Source: Methanothrix thermoacetophila PT (GTDB lineage: Archaea > Halobacteriota > Methanosarcinia > Methanotrichales > Methanotrichaceae). Taken from it: a DNA stretch of 64,000 nt. The position numbers and the translations under genes were made by a program. Below the pieces are notes generated by a model, which did not search any database, had not been told where the DNA came from, and worked only from the letters and a program-made list of their open reading frames with translations. Positions 1-64,000 of the stretch are shown here, piece by piece; position 1 is the first letter of the stretch; every line of letters starts with the position of its first letter. The stretch is taken from positions 868,001 to 932,000 of the forward strand of contig NC_008553.1 of NCBI RefSeq assembly GCF_000014945.1. Direction: 5' to 3'.

Positions 1-461
1 AGACGTACACATCCCCTGAGGGGGCTCTGATAAGAGAGATAGCAGCAGCCATAAGGCGATACAAGTCGGAGAGGGGCATGGCGCTGAATGCGCCGCTGTC
101 GGGCATAGAGATATACACAGAGTTGGAGCTGGAGACGTTCGATCTGAGAGGGGTGGCGAACGCTCCGATACAACTCAGAAAGGGCCAGCCTGAGATCGAG
201 AGCAGGGCGGTCGCTGTGAAGCCTGTTATGCGCTTCATAGGCCCGAGGTACAAGGATCAAGCTGGGAAGATCATAAAGAAGCTCACATCCATGGATCCGG
301 CTGATGTGGAGAGGATGCTGGCATCAGGGCGTGTTGAAATCGAAGGAGCGGAGATCACACCTGAGATGGTGGAGATCGTCAGGGAGACGCTCTCAATGGG
401 AGAGGCTGTCGATGTTCTAAGGCTCGATAGAGCGACGCTGCTGATAAGGAGGAGCTCTTGA
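1..461 (+). CDS. valS: Valyl-tRNA synthetase, C-terminal fragment (runs off left edge)
   Basis: The reading frame is open from base 3 and ends at a TGA at 459-461, giving the last 152 residues. The segment reading AIRRYKSERGMALNAPL is the conserved motif near the C-terminal anticodon-binding/arm region of class I valyl-tRNA synthetases, which charge tRNA-Val in the cytoplasm. The catalytic HIGH and KMSKS regions lie outside the window. The stop overlaps the TTG start of the next gene by 4 bp (TTGA), so the two are probably cotranscribed and translationally coupled. The identification is from recognition of the C-terminal sequence; other class I synthetases are less likely. Confidence 0.85.
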   Translation, partial: TYTSPEGALIREIAAAIRRYKSERGMALNAPLSGIEIYTELELETFDLRGVANAPIQLRKGQPEIESRAVAVKPVMRFIGPRYKDQAGKIIKKLTSMDPADVERMLASGRVEIEGAEITPEMVEIVRETLSMGEAVDVLRLDRATLLIRRSS

Positions 462-1039
462 TAGAGGTTGAGGCCAAGGCCAGGGCTCTGGAGGATGCGG
501 AGGAACGGATCCTGCGGATGGGGGGCGTGCTGGAGGGAGTGGAGAGCCACACGGACATCTACTTCCGCTCCCCGGTTCGCGATTTTGCCTCGACTGATGA
601 GGCTCTGCGAATAAGGATCAAGGATGATGGCGTCCACCTTACCTACAAAGGTCCGAAGCTGGATTCGGAGACAAAGACCAGGCTCGAGCTGAGCATCAGG
701 GTGGACGATGCAGCCGCCGCTGAGAAACTGCTCGAGTCTCTTGGGTTCTCGAGATTCGCTGTCGTCAGAAAGAGGAGAGCAAAGTACAGGCTTGGCGATG
801 CTATCGTAGCGCTGGACGATGTCGATGGACTTGGGAGATTTGTTGAAGTGGAAATATCAGCGGATCACGTCAACCCCAGAGACAGGGCGCGTGTGCTCGA
901 GATGATCTCCAGTGTTGGCATGGGCAAGCCGATCAGACTGTCGTACCTGGAGCTTCTTGAGATCGCGCGGTCGAGCACCCCCATCACCGCATCTGGCAGC
1001 GCTGATGAAAAGAGCACTCCTGCGAGGTCGGAGCCCTGA
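458..1039 (+). CDS. cyaB: CYTH-domain protein (class IV adenylate cyclase/CyaB-like phosphatase)
   Basis: A 193-residue protein beginning with the CYTH signature ExExK (EVEAK, residues 3-7), followed by the alternating charged strands of a triphosphate tunnel fold, including RIRIKDDG, LTYKGPK and VEVEI. CYTH proteins hydrolyse or cyclise nucleoside triphosphates or inorganic triphosphate; archaeal members are commonly named CyaB or ThiT, and the substrate cannot be decided from sequence. The start is TTG at 458, supported by a purine-rich GGAGG-type site just upstream and the TTGA overlap with valS. The last ~25 residues (after residue 168) are low-complexity and probably lie outside the fold. 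Confidence 0.8.
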   Translation: MIEVEAKARALEDAEERILRMGGVLEGVESHTDIYFRSPVRDFASTDEALRIRIKDDGVHLTYKGPKLDSETKTRLELSIRVDDAAAAEKLLESLGFSRFAVVRKRRAKYRLGDAIVALDDVDGLGRFVEVEISADHVNPRDRARVLEMISSVGMGKPIRLSYLELLEIARSSTPITASGSADEKSTPARSEP

Positions 1040-1174
1040 CTCAGTGATGTGTATTCGGCTTGTGTGATTGCATCAGTGATTTCAGAGCATGAGATTTTGC
1101 GGATGGCATTATGATCGCATGATGGTTCCCGGCAGTCCATCCATTGATATCGCGATCTTTTCCTGAGCGATCGC

Positions 1175-1185
1175 AAATTTAATAC
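1175..1185 (+). promoter_or_regulatory. Probable TATA box of mtd
   Basis: AAATTTAATAC lies about 25-30 bases before the mtd ATG at 1210. That spacing places the transcript start close to the start codon, consistent with a very short or absent leader. No strong ribosome-binding site precedes the ATG, which fits. Confidence 0.45.
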
Positions 1186-1209
1186 TCCACCTCTCCCCTT
1201 CAGACCACC

Positions 1210-2037
1210 ATGTTCAAGATCGGTTTTATCAAGCTCGGAAATATCGCGTCCTCGCTTGTTGTTGATCTCGCGCTGGATGAGATTGCAGAGAGGACCGAGA
1301 TAGAGTCAAAGGTTGTATCTCACGGCCCGAAGATGTCCAGGGGCGAGGGTGAGCGGCTGGCCGAGGAGATGCGCGCCTGGGGTCCGCAGATGGTTGTTGT
1401 TGTGAGCCCGAACGCTGCCACTCCAGGGCCGACAGCTGCAAGAAGCATGCTGAAGGGGATCCCGCTTATCGTCATATCCGACGGGCCCACGAAGAAGGAG
1501 GCAAGGGATGCGATGGAGACAGAGGGCTTCGGTTACATCATCCTGCCGATGGACCCGCTCATAGGGGCGAAGCGCGAGTTCCTGGATCCGGCTGAGATGG
1601 CGATATTCAATGCAGACGCGCTCAAAGTGCTGAGCATATGCGGCGCTGTCAGGCTCGTGCAGGAGGAGATCGACAGGGCGATCGCATCTGTGGCCGCTGG
1701 ATCCCCGCAGCTTCCGCACATACTCGCCACGCCTGAGCTATGCGCAGAGCGCATGGATTTCGCGAATCCATATGCGAGAGCGAAGGCGATCGCCGCGCTC
1801 TACATGGCCCAGACTGCCGCATCCATCGACGCGCAGGCATGCTTCAGGCTCAAGGAGCTCGAGGCGATCGCCCTCGCGGCAGCCGCAGGGCATGAGGTCA
1901 TTCGAGCAGCTGCCAGGCTCGCAGACGAGGCGAGGGAGCTGGAGAAGTCTGGGGACACTGTATCGAGAAAGCCGCATGCGCGGTCGGGCGATCTGCTAGT
2001 GAAGAGAAAGCTCCTGGAGAAGCCGGCGAGGATCTGA
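1210..2037 (+). CDS. mtd: F420-dependent methylenetetrahydromethanopterin dehydrogenase
   Basis: The 275-residue protein has the length and sequence of Mtd (N-terminus MFKIGFIKLGNI, then VVVVSPNAATPGP and VISDGPTKKE). Mtd interconverts methylene- and methenyl-tetrahydromethanopterin (or tetrahydrosarcinapterin) with coenzyme F420 in the cytoplasm, a step of the C1 branch of methanogenesis. It appears monocistronic: 170 bp separate it from the gene before, and the next gene is on the opposite strand. This is the clearest single sign that the genome is a methanogen's. The enzyme folds into an F420-binding alpha/beta domain followed by a helical domain; the Ala-rich helices of residues 190-250 match the latter. 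Confidence 0.95.
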   Translation: MFKIGFIKLGNIASSLVVDLALDEIAERTEIESKVVSHGPKMSRGEGERLAEEMRAWGPQMVVVVSPNAATPGPTAARSMLKGIPLIVISDGPTKKEARDAMETEGFGYIILPMDPLIGAKREFLDPAEMAIFNADALKVLSICGAVRLVQEEIDRAIASVAAGSPQLPHILATPELCAERMDFANPYARAKAIAALYMAQTAASIDAQACFRLKELEAIALAAAAGHEVIRAAARLADEARELEKSGDTVSRKPHARSGDLLVKRKLLEKPARI

Positions 2038-2210
2038 AGGTCCTCCTCAGGCTTTCGCAGTCTTTTTTCCAAAAGCAGCAACATAAAGGCGACAGCACCT
2101 ATGCCTAACTGCGAAGGCACCGTCGCCCAGCCAGATCGGTTGACAGTTCAGTTGATATTCAACCCTGCTTAATGCATACTGGCGAGGGCATTTTCTTCCC
2201 AGCGAATCGG

Positions 2211-2669
2211 CTATGCTCTGCCTGATACCGTGTTCGGCGCGCCCATCGTGCCCATCATGTATCCCCAGTCGCCTGCTGTGTCTCTGTCGCGCCCATCTGG
2301 GTACCTCCCCCATGTCATATCGTTCGCGAGCGTGTCTGTTCTGAGAGGAGATTCATCCACGATATTCCCGGCACCATCGATGAGCTGGACCACGCCGCTG
2401 TTGTTGTGCATCCACTCCTTGCTGCCCATGGCGACGTAGAAGCCATGCGGCTCGATCAGAACGCCATCTGGTATGTGGATCTCTCCAATCCAGCTCTCAT
2501 CTATGATCCTTACGCACCATCCCCCGATCATAACGCTCTCATTCCCGGAGTTGTAGAGCTCAACCCAATCGCTCGACCCCTCCGGCGGGCCTAACTCCAC
2601 CTCGTTCAGAACCACATCTGCTGCGCTGCAGCATGACAGAATCAATACCAAGAGGATGACAGCTCTCAT
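2211..2669 (-). CDS. Exported lamin-tail-domain protein
   Basis: From the ATG at 2669 the product is 152 residues: a signal peptide (MRAVILLVLILSCCSAADVV) followed by one lamin tail domain (LTD). The domain is shown by VLNEVELGPPEG, DWVELYNSGNESVMIGGW, the phrase IPDGVLIEPHGFYV and the end motif TWGRYPDGRDRD with GAPN. LTD modules form an Ig-like beta-sandwich and occur in secreted nucleases and surface proteins. No nuclease or anchor is present here, so the function is unknown. An upstream extension to 2843 is open but would put non-hydrophobic residues ahead of the signal peptide, so the shorter start is preferred. The two Cys at the end of the hydrophobic stretch might allow lipid attachment. 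Confidence 0.75.
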   Translation of the reverse strand: MRAVILLVLILSCCSAADVVLNEVELGPPEGSSDWVELYNSGNESVMIGGWCVRIIDESWIGEIHIPDGVLIEPHGFYVAMGSKEWMHNNSGVVQLIDGAGNIVDESPLRTDTLANDMTWGRYPDGRDRDTAGDWGYMMGTMGAPNTVSGRA

Positions 2670-2846
2670 GAGCGCATCTGCTCGGCCATGCTTATTATAG
2701 GTACTCCTGGAGATGCAGCAGAATCGCAGGTTCATGCGATGGGCATGGCCATCAGCTCCAGCGACCAGGTGATGTGCTGAACTTTTCTGATAACAGCATG
2801 TCCGTGTTGAAGACTGGTATTTGCTTTTGTCCTTGGATCCCATCCC

Positions 2847-2948
2847 AAGCTTGGACCTGTCCGAATAAGGATAGAGTGCTTATGACAAACAAGAACGATA
2901 TGGCTCATATTGGCTCCAACCTCTTATTCGGACAACGTCCCCAAGCTT
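2847..2948. repeat. Short inverted-repeat element (copy A of GTCCGAATAAG family)
   Basis: An ~100-bp element whose ends are imperfect inverted repeats: outer AAGCTTGG arms and a perfect inner GTCCGAATAAG pair at 2859-2869 and 2923-2933. It lies just upstream of the HEAT-repeat gene. Related copies are at 40796-40872 and, more degraded, at 46783-46858 and 4441-4530. No reading frame is convincing inside it. It could be a MITE-like element or a REP-type hairpin. Confidence 0.6.
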
Positions 2949-2998
2949 TCAGAGTTTCTCTTAAATACCTCAAATAGAAACGATTTTGTGGTGTCGTC

Positions 2999-3577
2999 AT
3001 GCCGCTGAGAGCTGATCCAGAGAAAGTCGAGATGTATATAAAAAACCTCAAGGACGATAGCTCCAACGTCCGGGCGCAGGCAGCAGAGGCGCTTGGCAAG
3101 ATAGGCGATCCGAAAGCGGTGGGGCCACTGATCGATGCGCTTCTCGATGTGGATGCGAGCGTGAGATCAGAGGCCGCGGAGGCGCTGGGGAAGATCAAAG
3201 ACGCCAGGGCTGTGGAGCCGCTGAGCAGGGCCCTGAACGATGCGAACGCTATTGTGAGGTGGAACGCGGCTTGGGCTCTTGGGAGCATAGGAGATCCGAG
3301 GGCGGTGGAGGCTCTCATCGGGGTGCTCAACGACATGAGCCAGGATGTGAGGCTCAACGCAGCATGCGCTCTCGGCAGCATCGGCGATCCGAGGGCTGTC
3401 GATCCTTTGCTCCCCATGCTGAAAGATACGAGCTGGAAGGTGCGATATCATGTTACAAGAGCTCTTGGGCTGATAGGCGACCCAAGGATTATCGACCATC
3501 TGGAAAGCATCAGCGACGAGAGCCCGATAGTACAGAAAGCGGTAAAAGAGACTGTAGAGCGGCTGAGGCAGCGCTGA
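2999..3577 (+). CDS. HEAT-repeat (PBS-lyase-like) protein
   Basis: 192 residues made almost entirely of five consecutive 31-residue HEAT-like repeats (residues ~20-175) with the consensus VRxxAAxALGxIGDPRAVxPL, plus a partial sixth at the C-terminus. Such alpha-solenoids are scaffolds for protein-protein contacts; in cyanobacteria related proteins attach bilins, but there is no sign of that here. There is no signal peptide, so it is probably cytoplasmic. It is flanked upstream by a short inverted-repeat element and downstream by an oppositely oriented gene, so it is likely a single-gene unit. The specific partner cannot be inferred. Confidence 0.85.
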
Positions 3578-3637
3578 CAAAAATGCTGGGAACAGCGTGA
3601 CCTCCCGAAGATTGGAGTTTGCGCCCTGCTACCCCTA

Positions 3638-4297
3638 TCAGATGCCAGAGCGCTCAAGTCCCAGCTGTGAGGCCAGTGGATGAGCCCTCACCATCTCCAC
3701 TGCCTCCTCGCGTGTCAACCCGGCGCCAATCGCTATCTCCACCGCTCTCTTTGAGGTGATCAGATCTTCAGGAGCATGTGTATCTGTATTCACAGCCATC
3801 TTTGCGCCAGCTTTCTTTGCAACGCGCACAACATGCCCATTTGTGATGTTGTGCCCCAGCCGCGATGTTATCTCCAGCACAACATCGTTCTCCCGGGCCA
3901 GCTCTGCCTCCTCCAGAGCAATGAAACCCGGATGCGCGAGGATATCGACACCTGCCTCTATCGCGGCTCTGTTGGTCCCTGGCGCGACCGGCTCTACTGG
4001 AGTCTCCCCATGGACTACCACGATCTCCGCGCCCAGAGCTCTTGAGAGAAGCACGAGCCGCTCGATCTTCTCTGGCGGCACGTGGGTTATCTCGACGCCG
4101 ATAATCACCTTGAGAGAATAGGCATCCTCCATCTCCTTCACTTTTAGCATGCTTCCGACGACATGCTCCACATTCGTGAAGTCGACGTGATCCGTTATCG
4201 CAATGGCCGTGTATCCGCTCGCCTCAGCACGTCTGAGAAGCTCGGCCGGAATGAGCTCACCATCGCTGAAGACCGTGTGCGTATGGAGGTCTATCAT
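3638..4297 (-). CDS. PHP-domain phosphoesterase (histidinol-phosphatase-like)
   Basis: 219 residues from the ATG at 4297, which puts the metal-binding motif IDLHTHTVFSDGE at the extreme N-terminus as in the family. Other PHP metal ligands are visible: TDHVDF, the H of VHGETPVEP, ILAHPG and NTDTHAPED. PHP enzymes are metal-dependent phosphatases; archaeal stand-alone members are usually annotated as histidinol phosphatase-like, but the substrate is not proven. hisD lies 38 kb away, so context does not establish a histidine role. An upstream extension to 4408 is open but would place 37 unrelated residues ahead of the first metal ligand. Confidence 0.8.
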   Translation of the reverse strand: MIDLHTHTVFSDGELIPAELLRRAEASGYTAIAITDHVDFTNVEHVVGSMLKVKEMEDAYSLKVIIGVEITHVPPEKIERLVLLSRALGAEIVVVHGETPVEPVAPGTNRAAIEAGVDILAHPGFIALEEAELARENDVVLEITSRLGHNITNGHVVRVAKKAGAKMAVNTDTHAPEDLITSKRAVEIAIGAGLTREEAVEMVRAHPLASQLGLERSGI

Positions 4298-4440
4298 GCT
4301 GGATGCTTTCGCGCATGGGGTAATAATGGTTGCGAGAGGCTCGCTGGAATCGATACTCGACCAGCAGCGCAAAGATACACGGTGATGTACTTCCCCGCAT
4401 ATTATCAAATGGAAGATTCACGGTCTGAGGTTTGCCTACC

Positions 4441-4530
4441 AACCTGTCTGAACAAAGATCAGGTATTTCCGTCATCCAAAAGCAGCAAGCCACAGGTTTT
4501 TGAATTCAGCTCTTATTAAGACAGATCCGC
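4441..4530. repeat. Degraded short inverted-repeat element (copy D)
   Basis: Ends are CTGTCTGAACAAAG and its imperfect inverse (CTCTTATTAAGACAG), spanning the gap between the divergent PHP and MgtC-like genes. An internal segment reading CATCCAAAAGCAGCAAGCC resembles the interior of the copy at 40796-40872 (CATCCAATAGCAGTAAAGCC), which links it to the same family. The match is weak and the assignment tentative. Confidence 0.35.
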
Positions 4531-4578
4531 CTATTCGACCGGAAATTGTATAACATCCGGAGCCATGATCGGGAATTA

Positions 4579-5859
4579 ATGGAGTTTGTGGACCTCTACC
4601 CTTTTGTAATGTCTATGATCATCGGAGCGCTGATAGGAATCGAGCGCCAGCGGAGAATCGTCGAGAACAAAACCAGAGGCGTGGCCGGCCTCCGCACATT
4701 TGTACTCATAGCGCTCCTGGGTGCGCTCGCGGCCAGCCTATCAGAGATCTTCGGCCATCTTTTCATTGTAATTGCATATGCCGGCTTTCTCATACTTGTG
4801 GGAATAGGGTATGCCACCGCCTCCAGAATTACGGGGTGGCTCGATTTCACATCCGCTGTCGCTGCAGCGATCACCTTTCTTCTTGGAGCGCTCTGCTACT
4901 TCGAGGACAGCATGCTTCTAGCGGTTGCCCTCTCGATTCTCGTCACCTGGACGCTCGCCACCAGGAAGATAACCCACAGATACGTCGAGGCGATCAGCGA
5001 TACCGAGCTGCTCGACACGCTCAAGATGGCGCTTGTGGCGCTTGTGATACTCCCGCTTCTGCCTGACAGGGCGCTGGATCCCCTAGAGGTTCTCAATCCC
5101 AGAAGGATATGGATGATGGTCGTTCTCGTGAGCCTGATAAGCTATGTGGGCTACATACTGATAAGAGTCCTCGGAGACGATCGGGGGCTGACGCTCACAG
5201 GAATTCTGGGCGGTATAATCTCCAGCACCGCTGTCACGATGAGCATGGCATCTGAGGTGAGGGAGAGGAGGCAGTCACTTGCGTCTGCGGTCTTCGCCAC
5301 AACCCTGGCAAGCTGCACGATGTTCCCCAGAATACTTCTGATAGTGATGGTCGTCAACATGGAGCTGGTTCTTCCTCTATCAGTACAGCTCGCAGCAATG
5401 GCAGGAGTCGGTGTGGCTCTTGCGTACATCCACAGGAATAATCTCGCCCCGATCAAGGGCAGTGTGGAGCACAAGGATCCATTCAGATTGATTCCCGCGC
5501 TGAAGTTCGGCGCGCTCTTCGCCTTCATACTGTTTGTCACAAAGCTCGCGTCCGTTTCACTGGGAGACGCGGGAAGCTATGCTGCAGGCGTGATCTCCGG
5601 GCTGGCAGATGTCGATGCTGTTGTACTGACAATGGCTACACTTGCAGCAGGGACCATCACCGGCGAGACTGCAGTTATCGCCATAACGCTCGCAGCGATA
5701 ACGAACACAGGCCTCAAGCTAGTGATCGCATTCCTCATGGGCAGCAGGGAGTTCGGAATGGAGATGGCAAAGGTCTTCATACCAATGATGGCAGCAGGGA
5801 TCATGATGCTTTTCTGGTATACCAATGCTCTCCATCATCTCAGCCAGCTGCTCTCATGA
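4579..5859 (+). CDS. MgtC/SapB + DUF4010 membrane protein
   Basis: About 426 residues and strongly hydrophobic, with roughly 11-12 predicted membrane segments. The N-terminal ~140 residues carry the MgtC/SapB signature (IIGALIGIERQRR, then TRGVAGLRTFVLIALLGALA); the remainder matches the DUF4010 type (GGIISSTAVTMSMASEVRE; the SGLADVDAVVLTMA stretch near residue 345). MgtC proteins are linked to low-Mg2+ survival and F-type ATPase regulation in bacteria; the role of the MgtC-DUF4010 fusion is unknown. The ATG at 4579 gives the usual N-terminus; a TTG at 4546 is possible. It stands alone. Confidence 0.8.
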   Translation: MEFVDLYPFVMSMIIGALIGIERQRRIVENKTRGVAGLRTFVLIALLGALAASLSEIFGHLFIVIAYAGFLILVGIGYATASRITGWLDFTSAVAAAITFLLGALCYFEDSMLLAVALSILVTWTLATRKITHRYVEAISDTELLDTLKMALVALVILPLLPDRALDPLEVLNPRRIWMMVVLVSLISYVGYILIRVLGDDRGLTLTGILGGIISSTAVTMSMASEVRERRQSLASAVFATTLASCTMFPRILLIVMVVNMELVLPLSVQLAAMAGVGVALAYIHRNNLAPIKGSVEHKDPFRLIPALKFGALFAFILFVTKLASVSLGDAGSYAAGVISGLADVDAVVLTMATLAAGTITGETAVIAITLAAITNTGLKLVIAFLMGSREFGMEMAKVFIPMMAAGIMMLFWYTNALHHLSQLLS

Positions 5860-5977
5860 GATGCAACATGGCTCACATCCCCGAATTATCTGAGATCCTC
5901 GTCTGGAAAATGATCTTTGGACGCTTTTCCATCACATTGCTGCCCCTCCCGATCCACCCGGGTCTGCCCGGACTTCA

Positions 5978-6862
5978 TCAGCATATGAAGTATATGCCCA
6001 GCGCCACCATGGAGACTGCAGAGAGCTTCCTCATCACAGCCCCTCTGCATGTATCCTCCTCGATTAATCCCGCATACGCGGACCTGATGACCAGTATGGA
6101 TATGAATGTCATCATCGGCTGGAGCGCGCCAACGCCATTCACAAGTGCAAGCGGACCGCTGGCATATGCAAATATGAATAGAATCATTCCCAGAAACTGA
6201 AACGCCTCCTCCACGAGGATGGAGCAAATGGTATGCGCGCTCGATGCCATCATGCACAGACCCGATATTCCCCCGGATCTCAGAAACGGCACTACAGCTA
6301 TGAGATTTCCGAATGAGGACCATATGTACATATCCCATTCTCCCATTGAGCAGAGGAGATACTTCATTGCGATATAATAGATCGCGTTCATCACCCAATA
6401 CGGAAGGAGATGCCTCAAAGCTGGGGTGGTGAGCGAATCCGGACGGTATGCGACGATGATCGAGCTCAGAAGTATGAGCGCTGCTCCAGCATAGTTCCTC
6501 GCCGGCAGGCTTTCATCAAGTAGCGACGCCGAGAGAAATAAGACGAGCACGATATAGAAGTACTCAAGCGACGTCACCCTCGAGAGCTCATCCTCCTTGA
6601 TTGCTCTGAGAAAATATACCGTCGGGAGAACCTGGATGCTTCCAATACCCATGGCGAGGAGCGCATCCGGGAATACAAACTCTGGTCTTATAAACGCGAA
6701 TGCAGTCAGTGAGAAGACCTGCTGGGCCAGCACCTGGCACAGAAGGTAAACCTTGGGCTCCTGCAGGTACCGGTCCAGGATCAGCTTGTCCAGCAGACCG
6801 GCAAGCGTGAACGATACCGTGCCGAACAGGGCGAGAAGGAGCCAGCTCACATTTGAAAACAT
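5978..6862 (-). CDS. EamA/DMT-superfamily transporter
   Basis: 294 residues with about ten hydrophobic helices arranged as two five-helix halves, the layout of the drug/metabolite transporter (EamA) superfamily. The first half ends in LILLSSIIVAYRPD and the second in AVSMVALGIYF, the typical repeat ends. The start ATG at 6862 gives an immediately hydrophobic N-terminus (MFSNVSWLLLALFG). Its substrate cannot be deduced. It runs convergently with the MgtC-like gene and no partner gene is adjacent. Confidence 0.8.
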   Translation of the reverse strand: MFSNVSWLLLALFGTVSFTLAGLLDKLILDRYLQEPKVYLLCQVLAQQVFSLTAFAFIRPEFVFPDALLAMGIGSIQVLPTVYFLRAIKEDELSRVTSLEYFYIVLVLFLSASLLDESLPARNYAGAALILLSSIIVAYRPDSLTTPALRHLLPYWVMNAIYYIAMKYLLCSMGEWDMYIWSSFGNLIAVVPFLRSGGISGLCMMASSAHTICSILVEEAFQFLGMILFIFAYASGPLALVNGVGALQPMMTFISILVIRSAYAGLIEEDTCRGAVMRKLSAVSMVALGIYFIC

Positions 6863-7202
6863 CTCTTTCTGTGCTTAAGTATGTTACTGATGACTCGTAA
6901 GTACCACTGATCTGGTTTGCTTTGATAGTTTTGCTTTGATAGTGAGTGGCTGTGTATCGGTTGTGTGCTGGTATCATTGAGATCGACAGCGTACGCCATG
7001 CTAGGATCTGTGATCTGCTATGCCACTGAATGCCGACCCGCGGAATTCTCAGTAATCCGAGCCGGCAACCCGAAAAGCATGCTCTGTGGAGATCAGGGAC
7101 CGTTTCGAGTGCTGCTTATGCGCAGCCTCTCATATGTGGTCGTCTCTCAGAGAAAGCTTTAACACATAAAATGGGAAGACAAAGATCCAATCGGCTTACA
7201 GG
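6863..7202. other. Intergenic region with a 14-bp tandem duplication
   Basis: 340 bp between divergent genes. At 6916-6943 the unit TTTGCTTTGATAGT occurs twice in tandem. A TATA-like CTTTAACAC lies near 7155, about 45 bases before the next gene, and may be its promoter. Short reading frames here show no recognisable features, and no RNA gene is evident. Confidence 0.4.
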
Positions 7203-10200
7203 GTGGCGAGTGAAATCCAGCTGAGAAGAGAGGCACTGCCTTTGGATCTCGTTTTGGTGGCAGCTCTGGCTCTGATCACGGGAGCTATTGCCATGAACGT
7301 TCAGGCAGGCCAAGGCGTGGTTGTGTTTGCGCTTCAGGCGCTTCTGCTCTATGCACTCATATCAGCGGTATTCCCTGAGAAAGAGCCTCTTGGGTCTATT
7401 TTTCATAGGATCATTCTCAGCATCGGCGTGACGCTGGTGGTGTCTCTGGCGGAGGTCGCACTGGGTATGGGGGAATTTCCCGCGCTGATTGTCGCCATCC
7501 TGGTTTTGATTCTCGTGGTCCTTGCGCACATCCGTAGGGGTGCGGTCCCGAGGAGGAGAAGGTTCTCGGTACACACCTACAGATACGCTCTCAGGAGCAA
7601 TCGAAGAAGCCTTCCGCAGAAGATTGTGCCCGCGATCATCGTTCTTCTGATTGTTGCTGCAATCTCTTTCGGCTACGTGACGGTGAAAAGCGATAGGCAG
7701 GAGGGTTTCACAGAGTTCTACGTGACTGGTTTGAGCATAAATAGTAATGGAAACGCGACAGCGACTGTTGGCGTCATAAACCACGAGGGAGTTGAGGCGA
7801 ACTACACGATCGATGTTGAGATGAATGGAGTGAGGGCAGCACAGAGGTATGCACATCTGGCCGATGGAGGAGCATATGAGGAGACGCTGGAGTGGGGCAT
7901 ACCCATGCACACGGGCGAGCTTTGCACGCTCAGAATTCTTCTTTACAGAAATGGCGAGATGCTGAAGGATTACCAGAAAACCCTGAGGATCAGCGATTAC
8001 ATCACAGAGGCTCCTGTGGCGAATATGTCAGAAAGCGGGGATGCGCAGCAAGTGAACACAACGTCGAATGTCACGGCAGTCGCGAAGAACATATCACAGG
8101 ACACATCTCTGCGCAGCACACCGGTGGCTTCTGCCACGAGAAGGGTCTCATCAGGGTCTGGAGGTTCCGGATCATCCAGCAGCTCCGGCTCATCATCCTC
8201 ATCAGGAATATCAAATGATGTGAGCGCTGCTTCGAAGATGCCAGGGAACGAGAGCGCGTTAGAGGGCAGCACGACTGATATGAATCAATCAGCTGCTGCA
8301 GCAATGCCTGACGAAAACGCAACTGCAGTCGCGAACGCCACGCCGGCCAGTGTCTCTCTCATGGCCGCTTTAACAAGCGTTTCCGCCATCATAAATCAGA
8401 CGGGGGAGGGCGCTGATTTAAGTGATGCATCGGTGAATGCATCCACAGCCCCAGCAGATCTTGAGAATAGGAGCACAGCTCCTTTGCCTGCGGTGTCGCT
8501 GAACAGAAGCCCGAGCAGGAGCACAAGCGCCGTGGAGAACAGATCTCAGGAGATTGTGCATCTGAAGGCGCGCCCTGAGATCGAGCGGCTCGAGCCGGAT
8601 AAGGAGAGCCCTCAGAAGGTCGGAACCACGGTTGTCTGGAGTGTCAGAGCCTCAACGCATGCGGATGGTCTGAGCTACAGGTTCTTTTTGAATGGCAGGC
8701 CGATCACCAGCTGGAGCAGCAGCCCGAGCTGGACCTGGTACACATCGGGAATTCCAGCTGGAGAATACAACGTGAGTGCGTGTGTGAGGGGTTCGAATAG
8801 CACAGACTGCGAGGATACGGCATGGTCGCTGTACACACTGCTGCCGATGAACCTGCCGCCGGATCTGACTGCCGTGATATCAGATCCTGAGGGTCCGCAG
8901 CCACAGGGCACACAGATAAGATGGTCCGCAGCCGCATCTGACGAGGAGAACGATACGCTGCTGTACAGGTTCTCCGTTGATGGTCTCACCGTTAGAGATT
9001 GGTCGAGATCCGGCATCTTCGAGATGAACACATCCGCTCTCGCTCCGGGAAATCATACGGTCCGCGTTGATGTGAGGGATGGACTCCACTCAGCCGAATA
9101 TGATGATGCCATTGAGCAGGTCGTGGAGATCGTGGCGGCAAACGCCCCTCCTAAAATCAAGGGACTTGTGCCTAACAGGGAGAGCCCGCAGCCTGTTGGA
9201 TCTGTGATTACATGGACTGCATCTGCGGATGATCCCGACAACGACACGCTGCTGTACAGATTCTTTGTTGATGATGTGGCTGTGAGCGGATGGTCGACGA
9301 ATCCGCAGTTTGTATGGAACACGAGCGGCTACAGCGATGGCGAACACAGGGTGAGCGTTCTGGTTAAAGATAAACATCATGAGGATCACGACAGGAGGGA
9401 TGTGAGCTTCTCTCTCGAAAAGAAGAACTCTCCACCAAGGGCGCTGAGCCTCCTGCCTGACAGGGGGAGCCCGCAGCCTGTGGGCTCGAGGATCACCTGG
9501 AGCGCACTTGCAGAGGATCCCGATAACGATCCAATCCAGTACAGGTTCTTTGTTGATGGTGTGGCTGTTAGCGACTGGTCGTCATCCGCGGTATTCGAGC
9601 TCGATACATCCGGGCTCTCGCCGGGCAACCACACGCTCAGCGTTCATGTGAGAGATGGCATGCACGCGGATCACGATGACGAGAAGGAGAAGTTCTTCGA
9701 GCTCAGCGTTCCCAACAGGCCGCCAGCGGGGCTGAAGCTCATGCCATCTTTAGAAAGCCCGCAGCCTGTGGGATCGGTGATAACATGGACAGCCTCTGCA
9801 GATGATCCCGACAACGACACGCTGCTGTACAGATTCTCGCTGAACGGGAGGGCGGTGACCGACTGGTCGCCGTCAGGCAGCTGGTCTTGGAACACATCCG
9901 GCCTCTCCGCCGGAGAGCACACGGTGGGAGTCTGGGTCAGGGATGGCCGTCATGCAGGTGCGGTAGGCTTTGATTCTGCTCAGACATCGAAGTTCATACT
10001 GACACCGGAGAACCGCCCACCGGAGATGATATCGCTCAGACCAGACAGGGCCGGACCCTACGAGCCCGGGGCCGAGGTGACGTGGATCGCGGAGGCGAGG
10101 GATCCCGAGGGCGATGCGCTCCTGTACAGGTTCTTTGTTGATGGTGCTGCTGTGAGCGACTGGTCCGGCACAGAGCGCTGGACTTTGAGCACTTCAGAGG

Positions 10201-10667
10201 AGGGCAGGCACAGCATCACAGCAGCTGTGAGAGACACGTCTCATGAGACCGTCCAGAGCATCACATCTGAGTTCGCGGTGGAATCAAAGATGACTGTGAA
10301 CCAGCCACCTGTGATGGAGGATCTCGTGCCCGATCTGAGCAGCCCGCAGCATGCCGGCATATCTGTAATATGGACTGCGAGGGCACATGACCCTGAGAAC
10401 GATCCTCTCATGTACAGATTCCTGGTCGACGGCTCTCCGGCCACGGACTGGTCGTCGTCCAGCAAGTTCACCTGGAACACTGTGGGCGTGGCAGCGGGCG
10501 ATCACAACATCACCGCGCAGGTCATGGATGGAAGCAGCATCATCAGCATGTCACGCAACTATACCATAAGATCCATAGTGGATGAGGCCCTCAGCGGCAT
10601 CGAATCTTCGAGTAGCAGCGCTGCTCTCGGGAGCAAGAACATAACATCCGTCAGGGTTGGAAGATAG
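7203..10667 (+). CDS. DUF1616-like membrane-anchored surface protein with seven tandem Ig/FN3-like modules
   Basis: 1154 residues from GTG 7203. Residues ~15-110 hold four hydrophobic segments and a further one near 145-165 (VPAIIVLLIVAAISFGYVTV), followed by a domain with GVINHEGVEANYTIDVEMNG; this layout is that of DUF1616 proteins. A Ser/Gly/Ala-rich linker with many N-x-S/T sites (~270-450) leads to seven ~90-residue repeats (~457-1118) with the consensus SPQPVGSxITWxAxADDPDN, YRFFVDG, DWS and NTSGLxxGxH. The repeats should be extracellular beta-sandwich modules like those of archaeal S-layer-associated proteins. The downstream exported protein, 8 bp away, is probably in the same operon. 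Repeats 3 and 5 are almost identical in DNA. The GTG start has no strong ribosome site. Confidence 0.75.
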   Translation: MASEIQLRREALPLDLVLVAALALITGAIAMNVQAGQGVVVFALQALLLYALISAVFPEKEPLGSIFHRIILSIGVTLVVSLAEVALGMGEFPALIVAILVLILVVLAHIRRGAVPRRRRFSVHTYRYALRSNRRSLPQKIVPAIIVLLIVAAISFGYVTVKSDRQEGFTEFYVTGLSINSNGNATATVGVINHEGVEANYTIDVEMNGVRAAQRYAHLADGGAYEETLEWGIPMHTGELCTLRILLYRNGEMLKDYQKTLRISDYITEAPVANMSESGDAQQVNTTSNVTAVAKNISQDTSLRSTPVASATRRVSSGSGGSGSSSSSGSSSSSGISNDVSAASKMPGNESALEGSTTDMNQSAAAAMPDENATAVANATPASVSLMAALTSVSAIINQTGEGADLSDASVNASTAPADLENRSTAPLPAVSLNRSPSRSTSAVENRSQEIVHLKARPEIERLEPDKESPQKVGTTVVWSVRASTHADGLSYRFFLNGRPITSWSSSPSWTWYTSGIPAGEYNVSACVRGSNSTDCEDTAWSLYTLLPMNLPPDLTAVISDPEGPQPQGTQIRWSAAASDEENDTLLYRFSVDGLTVRDWSRSGIFEMNTSALAPGNHTVRVDVRDGLHSAEYDDAIEQVVEIVAANAPPKIKGLVPNRESPQPVGSVITWTASADDPDNDTLLYRFFVDDVAVSGWSTNPQFVWNTSGYSDGEHRVSVLVKDKHHEDHDRRDVSFSLEKKNSPPRALSLLPDRGSPQPVGSRITWSALAEDPDNDPIQYRFFVDGVAVSDWSSSAVFELDTSGLSPGNHTLSVHVRDGMHADHDDEKEKFFELSVPNRPPAGLKLMPSLESPQPVGSVITWTASADDPDNDTLLYRFSLNGRAVTDWSPSGSWSWNTSGLSAGEHTVGVWVRDGRHAGAVGFDSAQTSKFILTPENRPPEMISLRPDRAGPYEPGAEVTWIAEARDPEGDALLYRFFVDGAAVSDWSGTERWTLSTSEEGRHSITAAVRDTSHETVQSITSEFAVESKMTVNQPPVMEDLVPDLSSPQHAGISVIWTARAHDPENDPLMYRFLVDGSPATDWSSSSKFTWNTVGVAAGDHNITAQVMDGSSIISMSRNYTIRSIVDEALSGIESSSSSAALGSKNITSVRVGR

Positions 10668-10675
10668 GTGATTTT

Positions 10676-11590
10676 ATGAACGCGATCAGATCGATCTGGC
10701 CATTGGTCCTCATCATGGGATTGATCGCAGCATCTCATGCGTATCCTATTCAGGGGAGCAATGGCGCTGTCACATGCGTGGTCTTTGATGGGTACAAGAG
10801 TCGTTACGACATGAACACAAGCGCTCTGTTTCTCGACGTCGGGATGACAAGAGGGATCAATGTCACGTTCGAGGTTGTGGATCAGAACAACAACACATAT
10901 CCTGTGGACATAAACCACTCGAGGGCCCTGCAGCCGGGAAGGTTCTCCCTTGTCTTCATGCTTCCCATGAGCTCGGATGCAGCGTATCTGACCGTTATCC
11001 CTGAGGGAAGCAATCCCTTCTCCATCGCATGGGACAAGCCTCTCAAATACACCAATGGCATTGCAAACCTCAGGTATTACGGCATAACGGACTGGCTCCT
11101 CTCCAACACAAGCCAGACGATATCAGTGGATATAAGCCTCTCAAACAATGCAACCGAGGGCGAGATTGTAATGAGCCCTGAGAACTTCACTCTGGTGGAT
11201 CAGTGGGGCTGGAGGTACTTTGCCGATGCCACTTTCTCTCCGGTGATCATACCTCCGAAGAGTATTCTGAGAAAAGAGATAACATTTGCAAGCATATCCC
11301 CCAGAAGCAGGCCTGCGCTTCTCGAGTACGACTTCGCCACGGATCATCCTATACAGATACCCCTCGATACGAGCCTGATAGAGATACAGATGAGCATGCC
11401 ATCTGAGTCTCCGGCTGAGACACATACTGAGGCCGCGGCTCCCACAGCTCGGGTGAATGAGACCACAAACGTAACCCAGACCCTGCCACAGCCTCCCCAG
11501 CTGGAGCAGAAGCCCATGACAACTCAGGAGAAGGTGTTGGCAGCCCGCGAGAGGCTGGCAAGTGTGCAGGAGATGATGCGCAAGAAGTGA
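10676..11590 (+). CDS. Exported protein of unknown function
   Basis: 304 residues: signal peptide (IWPLVLIMGLIAASHAYP, residues ~6-23), then a beta-rich region with several N-glycosylation-type sequons, and from ~240 a Pro/Thr/Ala-rich tail ending in a charged helix (EKVLAARERLASVQEMMRKK). No transmembrane anchor follows the signal. It starts 8 bp after the DUF1616-like surface protein and is probably cotranscribed, so it may be a partner in the cell envelope. I do not recognise the family; two-domain or CARDB-like folds are possible but not shown. Confidence 0.65.
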   Translation: MNAIRSIWPLVLIMGLIAASHAYPIQGSNGAVTCVVFDGYKSRYDMNTSALFLDVGMTRGINVTFEVVDQNNNTYPVDINHSRALQPGRFSLVFMLPMSSDAAYLTVIPEGSNPFSIAWDKPLKYTNGIANLRYYGITDWLLSNTSQTISVDISLSNNATEGEIVMSPENFTLVDQWGWRYFADATFSPVIIPPKSILRKEITFASISPRSRPALLEYDFATDHPIQIPLDTSLIEIQMSMPSESPAETHTEAAAPTARVNETTNVTQTLPQPPQLEQKPMTTQEKVLAARERLASVQEMMRKK

Positions 11591-11845
11591 TAGTGCAGTG
11601 CGCAAACTTCAATTTTTGGAGTAAGCCCGTGCGAGAGCTTTAAATGCGAATCTGAAAACAAAATTGCAGAAGCTGAAAAGAGCCCATACACAAAAACAAC
11701 TTTCATCCTAGGACGGGGGGAGCCCGTGAAAAAGCAGCTACTGAATGTAGCCGCTGCTTCTACGGTATACCGGGTGAGCCGGATCGCAGAAGCCTTCGAC
11801 TAGCTTCAGCTGCTCTCGACTCCATCGAGAGGCGTCGACTATGTC

Positions 11846-11878
11846 GAAGCGCAGGAAGCCCCGCTCTTCAGGGCGGGG
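11846..11878 (+). mobile_element. IS200/IS605-type right-end hairpin / TnpB C-terminal remnant
   Basis: The sequence contains GAAGCGCAGGAAGCCCCGC followed by an inverted GGGCGGGG, forming a strong hairpin. In one frame it reads EAQEAPLFRAG, which resembles the end of many TnpB proteins of IS605-type elements, where the right-end hairpin overlaps the stop region. Upstream in this frame only ~20 codons are open before a stop, so any tnpB is gone. A second copy in the opposite orientation lies at 20905-20939. Assignment rests on remembered TnpB ends. Confidence 0.45.
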
Positions 11879-11967
11879 AGAAGGTCACAGATTGAGTGGT
11901 GGGACCCGCTGGGATCGGGCGATCGTCCCTATCAAGCACGATCCGTCGCGCGGGTCCTGCAAAAAGG

Positions 11968-11976
11968 TTTTATACC
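11968..11976 (+). promoter_or_regulatory. TATA box of initiator tRNA-Met
   Basis: TTTTATACC preceded by an A/G-rich BRE-like stretch (AAAAAGG) lies ~35-40 bases before the 5' end of the tRNA, the normal distance for an archaeal tRNA promoter with a short leader. Confidence 0.55.
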
Positions 11977-12009
11977 TGATCTACATTCCCTAGCATTGTA
12001 TCCCACAGA

Positions 12010-12083
12010 AGCGGGGTGGGGTAGCCAGGAAATCCCGACGGGCTCATAACCCGTAGATCAGTAGTTCAAATCTACTCCCCGCT
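12010..12083 (+). tRNA. Initiator tRNA-Met (CAT)
   Basis: 74 bases fold into a full cloverleaf: acceptor AGCGGGG paired with CCCCGCT, anticodon stem ACGGG/CCCGT with loop CTCATAA, and T arm TAGTTCAAATCTA. The A1-U72 pair and the run of three G-C pairs next to the anticodon loop are initiator features, so this is taken as the initiator rather than elongator or tRNA-Ile2. The CCA end is not encoded. It is transcribed from its own promoter at ~11970. Confidence 0.93.
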
Positions 12084-12396
12084 ATTACTCATTGTGCTTC
12101 TTCTCACACAGCCCTTTTATGGCGCCATCATGGATTCCAGCGCGTTATATGCTGTTTATAGAGCGCAGCAGGGGCGCAAACTCTCGCCTTCAAGGCAGAA
12201 GGAAATCGCGGGTGCATACCATTTTTCAGGGCCAATGCTGCAATCCAGAACTGCTGGTTATTTTCGGTACTGTATGCATTAAAAGCGAATGTTTGGGCAG
12301 CATGTATCCACTCCGACCCATTTGATGAGCACGATCCTGCAGGCAAAGTTATAATATCTGATTTATCAACCAGTCTCTACCACCTGGAGGGATTGT
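12084..12396. other. Intergenic region before pgk
   Basis: 313 bp between tRNA-Met and pgk. Short overlapping frames (up to ~75 codons) have no recognisable motifs or ribosome sites. A TATA-like GTTATAATAT at 12348-12357 lies ~40 bases before the pgk start and is the likely pgk promoter. Nothing else is identifiable. Confidence 0.4.
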
Positions 12397-13611
12397 GTGA
12401 AGGATTACCTCACCATGGATGATCTCATACTTGAGGACAAACGGGTGCTGGTGAGAGTTGACATCAACTCCCCGATGGACCCCACGGGAAGGATTCTGGA
12501 CGATAAGAGGTTCAGGAGCCATCTGGAGACGTTGAAGGCTCTGGATAACTCAAAGGTCGTTTTGATGGCCCATCAGTCCAGGCCTGGCAAGAAGGACTTT
12601 TCCACCATGGAGCCGCATGCGAGGCAGCTGTCTAGGCTCCTGAGAAAGGATGTGACATACGTCGATGATATCTTCGGCAGCACTGCCAGGAACGCGATAC
12701 GCTCCCTCGAGTCGGGAGAGATGCTGCTGCTGGAGAACACAAGATTCTATGCCGAGGAGAGCCTCTCGAGGAGCCCTGCGGATCATGCTAAGAGCCACAT
12801 GGTGCAGAAGCTCGCCCCGCTATTCGATGCATTCATAAATGATGCTTTTGCTGTATCACACAGATCTCATCTCTCTGTTGTTGGCTTCACAGAGGTCCTG
12901 CCGAGCGCAGCCGGCATACTCATGGATAAAGAGATCCAAGCCCTCGATAAGGGTTTAAAGGCCAGTGAGCATCCGTGTGTCTTCGCACTTGGCGGCGCGA
13001 AGGTCGACGACTCCATAAAAGTCGCGCAGAATGTGCTCAGGCGTGGTGCGGATTCTGTTCTCGCCCTGGGTCTAGTCTCGGTTGTGTTCCTGATGGCGGC
13101 TGGGGTGAATGTGGGGGAGACCAACCGGAGGTTTGTGGAGAGCCAGGGGTACATGGATCAGGTCGAGATCGCTCAGAAGATCCTGAATGAGCATCCGGGA
13201 AAGGTCATTCTCCCCAGAGACATCGCAGTCGATAAGGATGGCGAGAGGCTCGAGGTGAGCGTGGACAGCATACCTGATTACCCCATCTCTGATATCGGGC
13301 TTGAGACGATAGTTGAGTTCTCGAAGATCCTGAGATCCGCGAGGGTTGCTGTGCTCAACGGGCCAGCGGGCATCACCGAGAAGGAGAGGTTCATTCTCGG
13401 AACAGCCGAGATCCTGAAGGCTGCAACCGATGCAGGCTATTCAATAGCCGGAGGCGGTCATACGGTTGCAGCAATCGAAAAGCTCGGCCTGGAGTCTAGG
13501 TTCTCGCATGTGAGTATGGGCGGCGGCGCGAGCATAACATACCTCTCCGGAGAGCCGATGCCCGGAATCGAGGCGCTGAAGAGCGCTGCCGCGAGGTACA
13601 GGAAGCTGTGA
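12397..13611 (+). CDS. pgk: Phosphoglycerate kinase
   Basis: 404 residues, full length for an archaeal PGK. Family motifs are VLVRVDINSPMD (residues 16-27), the HQSRPGKKDF loop, LLENTRFYAEE, FALGGAKVDDS and the C-terminal AGGGHTVAAIEKLG. It interconverts 1,3-bisphosphoglycerate and 3-phosphoglycerate with ADP/ATP; in a methanogen it mainly serves gluconeogenesis. The GTG start at 12397 is fixed by a GGAGG ribosome site at 12386-12390. Monocistronic; the following gene is convergent. Enolase is also in this window, 14 kb downstream. Confidence 0.95.
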   Translation: MKDYLTMDDLILEDKRVLVRVDINSPMDPTGRILDDKRFRSHLETLKALDNSKVVLMAHQSRPGKKDFSTMEPHARQLSRLLRKDVTYVDDIFGSTARNAIRSLESGEMLLLENTRFYAEESLSRSPADHAKSHMVQKLAPLFDAFINDAFAVSHRSHLSVVGFTEVLPSAAGILMDKEIQALDKGLKASEHPCVFALGGAKVDDSIKVAQNVLRRGADSVLALGLVSVVFLMAAGVNVGETNRRFVESQGYMDQVEIAQKILNEHPGKVILPRDIAVDKDGERLEVSVDSIPDYPISDIGLETIVEFSKILRSARVAVLNGPAGITEKERFILGTAEILKAATDAGYSIAGGGHTVAAIEKLGLESRFSHVSMGGGASITYLSGEPMPGIEALKSAAARYRKL

Positions 13612-13735
13612 TTGCCCAATTCGCTGGAAGTTGCAGGAAGTGCATGCTCAGATGCGAATGAAGAGCAAATCTGTGCGCATTACATCGTTCACATTCATCA
13701 GCAGAAGACCAATGGCCCTGCACAGGTTGAGCAGA

Positions 13736-14683
13736 TCATGCTTTCAGCCTCTCAAACGCCGCCTCAGTCAGCTCTGCCAGCAGCCTCCCTGCGGGATGGC
13801 AGGCCTCCATTGCGGCAGCCCCACGGTGGCCACCACCGCTTCCGCCATGCGATCTTGCGATACTCTTCATCAGATCCGCGAGGTCGATGCCCGCCTGAAT
13901 GGCTCTGAAGCTGGCTCTACCGCTCACCCTGAAAACCCCGCCATGGCTGCTGGCGGCAAACGCGATGTCTGCGCCGAGATCGATAAGTGCCATCGCGGAC
14001 GAACCCTCGAAGGCGCTCACCTCTGTGCACGCGATTATCCACTCGCCCTTCCAGGAGATCCTTGCTCTGGTTGCGGCCTTGAGCACCGCCACACGCTGCG
14101 AGAGGTCCATGGGGGCTCTGGAGAGGATCTCCATGACCTCGCCGTAATCCACATCACCTGCCTCCAGGATCTCATGCACGCATCTGAATGCCTCCGATGA
14201 GGCGTGCCTGAACCTTCCTGTGTCTGAGACTATGCCTGCAAGGAGGGCAAGCGCGACCTCTCTGGGAACCCTGTCAGCCATGCCAGAGCTCTTTATGATA
14301 TCCCACACGATCTGAGCGGTCGAATCCACCTCGCGCTGAATGTAGAACTCCGCATCCTCCAGGAGATCTGTATCGAGATGGTGGTCTATGACGCCGTACC
14401 TCCGGAGCATCGCGCCTCCTATCTGTGAGCTCACTGAGGTATCAATAAGAACGACCAGATCGTAGGATTGGAGATCTGGATCTATTATGGGCTTTATCCC
14501 TATCGAATCTGCAAGCTGGCTGGCAGCTTTGCTCAGATCTCCAACTGCCCCGATATCACCGCCGAAGAGCCAGCTGAGAGCAAACGCGCTCCCTATCGCA
14601 TCGGGATCTGCATTCTTGTGGCACAGGTATATCTTCCTGCGGTCGCAGAGGTGCTTTATGGCATCGGATTCGAGAATGCGCAT
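13736..14683 (-). CDS. DHH-family phosphoesterase
   Basis: 315 residues from the ATG at 14683. The DHH phosphoesterase motifs are clear: CHKNADPDAIGSA (motif I), VVLIDTS (motif II), VIDHH (motif III, the DHH), then LLAGIVSDTGRF (motif IV) and the C-terminal DHHA1 glycine-rich GGSGGGHRGAAA. Such archaeal proteins are RecJ-like or nano-RNase/phosphodiesterase-like; the compact DHH-DHHA1 layout without extra domains favours NrnA-type oligonucleotide or cyclic dinucleotide hydrolysis, but this is not proven. The frame stays open far upstream, but that region is antisense to the TrkA-type gene and has no sensible start. It is divergent from that gene, 113 bp away. Confidence 0.88.
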   Translation of the reverse strand: MRILESDAIKHLCDRRKIYLCHKNADPDAIGSAFALSWLFGGDIGAVGDLSKAASQLADSIGIKPIIDPDLQSYDLVVLIDTSVSSQIGGAMLRRYGVIDHHLDTDLLEDAEFYIQREVDSTAQIVWDIIKSSGMADRVPREVALALLAGIVSDTGRFRHASSEAFRCVHEILEAGDVDYGEVMEILSRAPMDLSQRVAVLKAATRARISWKGEWIIACTEVSAFEGSSAMALIDLGADIAFAASSHGGVFRVSGRASFRAIQAGIDLADLMKSIARSHGGSGGGHRGAAAMEACHPAGRLLAELTEAAFERLKA

Positions 14684-14795
14684 GATTATGCAGATCTCCT
14701 TCCATTCATTTTCGAAGTAGCAGCGGAAGAGGAAACAGTGGTACGGTGTGCGCCTTATAGAAATCTTTTTCCCAGAGCATCTCCGATGGGGGTTC

Positions 14796-16109
14796 ATGCG
14801 TGTACTCATAACCGGCGCCGGTGAGGTCGGCCACCGGCTGGCAGAGGCGATGGTGGCAGACCATGATGTGACTGTTATTGACAAGGACATCGCCGCACTG
14901 AGCCGCTTCGAGGGTATGGACCTGAAGCCCCGCGTGGGGAATGCGGCAAATGCGAGGCTGCTCGAAGAGATTGGCGTCGAGGATATGGATCTGGTTCTTG
15001 CGGTCACTGGCAGCGATGAGATAAACATAATCACATGCATAATAGCAAGCCGGATGGGGGTGAACCATACAATAGCCAGGGTCAGGAACCCTGAGTATAT
15101 CGATCGGCCGGTGAAGCCTCTGAGGGAGCTGGGAATAGAGTACATGATCTGCCCGGAGCTTGTAATGGTCGAGGATCTCGCCAGCACGATCTCGTTTCCA
15201 GCTGCTTTGATGAACAGAAAGCTTGCCGGTGGGATGCTCGGGCTGATCGAGCTCAAGGTGAGAGAGGGCATGCCCCTCGTCGGCCAGGTGCGGGACCTGA
15301 GAATACCAAGGGGCTCGAAGATCGTGGCAGTCAAGAGCAATGGCAAGGTCCGGCTTGGCGATCCGAATATCACAATAAAACCAAATGATCATGTGACCAT
15401 GCTGATAGATCCGAAGGCCATCACGGATCTGAGACAGAGCCTTCATGAGGAGACCAGGGATGAAAATGCGGTCATAGTCGGCGGTGGTCTTGTTGGCTTC
15501 TATCTGGCCCAACGGCTGGAGAATATGGGCATTGATCTCAAGCTCATCGAGATCGACAATCAGAGATGCAGGGAGATCTCAATGTATCTGTCGGACACCA
15601 TGATCCTGAATGGGGATGGTACGGATATTTCCCTCTTGACCGAGGAGGGCGTGGGGGATGCTGATGTTGTATTTGCAGTTACGGGAATCGACGAGAAGAA
15701 CCTTCTGAGCTCTCTCCTCTCCAGGCAGCTCGGCGCGAAGAAGATAATCTCGAGGGTGAACAGGAGCTACTATGTAAAACTCTTCGAGCGTGTTGGTATA
15801 GACAGAGCTGTAAGCCCCGGTCAGGTCACCGCAGATGCTGTTCTCTGGCTTGCCATGGGAAGCGAGGAGATGGTGACGCTGAGCGATGAGGGCATGACCC
15901 TGATGGATTTCGTGGTCAAGGCCAACTCCAGGCTCGCAGGCAGACACATCATGAAGGAGCTGCCAGCTGGCGCAATTGCCGGAATGATCCTCAGAAATGG
16001 TCATCCTCTTGTTCCAGATGAGCACACGATCCTGGAGGTCGGAGACAGGGTCTTCGTGGTTGCATATCAGTCGTCGATCTCAAGGATCAAGAGGATCTTC
16101 GCATCGTGA
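14796..16109 (+). CDS. trkA: Trk-type K+ uptake regulatory subunit TrkA
   Basis: 437 residues in two similar halves, each an NAD(H)-binding RCK-N domain followed by a TrkA-C domain. The first starts with the Rossmann motif VLITGAGEVG (residues 3-12) and the second with AVIVGGGLVGFYLAQ (near 227); TrkA-C regions end the halves (GSKIVAVKSNGK; EVGDRVFVVAYQ). TrkA gates the membrane K+ transporter TrkH in response to bound nucleotide. No trkH is adjacent, so the partner must be elsewhere. The ATG at 14796 places the Rossmann strand at the N-terminus with a GGGGG stretch just upstream; the frame is open further up to 14748 without better support. Confidence 0.9.
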   Translation: MRVLITGAGEVGHRLAEAMVADHDVTVIDKDIAALSRFEGMDLKPRVGNAANARLLEEIGVEDMDLVLAVTGSDEINIITCIIASRMGVNHTIARVRNPEYIDRPVKPLRELGIEYMICPELVMVEDLASTISFPAALMNRKLAGGMLGLIELKVREGMPLVGQVRDLRIPRGSKIVAVKSNGKVRLGDPNITIKPNDHVTMLIDPKAITDLRQSLHEETRDENAVIVGGGLVGFYLAQRLENMGIDLKLIEIDNQRCREISMYLSDTMILNGDGTDISLLTEEGVGDADVVFAVTGIDEKNLLSSLLSRQLGAKKIISRVNRSYYVKLFERVGIDRAVSPGQVTADAVLWLAMGSEEMVTLSDEGMTLMDFVVKANSRLAGRHIMKELPAGAIAGMILRNGHPLVPDEHTILEVGDRVFVVAYQSSISRIKRIFAS

Positions 16110-16283
16110 GAAGCTGTACCTGATGACCGGTGCCGCCTATGGCCATCCTGCAAAAATGGTGTGTTTCGCTATGGTTGCGCCTTACAACATCCAACCAAGT
16201 CAGGCTTCATCGGGAGGGCACACTCCCATACCGGCATGACGGTACCTTTCCAGCATCCCCCGGCACGGCCGATCCTGACTAAG

Positions 16284-16294
16284 GCTTATATAGG
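16284..16294 (+). promoter_or_regulatory. Probable TATA box of the EF-2/EF-1alpha/S10 block
   Basis: GCTTATATAGG about 65-75 bases before the EF-2 ATG, within an otherwise GC-rich spacer. It is the best match to an archaeal TATA element here and would leave a leader of ~45 bases. Confidence 0.5.
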
Positions 16295-16357
16295 TGGAGT
16301 CAGAAGTTTTTGGGTCCGAGTTAAGTTAATGCTTACACAAGTTCAGTGGTGCGTGTT

Positions 16358-18550
16358 ATGGGCAAGAGAAAGAAGATCGCAGAGCGTGTGGTAGCTCTGA
16401 TGGACAAGCCCGAGAGGATACGAAACATCGGGATAGTCGCGCATATAGATCATGGCAAGACGACGCTATCAGACAACCTTCTGGCAGGCGCAGGCATGAT
16501 CTCCATGGAGCTCGCTGGAAAACAGCTCTTCATGGACTTCGATCCACTTGAGCAGGCCAGGGGCATAACGATAGATGCCGCAAACGTCTCCATGGTCCAT
16601 GAGTATGAGGGGAAGGAGTATCTGATCAACATGATCGATACTCCAGGGCACGTGGATTTCGGCGGCGACGTCACACGAGCGATGCGCGCGGTTGATGGCG
16701 CAGTCGTTGTTGTTGATGCAGTGGAGGGCGCAATGCCGCAGACCGAGACCGTTCTGAGGCAGGCGCTTCGCGAGGGCGTTCGCCCAGTTCTGTTCGTGAA
16801 CAAGGTTGACAGGATGATCAATGAGCTCAAGGTTGAGAAGAAGGAGATGGCAATTCGTCTTGGAAGGGTCATCGACAACATCAACAAGCTCATCAGAAGC
16901 ATGGACGAGGAGCACTACAAGGCCGGATGGAGGCTGGACGCCGCAAACGGCAGCGTGGCATTTGGCTCGGCCCTCTACAACTGGGCGATAAGCGTTCCGC
17001 AAATGAAGAGGACAGGCATAGGCTTCGATCAGGTCTACGATTACTGCCGCTCGGATCGTATGAAGGAGCTGTCGCAGAAGTGTCCTCTCTATGTTGCGGT
17101 CAACGATATGATAATCCGCTTCCTGCCGAGCCCGCTCGAGGCACAGAAGAACAGAATCAGGGTCATATGGAAGGGCGACTGGAACAGTCCTGTGGGGAAG
17201 GCTATGACTGCATGCGATCCGAACGGGCCTGTAGCCTTCATGGTCACGAAGATCAAGGTGGATCCGCATGCTGGTGAGGTTGCAACCGGACGACTCTTCT
17301 CAGGTACGCTTGTTCGCGGCATGGAGCTCCACATCTCAGGGGTTCCTCATACGAACAGGATCCAGCAGACTGGCATCATGATGGGTGCTGAGAGGATAGA
17401 GGTGGAGAGGATTCCTGCAGGGAACATCGCAGCTGTTACCGGTCTGAGAGACGCGATCGTTGGCTCGACAGTCTCGAGCGATCCGAACATGACACCGTTT
17501 GAGATTATAAAGCATGTCTCAGAGCCTGTCATGACGGTTGCGGTCGAGGCGAAGAACATGCGCGATCTCCCCAAGCTCATAGAGGTCCTCCGCCAGACAG
17601 CAAAAGAGGATCCGACACTCCAGATAACGATCAATGAGGAGACAGGCGAGCATCTCATGGCCGGGATGGGTGAACTCCATCTCGAGATAGTGGCCACCAG
17701 GATCCAGAGGGACAAGGGCGTTGAGATAAAGACATCTCCTCCCATCGTGGTCTACAGGGAATCCGTAACTGGCAAGTCCGGGCCAGTAGAGGGCAAGTCT
17801 CCGAACCACCACAACAGGTTCTACATAGAGATAGAGCCTCTGGAGCCCGGTGTGATCGAGGTCCTGAAAGATGGGAAGATCGACATGAAGATGGAGGAGG
17901 TCGAGCGCAGGAAGATCCTGATCGAGGCAGGCATGGACAAGGAAGAGGCCAGGAACATGGTCAACTTCGTCGGAACCAATATGTTCTTGAACATGACAAA
18001 GGGCATCCAGTACCTCAGGGAGACCATGGAGCTCATACTCGAGGGCTTTGAGGAGGCGATAACTGCAGGGCCAATCTGCAGGGAGCCGGTGCAGGGGATA
18101 AAGGCGAAGCTTGTGGACGTCAAGCTCCATGAGGATGCTGTCCACAGAGGACCCGCACAGGTGATACCTGCGGTCAGGCAGGCGGTCCAGGCCGGAATAC
18201 TCATGGCCAACCCAACGCTGCTGGAGCCGATGCAGTACGTCTTTATACAGGTACCCCAGGACCAGATGGGCGGTGCAATGTCAGAGATCCAGGGTCGCCG
18301 TGGTGTTATCCTGAGCATGGAGACAGAAGGGGATATGATCACGATCAAGGCCAAGATGCCTGTCGCAGAGATGTTTGGCTTCGCAGGCGCGATCCGATCT
18401 GCAACAGAGGGCAGGGCGCTCTGGTCCACCGAGTTCGCAGGATTCGAGCCGATCCCGGCAAACATGATGCTGGATACGGTTCGGCAGATCAGGACCAGGA
18501 AGGGATTGAAGCCTGAGATGCCAACACCGAGCGACTATCTCAAGGCGTGA
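16358..18550 (+). CDS. fusA: Elongation factor 2 (aEF-2)
   Basis: 730 residues from the ATG at 16358, the usual archaeal length and N-terminus ([11 protein letters not shown]). GTPase motifs are AHIDHGKTT (G1), [10 protein letters not shown] (G2), [10 protein letters not shown] (G3) and NKVD (G4). The domain IV tip reads [20 protein letters not shown], containing the His that is converted to diphthamide in archaea and eukaryotes. EF-2 drives tRNA-mRNA translocation on the ribosome. GTG codons at 16346 and 16349 are in frame but would add four residues not found in relatives. The order EF-2, EF-1alpha, S10 is the archaeal str-type arrangement; S12 and S7 are absent upstream. Confidence 0.96.
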
Positions 18551-18602
18551 ACCGCTGGAAAAGATTTAAAGGCAGAAAGAAAATACGCATGGAACCACTA
18601 GA

Positions 18603-18608
18603 AAGGAG
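18603..18608 (+). promoter_or_regulatory. Ribosome-binding site deciding the EF-1alpha start
   Basis: AAGGAG ends 9 bases before the ATG at 18618 but almost touches an in-frame ATG at 18609, so only the downstream ATG has correct spacing. This also gives the normal EF-1alpha N-terminus [10 protein letters not shown]. Confidence 0.7.
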
Positions 18609-18617
18609 ATGAATAAA

Positions 18618-19892
18618 ATGGCAGATACAAAGCCTCACCTTAATCTGGCATTCATCGGACACGTTGACCATGGCAAGTCAACGCTTGTCGGAAGGATGAT
18701 GTATGAGATGGGGGCAATCGATGAGCACATCATCGAGCAGTACAGGAAGGAAGCTGCTGCGAAGGGCAAGGCGACATTCGAGTTCGCCTGGGTCATGGAC
18801 AGCCTGAAGGAGGAGCGCGAGAGGGGTGTGACGATCGATATCGCTCACCAGCGCTTCGATACCGACAAGTACTACTTCACAGTGGTCGACTGCCCCGGGC
18901 ACAGGGATTTCGTTAAGAACATGATCACAGGCGCCAGCCAGGCTGATGCGGCCGTGCTCGTTGTTGCTGCACCCGATGGCGTGATGGCCCAGACGAAGGA
19001 GCATGTCTTCCTCGCAAGGACGTTGGGTGTGAACCAGCTGATCGTGGCCATAAACAAGATGGACGCGACAGAGCCGCCATACGACGAGAAGAGATACAAC
19101 GAGGTAAAGGAGGAGGTCGGCAAGCTGCTGAGGATGGTCGGCTACAAGATCGATGAGGTCCCGTTCATACCCGTCTCCGCTTACAACGGTGATAATGTCG
19201 TAAAGCACAGCGATCGGACCAAGTGGTACACAGGACCGACCGTACTGGATGCGCTGAATGCGCTGAAGGAGCCTCAGAAGCCGGTGAACCTCCCGCTCCG
19301 CATACCTGTGCAGGATGTGTACTCGATCTCAGGCGTCGGCACAGTCCCTGTCGGACGTGTTGAGACCGGTGTGCTGAAGAAGGGTGATAAGGTCATATTC
19401 GAGCCTGCCCACGTCTCAGGCGAGGTCAAGTCCATAGAGATACACCACCAGGAGATCCCGGAGGCGTACCCCGGAGATAACATCGGATGGAACGTCAGGG
19501 GCATCGGCAAGAACGACATCAGGAGAGGAGATGTCTGCGGCCACGTAGACAATCCGCCGACAGTGGCGAAGGAGTTCACAGCCCAGATCGTTGTGCTGCA
19601 GCACCCGAGTGCTATCTCCGCTGGCTACACGCCTGTCTTCCACTGCCACACCGCGCAGGTGGCGTGCACGATAACAGAGATCAAGGCCAAGCTCGACCCC
19701 AGGACAGGCTCTGTCAAGGAGCAGAATCCGGCATTCATCAAGACTGGTGATGCTGCTATCATCTCTGTCAGGCCGACGAAGCCGATGGTAATCGAGAAGG
19801 TTAAGGAGATTCCACAGCTCGGCAGGTTCGCGATCAGGGATATGGGCATGACGATCGCCGCGGGGATGTGCCAGAACGTTACTCCAAGATAA
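18618..19892 (+). CDS. tuf: Elongation factor 1-alpha (aEF-1A)
   Basis: 424 residues, normal for archaea. GTPase motifs: [11 protein letters not shown] (G1), the GVTIDIAH segment (G2), [12 protein letters not shown] (G3), NKMD (G4); domain 2 starts near [20 protein letters not shown]. It delivers aminoacyl-tRNA to the ribosomal A site as a GTP complex. The start at 18618 is set by the ribosome site at 18603. It lies 67 bp after EF-2 and 15 bp before S10, and is probably cotranscribed with both; a TTTAAAG-type sequence near 18565 could add a second promoter. Its nucleotide exchange factor aEF-1beta is encoded at 37.7 kb. Confidence 0.97.
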
Positions 19893-19907
19893 GACCGGTG
19901 TCTTAGC

Positions 19908-20216
19908 ATGCAAAAGGCGAGGATACGGCTATCTGGGACGAACCCCGCGACGCTTGATGAAATATGCAATCAGGTGCGCGGGATCGCCCAGAGGACTGGA
20001 GTACACATGGCGGGCCCGATTCCGCTGCCGACCAAGAGGCTGGTGGTTCCGTGCCGCAAGAGCCCTGATGGAGAGGGCTCTGCGACCTGGGATCACTGGG
20101 AGATGAGGGTTCACAAGCGCCTGATAGATCTGGACGCGGATGAGCGGGCCCTCAGGCAGCTCATGCGGATCCAGGTTCCCAAGAACGTGAACATCGAGAT
20201 AGTGCTCGAAAGTTAG
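19908..20216 (+). CDS. rps10: Small ribosomal subunit protein uS10
   Basis: 102 residues, matching archaeal/eukaryotic S10: [19 protein letters not shown] at the start, then [20 protein letters not shown] and the C-terminal [12 protein letters not shown]. The protein sits in the head of the 30S subunit. It follows EF-1alpha by 15 bp as in most archaea. The stop TAG at 20214-20216 is followed after only 2 bases by tRNA-Arg, so the tRNA is probably processed from the same transcript. Confidence 0.96.
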
Positions 20217-20218
20217 CT

Positions 20219-20306
20219 GGACTCGTAGTATAGTCTGGATAGAACAGAGGCCTCCGGAGGTCTCCGGGGATAGCCTCAAACCCGGGTTCGAATCCCGGCG
20301 GGTCCG
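20219..20306 (+). tRNA. tRNA-Arg (CCG) with a 14-nt intron
   Basis: The acceptor GGACTCG pairs with CGGGTCC (20299-20305; discriminator G 20306) and the T arm CCGGGTTCGAATCCCGG is perfect. The anticodon stem GAGGC (20247-20251) pairs with GCCTC (20273-20277) only if 14 bases are removed, leaving loop C-T-CCG-G-A, anticodon CCG at 20254-20256. The intron 20258-20271 sits at the canonical 37/38 position. The precursor forms a bulge-helix-bulge: central helix CTCC/GGGG, 3-nt bulges GGA and ATA, and a tiny inner GG-TCT-CC hairpin. Mature length is 74. It starts 2 bp after the S10 stop. Confidence 0.88.
20258..20271 (+). other. tRNA-Arg intron (14 nt, BHB-spliced)
   Basis: AGGTCTCCGGGGAT. Cleavage after the second base of each 3-nt bulge (GG^A and AT^A) gives exactly this segment, as expected for the archaeal tRNA-splicing endonuclease. 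Removing it restores a 7-base anticodon loop with T33 and a purine at 37. Confidence 0.82.
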
Positions 20307-20342
20307 CTGCTTTAATTTTATTTTTGGTTATTTTTGGTTTGC

Positions 20343-20915
20343 ATGTGCGAGATAGTTCTTGTTGGCAGATCGAATGTGGGGAAGTCCACGCTCTTCAGAG
20401 CCCTGACCGGTGAGAGGGTTCCCATTGGAAGAAGACCGGGGGTGACATTTCGCCCATATTCTGTCAGAATCGGCAACCTGACGTATGTAGACATGCCAGG
20501 CTACGGGTTCATGAAATACCGAAGCTGGAGGGATCAGGAGCGCGTCAAGGATCTCATAGTGAGGTACCTCGAGGATCATGCTGACAGGATAATAACAGCA
20601 GTCCAGGTGACAGATGCTGCGTCGTTCCTGGAGATCGCGGAGAGGTGGGAGAGCAGGGGCGAGGTGCCTGTGGAGATCGAGATGTGGGAGTTTCTATGCG
20701 ATTTGAAGCTCAATCCGATACTCGCGGCGAACAAGATCGATCGGATAGCGAACAGAGAGCAGGTGCTGGACTGGATCGCGGAGCGTCTCGGCATGGAGCC
20801 GCCCTGGAGGCGATGGGAGGATCGCATAGCCCCGATATCTGCGAAGCGAGGCGAGATCGAACCGCTCAGAAATCTGATCAAATCACGGATAGAGATGGCT
20901 TCATCCTCGCCCTGA
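20343..20915 (+). CDS. engB: EngB/YihA-type GTP-binding protein
   Basis: 190 residues from ATG 20343. GTPase motifs: LVGRSNVGKST (G1, residues 6-16), PGVTFRP (G2), DMPGYGFM (G3), NKID (G4) and SAKRG (G5). The EngB (TrmE-Era-like) GTPases take part in ribosome assembly; archaeal members are less studied. The gene starts 36 bases after tRNA-Arg, following a T-rich stretch. The last codons (MASSSP, stop 20913-20915) run into the inverted IS605-type hairpin at 20905, so the present C-terminus may have been shaped by that insertion. Confidence 0.85.
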   Translation: MCEIVLVGRSNVGKSTLFRALTGERVPIGRRPGVTFRPYSVRIGNLTYVDMPGYGFMKYRSWRDQERVKDLIVRYLEDHADRIITAVQVTDAASFLEIAERWESRGEVPVEIEMWEFLCDLKLNPILAANKIDRIANREQVLDWIAERLGMEPPWRRWEDRIAPISAKRGEIEPLRNLIKSRIEMASSSP

Positions 20916-20939
20916 AGGGCGGGGCTTCCTGCGCTTCAA
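20905..20939 (-). mobile_element. IS200/IS605-type end hairpin, inverted copy
   Basis: The reverse strand reads TTGAAGCGCAGGAAGCCCCG followed by CCCTTCAGGGCGAGG, nearly the same as 11846-11878. In one frame this reads EAQEAPPFRAR. The hairpin overlaps the engB stop. No transposase is nearby, so this is either a fossil right end or a non-autonomous palindrome-associated element. Confidence 0.45.
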
Positions 20940-21183
20940 CTACTCGTCAAAGGTTTTTGCGATCTAGTTTATCCAGTATGCTTCTACTGACGCAAATTAT
21001 CAGATGCATAAGAGCGAATAACATCATTCTGAGTACTGAGAACTCTTGGGCATTACTGATCAACATAACCGAGCTCTGGGCCAGATTTTCGATGCAGTTT
21101 TGAAACAACCTCGTCGAAACCCTGCATGCTACTGAAGGAATGCTGCTTTTCTCTCCGGCGGTATGATAACATCCCATGGGGCA
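20940..21183. other. Intergenic region, possible degraded element
   Basis: No gene is supported. Positions ~21037-21105 resemble 51545-51615 (shared blocks CTGGGCATT and CTCTGGGCCAGATTT at similar spacing), which suggests a common decayed element or repeat. Confidence 0.3.
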
Positions 21184-21630
21184 CTACAGATCTATCCTGA
21201 CCCCAAAGAGGCGTTCGAACCTGTCGAGCTTGGCCCTGGCTCTGTAGAGGTTCTGGCGGACGTATGGCCTTCCCTCCTGAAATGCGATCATATCTCTTAT
21301 CTCAGCGGGTGTAAAGACCACCTCCAGGCGCTCCCGCGGCACCTCTGAAACCCTGAGAGAGGCTTTTGCAGGTGCATGCCCCTCAGCTTCGTCCACAACA
21401 AGCGGCTGGTCCTCTATCCATGACCAGTCCTCGCCGTAAACCATGAGCAATGCCCTGGAGCATCCAAGGCATCTGGCTGCGACCATCCATCTACCCGCGT
21501 GCTTGTAGTATCCGAGGCTCAGGAGATCTCCATCGCAGGCTGTGCAGATGCCCACGCGGTTCTGCTCTCTTGATACCGGAGATACTTTCGTGTCATCCAG
21601 CACGAGATCCGGGTCTCTGAAGAGAATCAA
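21184..21630 (-). CDS. Conserved zinc-ribbon-like protein in the dap operon
   Basis: 148 residues from a TTG at 21630 that overlaps the dapB stop (TTGA), so it is very likely the last gene of the S17e-dapA-dapB operon. It carries two Cys pairs, GICTACDGD (near residue 30) and ARCLGCSRA (near 55), likely one zinc ribbon, then a C-terminal helical part (FTPAEIRDMIAFQEGRPYV). I do not recognise a named family. Position suggests, but does not show, a role linked to lysine synthesis or translation. Longer starts are open but would read antisense into dapB. Confidence 0.6.
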   Translation of the reverse strand: MILFRDPDLVLDDTKVSPVSREQNRVGICTACDGDLLSLGYYKHAGRWMVAARCLGCSRALLMVYGEDWSWIEDQPLVVDEAEGHAPAKASLRVSEVPRERLEVVFTPAEIRDMIAFQEGRPYVRQNLYRARAKLDRFERLFGVRIDL

Positions 21631-22400
21631 CTCGAAGCCAACACCTCTTCCATGCTGTGGATCCCCGGAGGGGCCTTGACAACCCACCTTGCAGCTCTCA
21701 GAGCGCCTCTGGCGAAGGCGGACCTGCTATGCGCCTGGTGCTTGATCTCTATCCTCTCCCCAGGACCGGCAAAGAGCACGGTGTGATCCCCAACTATATC
21801 GCCAGCTCTGACCGCATGCACCCCTATCTCTCTTCCTCTTTCACACATTCCCTCTCTGCCGTGGCGGACATCCTCTATCCCGAGAGAGCGGCTGAGTATC
21901 TCAACAGTTCTCATCGCGGTCCCGCTGGGGGCGTCCTTCTTTTTGCGGTGGTGTGCCTCTATGACCTCAACATCATAATCGCTAAGAGATCTGGCAGCCA
22001 TCTCCACGAGCTTCCAGAAGACGTTGACTCCAAGGCTGAAGTTGGGTGAGATCACAGCAGCGATGCCCGCGCTTTTTATCATCTCCTCTATAATCGAGAG
22101 CTGTTCCTCAGAGAACCCAGTCGTGCCGACAACAAGAGCCACTCCTGTATCAGCAGCTGCATGGATGTTTTCCAGTGCTGCAGATGGCACTGTGAAGTCG
22201 ATCAGCACATCAGGGCGCGATTCTCTGAGAACCCTCTGCACATCCCTCGCATCTGATACGCATACATCTCCAAGAACCCGGTCACCTATACCGATGATGT
22301 CGATCGCAGCCACAAGCTTCAGATCAGGGGAACTCCTGATCTCATCGATTATCAGAGACCCCATCCTGCCCTTTGCCCCAGTCAAGGCAACATCTGTCAT
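21627..22400 (-). CDS. dapB: 4-hydroxy-tetrahydrodipicolinate reductase
   Basis: 257 residues, full length. N-terminal Rossmann motif VALTGAKGRMGSLI (residues 4-17), then the family motifs DFTVPSA, VVGTTGF, SPNFSLGVNVFWKL and the catalytic/substrate segment VEAHHRKKKDAPSGTAM, written here as EVIEAHHRKKKDAPSGTA. It reduces the DapA product with NAD(P)H in the diaminopimelate route to lysine. Its ATG overlaps the dapA stop (ATGA, 22397-22400), so the two are coupled. Confidence 0.95.
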   Translation of the reverse strand: MTDVALTGAKGRMGSLIIDEIRSSPDLKLVAAIDIIGIGDRVLGDVCVSDARDVQRVLRESRPDVLIDFTVPSAALENIHAAADTGVALVVGTTGFSEEQLSIIEEMIKSAGIAAVISPNFSLGVNVFWKLVEMAARSLSDYDVEVIEAHHRKKKDAPSGTAMRTVEILSRSLGIEDVRHGREGMCERGREIGVHAVRAGDIVGDHTVLFAGPGERIEIKHQAHSRSAFARGALRAARWVVKAPPGIHSMEEVLASS

Positions 22401-23284
22401 CTCATATCGCCCGTCAGATCTGACATCTTTGTAAGCACATCCCTGAGCTTCGCCTCGTTCTCATCAGACATCGGAGCCAGCGGGAGTCTGAGCGGACCGG
22501 CTGCCATCCCAAGCATGCGGTATGCGGTCTTTACAGGTATCGGGTTCGTCTCAAGGAACATCGCGCGTACGAGTGGAGCAAGCCTGTAGTGAAGTTCCTG
22601 CGCCCTTGTGATGTTCCCATCCAGAAACGCGTTGACCATCTCCACCGTAGCACGCGGGGCTACATTGGCAACAACAGAGACGACACCGGTTGCGCCAAGG
22701 GCCAGCATTGGCAGCGTGAGGTCATCGTCTCCGGAGAGCACTGCGAAGTTCTTATCTGCTGTGAGCTCTATTATCCTTGAAACCTGTGTCAGGCTTCCGC
22801 TGGCCTCCTTTATTGCAACGATATTGCTTATCTCGGATAGCCTGGCCACCACATCGGGACGGAGCTCAACGCCGGTCCTCTTCGGAACGTTGTAAAGAAC
22901 TATGGGGATATCAGAGGATTCTGCAACCTTCCTGAAATGCTCAAACAGACCCCTCTCATTCGGACGGTTGTAATATGGTGTTATAAGAAGAGCTGCATCT
23001 GCCCCGGCATCGGCGGCATGCCTTGTCAGCTCTATCGCCTCTGATGTGTTGTTGGAGCCTGTCCCTGCCACAACCGGCACATCTGAGCAGTCGACCACTA
23101 TCTCGACGACCTTCTTGTGCTCCTCGTGGCTCAGCGTCGCGGACTCGCCGGTGGTGCCGCAGGGTACCACGCCTGAGATGCCGGTCTTTGAGAGAACCTC
23201 TACGTTTCTTCGCAGTCCGTCCTCGTCCAGAGATCCATCGTCCTTAAAGGGGGTTATAATAGCGGGAAATACCCCTCTAAACAT
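22397..23284 (-). CDS. dapA: 4-hydroxy-tetrahydrodipicolinate synthase
   Basis: 295 residues with the start at ATG 23284 (MFRGVFPAIITPF). The class I aldolase residues are present: Thr pair in VPCGTTGES, Tyr in IVLYNVPKRTG and the Schiff-base Lys in VAIKEASGS. It condenses pyruvate with aspartate semialdehyde, the first committed step to diaminopimelate and lysine. The start overlaps the end of the S17e gene by 8 bp. A TTG three codons upstream is also possible. The homoserine dehydrogenase that uses the same substrate is encoded at 45 kb. Confidence 0.95.
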   Translation of the reverse strand: MFRGVFPAIITPFKDDGSLDEDGLRRNVEVLSKTGISGVVPCGTTGESATLSHEEHKKVVEIVVDCSDVPVVAGTGSNNTSEAIELTRHAADAGADAALLITPYYNRPNERGLFEHFRKVAESSDIPIVLYNVPKRTGVELRPDVVARLSEISNIVAIKEASGSLTQVSRIIELTADKNFAVLSGDDDLTLPMLALGATGVVSVVANVAPRATVEMVNAFLDGNITRAQELHYRLAPLVRAMFLETNPIPVKTAYRMLGMAAGPLRLPLAPMSDENEAKLRDVLTKMSDLTGDMR

Positions 23285-23495
23285 TGGACTCAACCCCTGC
23301 CCCCAGGGTCGCCCTCTGCTCCAGTATCCTCGTGATGTATCCAGCTATTCTGTTCCTTATCGCTTTGTTCCGCACATTTGTATAGGCTGAGACCTTCTCC
23401 TTGTTCATCTCAAAGTCAGTTGTGAATTCGCCCTCGTATGTGCTCAAGAGTTTTTTCGCGAAGTTCTTGATATAGCTCGGCTTTACACATCCCAT
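23277..23495 (-). CDS. rps17e: Small ribosomal subunit protein eS17
   Basis: 72 residues from the ATG at 23495 (MGCVKPSYIKNFAKKLL), with the family segments DFEMNKEKVSAY and RNKAIRNRIAGYITR. S17e occurs in archaea and eukaryotes only. An in-frame ATG at 23537 lies beside the probable TATA box, so the shorter start is preferred. The stop overlaps the dapA start, placing a ribosomal gene at the head of the lysine genes; this linkage is recurrent in methanogens as far as I recall. Confidence 0.92.
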   Translation of the reverse strand: MGCVKPSYIKNFAKKLLSTYEGEFTTDFEMNKEKVSAYTNVRNKAIRNRIAGYITRILEQRATLGAGVESNV

Positions 23496-23540
23496 CCAAC
23501 TCACTCCAGACAGCGGTCTTTCCCTAGTATGAGGCATTGA

Positions 23541-23549
23541 TTTATATCT
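23541..23549 (-). promoter_or_regulatory. Probable TATA box of rps17e-dapAB
   Basis: On the reverse strand AAGATATAAA lies ~45-55 bases before the S17e ATG at 23495, the right distance for a promoter with a ~25-base leader. Confidence 0.5.
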
Positions 23550-23553
23550 TCCT

Positions 23554-23591
23554 ATCGTTTCCAGACTGCTCTCGAGAGCCTAATCGCTACT
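23554..23591. repeat. Partial duplication of the thiDN 3' end
   Basis: This 38-bp stretch matches 23629-23665 inside the last codons of thiDN: 26 bp are identical (including the palindrome GCTCTCGAGAGC) and the next 11 differ at two or three positions. The copies are direct, 75 bp apart. It sits between thiDN and the S17e promoter. Confidence 0.7.
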
Positions 23592-23620
23592 GATGCTCGT
23601 GAGCGTACGTGATTCCGGCC

Positions 23621-24979
23621 CTAACGGCATCGTTTCCAGACTGCTCTCGAGAGCATGATCGCTACAGTGGCCACGGAAACGGCATCTCTGCCCAGAATGC
23701 GTATCATCGGCTCCTTTCCCATTCCTCCTCCGTCCCAGATGATATCAGGCACAGCGCCCAGCCGCTCTATCGCTCTTGCAGTCCCCCAACTCATGGTGCT
23801 CTCGCCTGGTGGCTCCTCCTCTCTGTCAAAGCTCGAGATCCTGAGACCCATGCGCGATGCCTCTGAAAGGAGGTTCTCATCCAGCCTGATGTTCATGGCA
23901 GCTCTGATCCCCATATCGAAACGCATCGCTGCGAGTATGATCCGCGCGATGTGCCTGCTTGCGCCGAACCTGATGCACCCGGAGACGTGAGATCTCCTGC
24001 CAGCTCTCACGATCCTGCCCTCAACAGCGGCAACATCTGCTCTTGACCGGGCACCGGGTATCGCCATTCCGATGTTCGATCCGACCTCGGGTATGAGCTC
24101 GGCGAACGTCTCCTCGTCTCTGAGCATGGAGACCGCATGGTCCAGAGAGGATATGACGCGAAACCTCTCCGCATCCTCTCTCAAACTTGCGGTTTGATCC
24201 ACAGGCGCTGCTCCGTGGCCGACGGGCCTGCTTCCCTCTATCGAGCGTGCTGCGAAGTTGTGCGCCTGCCTCACAGCATCATCCAGAGACATGCCCATTG
24301 ATAGGAGTGCTGTCAGCGCAGCTGAATAAGTGCAGCCGACACCATGGTTGCCGCCCTCCCTCCTCTTGCCAGATACACATGCAACTGCATCTTTTGTGAC
24401 GAGAAGATCCACGCACTCATCAGCCGGCATTCCAGCAGCCCTGCAGTCCAGATGCCCTCCGGTTATCACGACAGCTCTTGCGCCCATGTCCAGTATTCTC
24501 ATGGCAGCCTCTCTGGCGCTTTCCAGATCGACGACCTTCACGCCTGTGATCGCCTCCGCCTCGAAGATGTTCGGCGTGATCACAGATGCCACCGGTATCA
24601 GCTCATCTCTGAGCGTGAGAATAGCACCCTCTGCGATAAGCGATCCGCCGGCTTCCGCTGCGATTACAGGATCCACAACCACAGAACACCGCAGCTCTCT
24701 CAACCTCTCCGCGACCAGGGAAATCGCGTCGGGGGAGAAGAGCATTCCCGTCTTCGCCCAGGATATGTCGAAGTCCTCGACAAGTGCGTCCAGCTGGGAT
24801 GCGATCATTTCTGCTGGTATGGGAAACACCTCGCGAACGCCCAGAGTGTTCTGGGCGGTCACGGCGGTTATAACACTCAAACCATGGACCCCTAACGCTG
24901 CAAAGGTCTTCAGATCGGCCTGGATCCCGGCTCCACCTCCAGAGTCTGAGCCGCCTACTGTGAGAACAGATCTCTCCAT
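23621..24979 (-). CDS. thiDN: HMP/HMP-P kinase fused to ThiN-type thiamine-phosphate synthase
   Basis: 452 residues in two domains. Residues ~1-265 are ThiD (ribokinase fold): [20 protein letters not shown] at the N-terminus, [17 protein letters not shown] and the C-terminal [13 protein letters not shown] anion hole. Residues ~280-452 are ThiN ([41 protein letters not shown]), the archaeal replacement for ThiE. The fusion phosphorylates hydroxymethylpyrimidine and joins it with the thiazole phosphate. It ends 126 bp before the S17e start, with a short duplicate of its 3' end in that spacer, and starts 9 bp after the preceding TPR-like gene. Confidence 0.93.
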
Positions 24980-24988
24980 TGGTCGGGG

Positions 24989-25534
24989 CTAACGTCTCTT
25001 CTCCACCGCGCGAATCACATCTTCAGGCAGGCCGTACTTCCTTGCGAGCTTTATCGCCTTGGAGTACATCCCCGAGCTCACGTACATATCGAAAGCTGCC
25101 TGCGCTGCCTCCATCCTGAGCGTTATCGGAAGATCGAACTCCTCCGCGATCTTGGCGGCATTCTTTAACAGTCCGAAGTCCATGCTCTTCCTGAACGCCT
25201 TGGTTGCCGCATCCTGTACCATGTTCTTCGGCAGATCGAACTCCTTGGCGCATTTCGCAGCAGCCTTGTACTGCTCGCTGTCCATCTTTCTCTGGAAGGA
25301 TCTCGCTGCAGCCTCTTTGACGATCGTTGGGTCGAGACCGTATGTCTTGCCGAGCTCAGCAGCAACCGAATACTCGCCGATCTCAATGTTCTTCCTGAAG
25401 GCCGCCTCGACAGCATCCTGGAGCAAATCGTTCGGCAGAGAGTACTGCTCCTTGATCCTGGCAGCCTCCTTATAGCCACCACGAGCCATGCTCTCCTTGA
25501 AGAGCCTAATGGCCTCCTCGAAAGACTCAGCCAT
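24989..25534 (-). CDS. TPR-like helical repeat protein
   Basis: 181 residues built of about 4.5 repeats of 34 residues. The consensus is AAxxAxEFDLPxxxVxxAAxKAF, with a short RKxMDxGxYxK link; start points are near residues 20, 54, 88, 122 and 156. The 34-residue period and helix-turn-helix pattern point to a TPR-type solenoid, although the sequence is not a canonical TPR. A GAGAGGTGA ribosome site precedes the ATG and a TATA box lies at 25567-25576. thiDN follows 9 bp downstream, so the two may be cotranscribed. The function is unknown. Confidence 0.7.
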
Positions 25535-25566
25535 ATGTCACCTCTCTTAGGATATTCGCGTAATGA

Positions 25567-25576
25567 GTATAAAAAA
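25567..25576 (-). promoter_or_regulatory. Probable TATA box of the TPR-like gene and thiDN
   Basis: The reverse strand reads TTTTTTATAC 33-42 bases before the ATG at 25534, in otherwise GC-rich sequence, followed by a good ribosome site. Confidence 0.5.
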
Positions 25577-25593
25577 CATGTTGAATCTCTGGC

Positions 25594-26028
25594 TCAGAGC
25601 GAATCATCTCTCAGAGATGTCACGAACGCATACTGTGTTGTCGTCGGCAGCTTGCGCCTGAGCTCCCTCACGTCCGGGAGGTATATGACCATGCTCCTCC
25701 TGCCGATATCCCCTCGCTTGAGGTTGAGTATCTTCGATACCGCCTCTATCTCAGCCTCGCCCTGTATCCTCGCAGATCCGCTTCCCAGCTCCGGGGACAT
25801 CTCTATGAGAATTGGAAGCCGGATTCGCGACCACATGAATCTGGGGATCGATTTGGAGATGAGCTCGAGCTCGGGCTTGTCCATCACATAAAATGTGTTG
25901 TCCTTGCCCTTTATCCCTGGTCTCTCCTCCTCGAGCAGCTCGGCCAGCGTCTTCCTCTTCGGAGGAAGATGCTGGTTCATCGTCTGGATCGTCTTTATCA
26001 GTATCTTCCTGTCTGCCTGTGTGTACAT
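25594..26028 (-). CDS. DUF61 (UPF0216) family protein
   Basis: 144 residues matching the archaeal UPF0216/DUF61 family: MNQHLPPKRKTLAELLEEE near residue 17 followed by HxxD-like FYVMDKPELELI, LPILIEMSPELGSG and IYLPDVRELRRKLPTTTQYAF. The function is not known. It is intracellular by sequence. It lies 31 bp after the Nop5-like gene on the same strand and may be cotranscribed with it. Confidence 0.8.
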   Translation of the reverse strand: MYTQADRKILIKTIQTMNQHLPPKRKTLAELLEEERPGIKGKDNTFYVMDKPELELISKSIPRFMWSRIRLPILIEMSPELGSGSARIQGEAEIEAVSKILNLKRGDIGRRSMVIYLPDVRELRRKLPTTTQYAFVTSLRDDSL

Positions 26029-26059
26029 TTCCCTCGTGTTTTTCTCATGATGCCTTATA

Positions 26060-26896
26060 TTACTTGTCCTCTCTCCTGCTCTGCGTGGCCCTGTTTCTTA
26101 TCTGGCTCACCCGCTCGTTCAGCGCCTGTGCAATCCCCGGATCAAGGGTGCCTGAGTATAGGTCAATTCTCGCTGCAATGGCAAGCTTCGCTGCAAGCGC
26201 CCTCGCGATCCTGCCACGCAGTCTTTTAGGGGATGACTGGATCAGGGGGTGTCTGAATATGATCCCGTGCTTTGGCGATGGCGCTTTTCCTCTGAGGTGC
26301 CGGAAGAGAGACCTCTCAGCGCCGATGACCTGTATCGTGGATGCTGGAAGCATCGCGAGCTTCTCAAGGCCACCAGCCCTCGAGATCAGCCTGGCAGCCA
26401 GCACCGGCCCCAGGATCGCGGAGAGGTTCGGCGCGAGTTCCCTCGCTCTTGTCTCAAGAAGCTCTTCAAGATCTTCTCTGGCCCTGGTCAGCTCCAGGAG
26501 TGATCTCGCCACGAGGCCGATCCCCTCCCTTCCAGAGAGAGCCCTCGCCAGCTCCTCACCCCTGCACCTCATGCCGTAAAAGAGGGACCACTCGTAAAGC
26601 CGCTCCTCGATAAGGTTTATCGCCACGTTCAGATCGTCCAGAGACTCTACCATCTGAAGGAGATCCGACTGAGGTGTGCACATGCGCTCGAGCTGCCGCT
26701 TGACGAGAGAGATCGCGACATCCCTGAGACGCCGGTTGTAATCAACATCGTCAGCAGCGAAGCCCAGCTCAATCGCAGCGGCTCGTATATCGATCTGCGG
26801 CTCTGGGGATGCCTTCTCTGGGGATAGAAGACGCTCCAGGCTCTCTTCTTTGCTGTAAGCCCTCCTCTCAGATATGCTTCCGCACCAGATCTCCAT
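26060..26896 (-). CDS. nop5: Nop5/Nop56-type C/D box RNP core protein (short form)
   Basis: 278 residues from ATG 26896. The central coiled region (RLRDVAISLVKRQLERM) is followed by the Nop/NOSIC RNA-binding domain: APNLSAILGPVLAARLIS, AGGLEKLAMLPASTIQVIGA and RSLFRHLRGK, then PKHGIIFRHPLIQSSPKRLRG and AARIDLYSG. Nop5 bridges fibrillarin and L7Ae on box C/D guide RNAs for rRNA/tRNA 2'-O-methylation. Known archaeal Nop5 proteins are roughly 340-420 residues, so the N-terminal fibrillarin-binding domain looks reduced here. Fibrillarin, normally next to nop5, is not in the window. An ATG at 26917 is also in frame. Confidence 0.8.
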   Translation of the reverse strand: MEIWCGSISERRAYSKEESLERLLSPEKASPEPQIDIRAAAIELGFAADDVDYNRRLRDVAISLVKRQLERMCTPQSDLLQMVESLDDLNVAINLIEERLYEWSLFYGMRCRGEELARALSGREGIGLVARSLLELTRAREDLEELLETRARELAPNLSAILGPVLAARLISRAGGLEKLAMLPASTIQVIGAERSLFRHLRGKAPSPKHGIIFRHPLIQSSPKRLRGRIARALAAKLAIAARIDLYSGTLDPGIAQALNERVSQIRNRATQSRREDK

Positions 26897-26935
26897 GATG
26901 ACCTTCCTGCCCACCATGAAGGGCGGGCTTCCCGA

Positions 26936-27361
26936 TCACACGTTTCTCAGGATCTCTGCAGTCTCCTTCAGATCATTCCGGAGCGACGCCAGGATGACTG
27001 ATGACTCCTGGAATCCCTCGAGGGCGTTGAAGAACCTGTCAACAGGATCGCCCTTGTATGTTGGGACAAGAAATATGTGCGTGTGCGGTATCCTCCTGCC
27101 CCTCGCATACATGGCCACGAAGTCCGGCTCGAATGCTCTTTTGATCCTCCCAGATACCGACCACGCTAGCCTGAAGAGGCTTGAGACCTCCCGCTCATTG
27201 AGATCATGCCACCACGGGACATGACGCTTAGGTATAACAAGACAGTGCCCTCTGGCGAGCGGGTTGATGTCCAGTATCGCCATGGAGAGCTCGTCCTCAT
27301 CTATGATGTGGGCCGGCTCATCTCCACGGACGATTCTGCAAAAGACACAGCTCTCTGTCAT
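26936..27361 (-). CDS. HIT-family nucleotide hydrolase/transferase
   Basis: 141 residues with the HIT layout: CVFCRIVRGDEPAHIIDED at the N-terminus, AILDINPLARGHCLVIPKRH in the middle and the histidine triad region RRIPHTHIFLVPT near residue 95. In the usual HxHxH triad the third position here is Phe (HTHIF); the first two His, including the middle one that is the nucleophile, remain. HIT enzymes hydrolyse AMP-linked or dinucleoside polyphosphate compounds. It starts 72 bp before the enolase gene's end on the same strand, with its own TATA element (27391-27400). It precedes nop5 by 40 bp. Confidence 0.82.
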   Translation of the reverse strand: MTESCVFCRIVRGDEPAHIIDEDELSMAILDINPLARGHCLVIPKRHVPWWHDLNEREVSSLFRLAWSVSGRIKRAFEPDFVAMYARGRRIPHTHIFLVPTYKGDPVDRFFNALEGFQESSVILASLRNDLKETAEILRNV

Positions 27362-27390
27362 TATTTCACGTTGGCATTTTAAGAAAAAGA

Positions 27391-27400
27391 GGTATAAAAA
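27391..27400 (-). promoter_or_regulatory. Probable TATA box of the HIT gene
   Basis: Reverse-strand TTTTTATACC 30-40 bases before the ATG at 27361, in the spacer after the enolase stop. Confidence 0.5.
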
Positions 27401-27432
27401 TCTTCTAAGCAGGCGCTATCACAATCGCAATC

Positions 27433-28695
27433 TCAGCTCCATCTCCTCCTGCCGGCGTAGCTGGCAGAGCTGCCGAGCGCCTCCTGGATTCTCAGGAGCT
27501 GGTTGTACTTCGCATTCCGCTCGCTCCTCGCCGGAGCCCCTGTCTTTATGAGCTCAGCGCCTATCGCCACAGATACATCCGCGAGGGCGCTGTCCTCTGT
27601 CTCAGCAGATCTGTGGCTTACCATCACCTTGAAGCTGTTCCTGTAGGCGAGCGTTGCTGCATCAAACGCCTCAGAGACCGTGCCGATCTGGTTCAGCTTG
27701 AGCAGGAGCGCGTTCGTGGACCTCATCCTTATACCCTTCTCGATCCTAGCCATATTCGTCACATAGAGGTCGTCACCCACTATTATCGTGTCTGGAAGCT
27801 TTTTTGTCAGCTCTGCGAACTCCTCGAAGGCGTTCTCCTCGAAAGGATCCTCTATGAGCACAATCGGATACGTCTTCACCAGCTCCACATAGAAGTCGAT
27901 CAGCTCCCCTGGCGAGAGCCTGTTATCATCCACGGAATAACCGCCGTCCAGGTAAAAGCTGGAGGCTGCAGAATCCAGCCCGAGCTTGATCTCCTCCGTG
28001 TATCCTGTGACATCAAGCGCGGCCATTATCGCATCGAGCGCATCTCTGGTCTTTGATATGGGAGGCGCGTAGCCGCCCTCGAATCCCACATTGGTCGCGA
28101 CATTGCCGTATTTCCCCCTGAGTATCCTCCCCAGGGCGTGGTACGTCTCGGCCGCCATTCTGAGCGCCTCGCTGAAGCTATCCGCGCCCCATGGCTCTAT
28201 CATGAACTCCTGTATGGATAGATCATTTCCTGCGTGCTTTCCTCCATTGAGCACGTTCAAGGACGGCACCGGCAGCCTGGTGGCTGAGACGCCGCCCAGG
28301 TACCTGTACAGCGGCATGCCGAGAGAGCTTGCAGCAGCCTTGGCCACAGCCAGAGAGACCCCCAGTATCGCATTAGCGCCCAGATTCGACTTGTTCGGCG
28401 TCCCATCCATCTCTATCATGATCTGATCAACGCCCCTCTGATCTATCACATCCATCCCGATGAGCTTGGGGCCGATGACCTCATTGACGTTCCTGACAGC
28501 CTTCAGCACGCCCTTTCCATCGTACCTGTCGCCACCATCCCTCAGCTCCAGCGCCTCGTATGTGCCTGTGGATGCTCCTGATGGCACTGCTGCTCTCCCG
28601 AATCCGCAGCAGGTCCAGACATCGACCTCTACAGTGGGATTGCCGCGAGAGTCGAGTATCTCTCTCGCATGTATCTTCTCGATCTCCAGTGACAT
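27433..28695 (-). CDS. eno: Enolase
   Basis: 420 residues, full length. Motifs: ILDSRGNPTVEVDV, VPSGASTGTYEALELRDG, NGGKHAGN, LIEDPFEEN with metal ligands, the catalytic Lys in ALLLKLNQIGT, and the enolase signature region VMVSHRSAETED, where most enolases have SHRSGETED. It interconverts 2-phosphoglycerate and phosphoenolpyruvate in the cytoplasm; in methanogens this supports gluconeogenesis. It has its own promoter in the divergent spacer to the propeller protein. The C-terminus (SASYAGRRRWS) is slightly longer than usual. Confidence 0.95.
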   Translation of the reverse strand: MSLEIEKIHAREILDSRGNPTVEVDVWTCCGFGRAAVPSGASTGTYEALELRDGGDRYDGKGVLKAVRNVNEVIGPKLIGMDVIDQRGVDQIMIEMDGTPNKSNLGANAILGVSLAVAKAAASSLGMPLYRYLGGVSATRLPVPSLNVLNGGKHAGNDLSIQEFMIEPWGADSFSEALRMAAETYHALGRILRGKYGNVATNVGFEGGYAPPISKTRDALDAIMAALDVTGYTEEIKLGLDSAASSFYLDGGYSVDDNRLSPGELIDFYVELVKTYPIVLIEDPFEENAFEEFAELTKKLPDTIIVGDDLYVTNMARIEKGIRMRSTNALLLKLNQIGTVSEAFDAATLAYRNSFKVMVSHRSAETEDSALADVSVAIGAELIKTGAPARSERNAKYNQLLRIQEALGSSASYAGRRRWS

Positions 28696-28724
28696 GAATT
28701 ACCACGGCCAGGAGTCTGTGCGGG

Positions 28725-28736
28725 ACTTATTTAAGT
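28725..28736 (-). promoter_or_regulatory. Probable TATA box of eno (palindromic)
   Basis: ACTTATTTAAGT, inside the larger palindrome GACTTATTTAAGTC, lies ~30-40 bases before the eno ATG. The symmetry means it could also bind a regulator. Confidence 0.45.
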
Positions 28737-28843
28737 CTGATGAGAGTGTAGATACTTGGATGAGCGATTAACGACAGATGTCGAGATAGGTTCATGTAGG
28801 TGTACTGAAAATTACAGATCGCCTGTGGAATGAGGAATGCAAG

Positions 28844-31800
28844 ATGATCGGCAGAACAATAGCTCTCATCATTTTCATCACCGTGTTCACGGCATCCGGC
28901 GCAGATCTCGGAAAGGATCGCCCGATCGCTGTTTATACGGGATCCGAGCAGGAGCAACCTGATATCGACGGACACATAGTGGTATGGGCAGATGGCAGAA
29001 GCGGGAACTTCGATATCTTCATGTACGACCTGGAGATCGGTGCAGAGCGATGGGTCTGCATCGATCCATTCATTCAGATCAACCCAGCAGTATCCGGTTA
29101 CAGAATAGTATGGCAGGACATGCGCAGCGGTAACGCCGACATATACCTTTACGACGTGAAGAATCGGGTCGAGCAGATCGTCTGCGGTGATAATGGAAAT
29201 CAGACAGATCCAGATATTGATGGCGATGTGGTGGTATGGAGCGACGACAGGGACGGCGACTGGAACATATATCTAAAGGACATCTCGACGAACCAGCAGA
29301 AGCGTGTGACATCAGCTCAGAATGACCAGATCACCCCGAAGGTGAGCGAGGGTCGTGTGGTCTGGGCAGATGACAGGAGCGGGAACTTCGACATCTACAT
29401 GTACGACCTCAAAGGTGGGTCTGAGAAGGCGATATGCACAGCATCCGGCGACCAGACGCTTCCGGCGATCGATGGAGAGATCATCGCGTGGGCTGACAAC
29501 AGATCCGGCGAGATGGATGTCGCTTTCTATGATCTCTCCTCAGGTAAAGAGACAGTCCTGGCGAGGCCTGGCATCCAGACAGCACCCTCTGTTTGGAGAA
29601 GAAACATCACATGGCAGAACAACGGGACCGAGATAGTTCTCTACAACGTAGACACAGGCGAGGAGAGAACGCTCATCCGCGGTCCGATAGTGATGGAGCC
29701 AGCGATCGGCGAGAGGGGTGTGGTTTGGACTGACTACAGGCAGGGTTTGCAGGACCCGGATATCTACATGTGGGACAGGATGATACTGCCTGATCTCCCT
29801 GTGACCCAGGGTATATTCAACCACACGAATCCATCGATCTTTAATGACAGAGTTGTTTGGACGGACGATAGGACCGGGCACTACCAGGTTTATATGATGA
29901 ATCTCACGACCGGAGAGGAGATCAGGATCACAAACGATGATATCGACCACAGCAGCCCTGACATCTCAGGGGATTACGTGATATACACAGACATGAGAAA
30001 TGGCAACCTGGATGTATTTCTGTACGATCTCAGGGCGGGGAATGAGCGGCAGCTCTCGAAGGACCCATTCGATCAGAGATATCCGATGATCGACGGCAGG
30101 TATGTGGTATGGATGGACAACAGGACCGGCAGTGATCAGATCTACGTCTACGATGTACTCCAGGGATCTGAGAGGCAGATAACCACACAGCAGCAGGCGC
30201 AGCTTCTCTCTCCAGTGATATCGGGGGACAGGATCGTATGGGCTGATAGAAGATCGGGGAAATGGGACATCTACATGTACAACCTGACGACCGGAAAGGA
30301 GACTCCGATATGCACAAATCCCGCGAACCAGGTGCAGCCATGGATTCACGGGAATACGATAGTATGGGCTGATGGCAGGAACGCTCTGAATGCGAGCATC
30401 CGGAACTGGGACATTTACTCATACAACCTGACGACCGGAAAGGAGACTCCGATATGCACGAACGGCTACAACCAGGGGGCGCCCTGTGTCTACGGCAGTT
30501 ACGTCGCATGGCTTGACGAGAGGGGAGGTGCAGCAGACATTTACCTCTACGACCTTGAGAAGGGCATAGAGGTGCCGGTCTCGACGCTTCCGATGTACCA
30601 GACGCCGAGCGACGGAAAAGGAGATCCATATAGAGTGAAGCCCATAGCCTCCAGCAGGATACTGAGCGACAAATACATCGTTTGGATGGACGACAGCTCT
30701 GGAAGGCCGCAGATAAGGGCGAGATCACCGCTCTGGGAGCCGCTGCTCTGGCTGAGCACAGACTTCCCCTCAACAAACGGCAGCCTGATGGTCTGGTCGG
30801 ATAACAGGCGCGGCGACTGGGACATATACGGCTTCGATTTCTTCACGAGATCTGAGATTCCGATAGTCAGAGCTGAAGGGGATCAGCTGTACCCGAGGGC
30901 CTCTGGCCAGAACGTGGTCTGGTCAGACTATCGCTCAGGCAGCTCTGATGTGTACATGATCAATCTGACAACAGGGGAGGTCACAGATGTCGCGACAGGC
31001 CCCGGCGATCAGGTGTGGGCTGATATATCAGAGGACAGGATCGTCTGGATGGACAACTCATCAGGGAACTGGGATGTAGTGCTCTACAACATCTCCGATG
31101 GCAGTACAGAATCGTTGCGCAAGCAGGGCAACCAGATGTACCCGAAGATCTCAGGGAGCCTGATCGCGTGGCAGGATGACAGGAGCGGGAACTGGGACAT
31201 ATATGTATACGATCTGAAGACCGGCAACGAGACAAAGCTCACAGGCGATGGGGATCAGGTCTTCCCAGATGTATCGGGAAACACAATCGTCTGGGAGGAT
31301 CGGGCCACCGGCGACATCGCCTACTACATCTACGATAAAAAGTGGAGCAAGAGGTATCCAAGGCCTGGAATGCAGACATCTCCAGCGGTTTCAGGAAAGT
31401 ACATAGCATACGTCGATGATGACGGATCCCTGCGCAGGCTTGACATAACAACATGGAAGGATGATCTGATTGCAGCAGGGCCGGGCCAGATGAAGCCGGA
31501 CATGGATCAGAAGCTCGTGTGGCTGGATTCGCCGAGGGGCAAGCCGAGATACGAGAGTCTTGTGGGGGAGATAAGCGTCGTGTGCAGGGCTCCGGGTGAG
31601 CAGAGCAGGCCAGCGGTTAGCGGAAACTTCGTCGTCTGGATGGACAACCGCACTGGCAATCCAGACATCTACGTCTACGATCTCTTCAGAAACGTTGAGA
31701 TTCCTCTGGCCGGAGGCCCGCTCTACGATATGTACCCTGATATAAGAGGCACTGTGATAGCATGGGTCGGCCAGAACCCGCAGCATGACAACTGGGCTGT

Positions 31801-32452
31801 CAGAACATTCGATGTTATAACAGCGAACAGATCGCAGCTCACGGGCGCTGAGTTCTTCACCCCATCCCCGATATCGATCGGTGACAAGTATCTAGTCTGG
31901 CAGGACCTCTCTTTCGCTGGATGGCGGCTCTACAAGAAGCTAGTCTACGGAGGGACAGAGCCTGTGGAGGCGATACCTCCGAGCGGAACGAATCCTAGAA
32001 CAGCAGGAGATATCGCTGTCTATCAGGACAACAAGGACGGGAACTGGAACGTCTACATCTGGAAAGGACAGCAGAAGAATCCAGTAACATTGGATCCGGC
32101 GGATCAGATCAACCCTGCGACGGATGGATACATCGTGGTCTACCAGGATAACAGAAATGGCAACTGGGACATCTATGCCTTCGATACAAACAACAGCAAG
32201 GAGATACGGATAACGTCTGATACAACCGACCAGACGAATCCAGATATCGAGAGCGGTGTTATCGTCTGGCAGGACAGGAGGAACGGCGACTGGGACATCT
32301 ATGCCTTCGATCTCTCTACAGGTAAGGAGATCCCGATATGCATAGCCCCGGGAGATCAGACAGAGCCGCGCATAGGGAGCAGGAAGATAGTGTGGACGGA
32401 CAACCGCAGCGGAGACAAAGACATCTACATATACGACAGCTATTCGCCATGA
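28844..32452 (+). CDS. Giant secreted TolB-like beta-propeller repeat protein
   Basis: 1202 residues: signal peptide (MIGRTIALIIFITVFTASGA) followed by repeats to the very end. I count about 28 copies of a ~40-residue unit with the core IVVWxDxRSGNWDIYxYD, then a variable TTGKE turn and GDQxxPxISGxx. This is the WD40/TolB-like propeller blade pattern with Asp-rich turns that may bind Ca2+. Twenty-eight blades would make four seven-bladed propellers. No transmembrane anchor is found after the signal, so it is secreted or held by the envelope. It is preceded by a short spacer shared with divergent eno and followed by a convergent cobN. The function, perhaps adhesion or sheath formation, is inference. 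Confidence 0.85.
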   Translation: MIGRTIALIIFITVFTASGADLGKDRPIAVYTGSEQEQPDIDGHIVVWADGRSGNFDIFMYDLEIGAERWVCIDPFIQINPAVSGYRIVWQDMRSGNADIYLYDVKNRVEQIVCGDNGNQTDPDIDGDVVVWSDDRDGDWNIYLKDISTNQQKRVTSAQNDQITPKVSEGRVVWADDRSGNFDIYMYDLKGGSEKAICTASGDQTLPAIDGEIIAWADNRSGEMDVAFYDLSSGKETVLARPGIQTAPSVWRRNITWQNNGTEIVLYNVDTGEERTLIRGPIVMEPAIGERGVVWTDYRQGLQDPDIYMWDRMILPDLPVTQGIFNHTNPSIFNDRVVWTDDRTGHYQVYMMNLTTGEEIRITNDDIDHSSPDISGDYVIYTDMRNGNLDVFLYDLRAGNERQLSKDPFDQRYPMIDGRYVVWMDNRTGSDQIYVYDVLQGSERQITTQQQAQLLSPVISGDRIVWADRRSGKWDIYMYNLTTGKETPICTNPANQVQPWIHGNTIVWADGRNALNASIRNWDIYSYNLTTGKETPICTNGYNQGAPCVYGSYVAWLDERGGAADIYLYDLEKGIEVPVSTLPMYQTPSDGKGDPYRVKPIASSRILSDKYIVWMDDSSGRPQIRARSPLWEPLLWLSTDFPSTNGSLMVWSDNRRGDWDIYGFDFFTRSEIPIVRAEGDQLYPRASGQNVVWSDYRSGSSDVYMINLTTGEVTDVATGPGDQVWADISEDRIVWMDNSSGNWDVVLYNISDGSTESLRKQGNQMYPKISGSLIAWQDDRSGNWDIYVYDLKTGNETKLTGDGDQVFPDVSGNTIVWEDRATGDIAYYIYDKKWSKRYPRPGMQTSPAVSGKYIAYVDDDGSLRRLDITTWKDDLIAAGPGQMKPDMDQKLVWLDSPRGKPRYESLVGEISVVCRAPGEQSRPAVSGNFVVWMDNRTGNPDIYVYDLFRNVEIPLAGGPLYDMYPDIRGTVIAWVGQNPQHDNWAVRTFDVITANRSQLTGAEFFTPSPISIGDKYLVWQDLSFAGWRLYKKLVYGGTEPVEAIPPSGTNPRTAGDIAVYQDNKDGNWNVYIWKGQQKNPVTLDPADQINPATDGYIVVYQDNRNGNWDIYAFDTNNSKEIRITSDTTDQTNPDIESGVIVWQDRRNGDWDIYAFDLSTGKEIPICIAPGDQTEPRIGSRKIVWTDNRSGDKDIYIYDSYSP

Positions 32453-32531
32453 GCGCATGGTGAGTGCACTACCCGGTCGATGTATCCGCTCACAGAACCC
32501 TCTGATGGGCACAGTCCGCAAGGATGGAAGC

Positions 32532-35500
32532 TCAGGATTTAGAGCCTCCATCCTCTATTTCCCCCTCCATCTCTAGGCAGCTTCTTCTCAGCCTCTCTAT
32601 CTCATCGTCTTCCGCTTTCCAGTAGCCTCTCCGGTGGGCTTCCATCAGCCACTCACCAATCTTCACAGCAGCATAATGGTTGTTCTCGAGCAGTTTCTGC
32701 CTTGTGGTCTCATCGAACATGTATCGCTCTGCTATTGATGACCATACCCAGCTCTCGACGGAGTGCGTAGTGGCAGCAAGGCCAAGCATGTTCTCTATGC
32801 GATCCGCGATCTGTTGGGCCCCGTGGAACCTGTGGGCGAGCATGCCATCGATCCATCTGGGATTGAGAAGCCTGGTGCGCACCCCTATCTCCACAGCGGA
32901 CCGGATATCCTCGGTTCGTATGACCTCTCCGGTGGTGTCTGAAACGAGCATCACTGGATCACTCCCTCTTGCAGACCTTACAGCGCTCGAGAGACCGCCA
33001 AAGAACTCGAAGTAATGGTCGAGATCGATGAACTCCCAGTCGTGGGAGTCCCTGATTTGAGATACCAGATCCACCCTGGAGATGTTGCTCCTGTATAGGT
33101 CGAGCTGCTGCGCAGCATGTATCCCTTCTGTGTATATGTGGCCCATCGAGCTCGCATAAACCTCGGCAAGCTCATCCTCTGTGCGCCAGACCGAGTCCTC
33201 GACAAGTGGAAGCATCCGCGTCCCGTACTCACCTGCCCTGGGGCCGAAAATCCTACCCTTTGCAAGGACGCCAGCCTGCTTCTCCTCCATCCCGTTCTGG
33301 AGCAGGCTTTTCATGTTATCAAGCGTGTGCTTTCTCACATAATTCATATCCAGCGGCTCTTCGAGGGAACTCACGAGAGCAAACGCCCTGTCGAGAAGCT
33401 GCACCACATTTGGGAACATATCCCTGAAGAACCCGCAGATGTTGACCAGGCAGTCCACTCTCGGCCTACCGAGCTCCTCCAGAGTCAATGGTATTATCCT
33501 GACAGCCAGAGATCCCGGATCGCGCTCCAGGCGCACACCGAGGTAGCGCAGGATCTGTCCGATGGTCTCCCCTCCGGTCTTCGTGGTCTCGAATCCCCAC
33601 AGGACGACCCCGACCATGGATGGATAGCTGCCTGTTCTTTCTATGTATGCCCGGATGGTATTCTCTGCTATCTCCTCTCCTCTCTTAATTGCATCTGATG
33701 TTGGTATTCGGGTTGGATCGAACTGGACGAGGTTTTTTCCCGTTGGGAGCGCATGAGGAGATCTGATTATATCTCCGCCAACCGATGGCTCTATAAATCT
33801 ACCATCAAGCCCTCTGATAAAGTTCTTTATCTCAATGCTGTTGTCAGAGTATCTTCTGACCGCCTCCAAACCGTAGCTGAGCGTCTTCTTCAGCTCATCG
33901 CTCAGATATCCCTTGATCTCCAGAGGATAGCTTCTATCAGATCCATCAACTGCGATGCCTGTGATCTCTGAGCAGATCTTGTCGACCTCATCGAGCTTTC
34001 GAGATCGGTTTTTCAGAAGCTCTCTGTAATCGAGCCCCATTGCTTCTGCGACGATGCTGTTCAGGGATCTCACCCCATCTCTGTCATATCTCAGAAGCAT
34101 CCGCATAAAGCTCTCCAGATCTTCCTTGCGGTAGCTCTCCCCGAGAACATGAAGGCCTTTAGGTATAATTCTCCTCTTCATCTCGTAGAGCATATCCTGT
34201 ATCTCATCGATGCTCTTCGCTGTGATGTTTAGCTCTCCTGCTCTCTTGAAGATACGTTCTCTGAGCCGATCCGCTCTGCTATGATCGTATGTCACAGCCT
34301 GGCTGTGCTCATCTATCAGTTCCTCAAGCTCCATGTATCCCTCGTAGAGGTCGGCATTTGTGTACGGAGGAGAGTTGTAGCTGATGGTCATGGCGTACAG
34401 CCTTCTTTTGGCTATGATGACCTCTGAGGTGTTGACGACATGGTAGAAATAGAGGTTTGGCATATCCCCTATGAGAAAATCTGGATAGCATCTTGAGCTC
34501 AGAGCCAGCTCCTTCCCCTTCATGAACTCTGCAAGACCGTGAGTGCCGATGTGAACGACCGCATCAGCACGCCATACCCTCTGGAGCCAGTGGTAGAATG
34601 CGATGTACTGGTGATGAGGGGGTTTTGTTTTATCATGCGAGATCTCATTTAAATCAATGCCCTCAAGAGGCGGACGTGCTGGCTGCACACCGATGAAGAC
34701 GTTTCCGAGATCCAGGCCAGGTATGAGAATCCCACCACCGGATACCATCACCTCACCTGGTGGCTCTCCCCAGAAATCCAAGATCTCATTCTGCAGCTCC
34801 TCTGGAAGAGATTTGAATGCCTGCATGTATTCTTCGCGGCTCATGGATGGGCATTCTCTCAGGGTGATATCTGTCTGGAGCCATTTTCCTGTGTTCACGG
34901 CTGCCATCTTGTAAAAAAGATGATCGAGCTCCATATCCGGTATACTCAGGCTGTATCCGGCATCTTTCATTGTGTAGAGCAACCGCTTCAGGCTGGCGAA
35001 GACATCTAGGTATGATGCCCTTCCGAGGTTCTCCTCTCCTGGAGGGTAGTTGTATATTATCAGCGCGATTCTCTTTCTCGCATTCTCTTCTCTCCTGAGA
35101 TGCACCCAGCTGCGTATCCGTGAGGCTATCCTGGAGATGCGATCATCGATGGCAGCCACCTCACGCACTTCCATATCATCGATCTTGAAGGAGCGCACAC
35201 CGCAGCATGGTATAGGCTCTGCGCACCCATCCAGCTCTGGCCATATAACAGCCATTATCGACTCTGTCGGGGACAGACCTGCATCAGATCTCTCCCAATC
35301 ATCAATGGAGCTCTGGTACATTGATACAGGCGCGAACACCGGGACATCGAGATCATTCAGAAGATTTTTTGTGAGATCAGGATCACCTCCCAGAGGTCCT
35401 CCATTTATGCGGAACCATGTGAGGTTTATCATCGCATCTATCACAGGCTTATCTTTCAGGAAGAAGCTCCTGATCGCTCTCAGGTTGTGAATGCCATCTG

Positions 35501-36260
35501 AGAATACAGGTATGACGTTCATATCCCCAAGTCTGTCATCAAGAGCCTTGAGCACAGGAAGGCACTGATCGAAGTGCATGTTTCCGTAGAACAGGACTCC
35601 TATGGTGGCTCTCTCCGCATCCAGATGAGGCAGAAGCGCATCCAGAGAATCGAGGAATCCTCCTCTGTGATATATTCCATACTCTGGAAACGGCAGTGGA
35701 TCTGGAGGCCGCGGAAGATCGCATCCAAGATATTCCCTGAGAAGCAGGGTGAGAAGGTTTTGGAGGTTCTCTGTGCCACCGTACCTCCAGTACCTCACAA
35801 TCTTTATGTAGTTGCCTGCATCCCTCACGGGAGCCAGCGGAACAACTTTGCCCGCGGTCTCAACTATGCCCTGGATAGTCTTGATCTTCTCCCATAGATC
35901 CTCTGGGTCCCTAACCTCGCCTGCCTTCAGTCTCCTGGCCACCGATGATCCTCGAAAAGATCCGAGCCTGGTTATGGACATCATTCTTCCGATGGGGCTG
36001 ACAAGGTTGACGACAATGTTATCTCCATCTTTCAGCGTTTCGTAAGCGATCTCCTCTGCTCTGCAGCTGCCTCTTATGTCGACCAGCACAGCATCAGAGG
36101 ACCTGAGCTCCTCAGAGAATCCCTCAGGATCAACACAGAGGTCAAGCTGCTCAGGGTAATATACCCTCAGCTCAAACGGAAGTGCATGGTTCTTCTTAAT
36201 GTTGCGGGCTGCAGACACCAGAGCAGAGCTGTGAACGGTTGATATGCAAGTGATCTTCAT
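32532..36260 (-). CDS. cobN: CobN-type cobaltochelatase large subunit (CobN/Mg-chelatase H)
   Basis: 1242 residues, the size of CobN. Family segments include the YDHSRADRLRERIF region, EVIRTEDIRSAVEIGVRTRLLNP, FHGAQQIADRIENMLGLAATT and MFDETTRQKLLENNHYA near the C-terminus. CobN is the tetrapyrrole-binding subunit of an ATP-dependent chelatase for cobalt insertion in corrinoid synthesis; related H subunits insert Mg. The AAA+ partner subunits are not in the window. It follows the substrate-binding protein gene on the same strand by 17 bp, so the two form an operon that links metal or corrinoid import with chelation. Methanogens need corrinoids for methyl transfer. Confidence 0.9.
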   Translation of the reverse strand: MKITCISTVHSSALVSAARNIKKNHALPFELRVYYPEQLDLCVDPEGFSEELRSSDAVLVDIRGSCRAEEIAYETLKDGDNIVVNLVSPIGRMMSITRLGSFRGSSVARRLKAGEVRDPEDLWEKIKTIQGIVETAGKVVPLAPVRDAGNYIKIVRYWRYGGTENLQNLLTLLLREYLGCDLPRPPDPLPFPEYGIYHRGGFLDSLDALLPHLDAERATIGVLFYGNMHFDQCLPVLKALDDRLGDMNVIPVFSDGIHNLRAIRSFFLKDKPVIDAMINLTWFRINGGPLGGDPDLTKNLLNDLDVPVFAPVSMYQSSIDDWERSDAGLSPTESIMAVIWPELDGCAEPIPCCGVRSFKIDDMEVREVAAIDDRISRIASRIRSWVHLRREENARKRIALIIYNYPPGEENLGRASYLDVFASLKRLLYTMKDAGYSLSIPDMELDHLFYKMAAVNTGKWLQTDITLRECPSMSREEYMQAFKSLPEELQNEILDFWGEPPGEVMVSGGGILIPGLDLGNVFIGVQPARPPLEGIDLNEISHDKTKPPHHQYIAFYHWLQRVWRADAVVHIGTHGLAEFMKGKELALSSRCYPDFLIGDMPNLYFYHVVNTSEVIIAKRRLYAMTISYNSPPYTNADLYEGYMELEELIDEHSQAVTYDHSRADRLRERIFKRAGELNITAKSIDEIQDMLYEMKRRIIPKGLHVLGESYRKEDLESFMRMLLRYDRDGVRSLNSIVAEAMGLDYRELLKNRSRKLDEVDKICSEITGIAVDGSDRSYPLEIKGYLSDELKKTLSYGLEAVRRYSDNSIEIKNFIRGLDGRFIEPSVGGDIIRSPHALPTGKNLVQFDPTRIPTSDAIKRGEEIAENTIRAYIERTGSYPSMVGVVLWGFETTKTGGETIGQILRYLGVRLERDPGSLAVRIIPLTLEELGRPRVDCLVNICGFFRDMFPNVVQLLDRAFALVSSLEEPLDMNYVRKHTLDNMKSLLQNGMEEKQAGVLAKGRIFGPRAGEYGTRMLPLVEDSVWRTEDELAEVYASSMGHIYTEGIHAAQQLDLYRSNISRVDLVSQIRDSHDWEFIDLDHYFEFFGGLSSAVRSARGSDPVMLVSDTTGEVIRTEDIRSAVEIGVRTRLLNPRWIDGMLAHRFHGAQQIADRIENMLGLAATTHSVESWVWSSIAERYMFDETTRQKLLENNHYAAVKIGEWLMEAHRRGYWKAEDDEIERLRRSCLEMEGEIEDGGSKS

Positions 36261-36277
36261 CGCAGCCCTCCGCCGTC

Positions 36278-37471
36278 TCAGGGCTCTGGGTAGATCAGTG
36301 CGCCACGTTTATTCAGATCATAGTCGAGATGCTGAAACTCTGTAAGGTATCTCTGGTGCACTGCTCTGGGATCCATATCTGCGAATGTATCTGGGTGAAG
36401 TATCTTTGCGAGATATGCCAGGCCTATGAAATGCCTGCATCCGCTGTAGGGCAGATACGTCCAGAAAGGAGATGCCATAACAAAGACCCTGCCGTTCCTG
36501 ACTGCGGTGACATTCTGCAGCTCTGGTCTTTCCAGGATCTCGTCCCTCGCGAACTTCAGCTTTGAAATATCTTTTGCGTCTTTGGCGTCGTAATCCTCAT
36601 CATAGACAAGTCTTATGATGACATCCGGGTCCTCCACGATCACCGTCTCAGGAGAGACCTCTCCTCCTGTCCTGCCAGTGATTATGCTCCTTCCACCGGC
36701 CATCTCGACTGGCATGGCATCGAGAATGGGGTTGTTCGACACCCTGTATGGTCCATATTCAACATACACCTTTGGCCTCTCCTCATCGGGTATTCCCTCT
36801 GTCCTGCCGATAACCGATCCGAGGACACCCTCGTAGAAGGCACGGAAACTGGCGGACTCGTTCCCCCTCTCCAGGATCCTGCCGAGCTTCTCGATCTCCT
36901 CTGAATATGAATCAGGCCGGCTGCATGCAAGGCAGAAGACCGTTATACCTGTGCCGTTGAGCCTGTCCAGCACCGTTTGGAGGTAGTTCTGACCGGTGGG
37001 GCCTGGCCCTGGATGCACGAGAAGAAGATCTGGGTGTATCCTAATTATCTGCTCAAGATCAGGCTCATAGAAGTGGCCTATTTGAGGAAGATCATGGTAC
37101 TCCTGGAAAATGGAGTATTTCTCTATATCTGAAGGTACTGCAACCACCATCGCTCGCGGAATGCCGATGGATCTCAGTGTCTCTAACTGATGAGATACTG
37201 TGCAGGCAATGGACCTTATGGGTCTGTAGAATGTAACATTTCTGCCAGCAGAATCTACAATGCTCAGAGGATATCTGTCATGAATATGCCTTATCTCTGC
37301 CAGTGCATCTGATGAGATCTCACCTTTTGTAAACGACTCCTCTGCAATCCTCAGCTCATCCGCTGAGACCTGCATATCTCCATCCAAATCTCCAGGTATG
37401 GGGTCGAAAGCAAGTCCCGGAAAGCAGGTCAAGATAGCTAAAAGTATCACCAAGGCAATTGATCTGTACAT
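36278..37471 (-). CDS. ABC transporter substrate-binding protein (BtuF/FecB-like) with an N-terminal Ca-binding loop
   Basis: 397 residues: signal peptide (residues ~1-21), then DLDGDMQVSADEL (near 28-40), a dockerin/EF-hand-like D-x-D-G-D loop, and a TroA-type periplasmic-binding domain (~75-370) with PLSIVDSAGRNVTFYRPIRS, LPQIGHFYEPDLEQIIRIHPDLL and NGRVFVMASPFWTYLPYSG. Such proteins bind corrinoids, haem, siderophores or metal chelates for import. The next gene, cobN, is only 17 bp downstream, which favours cobalt or a corrinoid as ligand (inference). No permease or ATPase gene follows. The AT-rich spacer upstream presumably carries the promoter. Confidence 0.82.
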   Translation of the reverse strand: MYRSIALVILLAILTCFPGLAFDPIPGDLDGDMQVSADELRIAEESFTKGEISSDALAEIRHIHDRYPLSIVDSAGRNVTFYRPIRSIACTVSHQLETLRSIGIPRAMVVAVPSDIEKYSIFQEYHDLPQIGHFYEPDLEQIIRIHPDLLLVHPGPGPTGQNYLQTVLDRLNGTGITVFCLACSRPDSYSEEIEKLGRILERGNESASFRAFYEGVLGSVIGRTEGIPDEERPKVYVEYGPYRVSNNPILDAMPVEMAGGRSIITGRTGGEVSPETVIVEDPDVIIRLVYDEDYDAKDAKDISKLKFARDEILERPELQNVTAVRNGRVFVMASPFWTYLPYSGCRHFIGLAYLAKILHPDTFADMDPRAVHQRYLTEFQHLDYDLNKRGALIYPEP

Positions 37472-37623
37472 TGCACCACCATTGCATCATTTAGTAGCAT
37501 TTAATCAGATAAACAACTTGTTTTTTAATATTTAAGATTAACTTAAAACAATTATCGTATGCTTATAATTGGGTTTTTAAATATTTAACAATGACCGGCT
37601 GCAGGCTCCTTAAAACCGTCGAA
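37472..37623. other. AT-rich spacer, promoter of the binding-protein/cobN operon
   Basis: Very AT-rich, with repeated TTTTTAATATTTAAG/TTTTTAAATATTTAAC-like blocks (~37520-37590). On the reverse strand this lies directly upstream of the substrate-binding gene and also provides T-rich sequence downstream of tRNA-Ala. A specific box or operator, for example for metal control, cannot be pinned down by eye. Confidence 0.4.
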
Positions 37624-37696
37624 TGGACACGGCGGGATTCGGACCCGCGGCCTCTACCTTGCGAAGGTAGCGATCTTCCAGCTGATCTACGTGCCC
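37624..37696 (-). tRNA. tRNA-Ala (CGC)
   Basis: Reverse strand: acceptor GGGCACG with CGTGTCC, anticodon stem CTACC/GGTAG and loop TTCGCAA (anticodon CGC), T arm GCGGGTCCGAATCCCGC, discriminator A. The G3-U70 wobble pair, the main identity element for alanyl-tRNA synthetase, is present. 73 bases; CCA not encoded. It lies 13 bp downstream of aEF-1beta on the same strand and is probably processed from that transcript. Confidence 0.93.
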
Positions 37697-37709
37697 ACAA
37701 ATTTGGAAG

Positions 37710-37979
37710 TCAGATGAGGCCTACCTCTTCGACCTCTACAGACTCCACGCCCTTCACCTTCGAGAAAGCCTCTTCAACCTCCTCAGTCCCACCACCAGCC
37801 TTGTCGTCAAGGAGGACAACAGCTATCAGCGCCTTGAGGCCGAAGGCGATCGGTCGCACATCCATCGCGTGGAGCTTTGCAGATGCTGGAACAGCTGACT
37901 TGATGGATTCCTTCAGCGATTCCATGTCTATGTCAGTGCTCTCAGGCATGACTCTGATCTTTGCGGCTACAGTTCCCAT
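37710..37979 (-). CDS. ef1b: Elongation factor 1-beta (aEF-1B)
   Basis: 89 residues, the usual archaeal size: [15 protein letters not shown] at the N-terminus, then [20 protein letters not shown] and VEEVGLI at the C-terminus. It is the GDP/GTP exchange factor for aEF-1alpha. The gene lies 10 bp after a small zinc-ribbon gene on the same strand, a pairing I recall from other archaea, and is followed by tRNA-Ala. Confidence 0.95.
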
Positions 37980-37989
37980 CTATAACACC

Positions 37990-38157
37990 TCACGGACCGG
38001 TGAACCCACAGCTTTTGCATGTGTAGATATTGCTCTGCTTCTTGCACCTGTTGCATCTGGCGATGACCTCACCACAGCTCGGACATGGAAATCTGACGCC
38101 TCCGATACCAAGCAGGGTAACACCGCACGATATACACTTCTCTGGTACGTCTTTCAT
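37990..38157 (-). CDS. Small zinc-ribbon protein (HVO_2753 type)
   Basis: 55 residues from ATG 38157 with four CxxC knuckles: KCISCG, FPCPSCG, ARCNRCK and YTCKSCGFTGP. This is the pattern of the small double zinc-finger protein HVO_2753 and relatives, which sit next to aEF-1beta in many archaea. Its role is probably linked to translation, but known phenotypes are indirect. The start at 38229 is open but would add 24 residues without similarity and no ribosome site. Confidence 0.85.
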   Translation of the reverse strand: MKDVPEKCISCGVTLLGIGGVRFPCPSCGEVIARCNRCKKQSNIYTCKSCGFTGP

Positions 38158-38412
38158 GCTTCTCCGCTCACTCCTTCTTGACGTCCTGCTATAAACTTTG
38201 CGATCTGGATAGCACATGCCAAAAGCCACGATAAATGCATTTGCCGCATGTTAACTGAGGCCGAACATTCGCGCTGTACACGCTGGATTTCGATGTTTCA
38301 TGCCAACTGATGCCAGTTATGTCATGCCATTCACCGATTCGATTCAGTGTGATTCGATCTTATTTCCAGAATACAGAGGCAGATTCATGCAAACGCATTC
38401 AGGGAGGGCGGA

Positions 38413-39033
38413 TTACCATATCACAGTACCGTGGCATCTTTCAGGCAGCTCCTCCATCATCGCGATGAGCCTCTCCGGGATGGAGCCGTTGAGGACGAAG
38501 CATCTCGATCCGCAGGAGCCGATTATCCTCAGTGAGCCCTGATCGATGCAGCTCCGAAGCCCCATGAGCTCTGACGCACGTATCTCGGACACAAGCCTTC
38601 CCGAGATCATGACTCCATCGACATCAGTCACCTTTATCATATCCGAACCGAGCCTGCATGCCACAAGCGCCGCGATGGCATCTGATGTGTAATCCCAGCT
38701 GTGCTCCAGACCACTGTCGTTTTTCAGGAGATACCTGTATGGCCTCAGGATACGAATGTCCTGCGAGGGGCATGGATCATCCACAAGCTCCGCCCCGGTC
38801 CCGTCCGCCAGGAGATACGCATACTCCTCCATCGCGAGAACAGCCATCCAGTGCGCGGCCTCATCGCTTACCAATCCACTCTTATAAAGAGATCTCACAA
38901 GATCAGCCATCGGGCCACCGCCTGGAACAAGCAGAAAGCCATACCCGTTCTCAGAGAGAAGGAAGAGCCTGCGGACGATATCCTTCGCGCATCCGATCAG
39001 GCTTCCGCCGATCTTTACAACATAAAAGCGCAT
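38413..39033 (-). CDS. mfnE: Amino acid kinase-family protein, MfnE type (methanofuran synthesis)
   Basis: About 206 residues with the kinase-fold motifs VVKIGGSLIG (residues 4-13), LLVPGGGPMADLVR, DYTSDAIAALVACRLG and IKVTDVDGVM. Its small size and methanogen context fit MfnE, which phosphorylates the aminomethylfuran phosphate intermediate of methanofuran; small archaeal uridylate/glutamate kinase relatives are the alternative. ATG 39033 has better spacing to the GGG upstream than ATG 39039. It lies 75 bp downstream of NAD kinase on the same strand. The gap downstream (38158-38412) holds no gene. Confidence 0.75.
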   Translation of the reverse strand: MRFYVVKIGGSLIGCAKDIVRRLFLLSENGYGFLLVPGGGPMADLVRSLYKSGLVSDEAAHWMAVLAMEEYAYLLADGTGAELVDDPCPSQDIRILRPYRYLLKNDSGLEHSWDYTSDAIAALVACRLGSDMIKVTDVDGVMISGRLVSEIRASELMGLRSCIDQGSLRIIGSCGSRCFVLNGSIPERLIAMMEELPERCHGTVIW

Positions 39034-39107
39034 GGGCATCCCGTATCAAAGACGCAATTTATTTTTCATCTTCGCATGCGCGCACCGGGCACGCCCTGAT
39101 TCGGTCT

Positions 39108-39923
39108 TCAAACGAGCTTGGCCTTGACCTTCTCGTAGAACCCATCCCTGCTAGCCTTCACGAAACGCGCCGGCCTCTCAGCCTTCCGCATGATGATCTC
39201 ATCACCATGCGTGACCGTGGCCATCGTCTGGCCGTCGACGACCACCAGCGCCTCCTTTCCCGGGAGCTTCAGGTCGACCTCGATCATACTGTCTCCTCGA
39301 ATCACCCACGGTCGCGCGGATAGCTTGAATGGAGCCACGGGCACCAGGACTATCGCATCCAGGTGCGGATCCACTATGGGCCCGCCTGCAGACATAGCAT
39401 AGGCTGTGGATCCGGTGGATGTCGCGAATATCATGCCGTCTGCGCGAAGCCTCTCCAGCGGAGATCCGTTGACCTTTATCTCGAAATCGAGCATCTTCGC
39501 GGGACTGGAGGTTATGAGCGCGACCTCGTTCGTCGCTGGTGGTAGCCTCTCCCCCCTCAGCAGGGTCTCTATCCTGGTCCTCTCATCCACCTCGAATCCG
39601 AGAAGCAGATGCTCTATGGTTCTGACCGCATCCTTTGGCTCCACATCAACAAGAAACCCCACTGTGCCCATGTTTATGCCGAGAATCGGCCTGGGATCCT
39701 CCATCTTGTGTATCGTCCTGAGAATGGTACCGTCACCGCCTATGGAAACTATGAAATCGACATCCATCTCCTCGACCGGTGTCCCCTTCCACCCCAGATG
39801 CTCCGCGAGCTCCGGCTCGACAAAAATCTCAGCCCTGCTCCTGAAATGGTCTATGAGAGATCCTGCAAGTTGTATCGATTCTTCATCGTTTCGGGAGACA
39901 AAGCCTATTCTAATTGGTACCAC
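39108..39923 (-). CDS. nadK: NAD kinase
   Basis: 271 residues. The GGDGT motif (SIGGDGTILRTIH, near residue 63), the NE/D motif (ATNEVALITS) and the glycine-rich TSTGSTAYAMSAGGPIV are all present; these bind ATP or polyphosphate and NAD. The enzyme makes NADP in the cytoplasm. The GTG start at 39923 overlaps the stop of the preceding IMPase gene by 14 bp. The pairing of NAD kinase with an IMPase/FBPase-type phosphatase, sometimes as one fused protein in archaea, suggests that both act in NADP(H) balance. Confidence 0.93.
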   Translation of the reverse strand: MVPIRIGFVSRNDEESIQLAGSLIDHFRSRAEIFVEPELAEHLGWKGTPVEEMDVDFIVSIGGDGTILRTIHKMEDPRPILGINMGTVGFLVDVEPKDAVRTIEHLLLGFEVDERTRIETLLRGERLPPATNEVALITSSPAKMLDFEIKVNGSPLERLRADGMIFATSTGSTAYAMSAGGPIVDPHLDAIVLVPVAPFKLSARPWVIRGDSMIEVDLKLPGKEALVVVDGQTMATVTHGDEIIMRKAERPARFVKASRDGFYEKVKAKLV

Positions 39924-40728
39924 CCTCTATCAGCTCCAGTATCTCTCTGTGCAGGAGACCATTTGAAGCTATCAGGTCCGTCCTCTCCCACATATTCCTT
40001 CTGAGATGCAGCTTCTCTCCAAGAGCGTCTGTGGCCACGCCCCCTGCCTCCTCCACCATGAGAATTCCGGCGATCACATCAACGACCCTGAGCGAGCCGC
40101 GTAGGTCGATGAAGGCATCCAGTCTACCATCCGCAACATAGCAGAGCTCGAGCGACGCTGCCCCTAGGTTTCTCATCCTCCTCACAACATCTCCAACGCC
40201 CACAATCCTCGACGTCCTCGGACGCATTGTATACGCGGAGATGCTGAAGTCCATGAGATTGGAGGTTCCTGATACATTTATCCGATCCACGGATGAATCT
40301 TCACGGTATGCTCCGTACCCAGGCTCCGCGTAATACTTCGTTCCCCTCACAAGGTCGCGGACGTATGCCAGATGCGTGCTGCCATCGCTTATGAAGATCG
40401 ATATTGCGTAAAATGGTATCCCGTGTATCGCGTTGAATGTGCCGTCAAGCGGATCCAGATGGATGAAGTACACTGGATCCTCTCCGATCACGCTCTCCCC
40501 CATCTCCTCGCTCAGTACCCTGAATCCAGAGCCGTAATTCCTGAGAGGAGCAAGCGCCGCCTCCTCTGCGATCTGATCTATCGCCTTTGTGGGTGTTCCA
40601 TCAGCTCCGATCTTTATGTGTGATCCGGCGCTAGCTGTCCCGGCGATGCCTCTCACAGCTGATGCGACGTTATCAGACATCAAGTCGCAGAGCGATTTCA
40701 GTTCATCTGCAACATCCGATAGACTCAT
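39910..40728 (-). CDS. Inositol monophosphatase/fructose-1,6-bisphosphatase family protein
   Basis: 272 residues with the Mg-dependent phosphatase signature LDPLDGTFNAIHGIP (near residue 92), an upstream ThrPro segment (GADGTPTKAIDQIAEEA) and LSEEMGE; the late motif is RVVDVIAGILMVEEAGG, where most IMPases have WDxAAG. Archaeal enzymes of this family often hydrolyse inositol-1-phosphate, fructose-1,6-bisphosphate and NADP. The gene overlaps NAD kinase by 14 bp, favouring a role with it. ATG 40728 is the first good start. Confidence 0.88.
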   Translation of the reverse strand: MSLSDVADELKSLCDLMSDNVASAVRGIAGTASAGSHIKIGADGTPTKAIDQIAEEAALAPLRNYGSGFRVLSEEMGESVIGEDPVYFIHLDPLDGTFNAIHGIPFYAISIFISDGSTHLAYVRDLVRGTKYYAEPGYGAYREDSSVDRINVSGTSNLMDFSISAYTMRPRTSRIVGVGDVVRRMRNLGAASLELCYVADGRLDAFIDLRGSLRVVDVIAGILMVEEAGGVATDALGEKLHLRRNMWERTDLIASNGLLHREILELIEGGTN

Positions 40729-40795
40729 GACGATGCGTCTCCAGTATGCAGTTTGTGCCGACCCTATTTATGCCGTCCCGCGAAGGTATGAAGGT

Positions 40796-40872
40796 GTCCG
40801 AATAAGGATTGAGTGTCTCAGACATCCAATAGCAGTAAAGCCCAAATCTCTGGCCTTAGCTTTTATCCGGAC
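40796..40872. repeat. Short inverted-repeat element (copy B of GTCCGAATAAG family)
   Basis: GTCCGAATAAG (40796-40806) and its imperfect inverse (right end reads GTCCGGATAAAAG on the other strand, 40860-40872) enclose ~55 bp. The left end shares TGTCCGAATAAGGAT and then GAGTG with copy A at 2860, and the right end shares TTGGACCTGTCCG with the left arm of copy A. It lies in the spacer between the divergent IMPase and riboflavin synthase genes. Confidence 0.6.
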
Positions 40873-40978
40873 AGGTCCAAAGGTATCATGTATGCCTATA
40901 AATACAGTATCATTATTACTTCCCATGCTATCACAAGAGCATCTGCTGGCGGTACCCCATGCCCGGGTATTGTGCTAG

Positions 40979-41500
<522 letters not shown>

Positions 41501-41584
41501 CGCGCGACTCCTCATGCAACGCGAGTCGATAGAGGATTTGTCGGTAAATGTGCGATCCTGAAGTACAATCTTCCCGGATGCTGC

Positions 41585-42865
41585 TCATCTCCTCATCCGG
41601 ATCCGCACGGATTCAGCGTGTGCCCTGAGCCCCTCAGACTCGGCCATCTTTATTATAGCATCCGCGAGCGACTCAAGCCCATCTGCGGTCATGCTCTGTA
41701 TGGATATCTTCTTGGTGAACGCATCTATGTTCAAACCAGAGAAGATCCTCGCGTAACCAGCTGTGGGAAGCACATGGTTCGTTCCTGTTGCGTAATCGCC
41801 AGCAGCTACGGGTGTATAGTGCCCGAGAAACACAGATCCAGCGCTTCTCACAAGGTTCAGGGCATCCATCGGATCCCTGACCATCAGCTCCAGGTGCTCA
41901 GGCGCGAATGCGTTCGAAAATGCCAAAGCGTCATCCAGACTCTCGGCCAACAGGATGGCACATCGCTCAAGGCTCGCCTGGACTATATCCCTCCGCTCCG
42001 CTTTCTCAATCTGAGATGGTATCTCCGTCTCGATGGCCTTAGCCAGCGGTTCGCTGGTCGTGACAACTACCGCTATCGATGATGGATCGTGCTCGGCCTG
42101 GGCGATCATATCCGCTGCTACGAACTCGGGATCCGCAGATGAATCCGCTATGATTAAAACCTCTGAGGGTCCCGCTGGAAAATCTATCTCGACGCTGCCT
42201 CTCACGAGCATTTTCGCTGCAGTGACGTATATATTCCCGGGTCCGACTATCTTCTCGACACGCTCAATGCTCTCGGTTCCGAGGGCCATGGCAGCTATCG
42301 CCTGAGCTCCCCCAAGCTTGTAGATCTCATCCGCACCGGCAATATCCGCGGCGGCTAACGTTAGAGGCGAGATCCTGCCAGATCTGTCCGGCGGCGTGCA
42401 CACGACCATTCTCTCAACGCCCGCGACCTTCGCGGGAATAACACACATCAGCGCAGAGCTCGGATACGCGGCTCTTCCGCCGGGAACATAAGCACCGACG
42501 CTCTCCAGCGGCACGACCTTCTGCCCTGCGACTACCCCAGGCGCGACCTGGTACAACCAGAGATCCTTCGTGCGCTCCTCATCATGGAATGCGTAGATGT
42601 TCTGAGCCGCAAGCTCCAGAGATCTGAGAAGACTCTCATCCACAGCATCGTACGCCTCCTCGATCTCATCATCTGATACCCTGAAGCTCTCAAGGCGCAC
42701 GCCATCGAACTGCTCCGTGTATCTCCTCAGAGCTTCATCGCCGTTCTCTGCGACATCCATCACAATGTCGTTGACCCTCTGCAGGACGTCCTGTATTCCG
42801 ATCTCTCTAGACAGAAGAACCTTCAGGTCCTCTGAACTCAGCTCATTCAGCTTCTTCACGATCAT
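41585..42865 (-). CDS. hisD: Histidinol dehydrogenase
   Basis: 426 residues with [78 protein letters not shown] and the C-terminal [19 protein letters not shown]. It catalyses the last two steps of histidine synthesis using NAD and Zn. It follows the DNA ligase gene by 12 bp on the same strand, an arrangement with no obvious metabolic logic. No other his genes are in the window. Confidence 0.96.
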
Positions 42866-42877
42866 TTTTAAAGCTCC

Positions 42878-44536
42878 TCATTTTTTGGATCTGCCCCTCT
42901 GAAGCCGATATATCTCGCCAATCCTCTCAAGCGTATCAGCTTCAGATGGTGATTTATCATCCCTGACGGCGATCAGCCTTGGAAAACGCAGGGCGTAGCC
43001 GGATGAGTAATTGGGGCTCCTCTGGATCTCCTCATAGCCCACCTCGAAGACGATCTCCGGATGAACCTCCACCTCCATCCCGTTCTCCTTGACTATCAGC
43101 TCCCGGAAGAGCTCGGTGAGCTCCGCGAGCATCTCATCCGTGATCCCTGTTGCGACCCAGCCGACATCCTTCAGCTCCCCGGTATCGGTGTCGATGCAGG
43201 CGAGCCTGTAAGAGCCGAGAAGGTTCGCTCTCTTCCCTTCCCCCCACCGTGCGCCGATCACAACGAGATCCAGGGATTCGAGGAGCGGTTTGATCTTGAG
43301 CCAGTTCTTGCCCCTCTTGCCCGGAGTGTACGTCGATGAGGGATTCTTGAGCATCACGCCCTCGTGCCCGGCTGCAAGCGCCTCTCTGTAGATCTCCTCC
43401 ACCCTGTGGACATCGCTCGTCACTACCTGCTCAGCTATGATCTCAGGATCCGCCACGCTGACGAGGACCCTCCGCCTCTCCTCCAGAGGTTCATCAAGAA
43501 GGCTCGCCCCGTCCATGTATATTATGTCGAAGAGGTGCAGTTTCAGGGGTATCGTCTTCGCAGTCCTCGCGACTCCGTACTTCCTGCGGAACCTCCTTAG
43601 TATCTCCTGGAACGGGAGCGGCCGCCCGTCCTCGCCTGTTGCCACAGCCTCCCCATCGAGGATTGCTGTCCTCGCCCTGACATGCCCCCTCACGATCTCC
43701 CTTATCTCGGGCAGGGACGATGTGACATCCTCAAGTCTGCGGGAGAATATTCTCACATTTCCCTTATCCTTATGGATCTGGACCCTGGCGCCATCGAACT
43801 TCCATTCCACTGCTGTCGCGCCCTCTGCGAGAGAGGCCTCGATGCTCTCACCGATCTGAGCCAGCATCATCTTGATCGGACGGTTTATGCTTATCCCCAG
43901 CTCGTTCAGCCTTCCGAGCTTCGCGTACTCTGCGACCAGCCCCAGATCATTCGTCAGGTTGTACGCCCTCTCCACATCCTCTTTAGACACACCAAATGCC
44001 TTTGCAATCGCATCCCTTACGAGCCCCTCGCCGACGCCTATCCTCATGTCCTCCATCGCGAGCCTGGCGATGTACTTTGCCTCCAGCGGCGAGGCCTCAC
44101 TGAACATGTACTGAAGATTCTTCACCCTGATCTCCTGACTGCCCCTGCCGGAGGCCTTTGCTATCGAGAGAAACCTCTGATAGACATCCTGTACCTCGAG
44201 CCCCTCGCTTCCGGAGAATGCCGCAAGCGTGAGCGGTTTTCTCCTCTCGACCGCTCTGTACGCGACAAGCCCGGGATCTCCGGTGGCACGCAGGAGCTCA
44301 TTTACTGCATCGCTGCTCAGGCCTGTTGCCCTGGATATGGACTCGTAGAGAAGGCTTGGGCCGACACCGAGCTCTGTTCCCGGTATGACGACACCCATGA
44401 CGAAGCCTGCAACGATTCTAAGATCATCTGATTCCAGATCTGATAGGAAGGATGCCAGTATGTCTGTCTTCTCAAGAGAGCCTGATGTTTGTGATATCCG
44501 CTCGCAGAGCTCTGCGAATCTCGCGAAGCCTGTCAT
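42878..44536 (-). CDS. lig: ATP-dependent DNA ligase
   Basis: 552 residues, normal for archaea. An N-terminal DNA-binding domain (~1-215) is followed by the nucleotidyl transferase domain with the active-site Lys at residue 246 in VEWKFDGARVQIH, then ILDGEAVA (motif III), LHLFDIIYMDG (IIIa), HEGVMLKNP (IV), KRGKNWLKIKP (V), and an OB-fold C-terminus with ALRFPRLIAVRDDKSP. It seals nicks in replication and repair. Its ATG shares one base with the stop of homoserine dehydrogenase upstream. Confidence 0.96.
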   Translation of the reverse strand: MTGFARFAELCERISQTSGSLEKTDILASFLSDLESDDLRIVAGFVMGVVIPGTELGVGPSLLYESISRATGLSSDAVNELLRATGDPGLVAYRAVERRKPLTLAAFSGSEGLEVQDVYQRFLSIAKASGRGSQEIRVKNLQYMFSEASPLEAKYIARLAMEDMRIGVGEGLVRDAIAKAFGVSKEDVERAYNLTNDLGLVAEYAKLGRLNELGISINRPIKMMLAQIGESIEASLAEGATAVEWKFDGARVQIHKDKGNVRIFSRRLEDVTSSLPEIREIVRGHVRARTAILDGEAVATGEDGRPLPFQEILRRFRRKYGVARTAKTIPLKLHLFDIIYMDGASLLDEPLEERRRVLVSVADPEIIAEQVVTSDVHRVEEIYREALAAGHEGVMLKNPSSTYTPGKRGKNWLKIKPLLESLDLVVIGARWGEGKRANLLGSYRLACIDTDTGELKDVGWVATGITDEMLAELTELFRELIVKENGMEVEVHPEIVFEVGYEEIQRSPNYSSGYALRFPRLIAVRDDKSPSEADTLERIGEIYRLQRGRSKK

Positions 44537-45543
44537 CAGAATATCGCATCCACGCGCTTCGTCCTGTATATGCTCACAATATCGCTCAGTATCGCGGCTG
44601 CGGTCTCCAAGCCCCCCGCCCCGAGACCGGTGACCGTTATCGTACCTGAAAGATCTGTGTATATCGCAGCTGCGTTAAGTGTGGATCCGACTGCAAGTGG
44701 GCTCCTGATCGGCACGAGCATCGGCCTGACGGTCAGCGCCGGCACCTCGCCGATCAGCTTTATAACATACCCGTGCTTCTTCGCAAGCGCCAGGGACTCG
44801 GGTGTGATCTCTGTTATGCCCCTCACCTGGACATCATTGTACTTCACGTTCATGTTGAATATCGCATTCGCCAGTATGACGATCTTCGCAGCTGTATCCA
44901 CGCCCTCTATATCGTATGTCGGGTCAGCCTCGGCATACCCCAGCTCCTGCGCCTCAGCCAGGGCCCTGCTGAATGGATACTGCTCCTCGGCCATCCTCGT
45001 GAGGATGTAGTTGCATGTGCCGTTGAATATGCCGCGTATACCCAGAATGGTGTTCCCGACGAGCGTTCTCTCTATCAGATTTATCAGGGGCATCGTGCCG
45101 CCGACTGTCGCCTCGAACTTCAGCATTACGCCGTTATCATCAGCCAGTCGCTTCAGTTTATCGTACGCAACAACAAGAGGCCCTTTGTTTGAGGTGACCA
45201 CGTGCTTTCCATTGGAGAGAGCTTCCTCCATGTGGCCCAGGCCAGGCTGTCCGTGGACTATGTTCGTCGGCGTGACCTCCACGACCAGCTCCGAGTTCAC
45301 AGATCTTATGGTCTCCTTGGCGCTCATCTCAGAGTTTGCAACCTCATGGAGGGTCTTGTGACTGAGAACACTCTCCCCTGATATACCATCCTCATTAACC
45401 AGTGTGCCTGTGTGGTCTGTAATGCTGACAATCTTGAGATCAAGCCCCAGCCCCCTGAGCATCTTGCGCTTCCTGCTGATGACATCGACTACTCCGTGGC
45501 CGACGACACCGTAGCCGATCAGCGAGATCCTGACCTCCCTCAT
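44536..45543 (-). CDS. hom: Homoserine dehydrogenase
   Basis: 335 residues: N-terminal Rossmann motif ISLIGYGVVGHGVVD, then VVEVTPTNIVHGQPG, HVVTSNKGPLVVAY, the FEATVGGTMPLINL active-site region, GIFNGTCNYILTRM and GYAEADPTYDIEGVD. It reduces aspartate semialdehyde to homoserine for threonine and methionine. There is no C-terminal ACT domain; instead a separate ACT protein gene overlaps its start by 4 bp (ATGA). The ligase gene follows directly. Confidence 0.95.
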   Translation of the reverse strand: MREVRISLIGYGVVGHGVVDVISRKRKMLRGLGLDLKIVSITDHTGTLVNEDGISGESVLSHKTLHEVANSEMSAKETIRSVNSELVVEVTPTNIVHGQPGLGHMEEALSNGKHVVTSNKGPLVVAYDKLKRLADDNGVMLKFEATVGGTMPLINLIERTLVGNTILGIRGIFNGTCNYILTRMAEEQYPFSRALAEAQELGYAEADPTYDIEGVDTAAKIVILANAIFNMNVKYNDVQVRGITEITPESLALAKKHGYVIKLIGEVPALTVRPMLVPIRSPLAVGSTLNAAAIYTDLSGTITVTGLGAGGLETAAAILSDIVSIYRTKRVDAIF

Positions 45544-46043
45544 AGATCATCCTCCACCGGTTCTATCACGAGTAGCTTCTTCTGAGCACCCACCTCACGC
45601 AGAATCTCCAGTGCTCTCTGCATCTCTTTCTTTCCTGTGGCCCTGATCTTCATGTACGCCGATGATGGCTCATCGACACCCGGCATGGAGAGGGAGAGAT
45701 CCATGACCTCAGCATACCCCGTAGAGTCGATCCTGCTCACTGTATCTCCCAGATCGCTGTCTAGAACATGGCCAACAAGTATCACTGACACCTCCTCTAT
45801 GAAGCGCTCCTCTCCGGCACGCACAACGACGATCCCACTCCTCTCAAGCTCTTTCTTCACACCCTCAAGCTTTGACCTGTCCATCTCAACGATGAGCCTC
45901 ACAGGCACCGTGCCCCTGGGTGTCTTCCTGTCCCTGTGGTGTACAACACTGATTATGTTCCCTCTGGCATTCTTTATGGGTTGCAGTGCTAGGAGCAGTT
46001 GCCCCGGCACGTCCTGCAGCTCCAACTCCATCGAAAGTCGCAT
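45540..46043 (-). CDS. Stand-alone ACT-domain protein (regulator of Hom)
   Basis: 167 residues with two ACT-like halves: MELELQDVPGQLLLALQPI with GNIISVVHHRDRKTPRGTVPVRL (residues ~5-60) and a second beta-alpha-beta unit (EVSVILVGHVL, AYMKIRATGKKEMQRALEIL) to the end. ACT domains bind amino acids and control enzymes. Overlap with hom (ATGA, 45540-45543) strongly suggests that it is the detached allosteric subunit for homoserine dehydrogenase, responding to threonine or methionine. Starts at 46043 or 46031 are both plausible. Confidence 0.85.
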   Translation of the reverse strand: MRLSMELELQDVPGQLLLALQPIKNARGNIISVVHHRDRKTPRGTVPVRLIVEMDRSKLEGVKKELERSGIVVVRAGEERFIEEVSVILVGHVLDSDLGDTVSRIDSTGYAEVMDLSLSMPGVDEPSSAYMKIRATGKKEMQRALEILREVGAQKKLLVIEPVEDDL

Positions 46044-46121
46044 ACAATTCCCCTAAGTCGCTCTCTTCTCCAAATGCTTTTAAGAAATAAAGCTTGTTGT
46101 GCATGTTGTGGAGGCGGTGGG

Positions 46122-46640
46122 ATGCGGTGGTATTCATGTATCACGATGGCGTGTGTCATAATCATAGCTTCGCTCCCTGCCAGGGCGGTGACCGTCTGCG
46201 GAGAAGGATGCGATTTCTCGAGCGTGCAGGAGGCGATAAATGCTGCCAGCGCTGGAGACACAATCGAGGTTCACAGCGGGATATACTTCGAGCACGTGTA
46301 CGTCTCGAAGAGCCTGACGCTTGTCGGCGTGGACACCGGTGGAGGAATGCCTGTGATAGACGCAGAAGGGATTGGCAGCGCCATAACGATAAGCGCAGAC
46401 AATGTGACCCTGAGGGGGTTCAGGGTCACGAACTCCGGTAGTTGCGGATGTGGCAATGCAGGAATAAAAGTTCTGTCCGACAACAACACAATCGCAGACA
46501 ACGTCGCGCAGGGCAACAAGTACGGGATCCATTGCACTGGAAGCAGGAACTCCTTCATGAGGAATGACATTCACGACAACGACATCAGCATGTACGATGA
46601 GGGCAAGGACAACGTATGGGATGTGAGAGAGGATGACTGA
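46122..46640 (+). CDS. Secreted NosD-like parallel beta-helix protein (short)
   Basis: 172 residues from ATG 46122, set by a GGAGG at 46110-46114. A signal peptide (CITMACVIIIASLPARAVT) leads into VQEAINAASAGDTIEVHSG, YVSKSLTLVGVD, VTLRGFRVTN, NAGIKVLSDNNTIADN and NDIHDND, the ladder of a right-handed parallel beta helix like NosD/PbH1 proteins. It has only about five or six coils, short for the family. No anchor is visible. Divergent from the ACT gene by ~78 bp. Confidence 0.82.
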   Translation: MRWYSCITMACVIIIASLPARAVTVCGEGCDFSSVQEAINAASAGDTIEVHSGIYFEHVYVSKSLTLVGVDTGGGMPVIDAEGIGSAITISADNVTLRGFRVTNSGSCGCGNAGIKVLSDNNTIADNVAQGNKYGIHCTGSRNSFMRNDIHDNDISMYDEGKDNVWDVREDD

Positions 46641-46978
46641 TCCCTACCACTGGTCTGTTTTTTATGACCTGAAATGAAGAGACCCGGGTCATGTTTATTT
46701 TTAAGCTCATATCCATAAAGATCATAGATCCTGATCGAGACTGACATTTCATGGATTTGCATTTTCATGGTTGCATCTGGTGTATCCGAATGAGAGTTTG
46801 AAACCAGAAATAAACGAGCCATCAGCTCTTGTTGTAAACTCTTTCCCGTTATTCGGACCCCTGCATCCCGCTGAACCAGCCGGGCGAGCCAATAATGATA
46901 GGCTGTGCTGCGTCTTGCTGGCTGAGAGGAGACATATAATACTAATATTAGATGACATATTAACATGGGGTATCGAAT
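46641..46978. other. Intergenic region with a degraded inverted-repeat element
   Basis: 338 bp, no supported gene. Positions 46783-46858 hold a degraded member of the TCCGAAT inverted-repeat family. An AT-rich tract with ATAATACTAATATTAG near 46937 is a likely promoter for the DUF2124 gene. Confidence 0.4.
46783..46858. repeat. Degraded short inverted-repeat element (copy C)
   Basis: Left end ATCCGAATGAGAGTTT and right end, read on the other strand, GTCCGAATAACGGGAAAGAG; the shared core is TCCGAAT. The size (~76 bp) matches copy B. Internal similarity to the other copies is low. Confidence 0.4.
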
Positions 46979-47434
46979 ATGGAGAAGATACAGGACGTCA
47001 AAGGGCTTGGAGGAATGCTGAATGGCTTCAGGGACATGGTTAAGGATTTCGAGAGCATCACGTTCATAGGATCTCCCGGATTCTGCACGCCATTCGCGCT
47101 CTTCCTGGGATATCCTGTGAGGGAGAAGAGGCTGGCATTCGTGCCTGGAGTGAGCCCGGAGAAGACACGCAGGGTCATCGCCACCGAATACGGCATGGAG
47201 CTGGGAGAGATGTGCTCCCCGGACGCGGATGTTCTCGTGGTGCTTGGGGGAATGGCCATGCCCAAGATCGGCGTCAGCATTGAAGATATGAGGCAACTTC
47301 TCGGAAAAATCCCCCACAAAAGTGTTATGGGAGTTTGCTTCATGGGGATATTCGAGAAGGCCGGATGGTGCGACAGCATAGAATTCGATTATGTGATGAA
47401 CACCATCATAGAGGGAGATATATCAAAAAGATAA
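46979..47434 (+). CDS. DUF2124 family protein
   Basis: 151 residues matching a family seen in methanogens (DUF2124): ITFIGSPGFCTPFALFLGYP, RLAFVPGVSPEKTRRV, VLVVLGGMAMPKIGVSIEDM and MGVCFMGIFEKAGW. The alternating beta-alpha pattern with glycine-rich turns suggests a Rossmann-like fold. Several conserved Cys (in GFC, EMC, GVC and GWC) hint at metal or thiol chemistry, but nothing is shown. It is cytoplasmic. Its 3' end overlaps the T-rich terminator of the convergent tRNA-Ile. Confidence 0.8.
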   Translation: MEKIQDVKGLGGMLNGFRDMVKDFESITFIGSPGFCTPFALFLGYPVREKRLAFVPGVSPEKTRRVIATEYGMELGEMCSPDADVLVVLGGMAMPKIGVSIEDMRQLLGKIPHKSVMGVCFMGIFEKAGWCDSIEFDYVMNTIIEGDISKR

Positions 47435-47441
47435 AAAAATA
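47425..47441 (-). terminator. Oligo-T terminator of tRNA-Ile
   Basis: On the reverse strand, immediately after the tRNA 3' end, the sequence reads ATTTTTTTATCTTTTTG, a typical archaeal oligo-T terminator. It overlaps the last codons of the convergent DUF2124 gene. Confidence 0.6.
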
Positions 47442-47515
47442 TGGGCCCGACGCGATTCGAACGCGTGACCTCACGGTTATCAGCCGTGCGCTCCGCCAGG
47501 CTAAGCTACGAGCCC
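47442..47515 (-). tRNA. tRNA-Ile (GAT)
   Basis: Reverse strand: acceptor GGGCTCG with CGGGCCC (one G-T pair), D arm GCTTAGCCTGGCGGAGC, anticodon stem CACGG/CCGTG with loop CTGATAA (anticodon GAT), T arm ACGCGTTCGAATCGCGT, discriminator A. 74 bases, no intron, no encoded CCA. It is flanked downstream by an oligo-T run. Confidence 0.94.
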
Positions 47516-47619
47516 GCGAACGTGGTGTTTGATAGAGCGTCCAGCTTATAACGTTTTCCCTTAGAGATGCACTCGGGCCTTGAGGTATGATTGCTGAATG
47601 CTCTGATAGGAGGTTTGAG

Positions 47620-48312
47620 ATGGGCCTTTTAGATCGCATGGGAACGATAGTCAGATCGAAGATGAGCAGGATAATGGACAAGATGGAGGATCCGAGAGAA
47701 GTGCTGGATTACTCCTATGAAAAGCAGCTCGAGCTGCTCCAGAATGTCAAGAGGGGCATTGCAGAGGTCGCCACCTCTAAGAAACGCCTGGAGCTCCAGC
47801 GCGCCAGGCTTGCACAGAACGCGGAGCAGCTCGAAGGGAAGGCGCGCGAAGCCCTGAACTCCGGAAGGGAGGATCTCGCAAGGCAGGCGCTCGAGAGAAA
47901 GGTATCCCTGCAGAACCAGATCGAGACCCTGGATGCGCAGATCGCCGAGCTCGATCGCGAGGAGCAGAAGCTCATCGCTGTGGAGACACGCCTCTCAACG
48001 AAGATAGAGACGCTTCGCGCCAGGAAGGAGGCGATAAAGGCGCAGTATTCAGCGGCTGAGGCGCAGGTCAAGGTGAGCGAATCTGTGACAGGCATAAGCG
48101 AGGAACTCGCGGACGTCGGTCTTGCGATACAGCGCGCCGAGGAGAAGACTGAAGGGATGAAGGCCCGCGCTGCAGCTCTCGATGATCTCCTCGAAAAGGG
48201 GGTTCTCGAGGACTACACCGGAGGAGATGCTCTGGATAGAGAACTCTCGAAGGCGAAAACATCAAGCGCCGTAGATGCGGAGCTGGCCAGGCTCAGGGGT
48301 GAGACGAAATGA
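47620..48312 (+). CDS. pspA: PspA/IM30 family membrane-stress protein
   Basis: 230 residues from ATG 47620, set by a GGAGG just upstream. The protein begins MGLLDRMGTIVRSKMSRIMD and is almost wholly coiled coil, as in the PspA/Vipp1/ESCRT-III family: an amphipathic N-terminal helix then long Glu/Arg/Lys/Gln-rich helices (residues ~25-190). These proteins polymerise on membranes to repair or stabilise them. The pspAA gene overlaps the stop by 4 bp, and pspAB and htpX follow in convergent orientation, making a compact envelope-stress locus. Confidence 0.92.
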   Translation: MGLLDRMGTIVRSKMSRIMDKMEDPREVLDYSYEKQLELLQNVKRGIAEVATSKKRLELQRARLAQNAEQLEGKAREALNSGREDLARQALERKVSLQNQIETLDAQIAELDREEQKLIAVETRLSTKIETLRARKEAIKAQYSAAEAQVKVSESVTGISEELADVGLAIQRAEEKTEGMKARAAALDDLLEKGVLEDYTGGDALDRELSKAKTSSAVDAELARLRGETK

Positions 48313-48587
48313 TCATCAGGATAATGGGCGAGGGCCAGTACAGGGCACCTGATGCCATCATCGAGGATCTCAACGCCATTGACAACCGCATCGTGGAGCT
48401 TGTGGAGAAGGGGGATCGTGAGGGGTTCAGGAACGAGCTGCTCAGGATGGTCTCGCTTGTCAGGGAGCGGTGTGAGCCGCTGGAGGCGAGCGAGATCGTA
48501 AAATCTGATCTGATTCTTCCGCCTTCGGATCTGACTTTCGAGGAGGCGAGGGGCATATTCAGGGGACAGGGTCTGATCGAGGATTAG
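48309..48587 (+). CDS. pspAA: PspA-associated protein PspAA
   Basis: 92 residues beginning MIIRIMGEGQYRAPDAIIED, the hallmark of the PspAA domain, followed by LVEKGDREGFRNELLRMVSLVRE and a C-terminal acidic segment. PspAA is a small partner found beside PspA in archaea and actinobacteria. Its ATG overlaps the pspA stop (ATGA), indicating translational coupling. Its 3' end overlaps the convergent pspAB by 4 bp. Confidence 0.88.
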   Translation: MIIRIMGEGQYRAPDAIIEDLNAIDNRIVELVEKGDREGFRNELLRMVSLVRERCEPLEASEIVKSDLILPPSDLTFEEARGIFRGQGLIED

Positions 48588-49156
48588 AGCGGCATCTCCC
48601 ATATGGGATACCACCGCTCCACGTTCTTTTCTATGGGGAGCTCCTCGGACATCACAGACCTCAGCCTGAGCTCCAGCGCGCTGTCCCGCTCCCTGCCGGG
48701 TTTTTCGCTGGCTGGGACAAAGGGGTAGTACGCGCCCAGCTTGAAGCTGAATATCCAGTAAACCTTGGAGTTGTTGGAAAACGGAAACACAGCGCATAGA
48801 AGCTGCTGGCCAAGCCCGCTGTCTGTGAGACTCCTGGAGACCATGTGAATTCCAGAGACGAGATCCTCGAAATCCTGGTCTGTGAGAACCACCCACAGAT
48901 AGCCGTAACTGTCGCTCTCGAGGCGGTATGCAGTGCCAGTCTCTCTCGAACCAAGCTTCAGCAGGTCCTCCACCTCGGCACGCGTGCGCTCGTACGTCGA
49001 TGACTCCAGAGGCTTTATGCAGATCGCTGCGTTTCCTGCTGGCTTAAGCCCGAGCTTCGCCTCGAGCGTGATTCTCGCTGTGGCTATGGCGAAGAGCCTC
49101 TCAGACTTCGGCTGTGGCAGCTTTGTGGTACCAAGAATAAAGTCGAGAAAGCCCAT
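48584..49156 (-). CDS. pspAB: PspA-associated protein PspAB
   Basis: 190 residues, start MGFLDFILGTTKLPQPKSERL, with the family segments YLWVVLTDQDFEDLVSGIH, LCAVFPF and YWIFSFKLGAYYPFVP. PspAB is a cytosolic/peripheral protein commonly encoded beside HtpX-type proteases and PspA. It is the second gene of an operon with htpX: its ATG shares a base with the htpX stop (49156). The biochemical role is unknown. Confidence 0.85.
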   Translation of the reverse strand: MGFLDFILGTTKLPQPKSERLFAIATARITLEAKLGLKPAGNAAICIKPLESSTYERTRAEVEDLLKLGSRETGTAYRLESDSYGYLWVVLTDQDFEDLVSGIHMVSRSLTDSGLGQQLLCAVFPFSNNSKVYWIFSFKLGAYYPFVPASEKPGRERDSALELRLRSVMSEELPIEKNVERWYPIWEMPL

Positions 49157-50028
49157 CAGAGAATCTCCCTCTCAAGACGCTCGAGCGCCGCAATTCTCGC
49201 CTCGATGGGGGGATGTGTTGAGAGGAGGTTCGCTATGGCGCCCGTGGGAATTATGAAGAATGCGTTCATCCCCTCCACCTTCCTGAGATCCTCCCTCGGG
49301 ATCCTGGCCATGGTACCGCTGATCTTCATGAGTGCAGATACGAGAGCCGAGGGCCTTCCTGTTATGATGGCCGATCCCCTGTCCGCCGAGAACTCCCTGT
49401 ACCTTGAGAGAGTCCTTATGAGTATGAAGCTCACGATCCACACAATCAGGGAGACGAGCCAAACAGCGAAGAGGTTGCCTGACTCCCGGTCGCGCCTGTC
49501 GCCCAGGAAGAATATGTTCTGGACTATCACAGATGCCACTGTCGAGAGGAAGCTCGCGATCGTCATCACCGCCACATCTCTGTTTTTGATGTGTGACAGC
49601 TCGTGGGCGAGAACCGCCTCCAGCTCGCTTTTATCAAGTCTTCTGAGAAGACCTGTGGTGACTGCGACCACGGAGCTTGACTGGCTCCGGCCGGTGGCAA
49701 ATGCATTGGGTATGTCTGTGCGAACGATCGCTATCCTGGGCTTTGGAAGACCTGCTATTGCGCAGAGCCTCCCCACGAGCTCGTGCAGCTCAGGAGCCTC
49801 GCTCTCAGAGACGATCCGCGCGCCGACACTTGCGAGGGCGATCTTGTCCGAGTAGAAGTACTGTATGAAGAGAAACAAGCCCATGATCAGGACAACTCCC
49901 TGTATGCCCACCCCCATTGCCATTATGACGTTTATGAATATCAGGTATACAGCTGCAAGCAAGAACATCGTCAGAAGCATTCTCGCCTGCAGGCCCCGAT
50001 CTGCGCTCCATCGTACCATGACTCTCAC
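49156..50028 (-). CDS. htpX: HtpX-like M48 membrane protease
   Basis: 290 residues. Four hydrophobic stretches (~20-35, 43-58, 155-175, 185-205) anchor it in the membrane; the zinc motif HELSH (His142, Glu143, His146) lies in AVLAHELSHIKNRDV and the third ligand region follows in REFSADRGSAIITG. M48 HtpX proteases cleave damaged membrane proteins. It shares an operon with pspAB, next to pspA-pspAA, so it probably acts in the same envelope-stress response. A reverse-strand TATA element lies at 50053-50061. The start may be ATG 50028 or 50019. Confidence 0.93.
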   Translation of the reverse strand: MRVMVRWSADRGLQARMLLTMFLLAAVYLIFINVIMAMGVGIQGVVLIMGLFLFIQYFYSDKIALASVGARIVSESEAPELHELVGRLCAIAGLPKPRIAIVRTDIPNAFATGRSQSSSVVAVTTGLLRRLDKSELEAVLAHELSHIKNRDVAVMTIASFLSTVASVIVQNIFFLGDRRDRESGNLFAVWLVSLIVWIVSFILIRTLSRYREFSADRGSAIITGRPSALVSALMKISGTMARIPREDLRKVEGMNAFFIIPTGAIANLLSTHPPIEARIAALERLEREIL

Positions 50029-50052
50029 CTCAATGCAGGATATGGTTCATGA

Positions 50053-50061
50053 GATATAAAG
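50053..50061 (-). promoter_or_regulatory. Probable TATA box of htpX-pspAB
   Basis: On the reverse strand CTTTATATC is 25-33 bases before the htpX ATG at 50028. Confidence 0.45.
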
Positions 50062-50159
50062 CGATTTGTTGCTAGATGCCATATCCGGGACGAAATCGAT
50101 AAGATCGCTCGGATAAGCTGAAAATTTAGCATGAATTTATAAAAATGAAATATATCATA

Positions 50160-51384
50160 AAGATGTCTCACTTTTTGAGCCGCGGTTCTAATTTAAAGAT
50201 TTTTAATCATATAATAATATTAATAAATTTTTAAGATATTATGTAATTACTTAAAATAAATATTATATATAGCTTTATCTTTTATATGTTAAATTTTAAA
50301 TTTTTGCATTTTTTTGTATAACTCATTAATTATATCTAGTTAAAAAGCTACTATTTTAAATATATCAAAAATTAATATTTAATTTTATTGATTATATAAA
50401 AACGTGTGACCGCCGATTTAAGCAAAATTAGATGTTTTAGTTCAAATTATGTTTATAATTAAACCAATACTATAATTAGTTTTATCACCGATGAGATGAA
50501 TGCATGGATGGTATGATTTATTTTTATAGTTCATGTATTAAATTAATTTTGGTGGCGCTTTATTCCTATATGTTATGGGTTTCAGGTTATGCAATTTTAT
50601 GAAATCCTCTTCAGAGCAGTTTTTTATGTAATGAATGAGGGGTATGCGCGCAAAAGGAGGCAAATTCACATAACATTTGGAATAAATGAGCTGACAGAAT
50701 ATATGATTTTCAAAGCACATCTGGATCTCAATACCATATGATATGCGAATAAAATCCGGCATAGCGGTGGCATCGATACAAAACCTTAAATGACGATCAT
50801 GCGTGAAGTTGCAAGAGATAAAAATCGATCGCTCTTATCCCCCGCTGGCTATGTGAAAATGTCGGCGCTCTTATACATTTGATGACCTGCCCGAAGAGCA
50901 GTGGTCATGCTATGTCTTCCTGGCGAATGAATGAGTGCTATCACCAACCACATCGCATGCTCACAAGTTGCCATGCGCATGAGGAGAAACCGATATCTGC
51001 AGATGGATGCACATGGATCACATCACAGCTCCGATAGACTCCATCGAATTGCTCACTACATTCGTCCGCAGTGAGGAACAGATAGACGTTTGATTTGCAT
51101 CCATCAAGACCACGTGACTTGCCAGACAAAGATAACACAAGCGAATGTATATAAAAATTATACAAAATTAGTACAGTAGATAAATTGCTTTTAAAAAATA
51201 AACTTTTTTTCGTGTCAATAAATTTATTTTAGTGATTTGTAAATAAATAATATATTTTTATGTATTTAAATTTGTATAAAACCAAGTGAGATATAAAATA
51301 TCTTCATATAGAAAACCTATTAGGCTGGATGTTCTGGTGTTGGAATTAAGATAAGCTCACGTCGCTCAAAAAGTGAGACTTCTT
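50160..51384. mobile_element. AT-rich gene-poor island bounded by 21-bp inverted repeats
   Basis: The left end AAGATGTCTCACTTTTTGAG (50160-) and the right end (51364-51384) are inverted copies matching at 20 of 21 positions; the perfect core GTCTCACTTTTTGAGC is at 50165-50180 and 51364-51379. Between them ~1.2 kb is far richer in A+T than the rest of the window, especially 50190-50470 and 51150-51320. No convincing gene lies inside: short frames at 50538-50762 and 50941-51165 have no recognisable features. A repeat copy lies at 50868-50973. It may be a non-autonomous or decayed transposon, or a silenced insertion. No obvious target duplication was seen. Confidence 0.5.
50868..50973 (+). repeat. 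Direct repeat, copy 1 (partner at 54413-54528)
   Basis: About 105 bp closely matching 54413-54528. Shared blocks include CATTTGATGAC, GAGCAGTGGTCATG, and a long identical stretch beginning GAGTGCTATCACCAACCACA and ending CATCGCATGC, then ACAAGTTGCCA. The copies are in the same orientation and 3.5 kb apart. Confidence 0.75.
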
Positions 51385-51887
51385 GCGGGTTGCGGTATCC
51401 CGCTATATATTTGGATCTGCCACCCTGCAACACCTGTGTCTGCGATCTCAGAGATCCGAATTGTATCAAGCTTTTCGAGATCGCTGCAGTCTTCACTCAG
51501 AAGTCGTCTTAAAGTATCTGATGCTATCGGTACACCACCTTCCGTAATGACAACTCCTGGGCATTCCAGATCTGCACAATCGAGCCTCTGGGCCAGATTT
51601 CGAAGCGAGGCTCATGTGGTTGAACTGTCCGAGAGGCGAGTTCTGACAGCCTCAACCAGTTGCATTCGGCTTTGCCCCTTTCTACAATGTTAACGGCGCC
51701 GAATCACAGGAGGAGCCTTGAGGCGATTTTGAGACGACCGCTCATATATTGCAAGCTGTGCTGGAAAAGGCATTATTTGCCAGGGGCAACATCGCAGAAC
51801 CAGTGGTTTTACATGGCTAGAGACGAACCAAAAAGATCATCCCATTTGGGAGAAAGGAATATTAAAGATGCGTCCTCACTCCGCATC
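51385..51887. other. Leader region upstream of the homoaconitase-type gene
   Basis: About 500 bp without a supported gene. An open frame continues upstream of the first enzyme's start but its sequence is not conserved-looking. Positions 51545-51615 resemble 21037-21105. A purine-rich AGAAAGGAATATTAAAGATG near 51850 may be leader or an upstream start context. Confidence 0.35.
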
Positions 51888-52373
51888 ATGATCAGGGGCA
51901 GGGCATGGGTCTTTGGGGATGATGTTGATACAGATGTAATAATTCCAGGGAAATACCTCAGGACAAAGGATCTGCGCGAGCTGGCGGAGCACGTCATGGA
52001 GGGTCTGGATCCGTCGTTCTCATCAAAGGTCCAGCCAGGGGATGTTATAGTAGCAGGCAAGAACTTCGGGTGCGGCTCTTCCAGGGAGCAGGCCCCGCTT
52101 GCCCTGAAGCTCGCAGGAATATCATGCATCGTCGCCCGATCCTTCGCCAGGATATTTTACAGGAACGCCATAAACATCGGTCTCCCTCTCATTGAGGCAG
52201 ATGTCATGTGCGAGCCGGGGGAGGTCGTGGAGGTAGATCTCTCCCGGGGGAGGGTCATCGCAGGCGGAAGGGAATATACCGGCAGAAAACTTCCGGACTT
52301 CCTGATGGAGATCCTGAACGATGGAGGGCTCGTGGCCCACAGAAGAAAGCAAAGGGAGCGCGGTCTGATTTGA
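51888..52373 (+). CDS. hacB: Homoaconitase/isopropylmalate isomerase small subunit (homoaconitase type favoured)
   Basis: 161 residues from ATG 51888: [20 protein letters not shown] then LRTKD, followed by the swivelling-domain motifs [19 protein letters not shown] and [20 protein letters not shown]. The family includes leucine-pathway isopropylmalate isomerase and methanogen homoaconitase, which makes the 2-oxosuberate side chain of coenzyme B. The loop YLRT is, as I recall from work on the Methanocaldococcus proteins, the homoaconitase form (isopropylmalate isomerases have a different pair after YL). The large subunit is not in the window. The gene overlaps the next one by TTGA. An upstream ATG at 51813 is possible. 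Confidence 0.8.
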
Positions 52374-53200
52374 TATTCCCAGAGGACTACAAGCAGATAG
52401 GCGTATCAAGAGAGCCCAGGCATGGCGATCCTGTGTACTTTGCAACCAAGTACCTGATATCGTATGACGGGAACGAGATCAGCATTTACAGGATTGAGAG
52501 CGAGGGAGAGGGGTTCATGAGAAGGGCGAAGCATGTTGAACTCCTCTCCAGCGGCGAAGAGATAGCTGAGTATCCGGAGATTGTGAACACGAGGAACAGG
52601 GCGCATCTCATAAGACTGGCGATGGACATCTGCAGGGGAGATGTCAATACTGTCATCTTCAGGGGTCCGGATGAGCATGTTACCTTCGTCCACGACCCTG
52701 ATCCAGGAGCGATAACAGAGATTGAGATCCTGGATGTCCAGCCTCCCGAGCCGCCGTGGCTTGTGTATGTCATAGAACGGCTTGAGGAATGCGGTATCAT
52801 AGGAGATCTGACAATGAGCTTCAAGCCCAGAGTTCTCGACCTCAGGAGTTTCAAGGGGGATGATGTCTACTTTCCGTGCAGGGCATCCGGCCTTGGAAGA
52901 TCGCTCGATGCTGACAGGGTCATGGCCGCCATGCCAAAGATCGTGGGATGCGAGATATCCAGGGAGATCTTCAGAGCTGTCTATGGTGGGAGAGCGCACA
53001 GGTTCACCAACATATGCCCTGTGAGCGGAGATCTTTTGATTCCAGAAGGCCCGTTTATCACCAGATGCTGCAGGTCGGAGCGGAGGGGTTTGATCAGGTT
53101 GCACGGTCATACTGGTGTCGTGGTCCACTGGGGTGACGGGCCGCATCAGATAGAGCAGGCGCTGAGAATGCTGGCCGAATCGATAAGGGGGAGTAAATGA
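52370..53200 (+). CDS. Unknown protein in the coenzyme B/leucine-type operon
   Basis: 276 residues from a TTG at 52370 overlapping the previous stop (TTGA); its own stop overlaps the next ATG (ATGA), so it sits tightly inside a three-gene operon. No signal peptide or membrane helix. The N-terminal ~110 residues are beta-rich ([17 protein letters not shown]); the C-terminal half has [15 protein letters not shown] and a Cys/His cluster near 225-260: [17 protein letters not shown], then TRCCRS and [15 protein letters not shown], which could bind metal. I do not recognise a family. Position implies a role in the pathway of its neighbours or in maturing their Fe-S enzyme (inference). Confidence 0.7.
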
Positions 53201-54168
53201 AGAAAATCGCTCTTGTGCCGGGCGATGGCATCGGGCCTGAGGTCATATCGAGCGCTCTTCGTGTCTTGAATGCAGCAGGATTCGATGGGGAGCTCGTAGA
53301 GTTCGATATAGGCTATGGCAGATGGAGGCGTGATGGAAAGGCCATAACAGATGATGATATAGAAAGGATGAAGGATTGCGACTGCATACTCTTCGGGGCG
53401 ATCACGACTCCTCCTGATCCTGGTTATAGGAGTGTCCTGATAAGGATAAGAAAGGAGCTGGACCTGTATGCGAACATACGCCCCCTGCGCTCGAGCAGGA
53501 TCGATGTGATCATTGTGAGGGAGAACACCGAGGGGCTGTATTCAGGTCTGGAGATGCTCGGCGATGAAGAGGCCAGGACCGTGCGTGTCATAACGAGAAA
53601 GGGGAGCCAGAGGATAGCCGAGGTGGCGTGCAGGATCGCATCGGAACGCAAACATCTCACAATAATACACAAGGCGAACGTCCTGAAGAGCGACGTGCTG
53701 TTTTTAAAAACATGCAGGGAGGTCGCTGAAAGGTATGGAATCAGGTATGATGATATGCTGGTTGATGCCGCGGCATACAACATGGTGATAAGGCCGGAGA
53801 TGTTTGATGTGATGGTGACGACAAATCTCTTCGGGGACATTCTCAGCGATGAGGGCGCCGGCATTGTCGGCAGCCTGGGGCTCTGCGCCAGCGCGAATCT
53901 GGGCGATCGCTGGGCGCTCTTCGAGCCGATACACGGCAGCGCGCCCGACATTGCAGGCAATGGCATAGCAAACCCGGTGGGAGCCATACGGAGCGCTGCG
54001 ATGATGCTCGAGTGGTTCGGTGAGATGGAGAGGGCGCAGTCGATCCATCAGGCGGTGGACCGCACGCTCTCGAAAGGGGTGAAAACGCCGGATCTGGGCG
54101 GCTTGTGCACGACATCTGAGTTCACAGATGCGGTCATCGATGAGATGAGGCGCGCCGGAGCATGTTGA
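53197..54168 (+). CDS. aksF: Homoisocitrate/3-isopropylmalate dehydrogenase (AksF/LeuB)
   Basis: 323 residues of the beta-decarboxylating dehydrogenase family: [12 protein letters not shown] at the start, [36 protein letters not shown], the catalytic Lys in [24 protein letters not shown] and [15 protein letters not shown]. Family members oxidise isopropylmalate (LeuB) or homoisocitrate-type acids of coenzyme B synthesis (AksF). The FGAITxP segment and the neighbour with a homoaconitase-type loop favour AksF; LeuB remains possible. It is the third gene of the operon, with a 4-bp overlap. Confidence 0.82.
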
Positions 54169-54635
54169 GGAGCAGATTGATCTTCTACAACATTTATCTG
54201 TCATGTTCACTATCATGACCCAGACTGTGCAATCTTTTCAAGATCGAGACGCTCCTTTTTCTACATGGACTCATCGGTCGAGTCGCAGGAGCGGCAATTT
54301 CTGACGTGCCCAACCAGCAGCAACCGACTTCTTCTCTTTCCGCCAGGTTACTGATCTGTCAAATCACAGAGACGAACCATGTAAAAATTCACACAAATTG
54401 AATTAATTTTTCGCTTTTATCCATTTGATGACTTGCCCGAAGGAGCAGTGGTCATGTTATGCGTTTGTGTCGAATGAACGAGTGCTATCACCAACCACAT
54501 CGCATGCCCTACAACCTACAAGTTGCCACACACATATGTGCGTTAATTTTTACCCTTATCGGAAATACTTATATCTAATAAGTATCTTAAATACTTATCT
54601 AGAGTACGTATCAAAGGTACTGGTGGGTGGTGTGG
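54169..54635. other. Intergenic region with a repeat copy
   Basis: 467 bp. The second copy of the ~105-bp direct repeat is at 54413-54528. Around 54560-54600 an AT-rich tract repeats AAGTATCTTAAATACTTAT-like blocks (TACTTATATCTAATAAGTA is palindromic), a plausible promoter/operator for the protease gene. No gene is supported. Confidence 0.4.
54413..54528 (+). repeat. Direct repeat, copy 2 (partner at 50868-50973)
   Basis: Same sequence as copy 1 with small insertions (for example ACAACCTACAAGTTGCC against TCACAAGTTGCC). It has no coding potential. Together the copies enclose the three-gene operon. Confidence 0.75.
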
Positions 54636-57584
54636 ATGGGGCCCATAAAATATGCTTGTCTCCTTGCTGTTATCCTCGCAATTCCCACAGCATGTGCGAT
54701 ATCGGTGAGCTACGGTTCCAGCGGTTATGGCGGAGCTGTGACAGTCTCTGAAAGCTACGAGTTGGATACCTCCACGGAGCTTTCAGAGTCGACGAACCTC
54801 GGACAGGGCTCGGTGGAACAGACGAAGAGCGCCTCCGGAACGGGAACCAACCGCATCTCCACATCCATATCATCAAATGGGTACAGTGCTGGCAGCAGCA
54901 TCGAGAGCACATCATACCTCTCGCTTTCGAGCGCCGTTGCCGGGGATGGCAGTGGAGCGGGCATCTCGCAGGCACTATCTGCCTCGGGCTCTGTATCATC
55001 CTCACTGAATGGCGTCACCGGTGATATCGAGGCAGTGCACAGCGCAGGTGTAGAATCCGGCATGCTCTCATCCGCGCAGAGCCTGAGCGTGGGTGCAGAT
55101 GTATCCGCACTGGATAACACCCGAATCGCCGGCATGAACGGATATGTCTCTGCTGGCTTCTCGAACAAGGAAGGAAGCGGGGAGGTGGCATCCACATTTT
55201 CAGAAGGGGCGCTGTATGGCAGTCTCGGCTCTGAGAATGCTGCAGTCTACGGTGATGTAGCAATGACCGGCCCCGGAAGCCTGACAGCATCCGCGTCTGA
55301 TTCGGAGAGCAGCAGCAAGCACGAGATCATCATAGAGGATGAGGGGGCGGATGCGGAGGAGAGCGCCTCGGCGATGCTCCTGGCGGCCACCGGAGGATAC
55401 GCCCTGTCAGGCACATCAGTGGTTGCGACCGGAGATCAGCTGAGTCTGAGCTCTGTCATATCCAATCCGAAGGGGAGTTCGATCACAAAAGAAGCGCAGA
55501 GCAGGGTCTCGAAGCCTATGAGCTCCCAGTCGATTGGCATCGCCTCAGGAAACAGCGTGACCACAACCTGGAGCAGATCCGGAAGGGGCAAGATGTCTCC
55601 GATCTCATCCACATACAGAAGTACAGATGGGACAAAATCCGTGTCGAACAGCGTGAGCGGCAAAGGTTATCCATACAGCATAGCGGGCTCTGCCACATAC
55701 AGCGATAGCAGTGCTGCGATGTACCAGACTGTGAGCAGCACGAAAGGAGTGCTCAAAACATCACAGAGCGCATGGTCGAGGAGCAATGGCGAGGAACTCA
55801 GTGCAGCCAGCTCTCTCTCGTCATCAGGCACGATCTCGGGAACCCAGATCGCGATCTCAGATCCGATCAAGGTAATAAGCTCGCAGTCACTTACGGTGAC
55901 AGGCACGGCAACAGTGTCATCATCATCCAGAGCGAGCTCGAATGGCGACCGCTCATCTGCATCATCGATCGTAAACGGCGCGAGCAAGATGTCGCTAACA
56001 ACGCTCGCCGATGCGTCGAATACAAGGTACAACAATGTGCTCTACCACAGGACCGGTGCGCTTGTTGACACCTCAGGATATGCAAAATCGCTAAAAGCTG
56101 ACTCATCTGCATCGTATCTCAGTAACTTCGCGAGATCCCACGGCGAGTGGACGAAGGCCGGATCAGGGGAACTCACGGTGAGCGCCGAGACCGTGAAGAG
56201 TGCGGTATCAGATGTGGAGATCAAGACAGGAAGCGATAAGGCTCTTTCGTACACTCAGTCTGGGACAGGATCGACTGTTAAGAGCGGGCTGTACACATAT
56301 GCAGCCAAGAGATCCGGCGGTGATGTGTACCTCTACCAGAGCCATCTATACTCGCATGCTTATCCGAAGAACGACCACCACAGCATTGACGAATACGTAT
56401 CCACAGCCTCCTCTGCAATATCAGCGAAGAAGTCAGACATGAAGATATGGCAGTGGGAGAACGGAAGATGGGTGGCGGCAAAGAACTACTACAGCTCGGG
56501 AAGCTACACAGCCGCGACTAGAGCGAACGATATAGTGACATCATCATACAAATGGGACAAGCTCTGGGAGGTTCGGCCCAGGAGCAAGACTCCATATGAC
56601 AGGGTGCCGTGGGGAGTGGAGTACATGTACAGTAGCTCATCTCTCTCCAAGACCTACGGAGGAGAGGGGATCGATGTCGCGATAATAGATACTGGCGCCG
56701 ACACACTCCACCCGGATCTGCTCATGGGGATCGAGGACTTCGCAGATCCATACGGCCCGGGAGAGTACTCCCAGTCCGATAGCCACGGCCACGGAACGCA
56801 TGTGGCGGGCACGATAGTTGCCGATGGCGGATTCGATGGAAGGGGCATATACGGGATGGCGCCTGAGGCTGACCTCAGGGTATACAGCACCAACTTCTAC
56901 TACAGCGATGTCGCCAGCGGAATCTACAGGGCCACCGATCTCGGAGCTGAGATAATATCGATGTCACTCGGCGGCTCTGTGGAGTCCAGCACGCTCAACA
57001 GGGCTCTCGATTACGCAATGGCGAATGGTGTGCTGGTTGTAGCTGCGGCTGGCAACGGCGTCCCGGACAATCCAACAATGGCAACGCCAGCCCGCTACCC
57101 CGGCGTCGTCGGCGTCGGCGCCATAGACAGATCAGGAAATGCGATATGGTGGTCCTCACCCGGCTCGAACGACGGCGATTATGTGCCTGAGGGCAACGAG
57201 GTCACATTCGGAGCGCCAGGAGTGAGCGTTTACTCGACGTACCCGACATACTGGGGATACTACACAACGATGAGCGGCACGAGCATGGCCACACCACACA
57301 TCGCAGGGACTGCTGCAAGCCTGTGGTCGAGGTATCTGATCTACGGAGATGGAGCGAACGATATCAAGAATATGATGATGAACTATGCGAAGCAGAACGA
57401 CGTCACCACCGTGAAGGTCACTCCTGAGTCGGTGTTGTACAGAAGCTATGCAGAGCAGTACTTGAACTCAGGATACTACAGCAGTATATACCCGTATATG
57501 GACGGCTCGAAGACATATTATCTGAATATACTCCAGGGCGATGATGTTCTCACAGGTGTGGGGGTTCCAAGAATAAAGCTGTAG
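54636..57584 (+). CDS. Secreted subtilisin-like (S8) protease with a long Ser-rich N-terminal region
   Basis: 982 residues from ATG 54636 (GTG 54627 possible). A signal peptide (CLLAVILAIPTACAISV) is followed by ~620 residues rich in Ser, Thr, Ala and Gly with short beta-like repeats (SSSxAxxxSGSxS), unlike any catalytic domain. The peptidase S8 domain occupies ~675-920, with the triad Asp685 (AIIDTGADTLHPDL), His719 (SHGHGTHVAGTI) and Ser883 (SGTSMATPHIAG), and the oxyanion Asn in VVAAAGNG. The large N-terminal region may be a propeptide, a stalk or a beta-solenoid sheath part. No C-terminal anchor. It stands alone downstream of an AT-rich promoter region. Confidence 0.88.
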   Translation: MGPIKYACLLAVILAIPTACAISVSYGSSGYGGAVTVSESYELDTSTELSESTNLGQGSVEQTKSASGTGTNRISTSISSNGYSAGSSIESTSYLSLSSAVAGDGSGAGISQALSASGSVSSSLNGVTGDIEAVHSAGVESGMLSSAQSLSVGADVSALDNTRIAGMNGYVSAGFSNKEGSGEVASTFSEGALYGSLGSENAAVYGDVAMTGPGSLTASASDSESSSKHEIIIEDEGADAEESASAMLLAATGGYALSGTSVVATGDQLSLSSVISNPKGSSITKEAQSRVSKPMSSQSIGIASGNSVTTTWSRSGRGKMSPISSTYRSTDGTKSVSNSVSGKGYPYSIAGSATYSDSSAAMYQTVSSTKGVLKTSQSAWSRSNGEELSAASSLSSSGTISGTQIAISDPIKVISSQSLTVTGTATVSSSSRASSNGDRSSASSIVNGASKMSLTTLADASNTRYNNVLYHRTGALVDTSGYAKSLKADSSASYLSNFARSHGEWTKAGSGELTVSAETVKSAVSDVEIKTGSDKALSYTQSGTGSTVKSGLYTYAAKRSGGDVYLYQSHLYSHAYPKNDHHSIDEYVSTASSAISAKKSDMKIWQWENGRWVAAKNYYSSGSYTAATRANDIVTSSYKWDKLWEVRPRSKTPYDRVPWGVEYMYSSSSLSKTYGGEGIDVAIIDTGADTLHPDLLMGIEDFADPYGPGEYSQSDSHGHGTHVAGTIVADGGFDGRGIYGMAPEADLRVYSTNFYYSDVASGIYRATDLGAEIISMSLGGSVESSTLNRALDYAMANGVLVVAAAGNGVPDNPTMATPARYPGVVGVGAIDRSGNAIWWSSPGSNDGDYVPEGNEVTFGAPGVSVYSTYPTYWGYYTTMSGTSMATPHIAGTAASLWSRYLIYGDGANDIKNMMMNYAKQNDVTTVKVTPESVLYRSYAEQYLNSGYYSSIYPYMDGSKTYYLNILQGDDVLTGVGVPRIKL

Positions 57585-57651
57585 GGGAGTGGCAGAGAAG
57601 GGCAGGGTGCTCATGCATCCTGCCCCGCAGATTTTACAGCCGATCTGAGAG

Positions 57652-59328
57652 CTACTGTTCCACAGCACGTTCTTCCATCACAGAGCTCATGGCTGCGCAT
57701 CTTACTAGCGATGCGGTGTACCGATGCGCAGGCTCTCTGATAACCTCGCCCGACGGCCCCTCCTCAACGATGCTCCCTCTGAGCATGACCGCGATCCTGT
57801 CACTCACCTTTCTCGCAAGGGCGATGTCGTGCGTGATGAACAGTATCGACAGCCCCATCCGCTCCTGCAGGTCCATGAGCAGCCTCAGGATCTTCGCCTG
57901 GACGCTCGGATCTAGCGCTGAAGTGGGCTCATCGGCGATGAGCAGCTTTGGATGCATTACCAGAGCTCTGGCTATTGCAACGCGCTGTGCCTCGCCACCG
58001 CTGAGCTGATGCGGATATCTTCTTAAAAACTCAGGATCTGTAGAGAGCTCGGCGTTCTCCAGGGCCTTCATCGCGCTCGCAATCCTCTCCTCCTCGCTCC
58101 CGATCCTCTGCACATCCAGAGGCTCCCTGACAGCCTGAAGCACGTTCAGCCTGTGGCTTATCGACTCCTTCGGGTTCTGGAATATCATCTGCACTCGTCT
58201 GTAAAATCCGGCGTCCCATCTCGCACGCTCCCTCTCAAGAAGAATCTCCCCTGAGTCAGGCTCAATTATCCCCATGATGATCTTTGCAAGAGTCGTCTTT
58301 CCCGATCCGCTCTCGCCCACAAGCGCAAGCGTCTCGCCCTCGTAAAGCGTGAGGCTGACATGCGATACCGCGGAAAATCCATTGAACTTCTTGCACACAT
58401 CCCTGATCTCCAGCAGCGGGACTATCCCGCCCCTGTGACAAGCGATCATCCTGCCGTTCAATTCTGCGAGTCTTGGAACCAAATTCCTGCAGACCTCTAT
58501 CTTTTGAGTGCACCGCGGGTGGAAGGGACAGCCGCTGATGCCGGGTATGGTCCTCCCCGGAATTCCCTGGAGGTCCTTTGTTGTGTTCATGCTCGGGAAA
58601 GATCTCAGCAGCCCTCTTGTGTACGGATGTCTCGGGTTTCTGATCAGATCAGCAGTCCTGCCTACCTCCAGGATCATCCCTGAGTAGAGCACCGCAATTT
58701 TTTTGCTTAGAGCGGATGCGAGCGATATGTCGTGCGTGATTATCAAAGAGATGCGATCTGATGTTGCAGATCTGAGGAGCTCCACGATGTCAGCTTTTGT
58801 GAGCGCGTCCAGCGAAGCGGTCGGCTCGTCCAGGATGAGAAGCTCCGGGTCGTTGGCGAGCGCCATGGCGATGAGAACCCTCTGCCTCTCCCCACCACTC
58901 AGCTGGTGCGGATAAAGCCTGTACCGCGTCCCATCGAGCCCCACTGCAGTGAGCAGTGCGCGGGCTCTCTCCCTTATGCGCGATTTGTTCCATCTGTTGT
59001 GAGCCGCTATCGCCTCGCAGACCTGCTCCTCTGCAGTGTAAACAGGATCGAGCGCATCCTCGACGTTCTGGAAGACCATTGCCATCCTGTCGCCGCGCAG
59101 CCTCCTCATCTCATCCTCTGAGAGCTCCAGAAGATTCGTTCCATCGAAGACTATCTCGCCCTCGAGCTTGGCGGCAGCGAGCCGCATTATCGACAGGCCC
59201 AGCGTTGTCTTGCCCGCGCCTGACTCTCCGACGACCGCCAGAGAATCTCCCCTTTCAAGCCTGAGATCTATGCCTTTCAGAACCTCATTCTCTCCGTATC
59301 GAGCTCTGAGCCCAATTACCTCAAGCAT
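57652..59328 (-). CDS. Fused Dpp/Opp-type ABC ATPase (DppD-DppF in one chain)
   Basis: 558 residues containing two complete ABC domains. First: Walker A VGESGAGKTT (33-42), signature LSGGERQRV, Walker B LLILDEPTASLDA, then the oligopeptide-transporter tail GCPFHPRCTQKIEVC. Second: Walker A VGESGSGKTT (~335), LSGGEAQRV, LLIADEPTSALDP. The two domains correspond to the normally separate DppD and DppF (or NikD/NikE) subunits. They energise uptake of peptides, nickel or other solutes. It shares a base with the start of the permease gene downstream on the strand, completing an operon of permease B, permease C and ATPase. Confidence 0.92.
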   Translation of the reverse strand: MLEVIGLRARYGENEVLKGIDLRLERGDSLAVVGESGAGKTTLGLSIMRLAAAKLEGEIVFDGTNLLELSEDEMRRLRGDRMAMVFQNVEDALDPVYTAEEQVCEAIAAHNRWNKSRIRERARALLTAVGLDGTRYRLYPHQLSGGERQRVLIAMALANDPELLILDEPTASLDALTKADIVELLRSATSDRISLIITHDISLASALSKKIAVLYSGMILEVGRTADLIRNPRHPYTRGLLRSFPSMNTTKDLQGIPGRTIPGISGCPFHPRCTQKIEVCRNLVPRLAELNGRMIACHRGGIVPLLEIRDVCKKFNGFSAVSHVSLTLYEGETLALVGESGSGKTTLAKIIMGIIEPDSGEILLERERARWDAGFYRRVQMIFQNPKESISHRLNVLQAVREPLDVQRIGSEEERIASAMKALENAELSTDPEFLRRYPHQLSGGEAQRVAIARALVMHPKLLIADEPTSALDPSVQAKILRLLMDLQERMGLSILFITHDIALARKVSDRIAVMLRGSIVEEGPSGEVIREPAHRYTASLVRCAAMSSVMEERAVEQ

Positions 59329-60161
59329 CAGACATCCTCCCGCAGCCGCGGATCCATCGCTCTCTCAAGAGAAGCGGCGATCAAGCTCAACCCGACAAGT
59401 GTCAACGAAAGCAGAACTCCGGTGGGAATTAGCCACCACTTCCATACATCTAGATACGTGAACGACATCGCCTGCTTCATCATCCTGCCCCAGCTCACAA
59501 TCATCGGGTCTGAGACACCCAGAAATGCCAGGCCTGCCTCCATGAGAACAGCACGCCTGGCATCCTGTATCATTATGGCCACAAGAATCGGGCTCAGATC
59601 CGGGACGATATGCCTGAAAAGAAGATACCTCCGGGATGCGCCGAAGGTGCGGGCCGCCAGGACATGGAGCCTCTCCCTGAGCGAGAGCGTCTGCGATCTC
59701 ACAATCCTCGCGCCGCCCGGCCAGCTGAAAAGGGAGATCAGGATTATCAGGAGTCCAAGATTCGGGCGGAGATAAGATGCCACAAGTATCATAACAATCA
59801 TTGATGGCAACGCGATCACCGCATCCACAGCCCGCATGCAAATCCTGTCATATGTGCCACCAAGAATCGCAGCGCTTCCCCCGATGACCACACTTATAAG
59901 CGCTGAGAGAATAGCCACACCTATTGCGATCATCAGCGATGTCCTCGCGCCATGTACAAGCTTGCCCGCGATATCCTGACCGAGGTCGTCTGTGCCGAGT
60001 ATGTGCTCTCCCGATGGCGGACTGAAGACCGGCCCGATCTCCCTGTACGATGGGGCTATGAGAGGGGCGGATGCAGCAAGAATCAGTATCACCGCCATTA
60101 TCAACATCCCGAAAGTCCCTGCCAGGCTGGATCTCATCTCCTTCCAAATATCAACGTGCAT
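59328..60161 (-). CDS. dppC: ABC transporter permease, DppC/OppC type
   Basis: 277 residues with about six membrane helices. The N-terminus has one helix (FGMLIMAVILILAASAPLIA), then the typical GTDDLGQDIAGKLVHGARTSL loop and the permease EAA motif region AARTFGASRRYLLFRHIVPD. It forms the channel with DppB. Its start lies inside the last codons of dppB (11-bp overlap) and its stop overlaps the ATPase start by a base. Confidence 0.9.
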   Translation of the reverse strand: MHVDIWKEMRSSLAGTFGMLIMAVILILAASAPLIAPSYREIGPVFSPPSGEHILGTDDLGQDIAGKLVHGARTSLMIAIGVAILSALISVVIGGSAAILGGTYDRICMRAVDAVIALPSMIVMILVASYLRPNLGLLIILISLFSWPGGARIVRSQTLSLRERLHVLAARTFGASRRYLLFRHIVPDLSPILVAIMIQDARRAVLMEAGLAFLGVSDPMIVSWGRMMKQAMSFTYLDVWKWWLIPTGVLLSLTLVGLSLIAASLERAMDPRLREDV

Positions 60162-61119
60162 ACCTCACCCTCGGATCAAGTCGGATGTAGGTCATATCCA
60201 CCAGAAAGTTTGTTATCAGGACTGTTACTGTGACGATGAGCAGCACACCTTGTATGAGCGGGTAGTCCCGCGCGCTGAGCGCAGTGTTGAGCAGCGTCCC
60301 CACACCGGGGTACGAGAAGACTATCTCGAGGAAGAGTGCTCCTGTTATCATGTGTGGCACGCGCATTCCCATTGCAGTCACAACAGGCAGGAGAGAGTTC
60401 CTGCCAGCATGCCTGTATCTTATCGCCCCCTCTTTCAACCCGGTGGCCTTCGCTGTCATTATGAATCTGGCCCTGAGCGTGGTTAGCATGGCATTTCTTG
60501 TGAGCAGGTATGTGGGAGCGAGCTGGACGAGCACCAGGGATATCAGCGGGAGAATCAGATGGTGCACGATATCCAGCAACAGATCGATACCGGTATGTCC
60601 GGCGTACGGGCTCATCGCCCCTCCGAGGGGCGCCCATCCCAGAGCCACACCAAATAGGAGCAGGAGGACGATCCCAATGAAGAAGTCAGGCATGCCTCCC
60701 AGAAACATCATGCTTGAAAGCATGCAGCCATCCAGCTTCGAGCCCCTCCTGTAACCGGACTCTATGCCCAGGATAAATCCTATGCACGAGGAGATGACGA
60801 AAGCAAGACCTGTGAGGAGTAGCGTCCAGGGGAGAAAGCTCAGTACCACATCTGAGACACCGGTTCTGTAGTAGTAAGAGTATCCTAGATCACCGGTGAT
60901 CAATGCTGTTATGTATGTGATCAGCTGCGTGTGCCATGGCTGGTCAAGGGCGAATCTTTTTATTATCTCTGCTTCCATCTCAGGGGTCATTGCTATCAGA
61001 GCCTCCTCTCCATATATGGCATGAAGCGGATCGCCCGGCACCATTCTGGGAAGCACGAAGTTGAGTATGAGGATGATGAGAAAGGAGATGATGTAATTTG
61101 ATAACCATGAGATATTCAT
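60151..61119 (-). CDS. dppB: ABC transporter permease, DppB/OppB type
   Basis: 322 residues from ATG 61119 (MNISWLSNYIISFLIILI), six membrane helices, with the family segments VLPRMVPGDPLHAIYGEEA, FALDQPWHTQLITYI, LGYSYYYRTGV and the EAA loop MTAKATGLKEGAIRYRHAGRNSLLPV. The frame is open to 61170 but that would add polar residues before the first helix. This is the first gene of the transporter operon; no substrate-binding protein gene precedes it. The region upstream is AT-rich and carries IS-end fossils, so a binding protein gene may have been lost. Confidence 0.88.
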   Translation of the reverse strand: MNISWLSNYIISFLIILILNFVLPRMVPGDPLHAIYGEEALIAMTPEMEAEIIKRFALDQPWHTQLITYITALITGDLGYSYYYRTGVSDVVLSFLPWTLLLTGLAFVISSCIGFILGIESGYRRGSKLDGCMLSSMMFLGGMPDFFIGIVLLLLFGVALGWAPLGGAMSPYAGHTGIDLLLDIVHHLILPLISLVLVQLAPTYLLTRNAMLTTLRARFIMTAKATGLKEGAIRYRHAGRNSLLPVVTAMGMRVPHMITGALFLEIVFSYPGVGTLLNTALSARDYPLIQGVLLIVTVTVLITNFLVDMTYIRLDPRVRYAR

Positions 61120-61597
61120 TTTGGTTATGGCATCACACTTTTTGAATGAAATGGGCAAATAAATATTCAAATTACAATCACCTGATATAACTTAATTTGA
61201 TGATTTTTCTTCTTTTTGAACTTATTATTATCATAATGAATATAGTATTTGTTTGATATCACATATACAAATTGAGTTACATGATTTATTAATTTTTTGG
61301 AGAAAAAGCTGTATTGGATGAGTCCACCAAAACCGTACGTATAGGTCTCATCTGATCGAGAACGTGAATTAGCAAAAGAATCAATATCTAGAGATCAATT
61401 TTTGGGGAATTATTCAACACAGCACACGCGAGCAATGCTGTGTTGAATAATGTTTGAGAATTCGATAGCATAGACTGAATTCATATAAATACCAATCCTG
61501 GCAAAAATCGATAGCAATCGACTCCAGAGCTATTAGTTAATCAAAACAGCACACACGAGCAAAATCTTTTATCCGGATAGATCCTCAGCACCCGTGA
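61120..61597. other. AT-rich intergenic region with fossil IS ends
   Basis: 478 bp between the transporter operon and the broken channel gene. AT-rich from 61130 to 61300. It holds the palindrome 61409-61451 and a related imperfect block at 61536-61563, both resembling the ends of the IS at 61686-62673. No gene is supported. Confidence 0.45.
61409..61451. repeat. Palindrome made of two outward-facing IS-end-like arms
   Basis: Arms ATTATTCAACACAGCA (61409-61424) and its exact inverse (61436-61451) flank an 11-base loop. TGCTGTGTTGAATAA differs by one base from the terminal repeat TGCTGTGTTGGATAA of the neighbouring element, and the arms are arranged like a right end followed by a left end. 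Confidence 0.7.
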
Positions 61598-61685
61598 ATG
61601 AGCTCGGAAATCAGGCATCGTGTCTACAGGCTACTTGAGCCCGGCGACGATGCGGGAAGATATATCGATCTCTTCATAATTTGCC
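61598..61685 (+). pseudogene. 5' fragment of the interrupted K+ channel gene
   Basis: 29 codons and one base from ATG 61598 encode an N-terminus ending in ...AGRYIDLFIIC, the beginning of the first membrane helix (S1). The frame is cut by the IS element at 61686. Joining base 61685 to 62683 restores the frame into the downstream channel sequence. Confidence 0.85.
61677..61685 (+). repeat. 9-bp target-site duplication, left copy
   Basis: TAATTTGCC directly before the left end of the IS; the same nine bases follow the right end at 62674-62682. Confidence 0.88.
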
Positions 61686-62673
61686 TGCTGTGTTGGATAA
61701 GTAGCTTTATATTCATATATTCTCTCTTATTCTTTCAAGAATCTTCGTCATAATGTTATACGCTTAAAATTATAGTATAAAATGTGAACATCCTGCGTAC
61801 TTCGCGAATCATGCCTTCCTTCGAAGTGGCCCTCACAGTCTCGCCAAATATCCTCTTAATTGCTGAGAATACACTTTCAGCCGCCCACCTTCTTCCATAT
61901 CCATGCACAATTTTCCAACTGTGGTATCCATACTTCATAAACTCAAGAACTGGTTCGGCTCTGGACGAGCCTGCTTTGACGATAGCATTCTTCCTGATCT
62001 TGATTCCAGGCATATCTACGCCCTTCTCTTTCATGAAATCGAATACCCCCTCCTTATCATAAGCTCCATCCATCAGTGAATCTTCAAGCTTAACATCTTC
62101 CAGCAGCGGTTTTACCATCTCATGATCAGTGACGGTCTCATCGGTTATCTCGAAGGTTACGGGCTTCCTTGTTTCAACATCTACGGCGATATGCACTTTT
62201 ATCCAGCCTCTGCGTTCAACACCATGACTTTCTCTCATCCAGTCGCCTCTATTCGTAACCTTCATTCCTGTTGAGTCAACTGCGACCACTAAATCGTTAT
62301 CAGGTATTGGAATATTCAACTCCAAATTCGTAATCCTCTGCCATAATGTCGAATAATCGGCAGCCAACAGCCCAGGAACAAATCCGCTTAGCGCCTGAAT
62401 AAATCCTTCGAGCTGCCTGTATGGTAAATGAAGAAAGGCGTATGCTAAACCACAAAATTGAATAAATGTCTCAGGATAGCGATAGGGTCTGCCATTCTTG
62501 TTCTTATTCATCTTCAGTAGCTCTTCATCCCAATTATTCACAAAGTCAGTGCTAAGGTAAAACCATCCTCGCCTAACCAATTTCTCATTGTATTCGCGCC
62601 AATTGCGGTTATCCTCATAGGCCATGAAATATATTATATATTTTCCTAGTTTAAATAGTTATCCAACACAGCA
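61686..62673. mobile_element. IS5-family insertion sequence (988 bp)
   Basis: Terminal inverted repeats TGCTGTGTTGGATAA are perfect over 15 bp at both ends (61686-61700 and 62659-62673). The element contains a single transposase gene on the reverse strand and is flanked by the 9-bp duplication TAATTTGCC. Size, single gene, DDE transposase and 9-bp duplication fit the IS5 family, IS903-like group. The intact ends, intact transposase and perfect target duplication point to a recent insertion. It interrupts a voltage-gated K+ channel gene. Confidence 0.92.
61756..62625 (-). CDS. IS5-family DDE transposase
   Basis: 289 residues, apparently intact. DDE residues: Asp in VVAVDSTGMKVTNRGDW (near residue 117), Asp in SLMDGAYDKEGVF (near 195) and Glu in YGRRWAAESVFSAIKR, which fits the R-x3-E-x6-K signature of IS5-type enzymes. 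The N-terminal part (NKNGRPYRYPETFIQF) is the helix-turn-helix region of the family. It catalyses cut-and-paste transposition of the surrounding element. Confidence 0.93.
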   Translation of the reverse strand: MAYEDNRNWREYNEKLVRRGWFYLSTDFVNNWDEELLKMNKNKNGRPYRYPETFIQFCGLAYAFLHLPYRQLEGFIQALSGFVPGLLAADYSTLWQRITNLELNIPIPDNDLVVAVDSTGMKVTNRGDWMRESHGVERRGWIKVHIAVDVETRKPVTFEITDETVTDHEMVKPLLEDVKLEDSLMDGAYDKEGVFDFMKEKGVDMPGIKIRKNAIVKAGSSRAEPVLEFMKYGYHSWKIVHGYGRRWAAESVFSAIKRIFGETVRATSKEGMIREVRRMFTFYTIILSV

Positions 62674-62682
62674 TAATTTGCC
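62674..62682 (+). repeat. 9-bp target-site duplication, right copy
   Basis: TAATTTGCC directly after the right IS end, identical to 61677-61685. Confidence 0.88.
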
Positions 62683-63404
62683 TCATAGTTCTCAACGTCA
62701 TAGCGGTGATGCTCGAAACCGTCTTGTGGATCAGCGCGCACTATGCCTCTCTCTTCAGGGCCTTCGAAATCTTTTCCGTCGCAGTGTTCACCATCGAGTA
62801 TATTCTCAGGGTATGGTCGTGCACAGTCGATCCCCGCTTCAGAGAGCCCATCCGTGGAAGATTGAGATTCATGGTAACACCGCTTGCAGTTATTGATCTG
62901 CTTGCATTCCTGCCGTTTTACCTGCCCTTTGTGCTGCCAGATACAAGAGTTCTCAGAGTGGTCCGCCTCTTCCGGCTGTTCAGAGTCATGAAGCTCGCAA
63001 GGTACTCGGAGTCGGTCGATCTCTTCATCGACGTCCTCAAGCTGAAGAAGGACGAACTTCTTCTGGTCTTTGTATCCATAATGATACTTCTCCTGGTCTC
63101 ATCCACACTGATGTACGAGGTGGAGCACGACGCACAGCCTGATAAATTCTCATCGATACCCGCAGCCATGTGGTGGGGCCTGGTGACGCTGGCAACCGTC
63201 GGCTACGGAGATATGTTTCCCATAACACCAGCTGGCAAGCTCATAGGCTCTATGGTTGTGATGCTGGGAATAGGTCTATTCGCGCTGCCTGCGGGCATAA
63301 TCGCATCCGGCTTCAGCGAGGTTCTTCAGAGGAGAAGGGAGTGCCGTGAGATCATATGCCCTCACTGTGGAAGACCGATAAAAGAGGAGATGATATACAG
63401 ATAA
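62683..63404 (+). pseudogene. Voltage-gated K+ channel gene, 3' part, cut off by the IS
   Basis: The frame continues from the 5' fragment (LIVLNVIAVMLETVLW) and encodes the rest of a six-helix Kv-type channel: S4 voltage sensor with regularly spaced Arg (RVLRVVRLFRLFRVMK), pore helix AMWWGLVTLATVGYGDMFP with the selectivity filter TVGYGD, S6 (GSMVVMLGIGLFALPAGII) and a short tail with CPHCGRPIKEE. The uninterrupted protein would be 269 residues. The longest frame from a start codon now begins at GTG 62706 and lacks the N-terminus and part of S1, so a working channel is doubtful. A TrkA-type K+ regulator is at 14.8 kb. Convergent with pyrG, 6 bp away. Confidence 0.88.
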
Positions 63405-63410
63405 CGCTTA

Positions 63411-64000
63411 TCAGGCGGTCAGTTCGAGGGTGTATGTGGAACCTGTTCTCCTGAGCCGCTGTGCTTTCATCGCCTCGACGAATGCCAAAAATGGAGGCGA
63501 TGGCCTGCCCGGCCTCGACCTCATCTCGGGATGAAACTGACACGCGAAGAAGAAGGGATGTCCCGGGATCTCCATGATCTCCATCAGATCCCCGTTCCTT
63601 CCTGAGAAGAGTAGCCCGTTCTTCTCGAGTACCTCGATGTATGCCGGGTTCACCTCATATCTGTGCCTGTGCCGCTCAACGATCTCCGTGGTGCCGTAGA
63701 TCCTGTGGGCGAGAGTGCCCTCGATGAGATGTGCGGGATAGTTGCCCAGCCGCATCGTCGCCCCCATCTGCCTGACCTTCTCCTGCTCCGGTAGCAGCGC
63801 GATGACAGGATGCGGCGTCTCGCCGAACTCTGTGCTCGACGCACCCTCAAGACCACAGACGTTCCGGGCGAACTCTATGACTGCGAGCTGCATTCCGAAA
63901 CATATCCCAAGGTACGGTATCCCTTTCTCCCTCGCGTACCTTATGGCGTTCATCTTGCCCTCGGTGCCCCGCGCCCCAAAACCTCCCGGCACAAGTATGC
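63411..64000 (-). CDS. pyrG: CTP synthase, C-terminal glutaminase part (runs off right edge)
   Basis: The frame is open from the window edge and ends at 63411. It encodes the class I glutamine amidotransferase domain: [19 protein letters not shown], the nucleophile Cys in [32 protein letters not shown] and the His-Glu pair in [22 protein letters not shown] synthase makes CTP from UTP, ATP and glutamine. The synthetase domain lies beyond the window. The catalytic triad is complete. Confidence 0.95.

Follow-up and report, generated by a model that had tools for sequence, protein, structure and literature searches.

A conserved, normally single-copy non-coding element proposed to mark the replication-terminus region of Methanosarcinia chromosomes

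The dif/cer and Ter sites are read by host proteins and are common to the chromosome terminus and to plasmids. In enterobacteria, the Tus/Ter and matS/MatP systems rely on many short, dispersed sites, Ter being present on plasmids as well, and the parS sites known from bacteria are grouped close to the origin. Among archaea, dif is terminus-linked in Thermococcales (XerA/dif, Cortez et al. 2010; PMC2958812). According to the general view, archaeal chromosomes nevertheless have no defined termination sites (PMC7776575), which counts against the interpretation favored here: an AT-rich island of Methanothrix thermoacetophila is best explained, with a probability of roughly 0.55, as this species' version of an ancient chromosomal element, normally present in one copy, by which the region of the replication terminus is marked in Methanosarcinia, i.e., a terminus maintenance site analogous to dif, ter or matS. 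No description of such an element was found in the open-licence PMC papers, the literature covered, and a search of a phage collection returned no match to it. The data suggest a site, not described before, at which copied chromosomes are completed or separated.

The window, that is, the whole 64,000-nucleotide stretch of DNA analyzed, corresponds to positions 868001–932000 of a single 1,879,471-bp contig and has a GC content of 53.6%. A sequence-only reading had described in it an island framed by 21-bp inverted repeats, with the composition turning AT-rich exactly at the repeats and no convincing gene inside. The repeats are present as two 21-bp arms (50160–50180 and 51364–51384), 95% complementary, separated by 1183 nt and sharing an exact 16-bp core, GTCTCACTTTTTGAGC. 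In dinucleotide shuffles of the region 50000–51500, an exact inverted repeat of at least 16 bp arises in 2 of 500 cases, and a G+C content as high in 0 of 500. The compositional drop is also evident, from about 53% GC to 10–20% in 50180–50420 and 51135–51290, but on the left it starts approximately 40 bp ahead of the arm, and the island is not uniformly AT-rich: the stretch 50600–51130 has 33–49% GC, so that two AT wings enclose a core. The absence of a convincing gene is borne out, since the longest ORF inside the island does not exceed 74 aa and every reading frame is disrupted by indels between sister genomes, which rules out a small-protein gene. The neighbor previously named an aks-like operon is instead a leuD-like gene with its start near 51888. 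The features of the island, in window coordinates, are as follows.

50160–50180, + strand: left outer inverted-repeat arm, conserved core CTCTCACTTT; kept in 6/6 genus genomes and 10/20 other family genomes
50181–50550, no strand: left AT wing, 10% GC in its lowest 150–200 bp; all genomes examined have a wing, its sequence being loosely conserved
50558–50754, + strand: core of the element, matched by models R1, R2 and R3, one main match per genome
50562–50582, + strand: palindrome site 1, degenerate in M. thermoacetophila (alignments A3/A4)
50610–50705, + strand: middle module, also on plasmids and virus-like contigs
50664–50683, + strand: palindrome site 2, ATTCACATAACATTTGGAAT, the best conserved of the three; in the aligned genomes, its right arm lacks one base (alignments)
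50731–50751, − strand: palindrome site 3, ATACCATATGATATGCGAATA (alignments)
50866–50985, + strand: inserted MITE-like dispersed repeat of about 120 bp with CGCTC...GAGCG ends, not ancestral; about 40 genome copies, missing in sister islands
51135–51290, no strand: right AT wing with AGTACAA...TTGTACT-like blocks conserved in the genus (composition and alignment)
51364–51384, − strand: right outer inverted-repeat arm, AAAGTGAGA; kept in 6/6 genus genomes and 8/18 other family genomes

Terminal inverted repeats, a length of 1.2 kb and the lack of a gene had suggested a MITE-like element or a decayed insertion, and AT-richness with such termini is indeed shared with MITEs and insertion sequences. 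In contrast to these, the element is single copy, conserved in position and devoid of a transposase. A whole-genome search for the terminus GTCTCACTTTTTGAGC, allowing up to 2 mismatches, returned no copies beyond the two arms at the island locus, whereas MITEs and insertion sequences are recognized by several copies with shared termini. Inspection by eye revealed no direct repeat that could represent a target-site duplication; the flanks beyond the arms rather prolong the inverted repeat. The comparison with sister genomes yielded no empty site, the island being kept upstream of htpX in 5/5 genus relatives. In the six-genome alignment, the left end carries CTCACTTT and the right end AAAGTGAG in 6/6, both AT wings and blocks of the core are conserved, and the genus islands share a plan in which terminal repeats (CTCTCACTTT...AAAGTGAGAG) enclose a core with its two AT wings. 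Because the genome contains no further copies of the termini and the position is conserved genus-wide, and in kind, near single copy, across the class, mobility is contradicted and the probability of an insertion element is negligible; the evidence instead supports the direction of a structural or chromatin region, which the same reading had also considered. The island does contain a true MITE-like repeat, at 50866–50985, and its absence from the sister islands indicates that it was inserted later, into the M. thermoacetophila copy. This dispersed repeat of about 120–125 bp looks like a MITE; it recurs in the window at 54412–54528, its approximately 40 genome copies are 73–91% identical, many copies are present in three sister genomes and few in two others, and several lie near cdc6-1 (1554825–1556096).

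The distribution of the core was followed with a sequence-only model (R1), a model built from 28 sequences (R2) and a class-wide model (R3). In the order, R1 matches 40/50 genomes, each with a single main match, R2 matches 139/192 genomes and 29/36 genera of the class, and R3 matches 116 of the 391 sampled genomes, from 36 of the 132 sampled genera, of the phylum. The core normally gives one main match per genome, full-length in most. Outside the class, strong near-full-length matches occur (E 1e-12 to 1e-18), and the weak ones may represent false or partial modules. On one Methanosarcina-like chromosome, three weak matches to the middle module fall within 1.7 kb (G194:C2:1521596–1523311), distant from the main element. 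The neighboring genes, named by reading their sequences, vary by clade: htpX in Methanothrix, surE-like genes in another clade and a gene resembling a chloride channel in a third, with oxidoreductase or deacetylase-like genes at this place in yet other clades. Consequently, the element is autonomous and tied to no particular gene.

Its anatomy is preserved across relatives. In every genome examined, a core of approximately 195 bp lies between AT wings, whose lowest 150-bp stretch has 5–24% GC on the left and 7–28% on the right, against a background of 37–61%. In family genomes outside the genus, CTCACTTT is found at −300 to −550 from the core in 10/20 and AAAGTGAG at +450 to +700 in 8/18, with 0 in control windows for both; outside the family, these outer octamers are not clearly conserved (2/11 and 1/11, respectively). 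The core carries three copies of a palindrome of about 21 bp, with the consensus ATTCNYATAGTNTATRNGAAT, and their spacing is kept across the class (about 103 bp between sites 1 and 2, 66–78 bp between sites 2 and 3).

With regard to chromosomal position, ORB repeats (CCACTGGAAATAAAGGGG) adjoin cdc6-1 in 11/11 family genomes tested, for which reason this gene is taken to mark the canonical origin; the cdc6-1 locus near 1552.5 kb is the probable oriC of M. thermoacetophila. Among 35 genomes of one or two contigs, 20 of them with lengths rounded to 0.1 Mb, the median distance from cdc6-1 to the element is 0.96 of the half-chromosome, and in 27 the element lies within 10% of the cdc6-1 antipode (at least 0.90). 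Of the 12 genus medians, 8 reach the same threshold (binomial p about 3e-6 against a uniform distribution). Single-copy non-coding conservation together with a near-antipodal position in most species suggests a terminus site. What counts against it is that M. thermoacetophila itself, at 0.67, and five other genomes (G016 0.67, G052 0.56, G171 0.39, G173 0.67, G019 0.12) depart from the antipode, and that GC skew gives no clear terminus signal. The cumulative skew sampled in M. thermoacetophila reaches a broad minimum at 0.77–1.04 Mb, within which the island falls; no consistent terminus signal emerges from the G021 and G016 samples or from the flank skew at 30 loci, and skew was therefore left out as evidence. 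An antipodal position outside the class is not supported, the fractions in five contiguous genomes being about 0.05–0.83 (lengths rounded).

In Methanosarcinaceae, a conserved c0-c2-c1 gene block is located to the right of the core in 8 genomes and to the left in 2, which implies that an inversion end falls near the element. The Zn-ribbon protein family c0 adjoins the element in 10 genomes of this family, and a homologue with about 32% identity is encoded in M. thermoacetophila at 21184–21687 (− strand) of the window, 29 kb from the island; as a candidate partner or binder, it is a lead only. At the Methanosarcinaceae loci L340–L349, the Zn-ribbon gene near the element is adjoined by genes for a DUF2551 protein and a winged-helix protein, both small, conserved and DNA-binding-like.

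The middle module also occurs on extrachromosomal DNA. The circular plasmid pH6Ac of M. harundinacea (NC_016637, 11,991 bp) carries it at 437–536, within a 1.46-kb stretch lacking annotated genes; the gene that follows encodes a protein of 1124 aa, which matches prim-pol weakly. The module is likewise present on further small contigs (L332, L333, L338, L339) that encode prim-pol, MCM or terminase. On the plasmids and the virus-like contig, only this middle module of approximately 80 bp is found, without AT wings. Such sharing would be expected, by analogy, if a host protein for chromosome maintenance reads the site.

Several other readings were weighed against these data. Strong non-coding conservation might mean that the island encodes a conserved non-coding RNA or regulates neighboring genes over a long range, and RNAalifold does allow a stem of approximately 17 bp between sites 2 and 3 in six close, genus-level sequences. 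This stem is lost once 28 sequences are aligned (0 pairs in the consensus), which speaks against the conserved, covarying fold of a structured RNA, and the palindromes are therefore best read as putative binding sites on DNA. Taking into account also that an Rfam search of the island gave no match, that the neighbors change between clades, and that the AT-rich outer wings and outer repeats are unexpected for an RNA gene, an RNA or regulatory role is very unlikely. AT wings beside putative binding sites would suit an origin of replication as well as a terminus. Like an archaeal oriC with ORB repeats, the element has inverted putative binding sites around AT-rich DNA; in contrast to it, ORB repeats are present in 0/34 elements, the cdc6/orc1 gene by which an archaeal oriC is recognized was not found beside it, and the canonical origin lies elsewhere, at cdc6-1. 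This rules it out as the canonical, primary origin. A second origin, antipodal to the first and with the AT wings as unwinding elements, would account for the repeated putative sites adjoining these wings and for the module preceding replication genes on plasmids, and two origins would be best balanced if antipodal. However, the same lack of ORB repeats (against 11/11 at the family's cdc6-1 loci) and of an adjacent cdc6, together with the absence of an origin-type skew switch beside the element (mean R−L +0.007, s.e. 0.011), renders this improbable.

A centromere-like partition site, i.e., a parS/CEN analogue with a segregation protein as putative binder, would be consistent with one element per chromosome, copies on plasmids, and an array of putative binding sites with AT-rich DNA. 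The arrangement resembles the point centromeres of budding yeast (CDEI-CDEII-CDEIII), in which a short conserved boundary motif, a very AT-rich stretch and a conserved palindromic element are likewise combined, although this is an analogy of layout only, with no homology and no kinetochore in archaea. The antipodal position in most genomes, whereas bacterial parS lies near the origin, speaks against such a site, and an unsystematic look noticed no parA/segAB-like gene beside the element; this role is accordingly considered a poor candidate. Closer to the favored explanation, and a sub-case of it, is a site-specific recombination site, namely the dif of the class, resolving chromosome and plasmid dimers: the middle palindrome would be the crossover site of a putative recombinase, with the flanking palindromes as accessory sites. 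As in Xer/dif of bacteria and Thermococcales, the element is intergenic, away from the enzyme gene, and single copy in the terminus region (in 27/35 contiguous genomes, with M. thermoacetophila at 0.67); conserved AT-rich flanks and inverted repeats are present, the Thermococcales dif being also terminus-linked with such flanks (PMC2958812). The module is common to plasmids, as with cer/dif, whose host recombinases act on plasmids too; the middle palindrome is asymmetric in that one base is missing from its right arm in the aligned genomes, and the inversion end near the element in Methanosarcinaceae would fit. The dimensions, in contrast, are different: a core of approximately 200 bp with three 9-3-9 palindromes, within an element of about 900–1200 bp including the AT wings, far exceeds one 28-bp site of 11-6-11 geometry. 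This geometry gives a best mean arm identity of 0.46, compared with 0.57–0.60 for 9-3-9 or 8-3-8. Furthermore, the PF00589 search of M. thermoacetophila found no cognate full-length XerA, the sole tyrosine-recombinase match being a 164-aa ORF with a partial domain (G000:C1:1059590–1059985); the PF00589 sets vary among the other genomes. The unmatched geometry and the confinement of PF00589 to this ORF weaken a strict XerA/dif assignment, which is possible yet rather doubtful. With Tus/Ter and matS/MatP, the element shares the terminus location, putative sites for a dedicated host protein and, as for Ter, the occurrence on plasmids, but it is one compound element instead of many dispersed sites.

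What the comparisons demonstrate is the anatomy of the element, its conservation and near-single-copy state, its lack of ties to particular neighbors, its antipodal placement in most contiguous genomes and the presence of its middle module on plasmids. For the terminus maintenance site, we infer the following mode of action. A putative host-encoded dimeric DNA-binding protein would probably occupy the three regularly spaced palindromes, and a putative second factor probably the outer inverted repeats. By virtue of its two very AT-rich wings, the DNA there might remain flexible, easy to melt or clear of ordinary chromatin. Once assembled, the complex could act at the meeting point of the forks to resolve, decatenate, arrest or segregate the sister chromosomes.

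Tentatively, and at slightly less than even odds, it may be proposed that Methanosarcinia, and perhaps much of Halobacteriota, use a sequence-defined terminus site, formed by three palindromes between AT wings, together with a new host protein of non-Xer type, in terminating, resolving or segregating their chromosomes, the middle module being used by plasmids and viruses. With the element, questions of replication termination, dimer resolution and chromosome segregation in most euryarchaea become directly testable, as a conserved, normally single-copy cis element near the oriC antipode exists in the genetically tractable Methanosarcina and can serve as bait for the missing host protein. If the proposal is true, the element would also provide a sequence marker of the terminus for genomes without usable GC skew.

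Follow-up and report, generated by a model that had tools for sequence, protein, structure and literature searches.

The window analysed here (64,000 bp, G000:C1:868001-932000) is part of the single-contig genome (1,879,471 bp) of an acetate-consuming Methanothrix methanogen, and it includes a gene for a Kv-type K+ channel into which an insertion sequence (IS) of the IS5 family has been placed. The features of this locus, in window coordinates, are as follows.

61436-61551, plus strand: diverged 116-bp MITE-like element with IS-like ends, 46 bp before the channel start codon (end matches; family alignment)
61598-61685, plus strand: 5' part of the Kv-type K+ channel gene, covering the N-terminus and the first third of S1 and ending in the left target duplication (joined frame; orthologues align from residue 1)
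61677-61685, plus strand: left 9-bp target-site duplication, TAATTTGCC (flank comparison)
61686-62673, minus strand: IS5-family insertion sequence, 988 bp, one of nine 100% identical genomic copies
61686-61700, plus strand: left terminal inverted repeat, TGCTGTGTTGGATAA (end match)
61756-62625, minus strand: IS5-family DDE transposase, 289 aa (Pfam PF13737 and PF01609; NCBIfam NF033579)
62659-62673, minus strand: right terminal inverted repeat (end match)
62674-62682, plus strand: right 9-bp target-site duplication, TAATTTGCC (flank comparison)
62683-63404, plus strand: 3' part of the channel gene, with the remainder of S1, S2-S3, S4, S5-P(TVGYGD)-S6 and the CPHC tail
62706-63404, plus strand: longest leftover ORF, GTG start, 232 aa, the channel without residues 1-37

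A first-pass annotation of this DNA had described a 988-bp element with 15-bp perfect ends and identical 9-bp flanks (TAATTTGCC), and the description proved exact to the base (61686-62673). The inverted ends (TGCTGTGTTGGATAA) are identical at 15 of 15 bp, after which the match breaks off. When the IS and one duplication were removed by joining 61685 to 62683, the single 269-residue channel frame that had been proposed was obtained, running open for 269 codons from the ATG at 61598 to 63404, with the insertion point inside S1 of a six-helix Kv-type K+ channel. The joined frame contained no other stop or frameshift in the channel gene outside the IS, and the lineage-specific changes in the rest of the gene were limited to mostly conservative ones. 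Left unjoined, the locus consists of a 51-aa ORF running into the IS and the 232-aa ORF starting at the GTG at 62706. The repeat is not a chance one, because eight further 100% identical copies of the 988 bp are found elsewhere in the genome, and the IS-interrupted channel gene is confirmed as a real structure.

Against the Pfam family Ion_trans (PF00520), the joined protein scored 121.9 bits (E = 3.2e-35) and covered profile positions 2-239 of 241, while the 232-aa truncated piece scored 106.7 bits with a match starting at profile position 33. The K+ selectivity filter T-V-G-Y-G is present, as TVGYGD, in the joined translation, as is an S4 segment with an arginine or other basic residue at every third position (RVLRVVRLFRLFRVMKLAR), in agreement with the Kv-type channel with S4 sensor and TVGYGD filter that had been read from the DNA at first. 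By domain, filter and S4, the interrupted gene is predicted to encode a Kv-type voltage-gated K+ channel (here Kv1). Among solved sequences, animal Kv4 channels and their Kv relatives came closest (E ~1e-33), the best PDB match being Kv4.2 (7e87, E = 9e-34), with which it has in common the S4 arginines at every third residue, TVGYGD and nearly the whole PF00520 profile. Unlike these Kv-type channels, the Methanothrix protein has no N-terminal T1 domain and carries a short CPHC tail. The model for MVP-type hyperpolarisation-activated channels (NF040645) was rejected, the truncated form reaching 58.7 bits against a cut-off of 300. A second Kv paralog (Kv2) is intact in the same genome (G000:C1:1715296-1716009). 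At their ends, both channels carry cysteine motifs, namely CPHC for Kv1 (window 63340-63401) and a zinc-ribbon-like CxxC pair in Kv2 (L064); to our knowledge, such motifs at the channel end are unusual for Kv channels.

The state of the site in relatives was read from the five other species of the genus (G042-G046), with one genome per species. Across 50 genomes of the family, the channel search gave some match in 45, and a full-length orthologue was present in all five congeners, free of stops, 81-83% identical and alignable from residue 1 to 264-267. In every one of them the DNA crosses the join gap-free at the insertion point, at 78-80% identity over ~345 bp, and none of the five carries an IS at the orthologous channel site. 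The other species thus hold an empty site, which makes the insertion a derived state of the present lineage; an ancient shared insertion is rejected, as 0 of 5 relatives have the IS there. The gene neighbourhood is also shared: a dipeptide-type ABC permease gene and a pyrG-like glutamine amidotransferase gene are common neighbours in G042, G043 and G046, which have the ABC-transporter side upstream of the channel in common with this genome, and G044 and G045 share the neighbourhood at least on the 3' (downstream gene) side of the channel. In the channel gene tree, the present genome falls outside the five congeners (support 94).

These comparisons support the first-pass annotation in its interpretation of a recent IS5-type interruption of the channel gene. 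It had named two observations that would speak against this reading, a joined protein that does not align over S1 and relatives with the IS in the same place and decayed flanks; the protein aligned over S1 from residue 1 in all five congeners, and none of the five had such an insertion. The word recent also agrees with the nine identical copies, the perfect duplications and a channel gene with no other lesion. Once an exchanged pair is allowed for, the target duplications of all nine copies are perfect, and together with the identity of the copies and the undamaged channel they point to a recent, if undated, event. Gene conversion among the copies could mimic part of their identity, which leaves the recent date less secure than the derived state. 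Relaxed constraint on the gene since the insertion was considered and dropped: changes confined to this lineage number 1/6/6 at codon positions 1/2/3 (a small set, biased by the outgroup filter), compared with ~4/3/13 in single sister lineages; because of the filter bias and the few changes, these counts cannot date the insertion. One assembly represents the genome; in a mixed culture population, the interrupted and the empty state could coexist.

We are highly confident that an active IS5-family element inserted into an intact ancestral channel gene and inactivated the channel in this lineage. The element went into codons 27-30 of the ancestral six-helix Kv channel gene and duplicated 9 bp of the target, and the frame from the native start now stops inside the IS after 51 codons. 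The consequence for the protein is seen in the frame itself, and from it we infer the loss of activity. The downstream ORF has lost the N-terminus along with most of S1 and, judging from its sequence, probably does not encode a functional voltage-gated channel; with its GTG start and open frame, it could in principle yield a truncated membrane protein. Since the second Kv paralog remains in the cell, loss of the channel was likely tolerated. In a literature search restricted to papers available without subscription, no earlier account of this channel gene being interrupted by an IS was found.

It is very improbable that the insertion represents one state of a phase-variation switch, in which the IS would excise precisely and turn the channel back on. 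The exact duplication and the intact downstream gene would permit a clean restoration, but precise excision is rare for IS5-family elements, and no sign of repeated use of the channel site was seen among the five congeners. Least probable of all is an assembly artefact in which a repeat copy was misplaced in the channel gene, for although the copies are identical and two have mismatched flanks, a misplaced repeat would not make a 9-bp duplication where relatives hold one orthologous copy, and for the channel copy this reading is rejected, given its target duplication and the relatives' empty sites.

The identity of the element as IS5-type, also given in the first-pass annotation, was upheld by the transposase, which scored 250.8 bits over residues 7-283 against NCBIfam NF033579 (IS5 family; cut-off 140). 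Candidate catalytic residues, placed by sequence motif, are D117 (VAVDSTG), D186 (LMDGAYD) and E250 (AAESVFSA). In common with the IS5 family (NF033579; candidate subgroups by duplication length, the IS903/ISH1-like groups), it has a 289-aa DDE transposase covering the full model, a length of ~1 kb, inverted ends and duplications of 8-9 bp. The relatives of the transposase with named records were mostly from Methanosaeta/Methanothrix MAGs. A 79% identical transposase is found in a MAG labelled Pelotomaculum (L059, MVQK01000101.1), by horizontal transfer or misbinning.

Genome-wide, there are nine copies of the IS, 100% identical across 988 bp. Seven have perfect 8-9 bp duplications and the other two have swapped ones; the duplication is 8 bp long in most copies and 9 bp in the channel copy and one of the inversion pair described below. 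No obvious common sequence was apparent when the target duplications of the copies were compared. Identical copies here and different sites in relatives are indirect evidence of transposition by the IS. Its family appears to have spread in bursts within the genus. Genes for PF01497-type binding proteins are interrupted at L001, at L008 and at site X, with a split PF01497 match on both sides of the IS at L001 and with the first codons of the gene affected at site X; the three hits are also given as L001, L008 and the L002/L004 join. In all, 3 of the 14 PF01497 genes above cut-off in the genome are interrupted by the IS. Two of the three interruptions are apparently in the same C-terminal region, as judged by eye. 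L003 is inside a transposase-like ORF. L006, L007 and L009 are outside genes and near starts, the first two upstream of genes and L009 (G000:C1:190137) just before one. The eight other copies, the inversion and the related short upstream elements were absent from the first-pass annotation.

Copies L002 (G000:C1:1272609-1273596, minus strand) and L004 (G000:C1:1053123-1054110, plus strand) have no duplication of their own. Instead, the left flank of L002 pairs with the right flank of L004 (AACTTTTT), and the left flank of L004 with the right flank of L002 (TTTCCAAAT). Because the copies are in opposite orientation and their duplications are exchanged, an IS-mediated inversion of ~219 kb between them is the simplest reading. 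Un-inverting the segment restores two frames across the joins, one for a PF01497-type binding protein and one for a 258-aa methyltransferase-like protein. At the first un-inverted join, G045 and G046 align continuously over 245 bp (81% and 79%), whereas in the present arrangement the relatives align only as far as the break; for the second un-inverted join, no match was found among the relatives. The alternative is that the assembly of the sequenced genome was swapped between identical repeats. Opposite orientation, exchanged duplications and an un-inverted join in relatives are shared with other IS-mediated inversions between inverted copies, and nothing is unusual in the present one except its size, 219 kb.

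Upstream of the channel gene, the MITE-like element at 61436-61551 is absent from the corresponding 43-bp gap of a relative (L015), and as it stands before the start codon, the upstream region differs from that of relatives beyond the IS. Approximately ten MITE-like copies of 112-116 bp are found in the genome, at G000:C1:328204, 337115, 341281, 797595, 814995, 826997, 987476, 1109977, 1377656 and 1736653. Like MITEs that share the ends of an autonomous IS, they are short, have ends (TGCTGTGTTGAATAA) resembling those of the IS and are mostly flanked by 8-bp duplications; as far as compared, their interior is unrelated to the 988-bp IS. We infer that they are mobilised by its transposase. A candidate second MITE lies at about 61309-61424, with only its right end matching well. 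At window 61410-61450 there is a palindrome of the 15-bp IS end with an 11-bp spacer, and an imperfect repeat of the 26 bp surrounding the end is present at 61537; this palindrome is possibly a decayed second MITE beside the 61436 element. Further upstream, three relatives share a non-coding block of ~55 bp (window 61251-61307, TTACATGATTTATTAATTTTTTGGAGAAAA) with 86-93% conservation.

In the MAGs of G044 and G045, some contigs terminate in an end of this IS, with 99-100% identity over 77-141 bp. The G044 contigs C63 and C106 (L071/L065) are the two sides of one insertion with an 8-bp duplication (GAGAAACC), and this insertion is at codon 5 of Kv2 (ATG TCA GAG AAA CC|IS). Kv2 is uninterrupted in 5 of 6 genomes, the present one among them. 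By eye, no target motif common to the two channel insertions (TAATTTGCC and GAGAAACC) was found. In G045, contigs C5/C8 (L107, L106) show an insertion with the duplication ACTGTGTG; its site is the orthologue of the L009 site in this genome (ACTCTATG) and is empty in G042 and G046. The empty sites, together with the channel gene tree, suggest two independent insertions at one site in two species, the alternative being an old insertion with loss in other lineages.

The interruption of a conserved gene by an IS is an ordinary, common event, and the present one is slightly more interesting because in a relative the same IS broke the other Kv gene, and on this chromosome it apparently inverted 219 kb. 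The recurrence on K+ channels is suggestive and was noticed post hoc, as was that on binding proteins, over many possible gene families. We consider it probable that the IS samples its targets neutrally, with a start-proximal or AT-rich bias, and that the K+ channel is one hit among others. Its nine copies are scattered around the genome, several insertions fall on gene starts or shortly before them (X, L006, L007 and L009, and codon 5 in G044), and the target duplications have no obvious common sequence. Against this stand two Kv paralogs among ~14 known sites (chance ~7e-5) and at least three binding-protein genes among the nine copies (~4e-5 under uniform insertion), both values being uncorrected and post hoc; the chance that the five sites in relatives would include one or more Kv hits is ~0.4%, again post hoc.

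It is rather unlikely that breaking Kv channels, and with them the PF01497 metal/cobalamin-type binding proteins, was advantageous in the culture or digester and that the insertions were retained for this reason. Such selected loss would fit with the same IS having broken Kv1 here and Kv2 in the G044 MAG, with the interruption of 3 of 14 PF01497 genes, and with a published map of recently active IS in archaea, in which the genes next to such IS in Methanosaeta thermophila PT are reported to be enriched for ion transporters (ER = 19.38) (Zhou et al. 2008, PMC2246112). However, the channel events are only two, all five congeners have an intact Kv1, an intact Kv2 is present in all but one of the six genomes, and the published enrichment may count the same channel insertion and is therefore not independent. 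More doubtful still is the wider proposal that a single IS family repeatedly strikes Kv channels in thermophilic Methanothrix and that these hits are selected, with different paralogs lost in parallel across species; if it were true, parallel channel loss would mark conditions where Kv channels are a liability.

With the gene model corrected, this genome has lost a channel kept by its five sequenced congeners, and the 232-aa ORF should therefore be called a pseudogene fragment. For following recent genome change in Methanothrix, the IS is well suited as a marker, given its nine identical copies, its same-site insertions and the 219-kb inversion. Should K+ channel loss be recurrent, strains with intact and broken genes would offer a natural test of the poorly known role of a voltage-gated channel in an archaeon.
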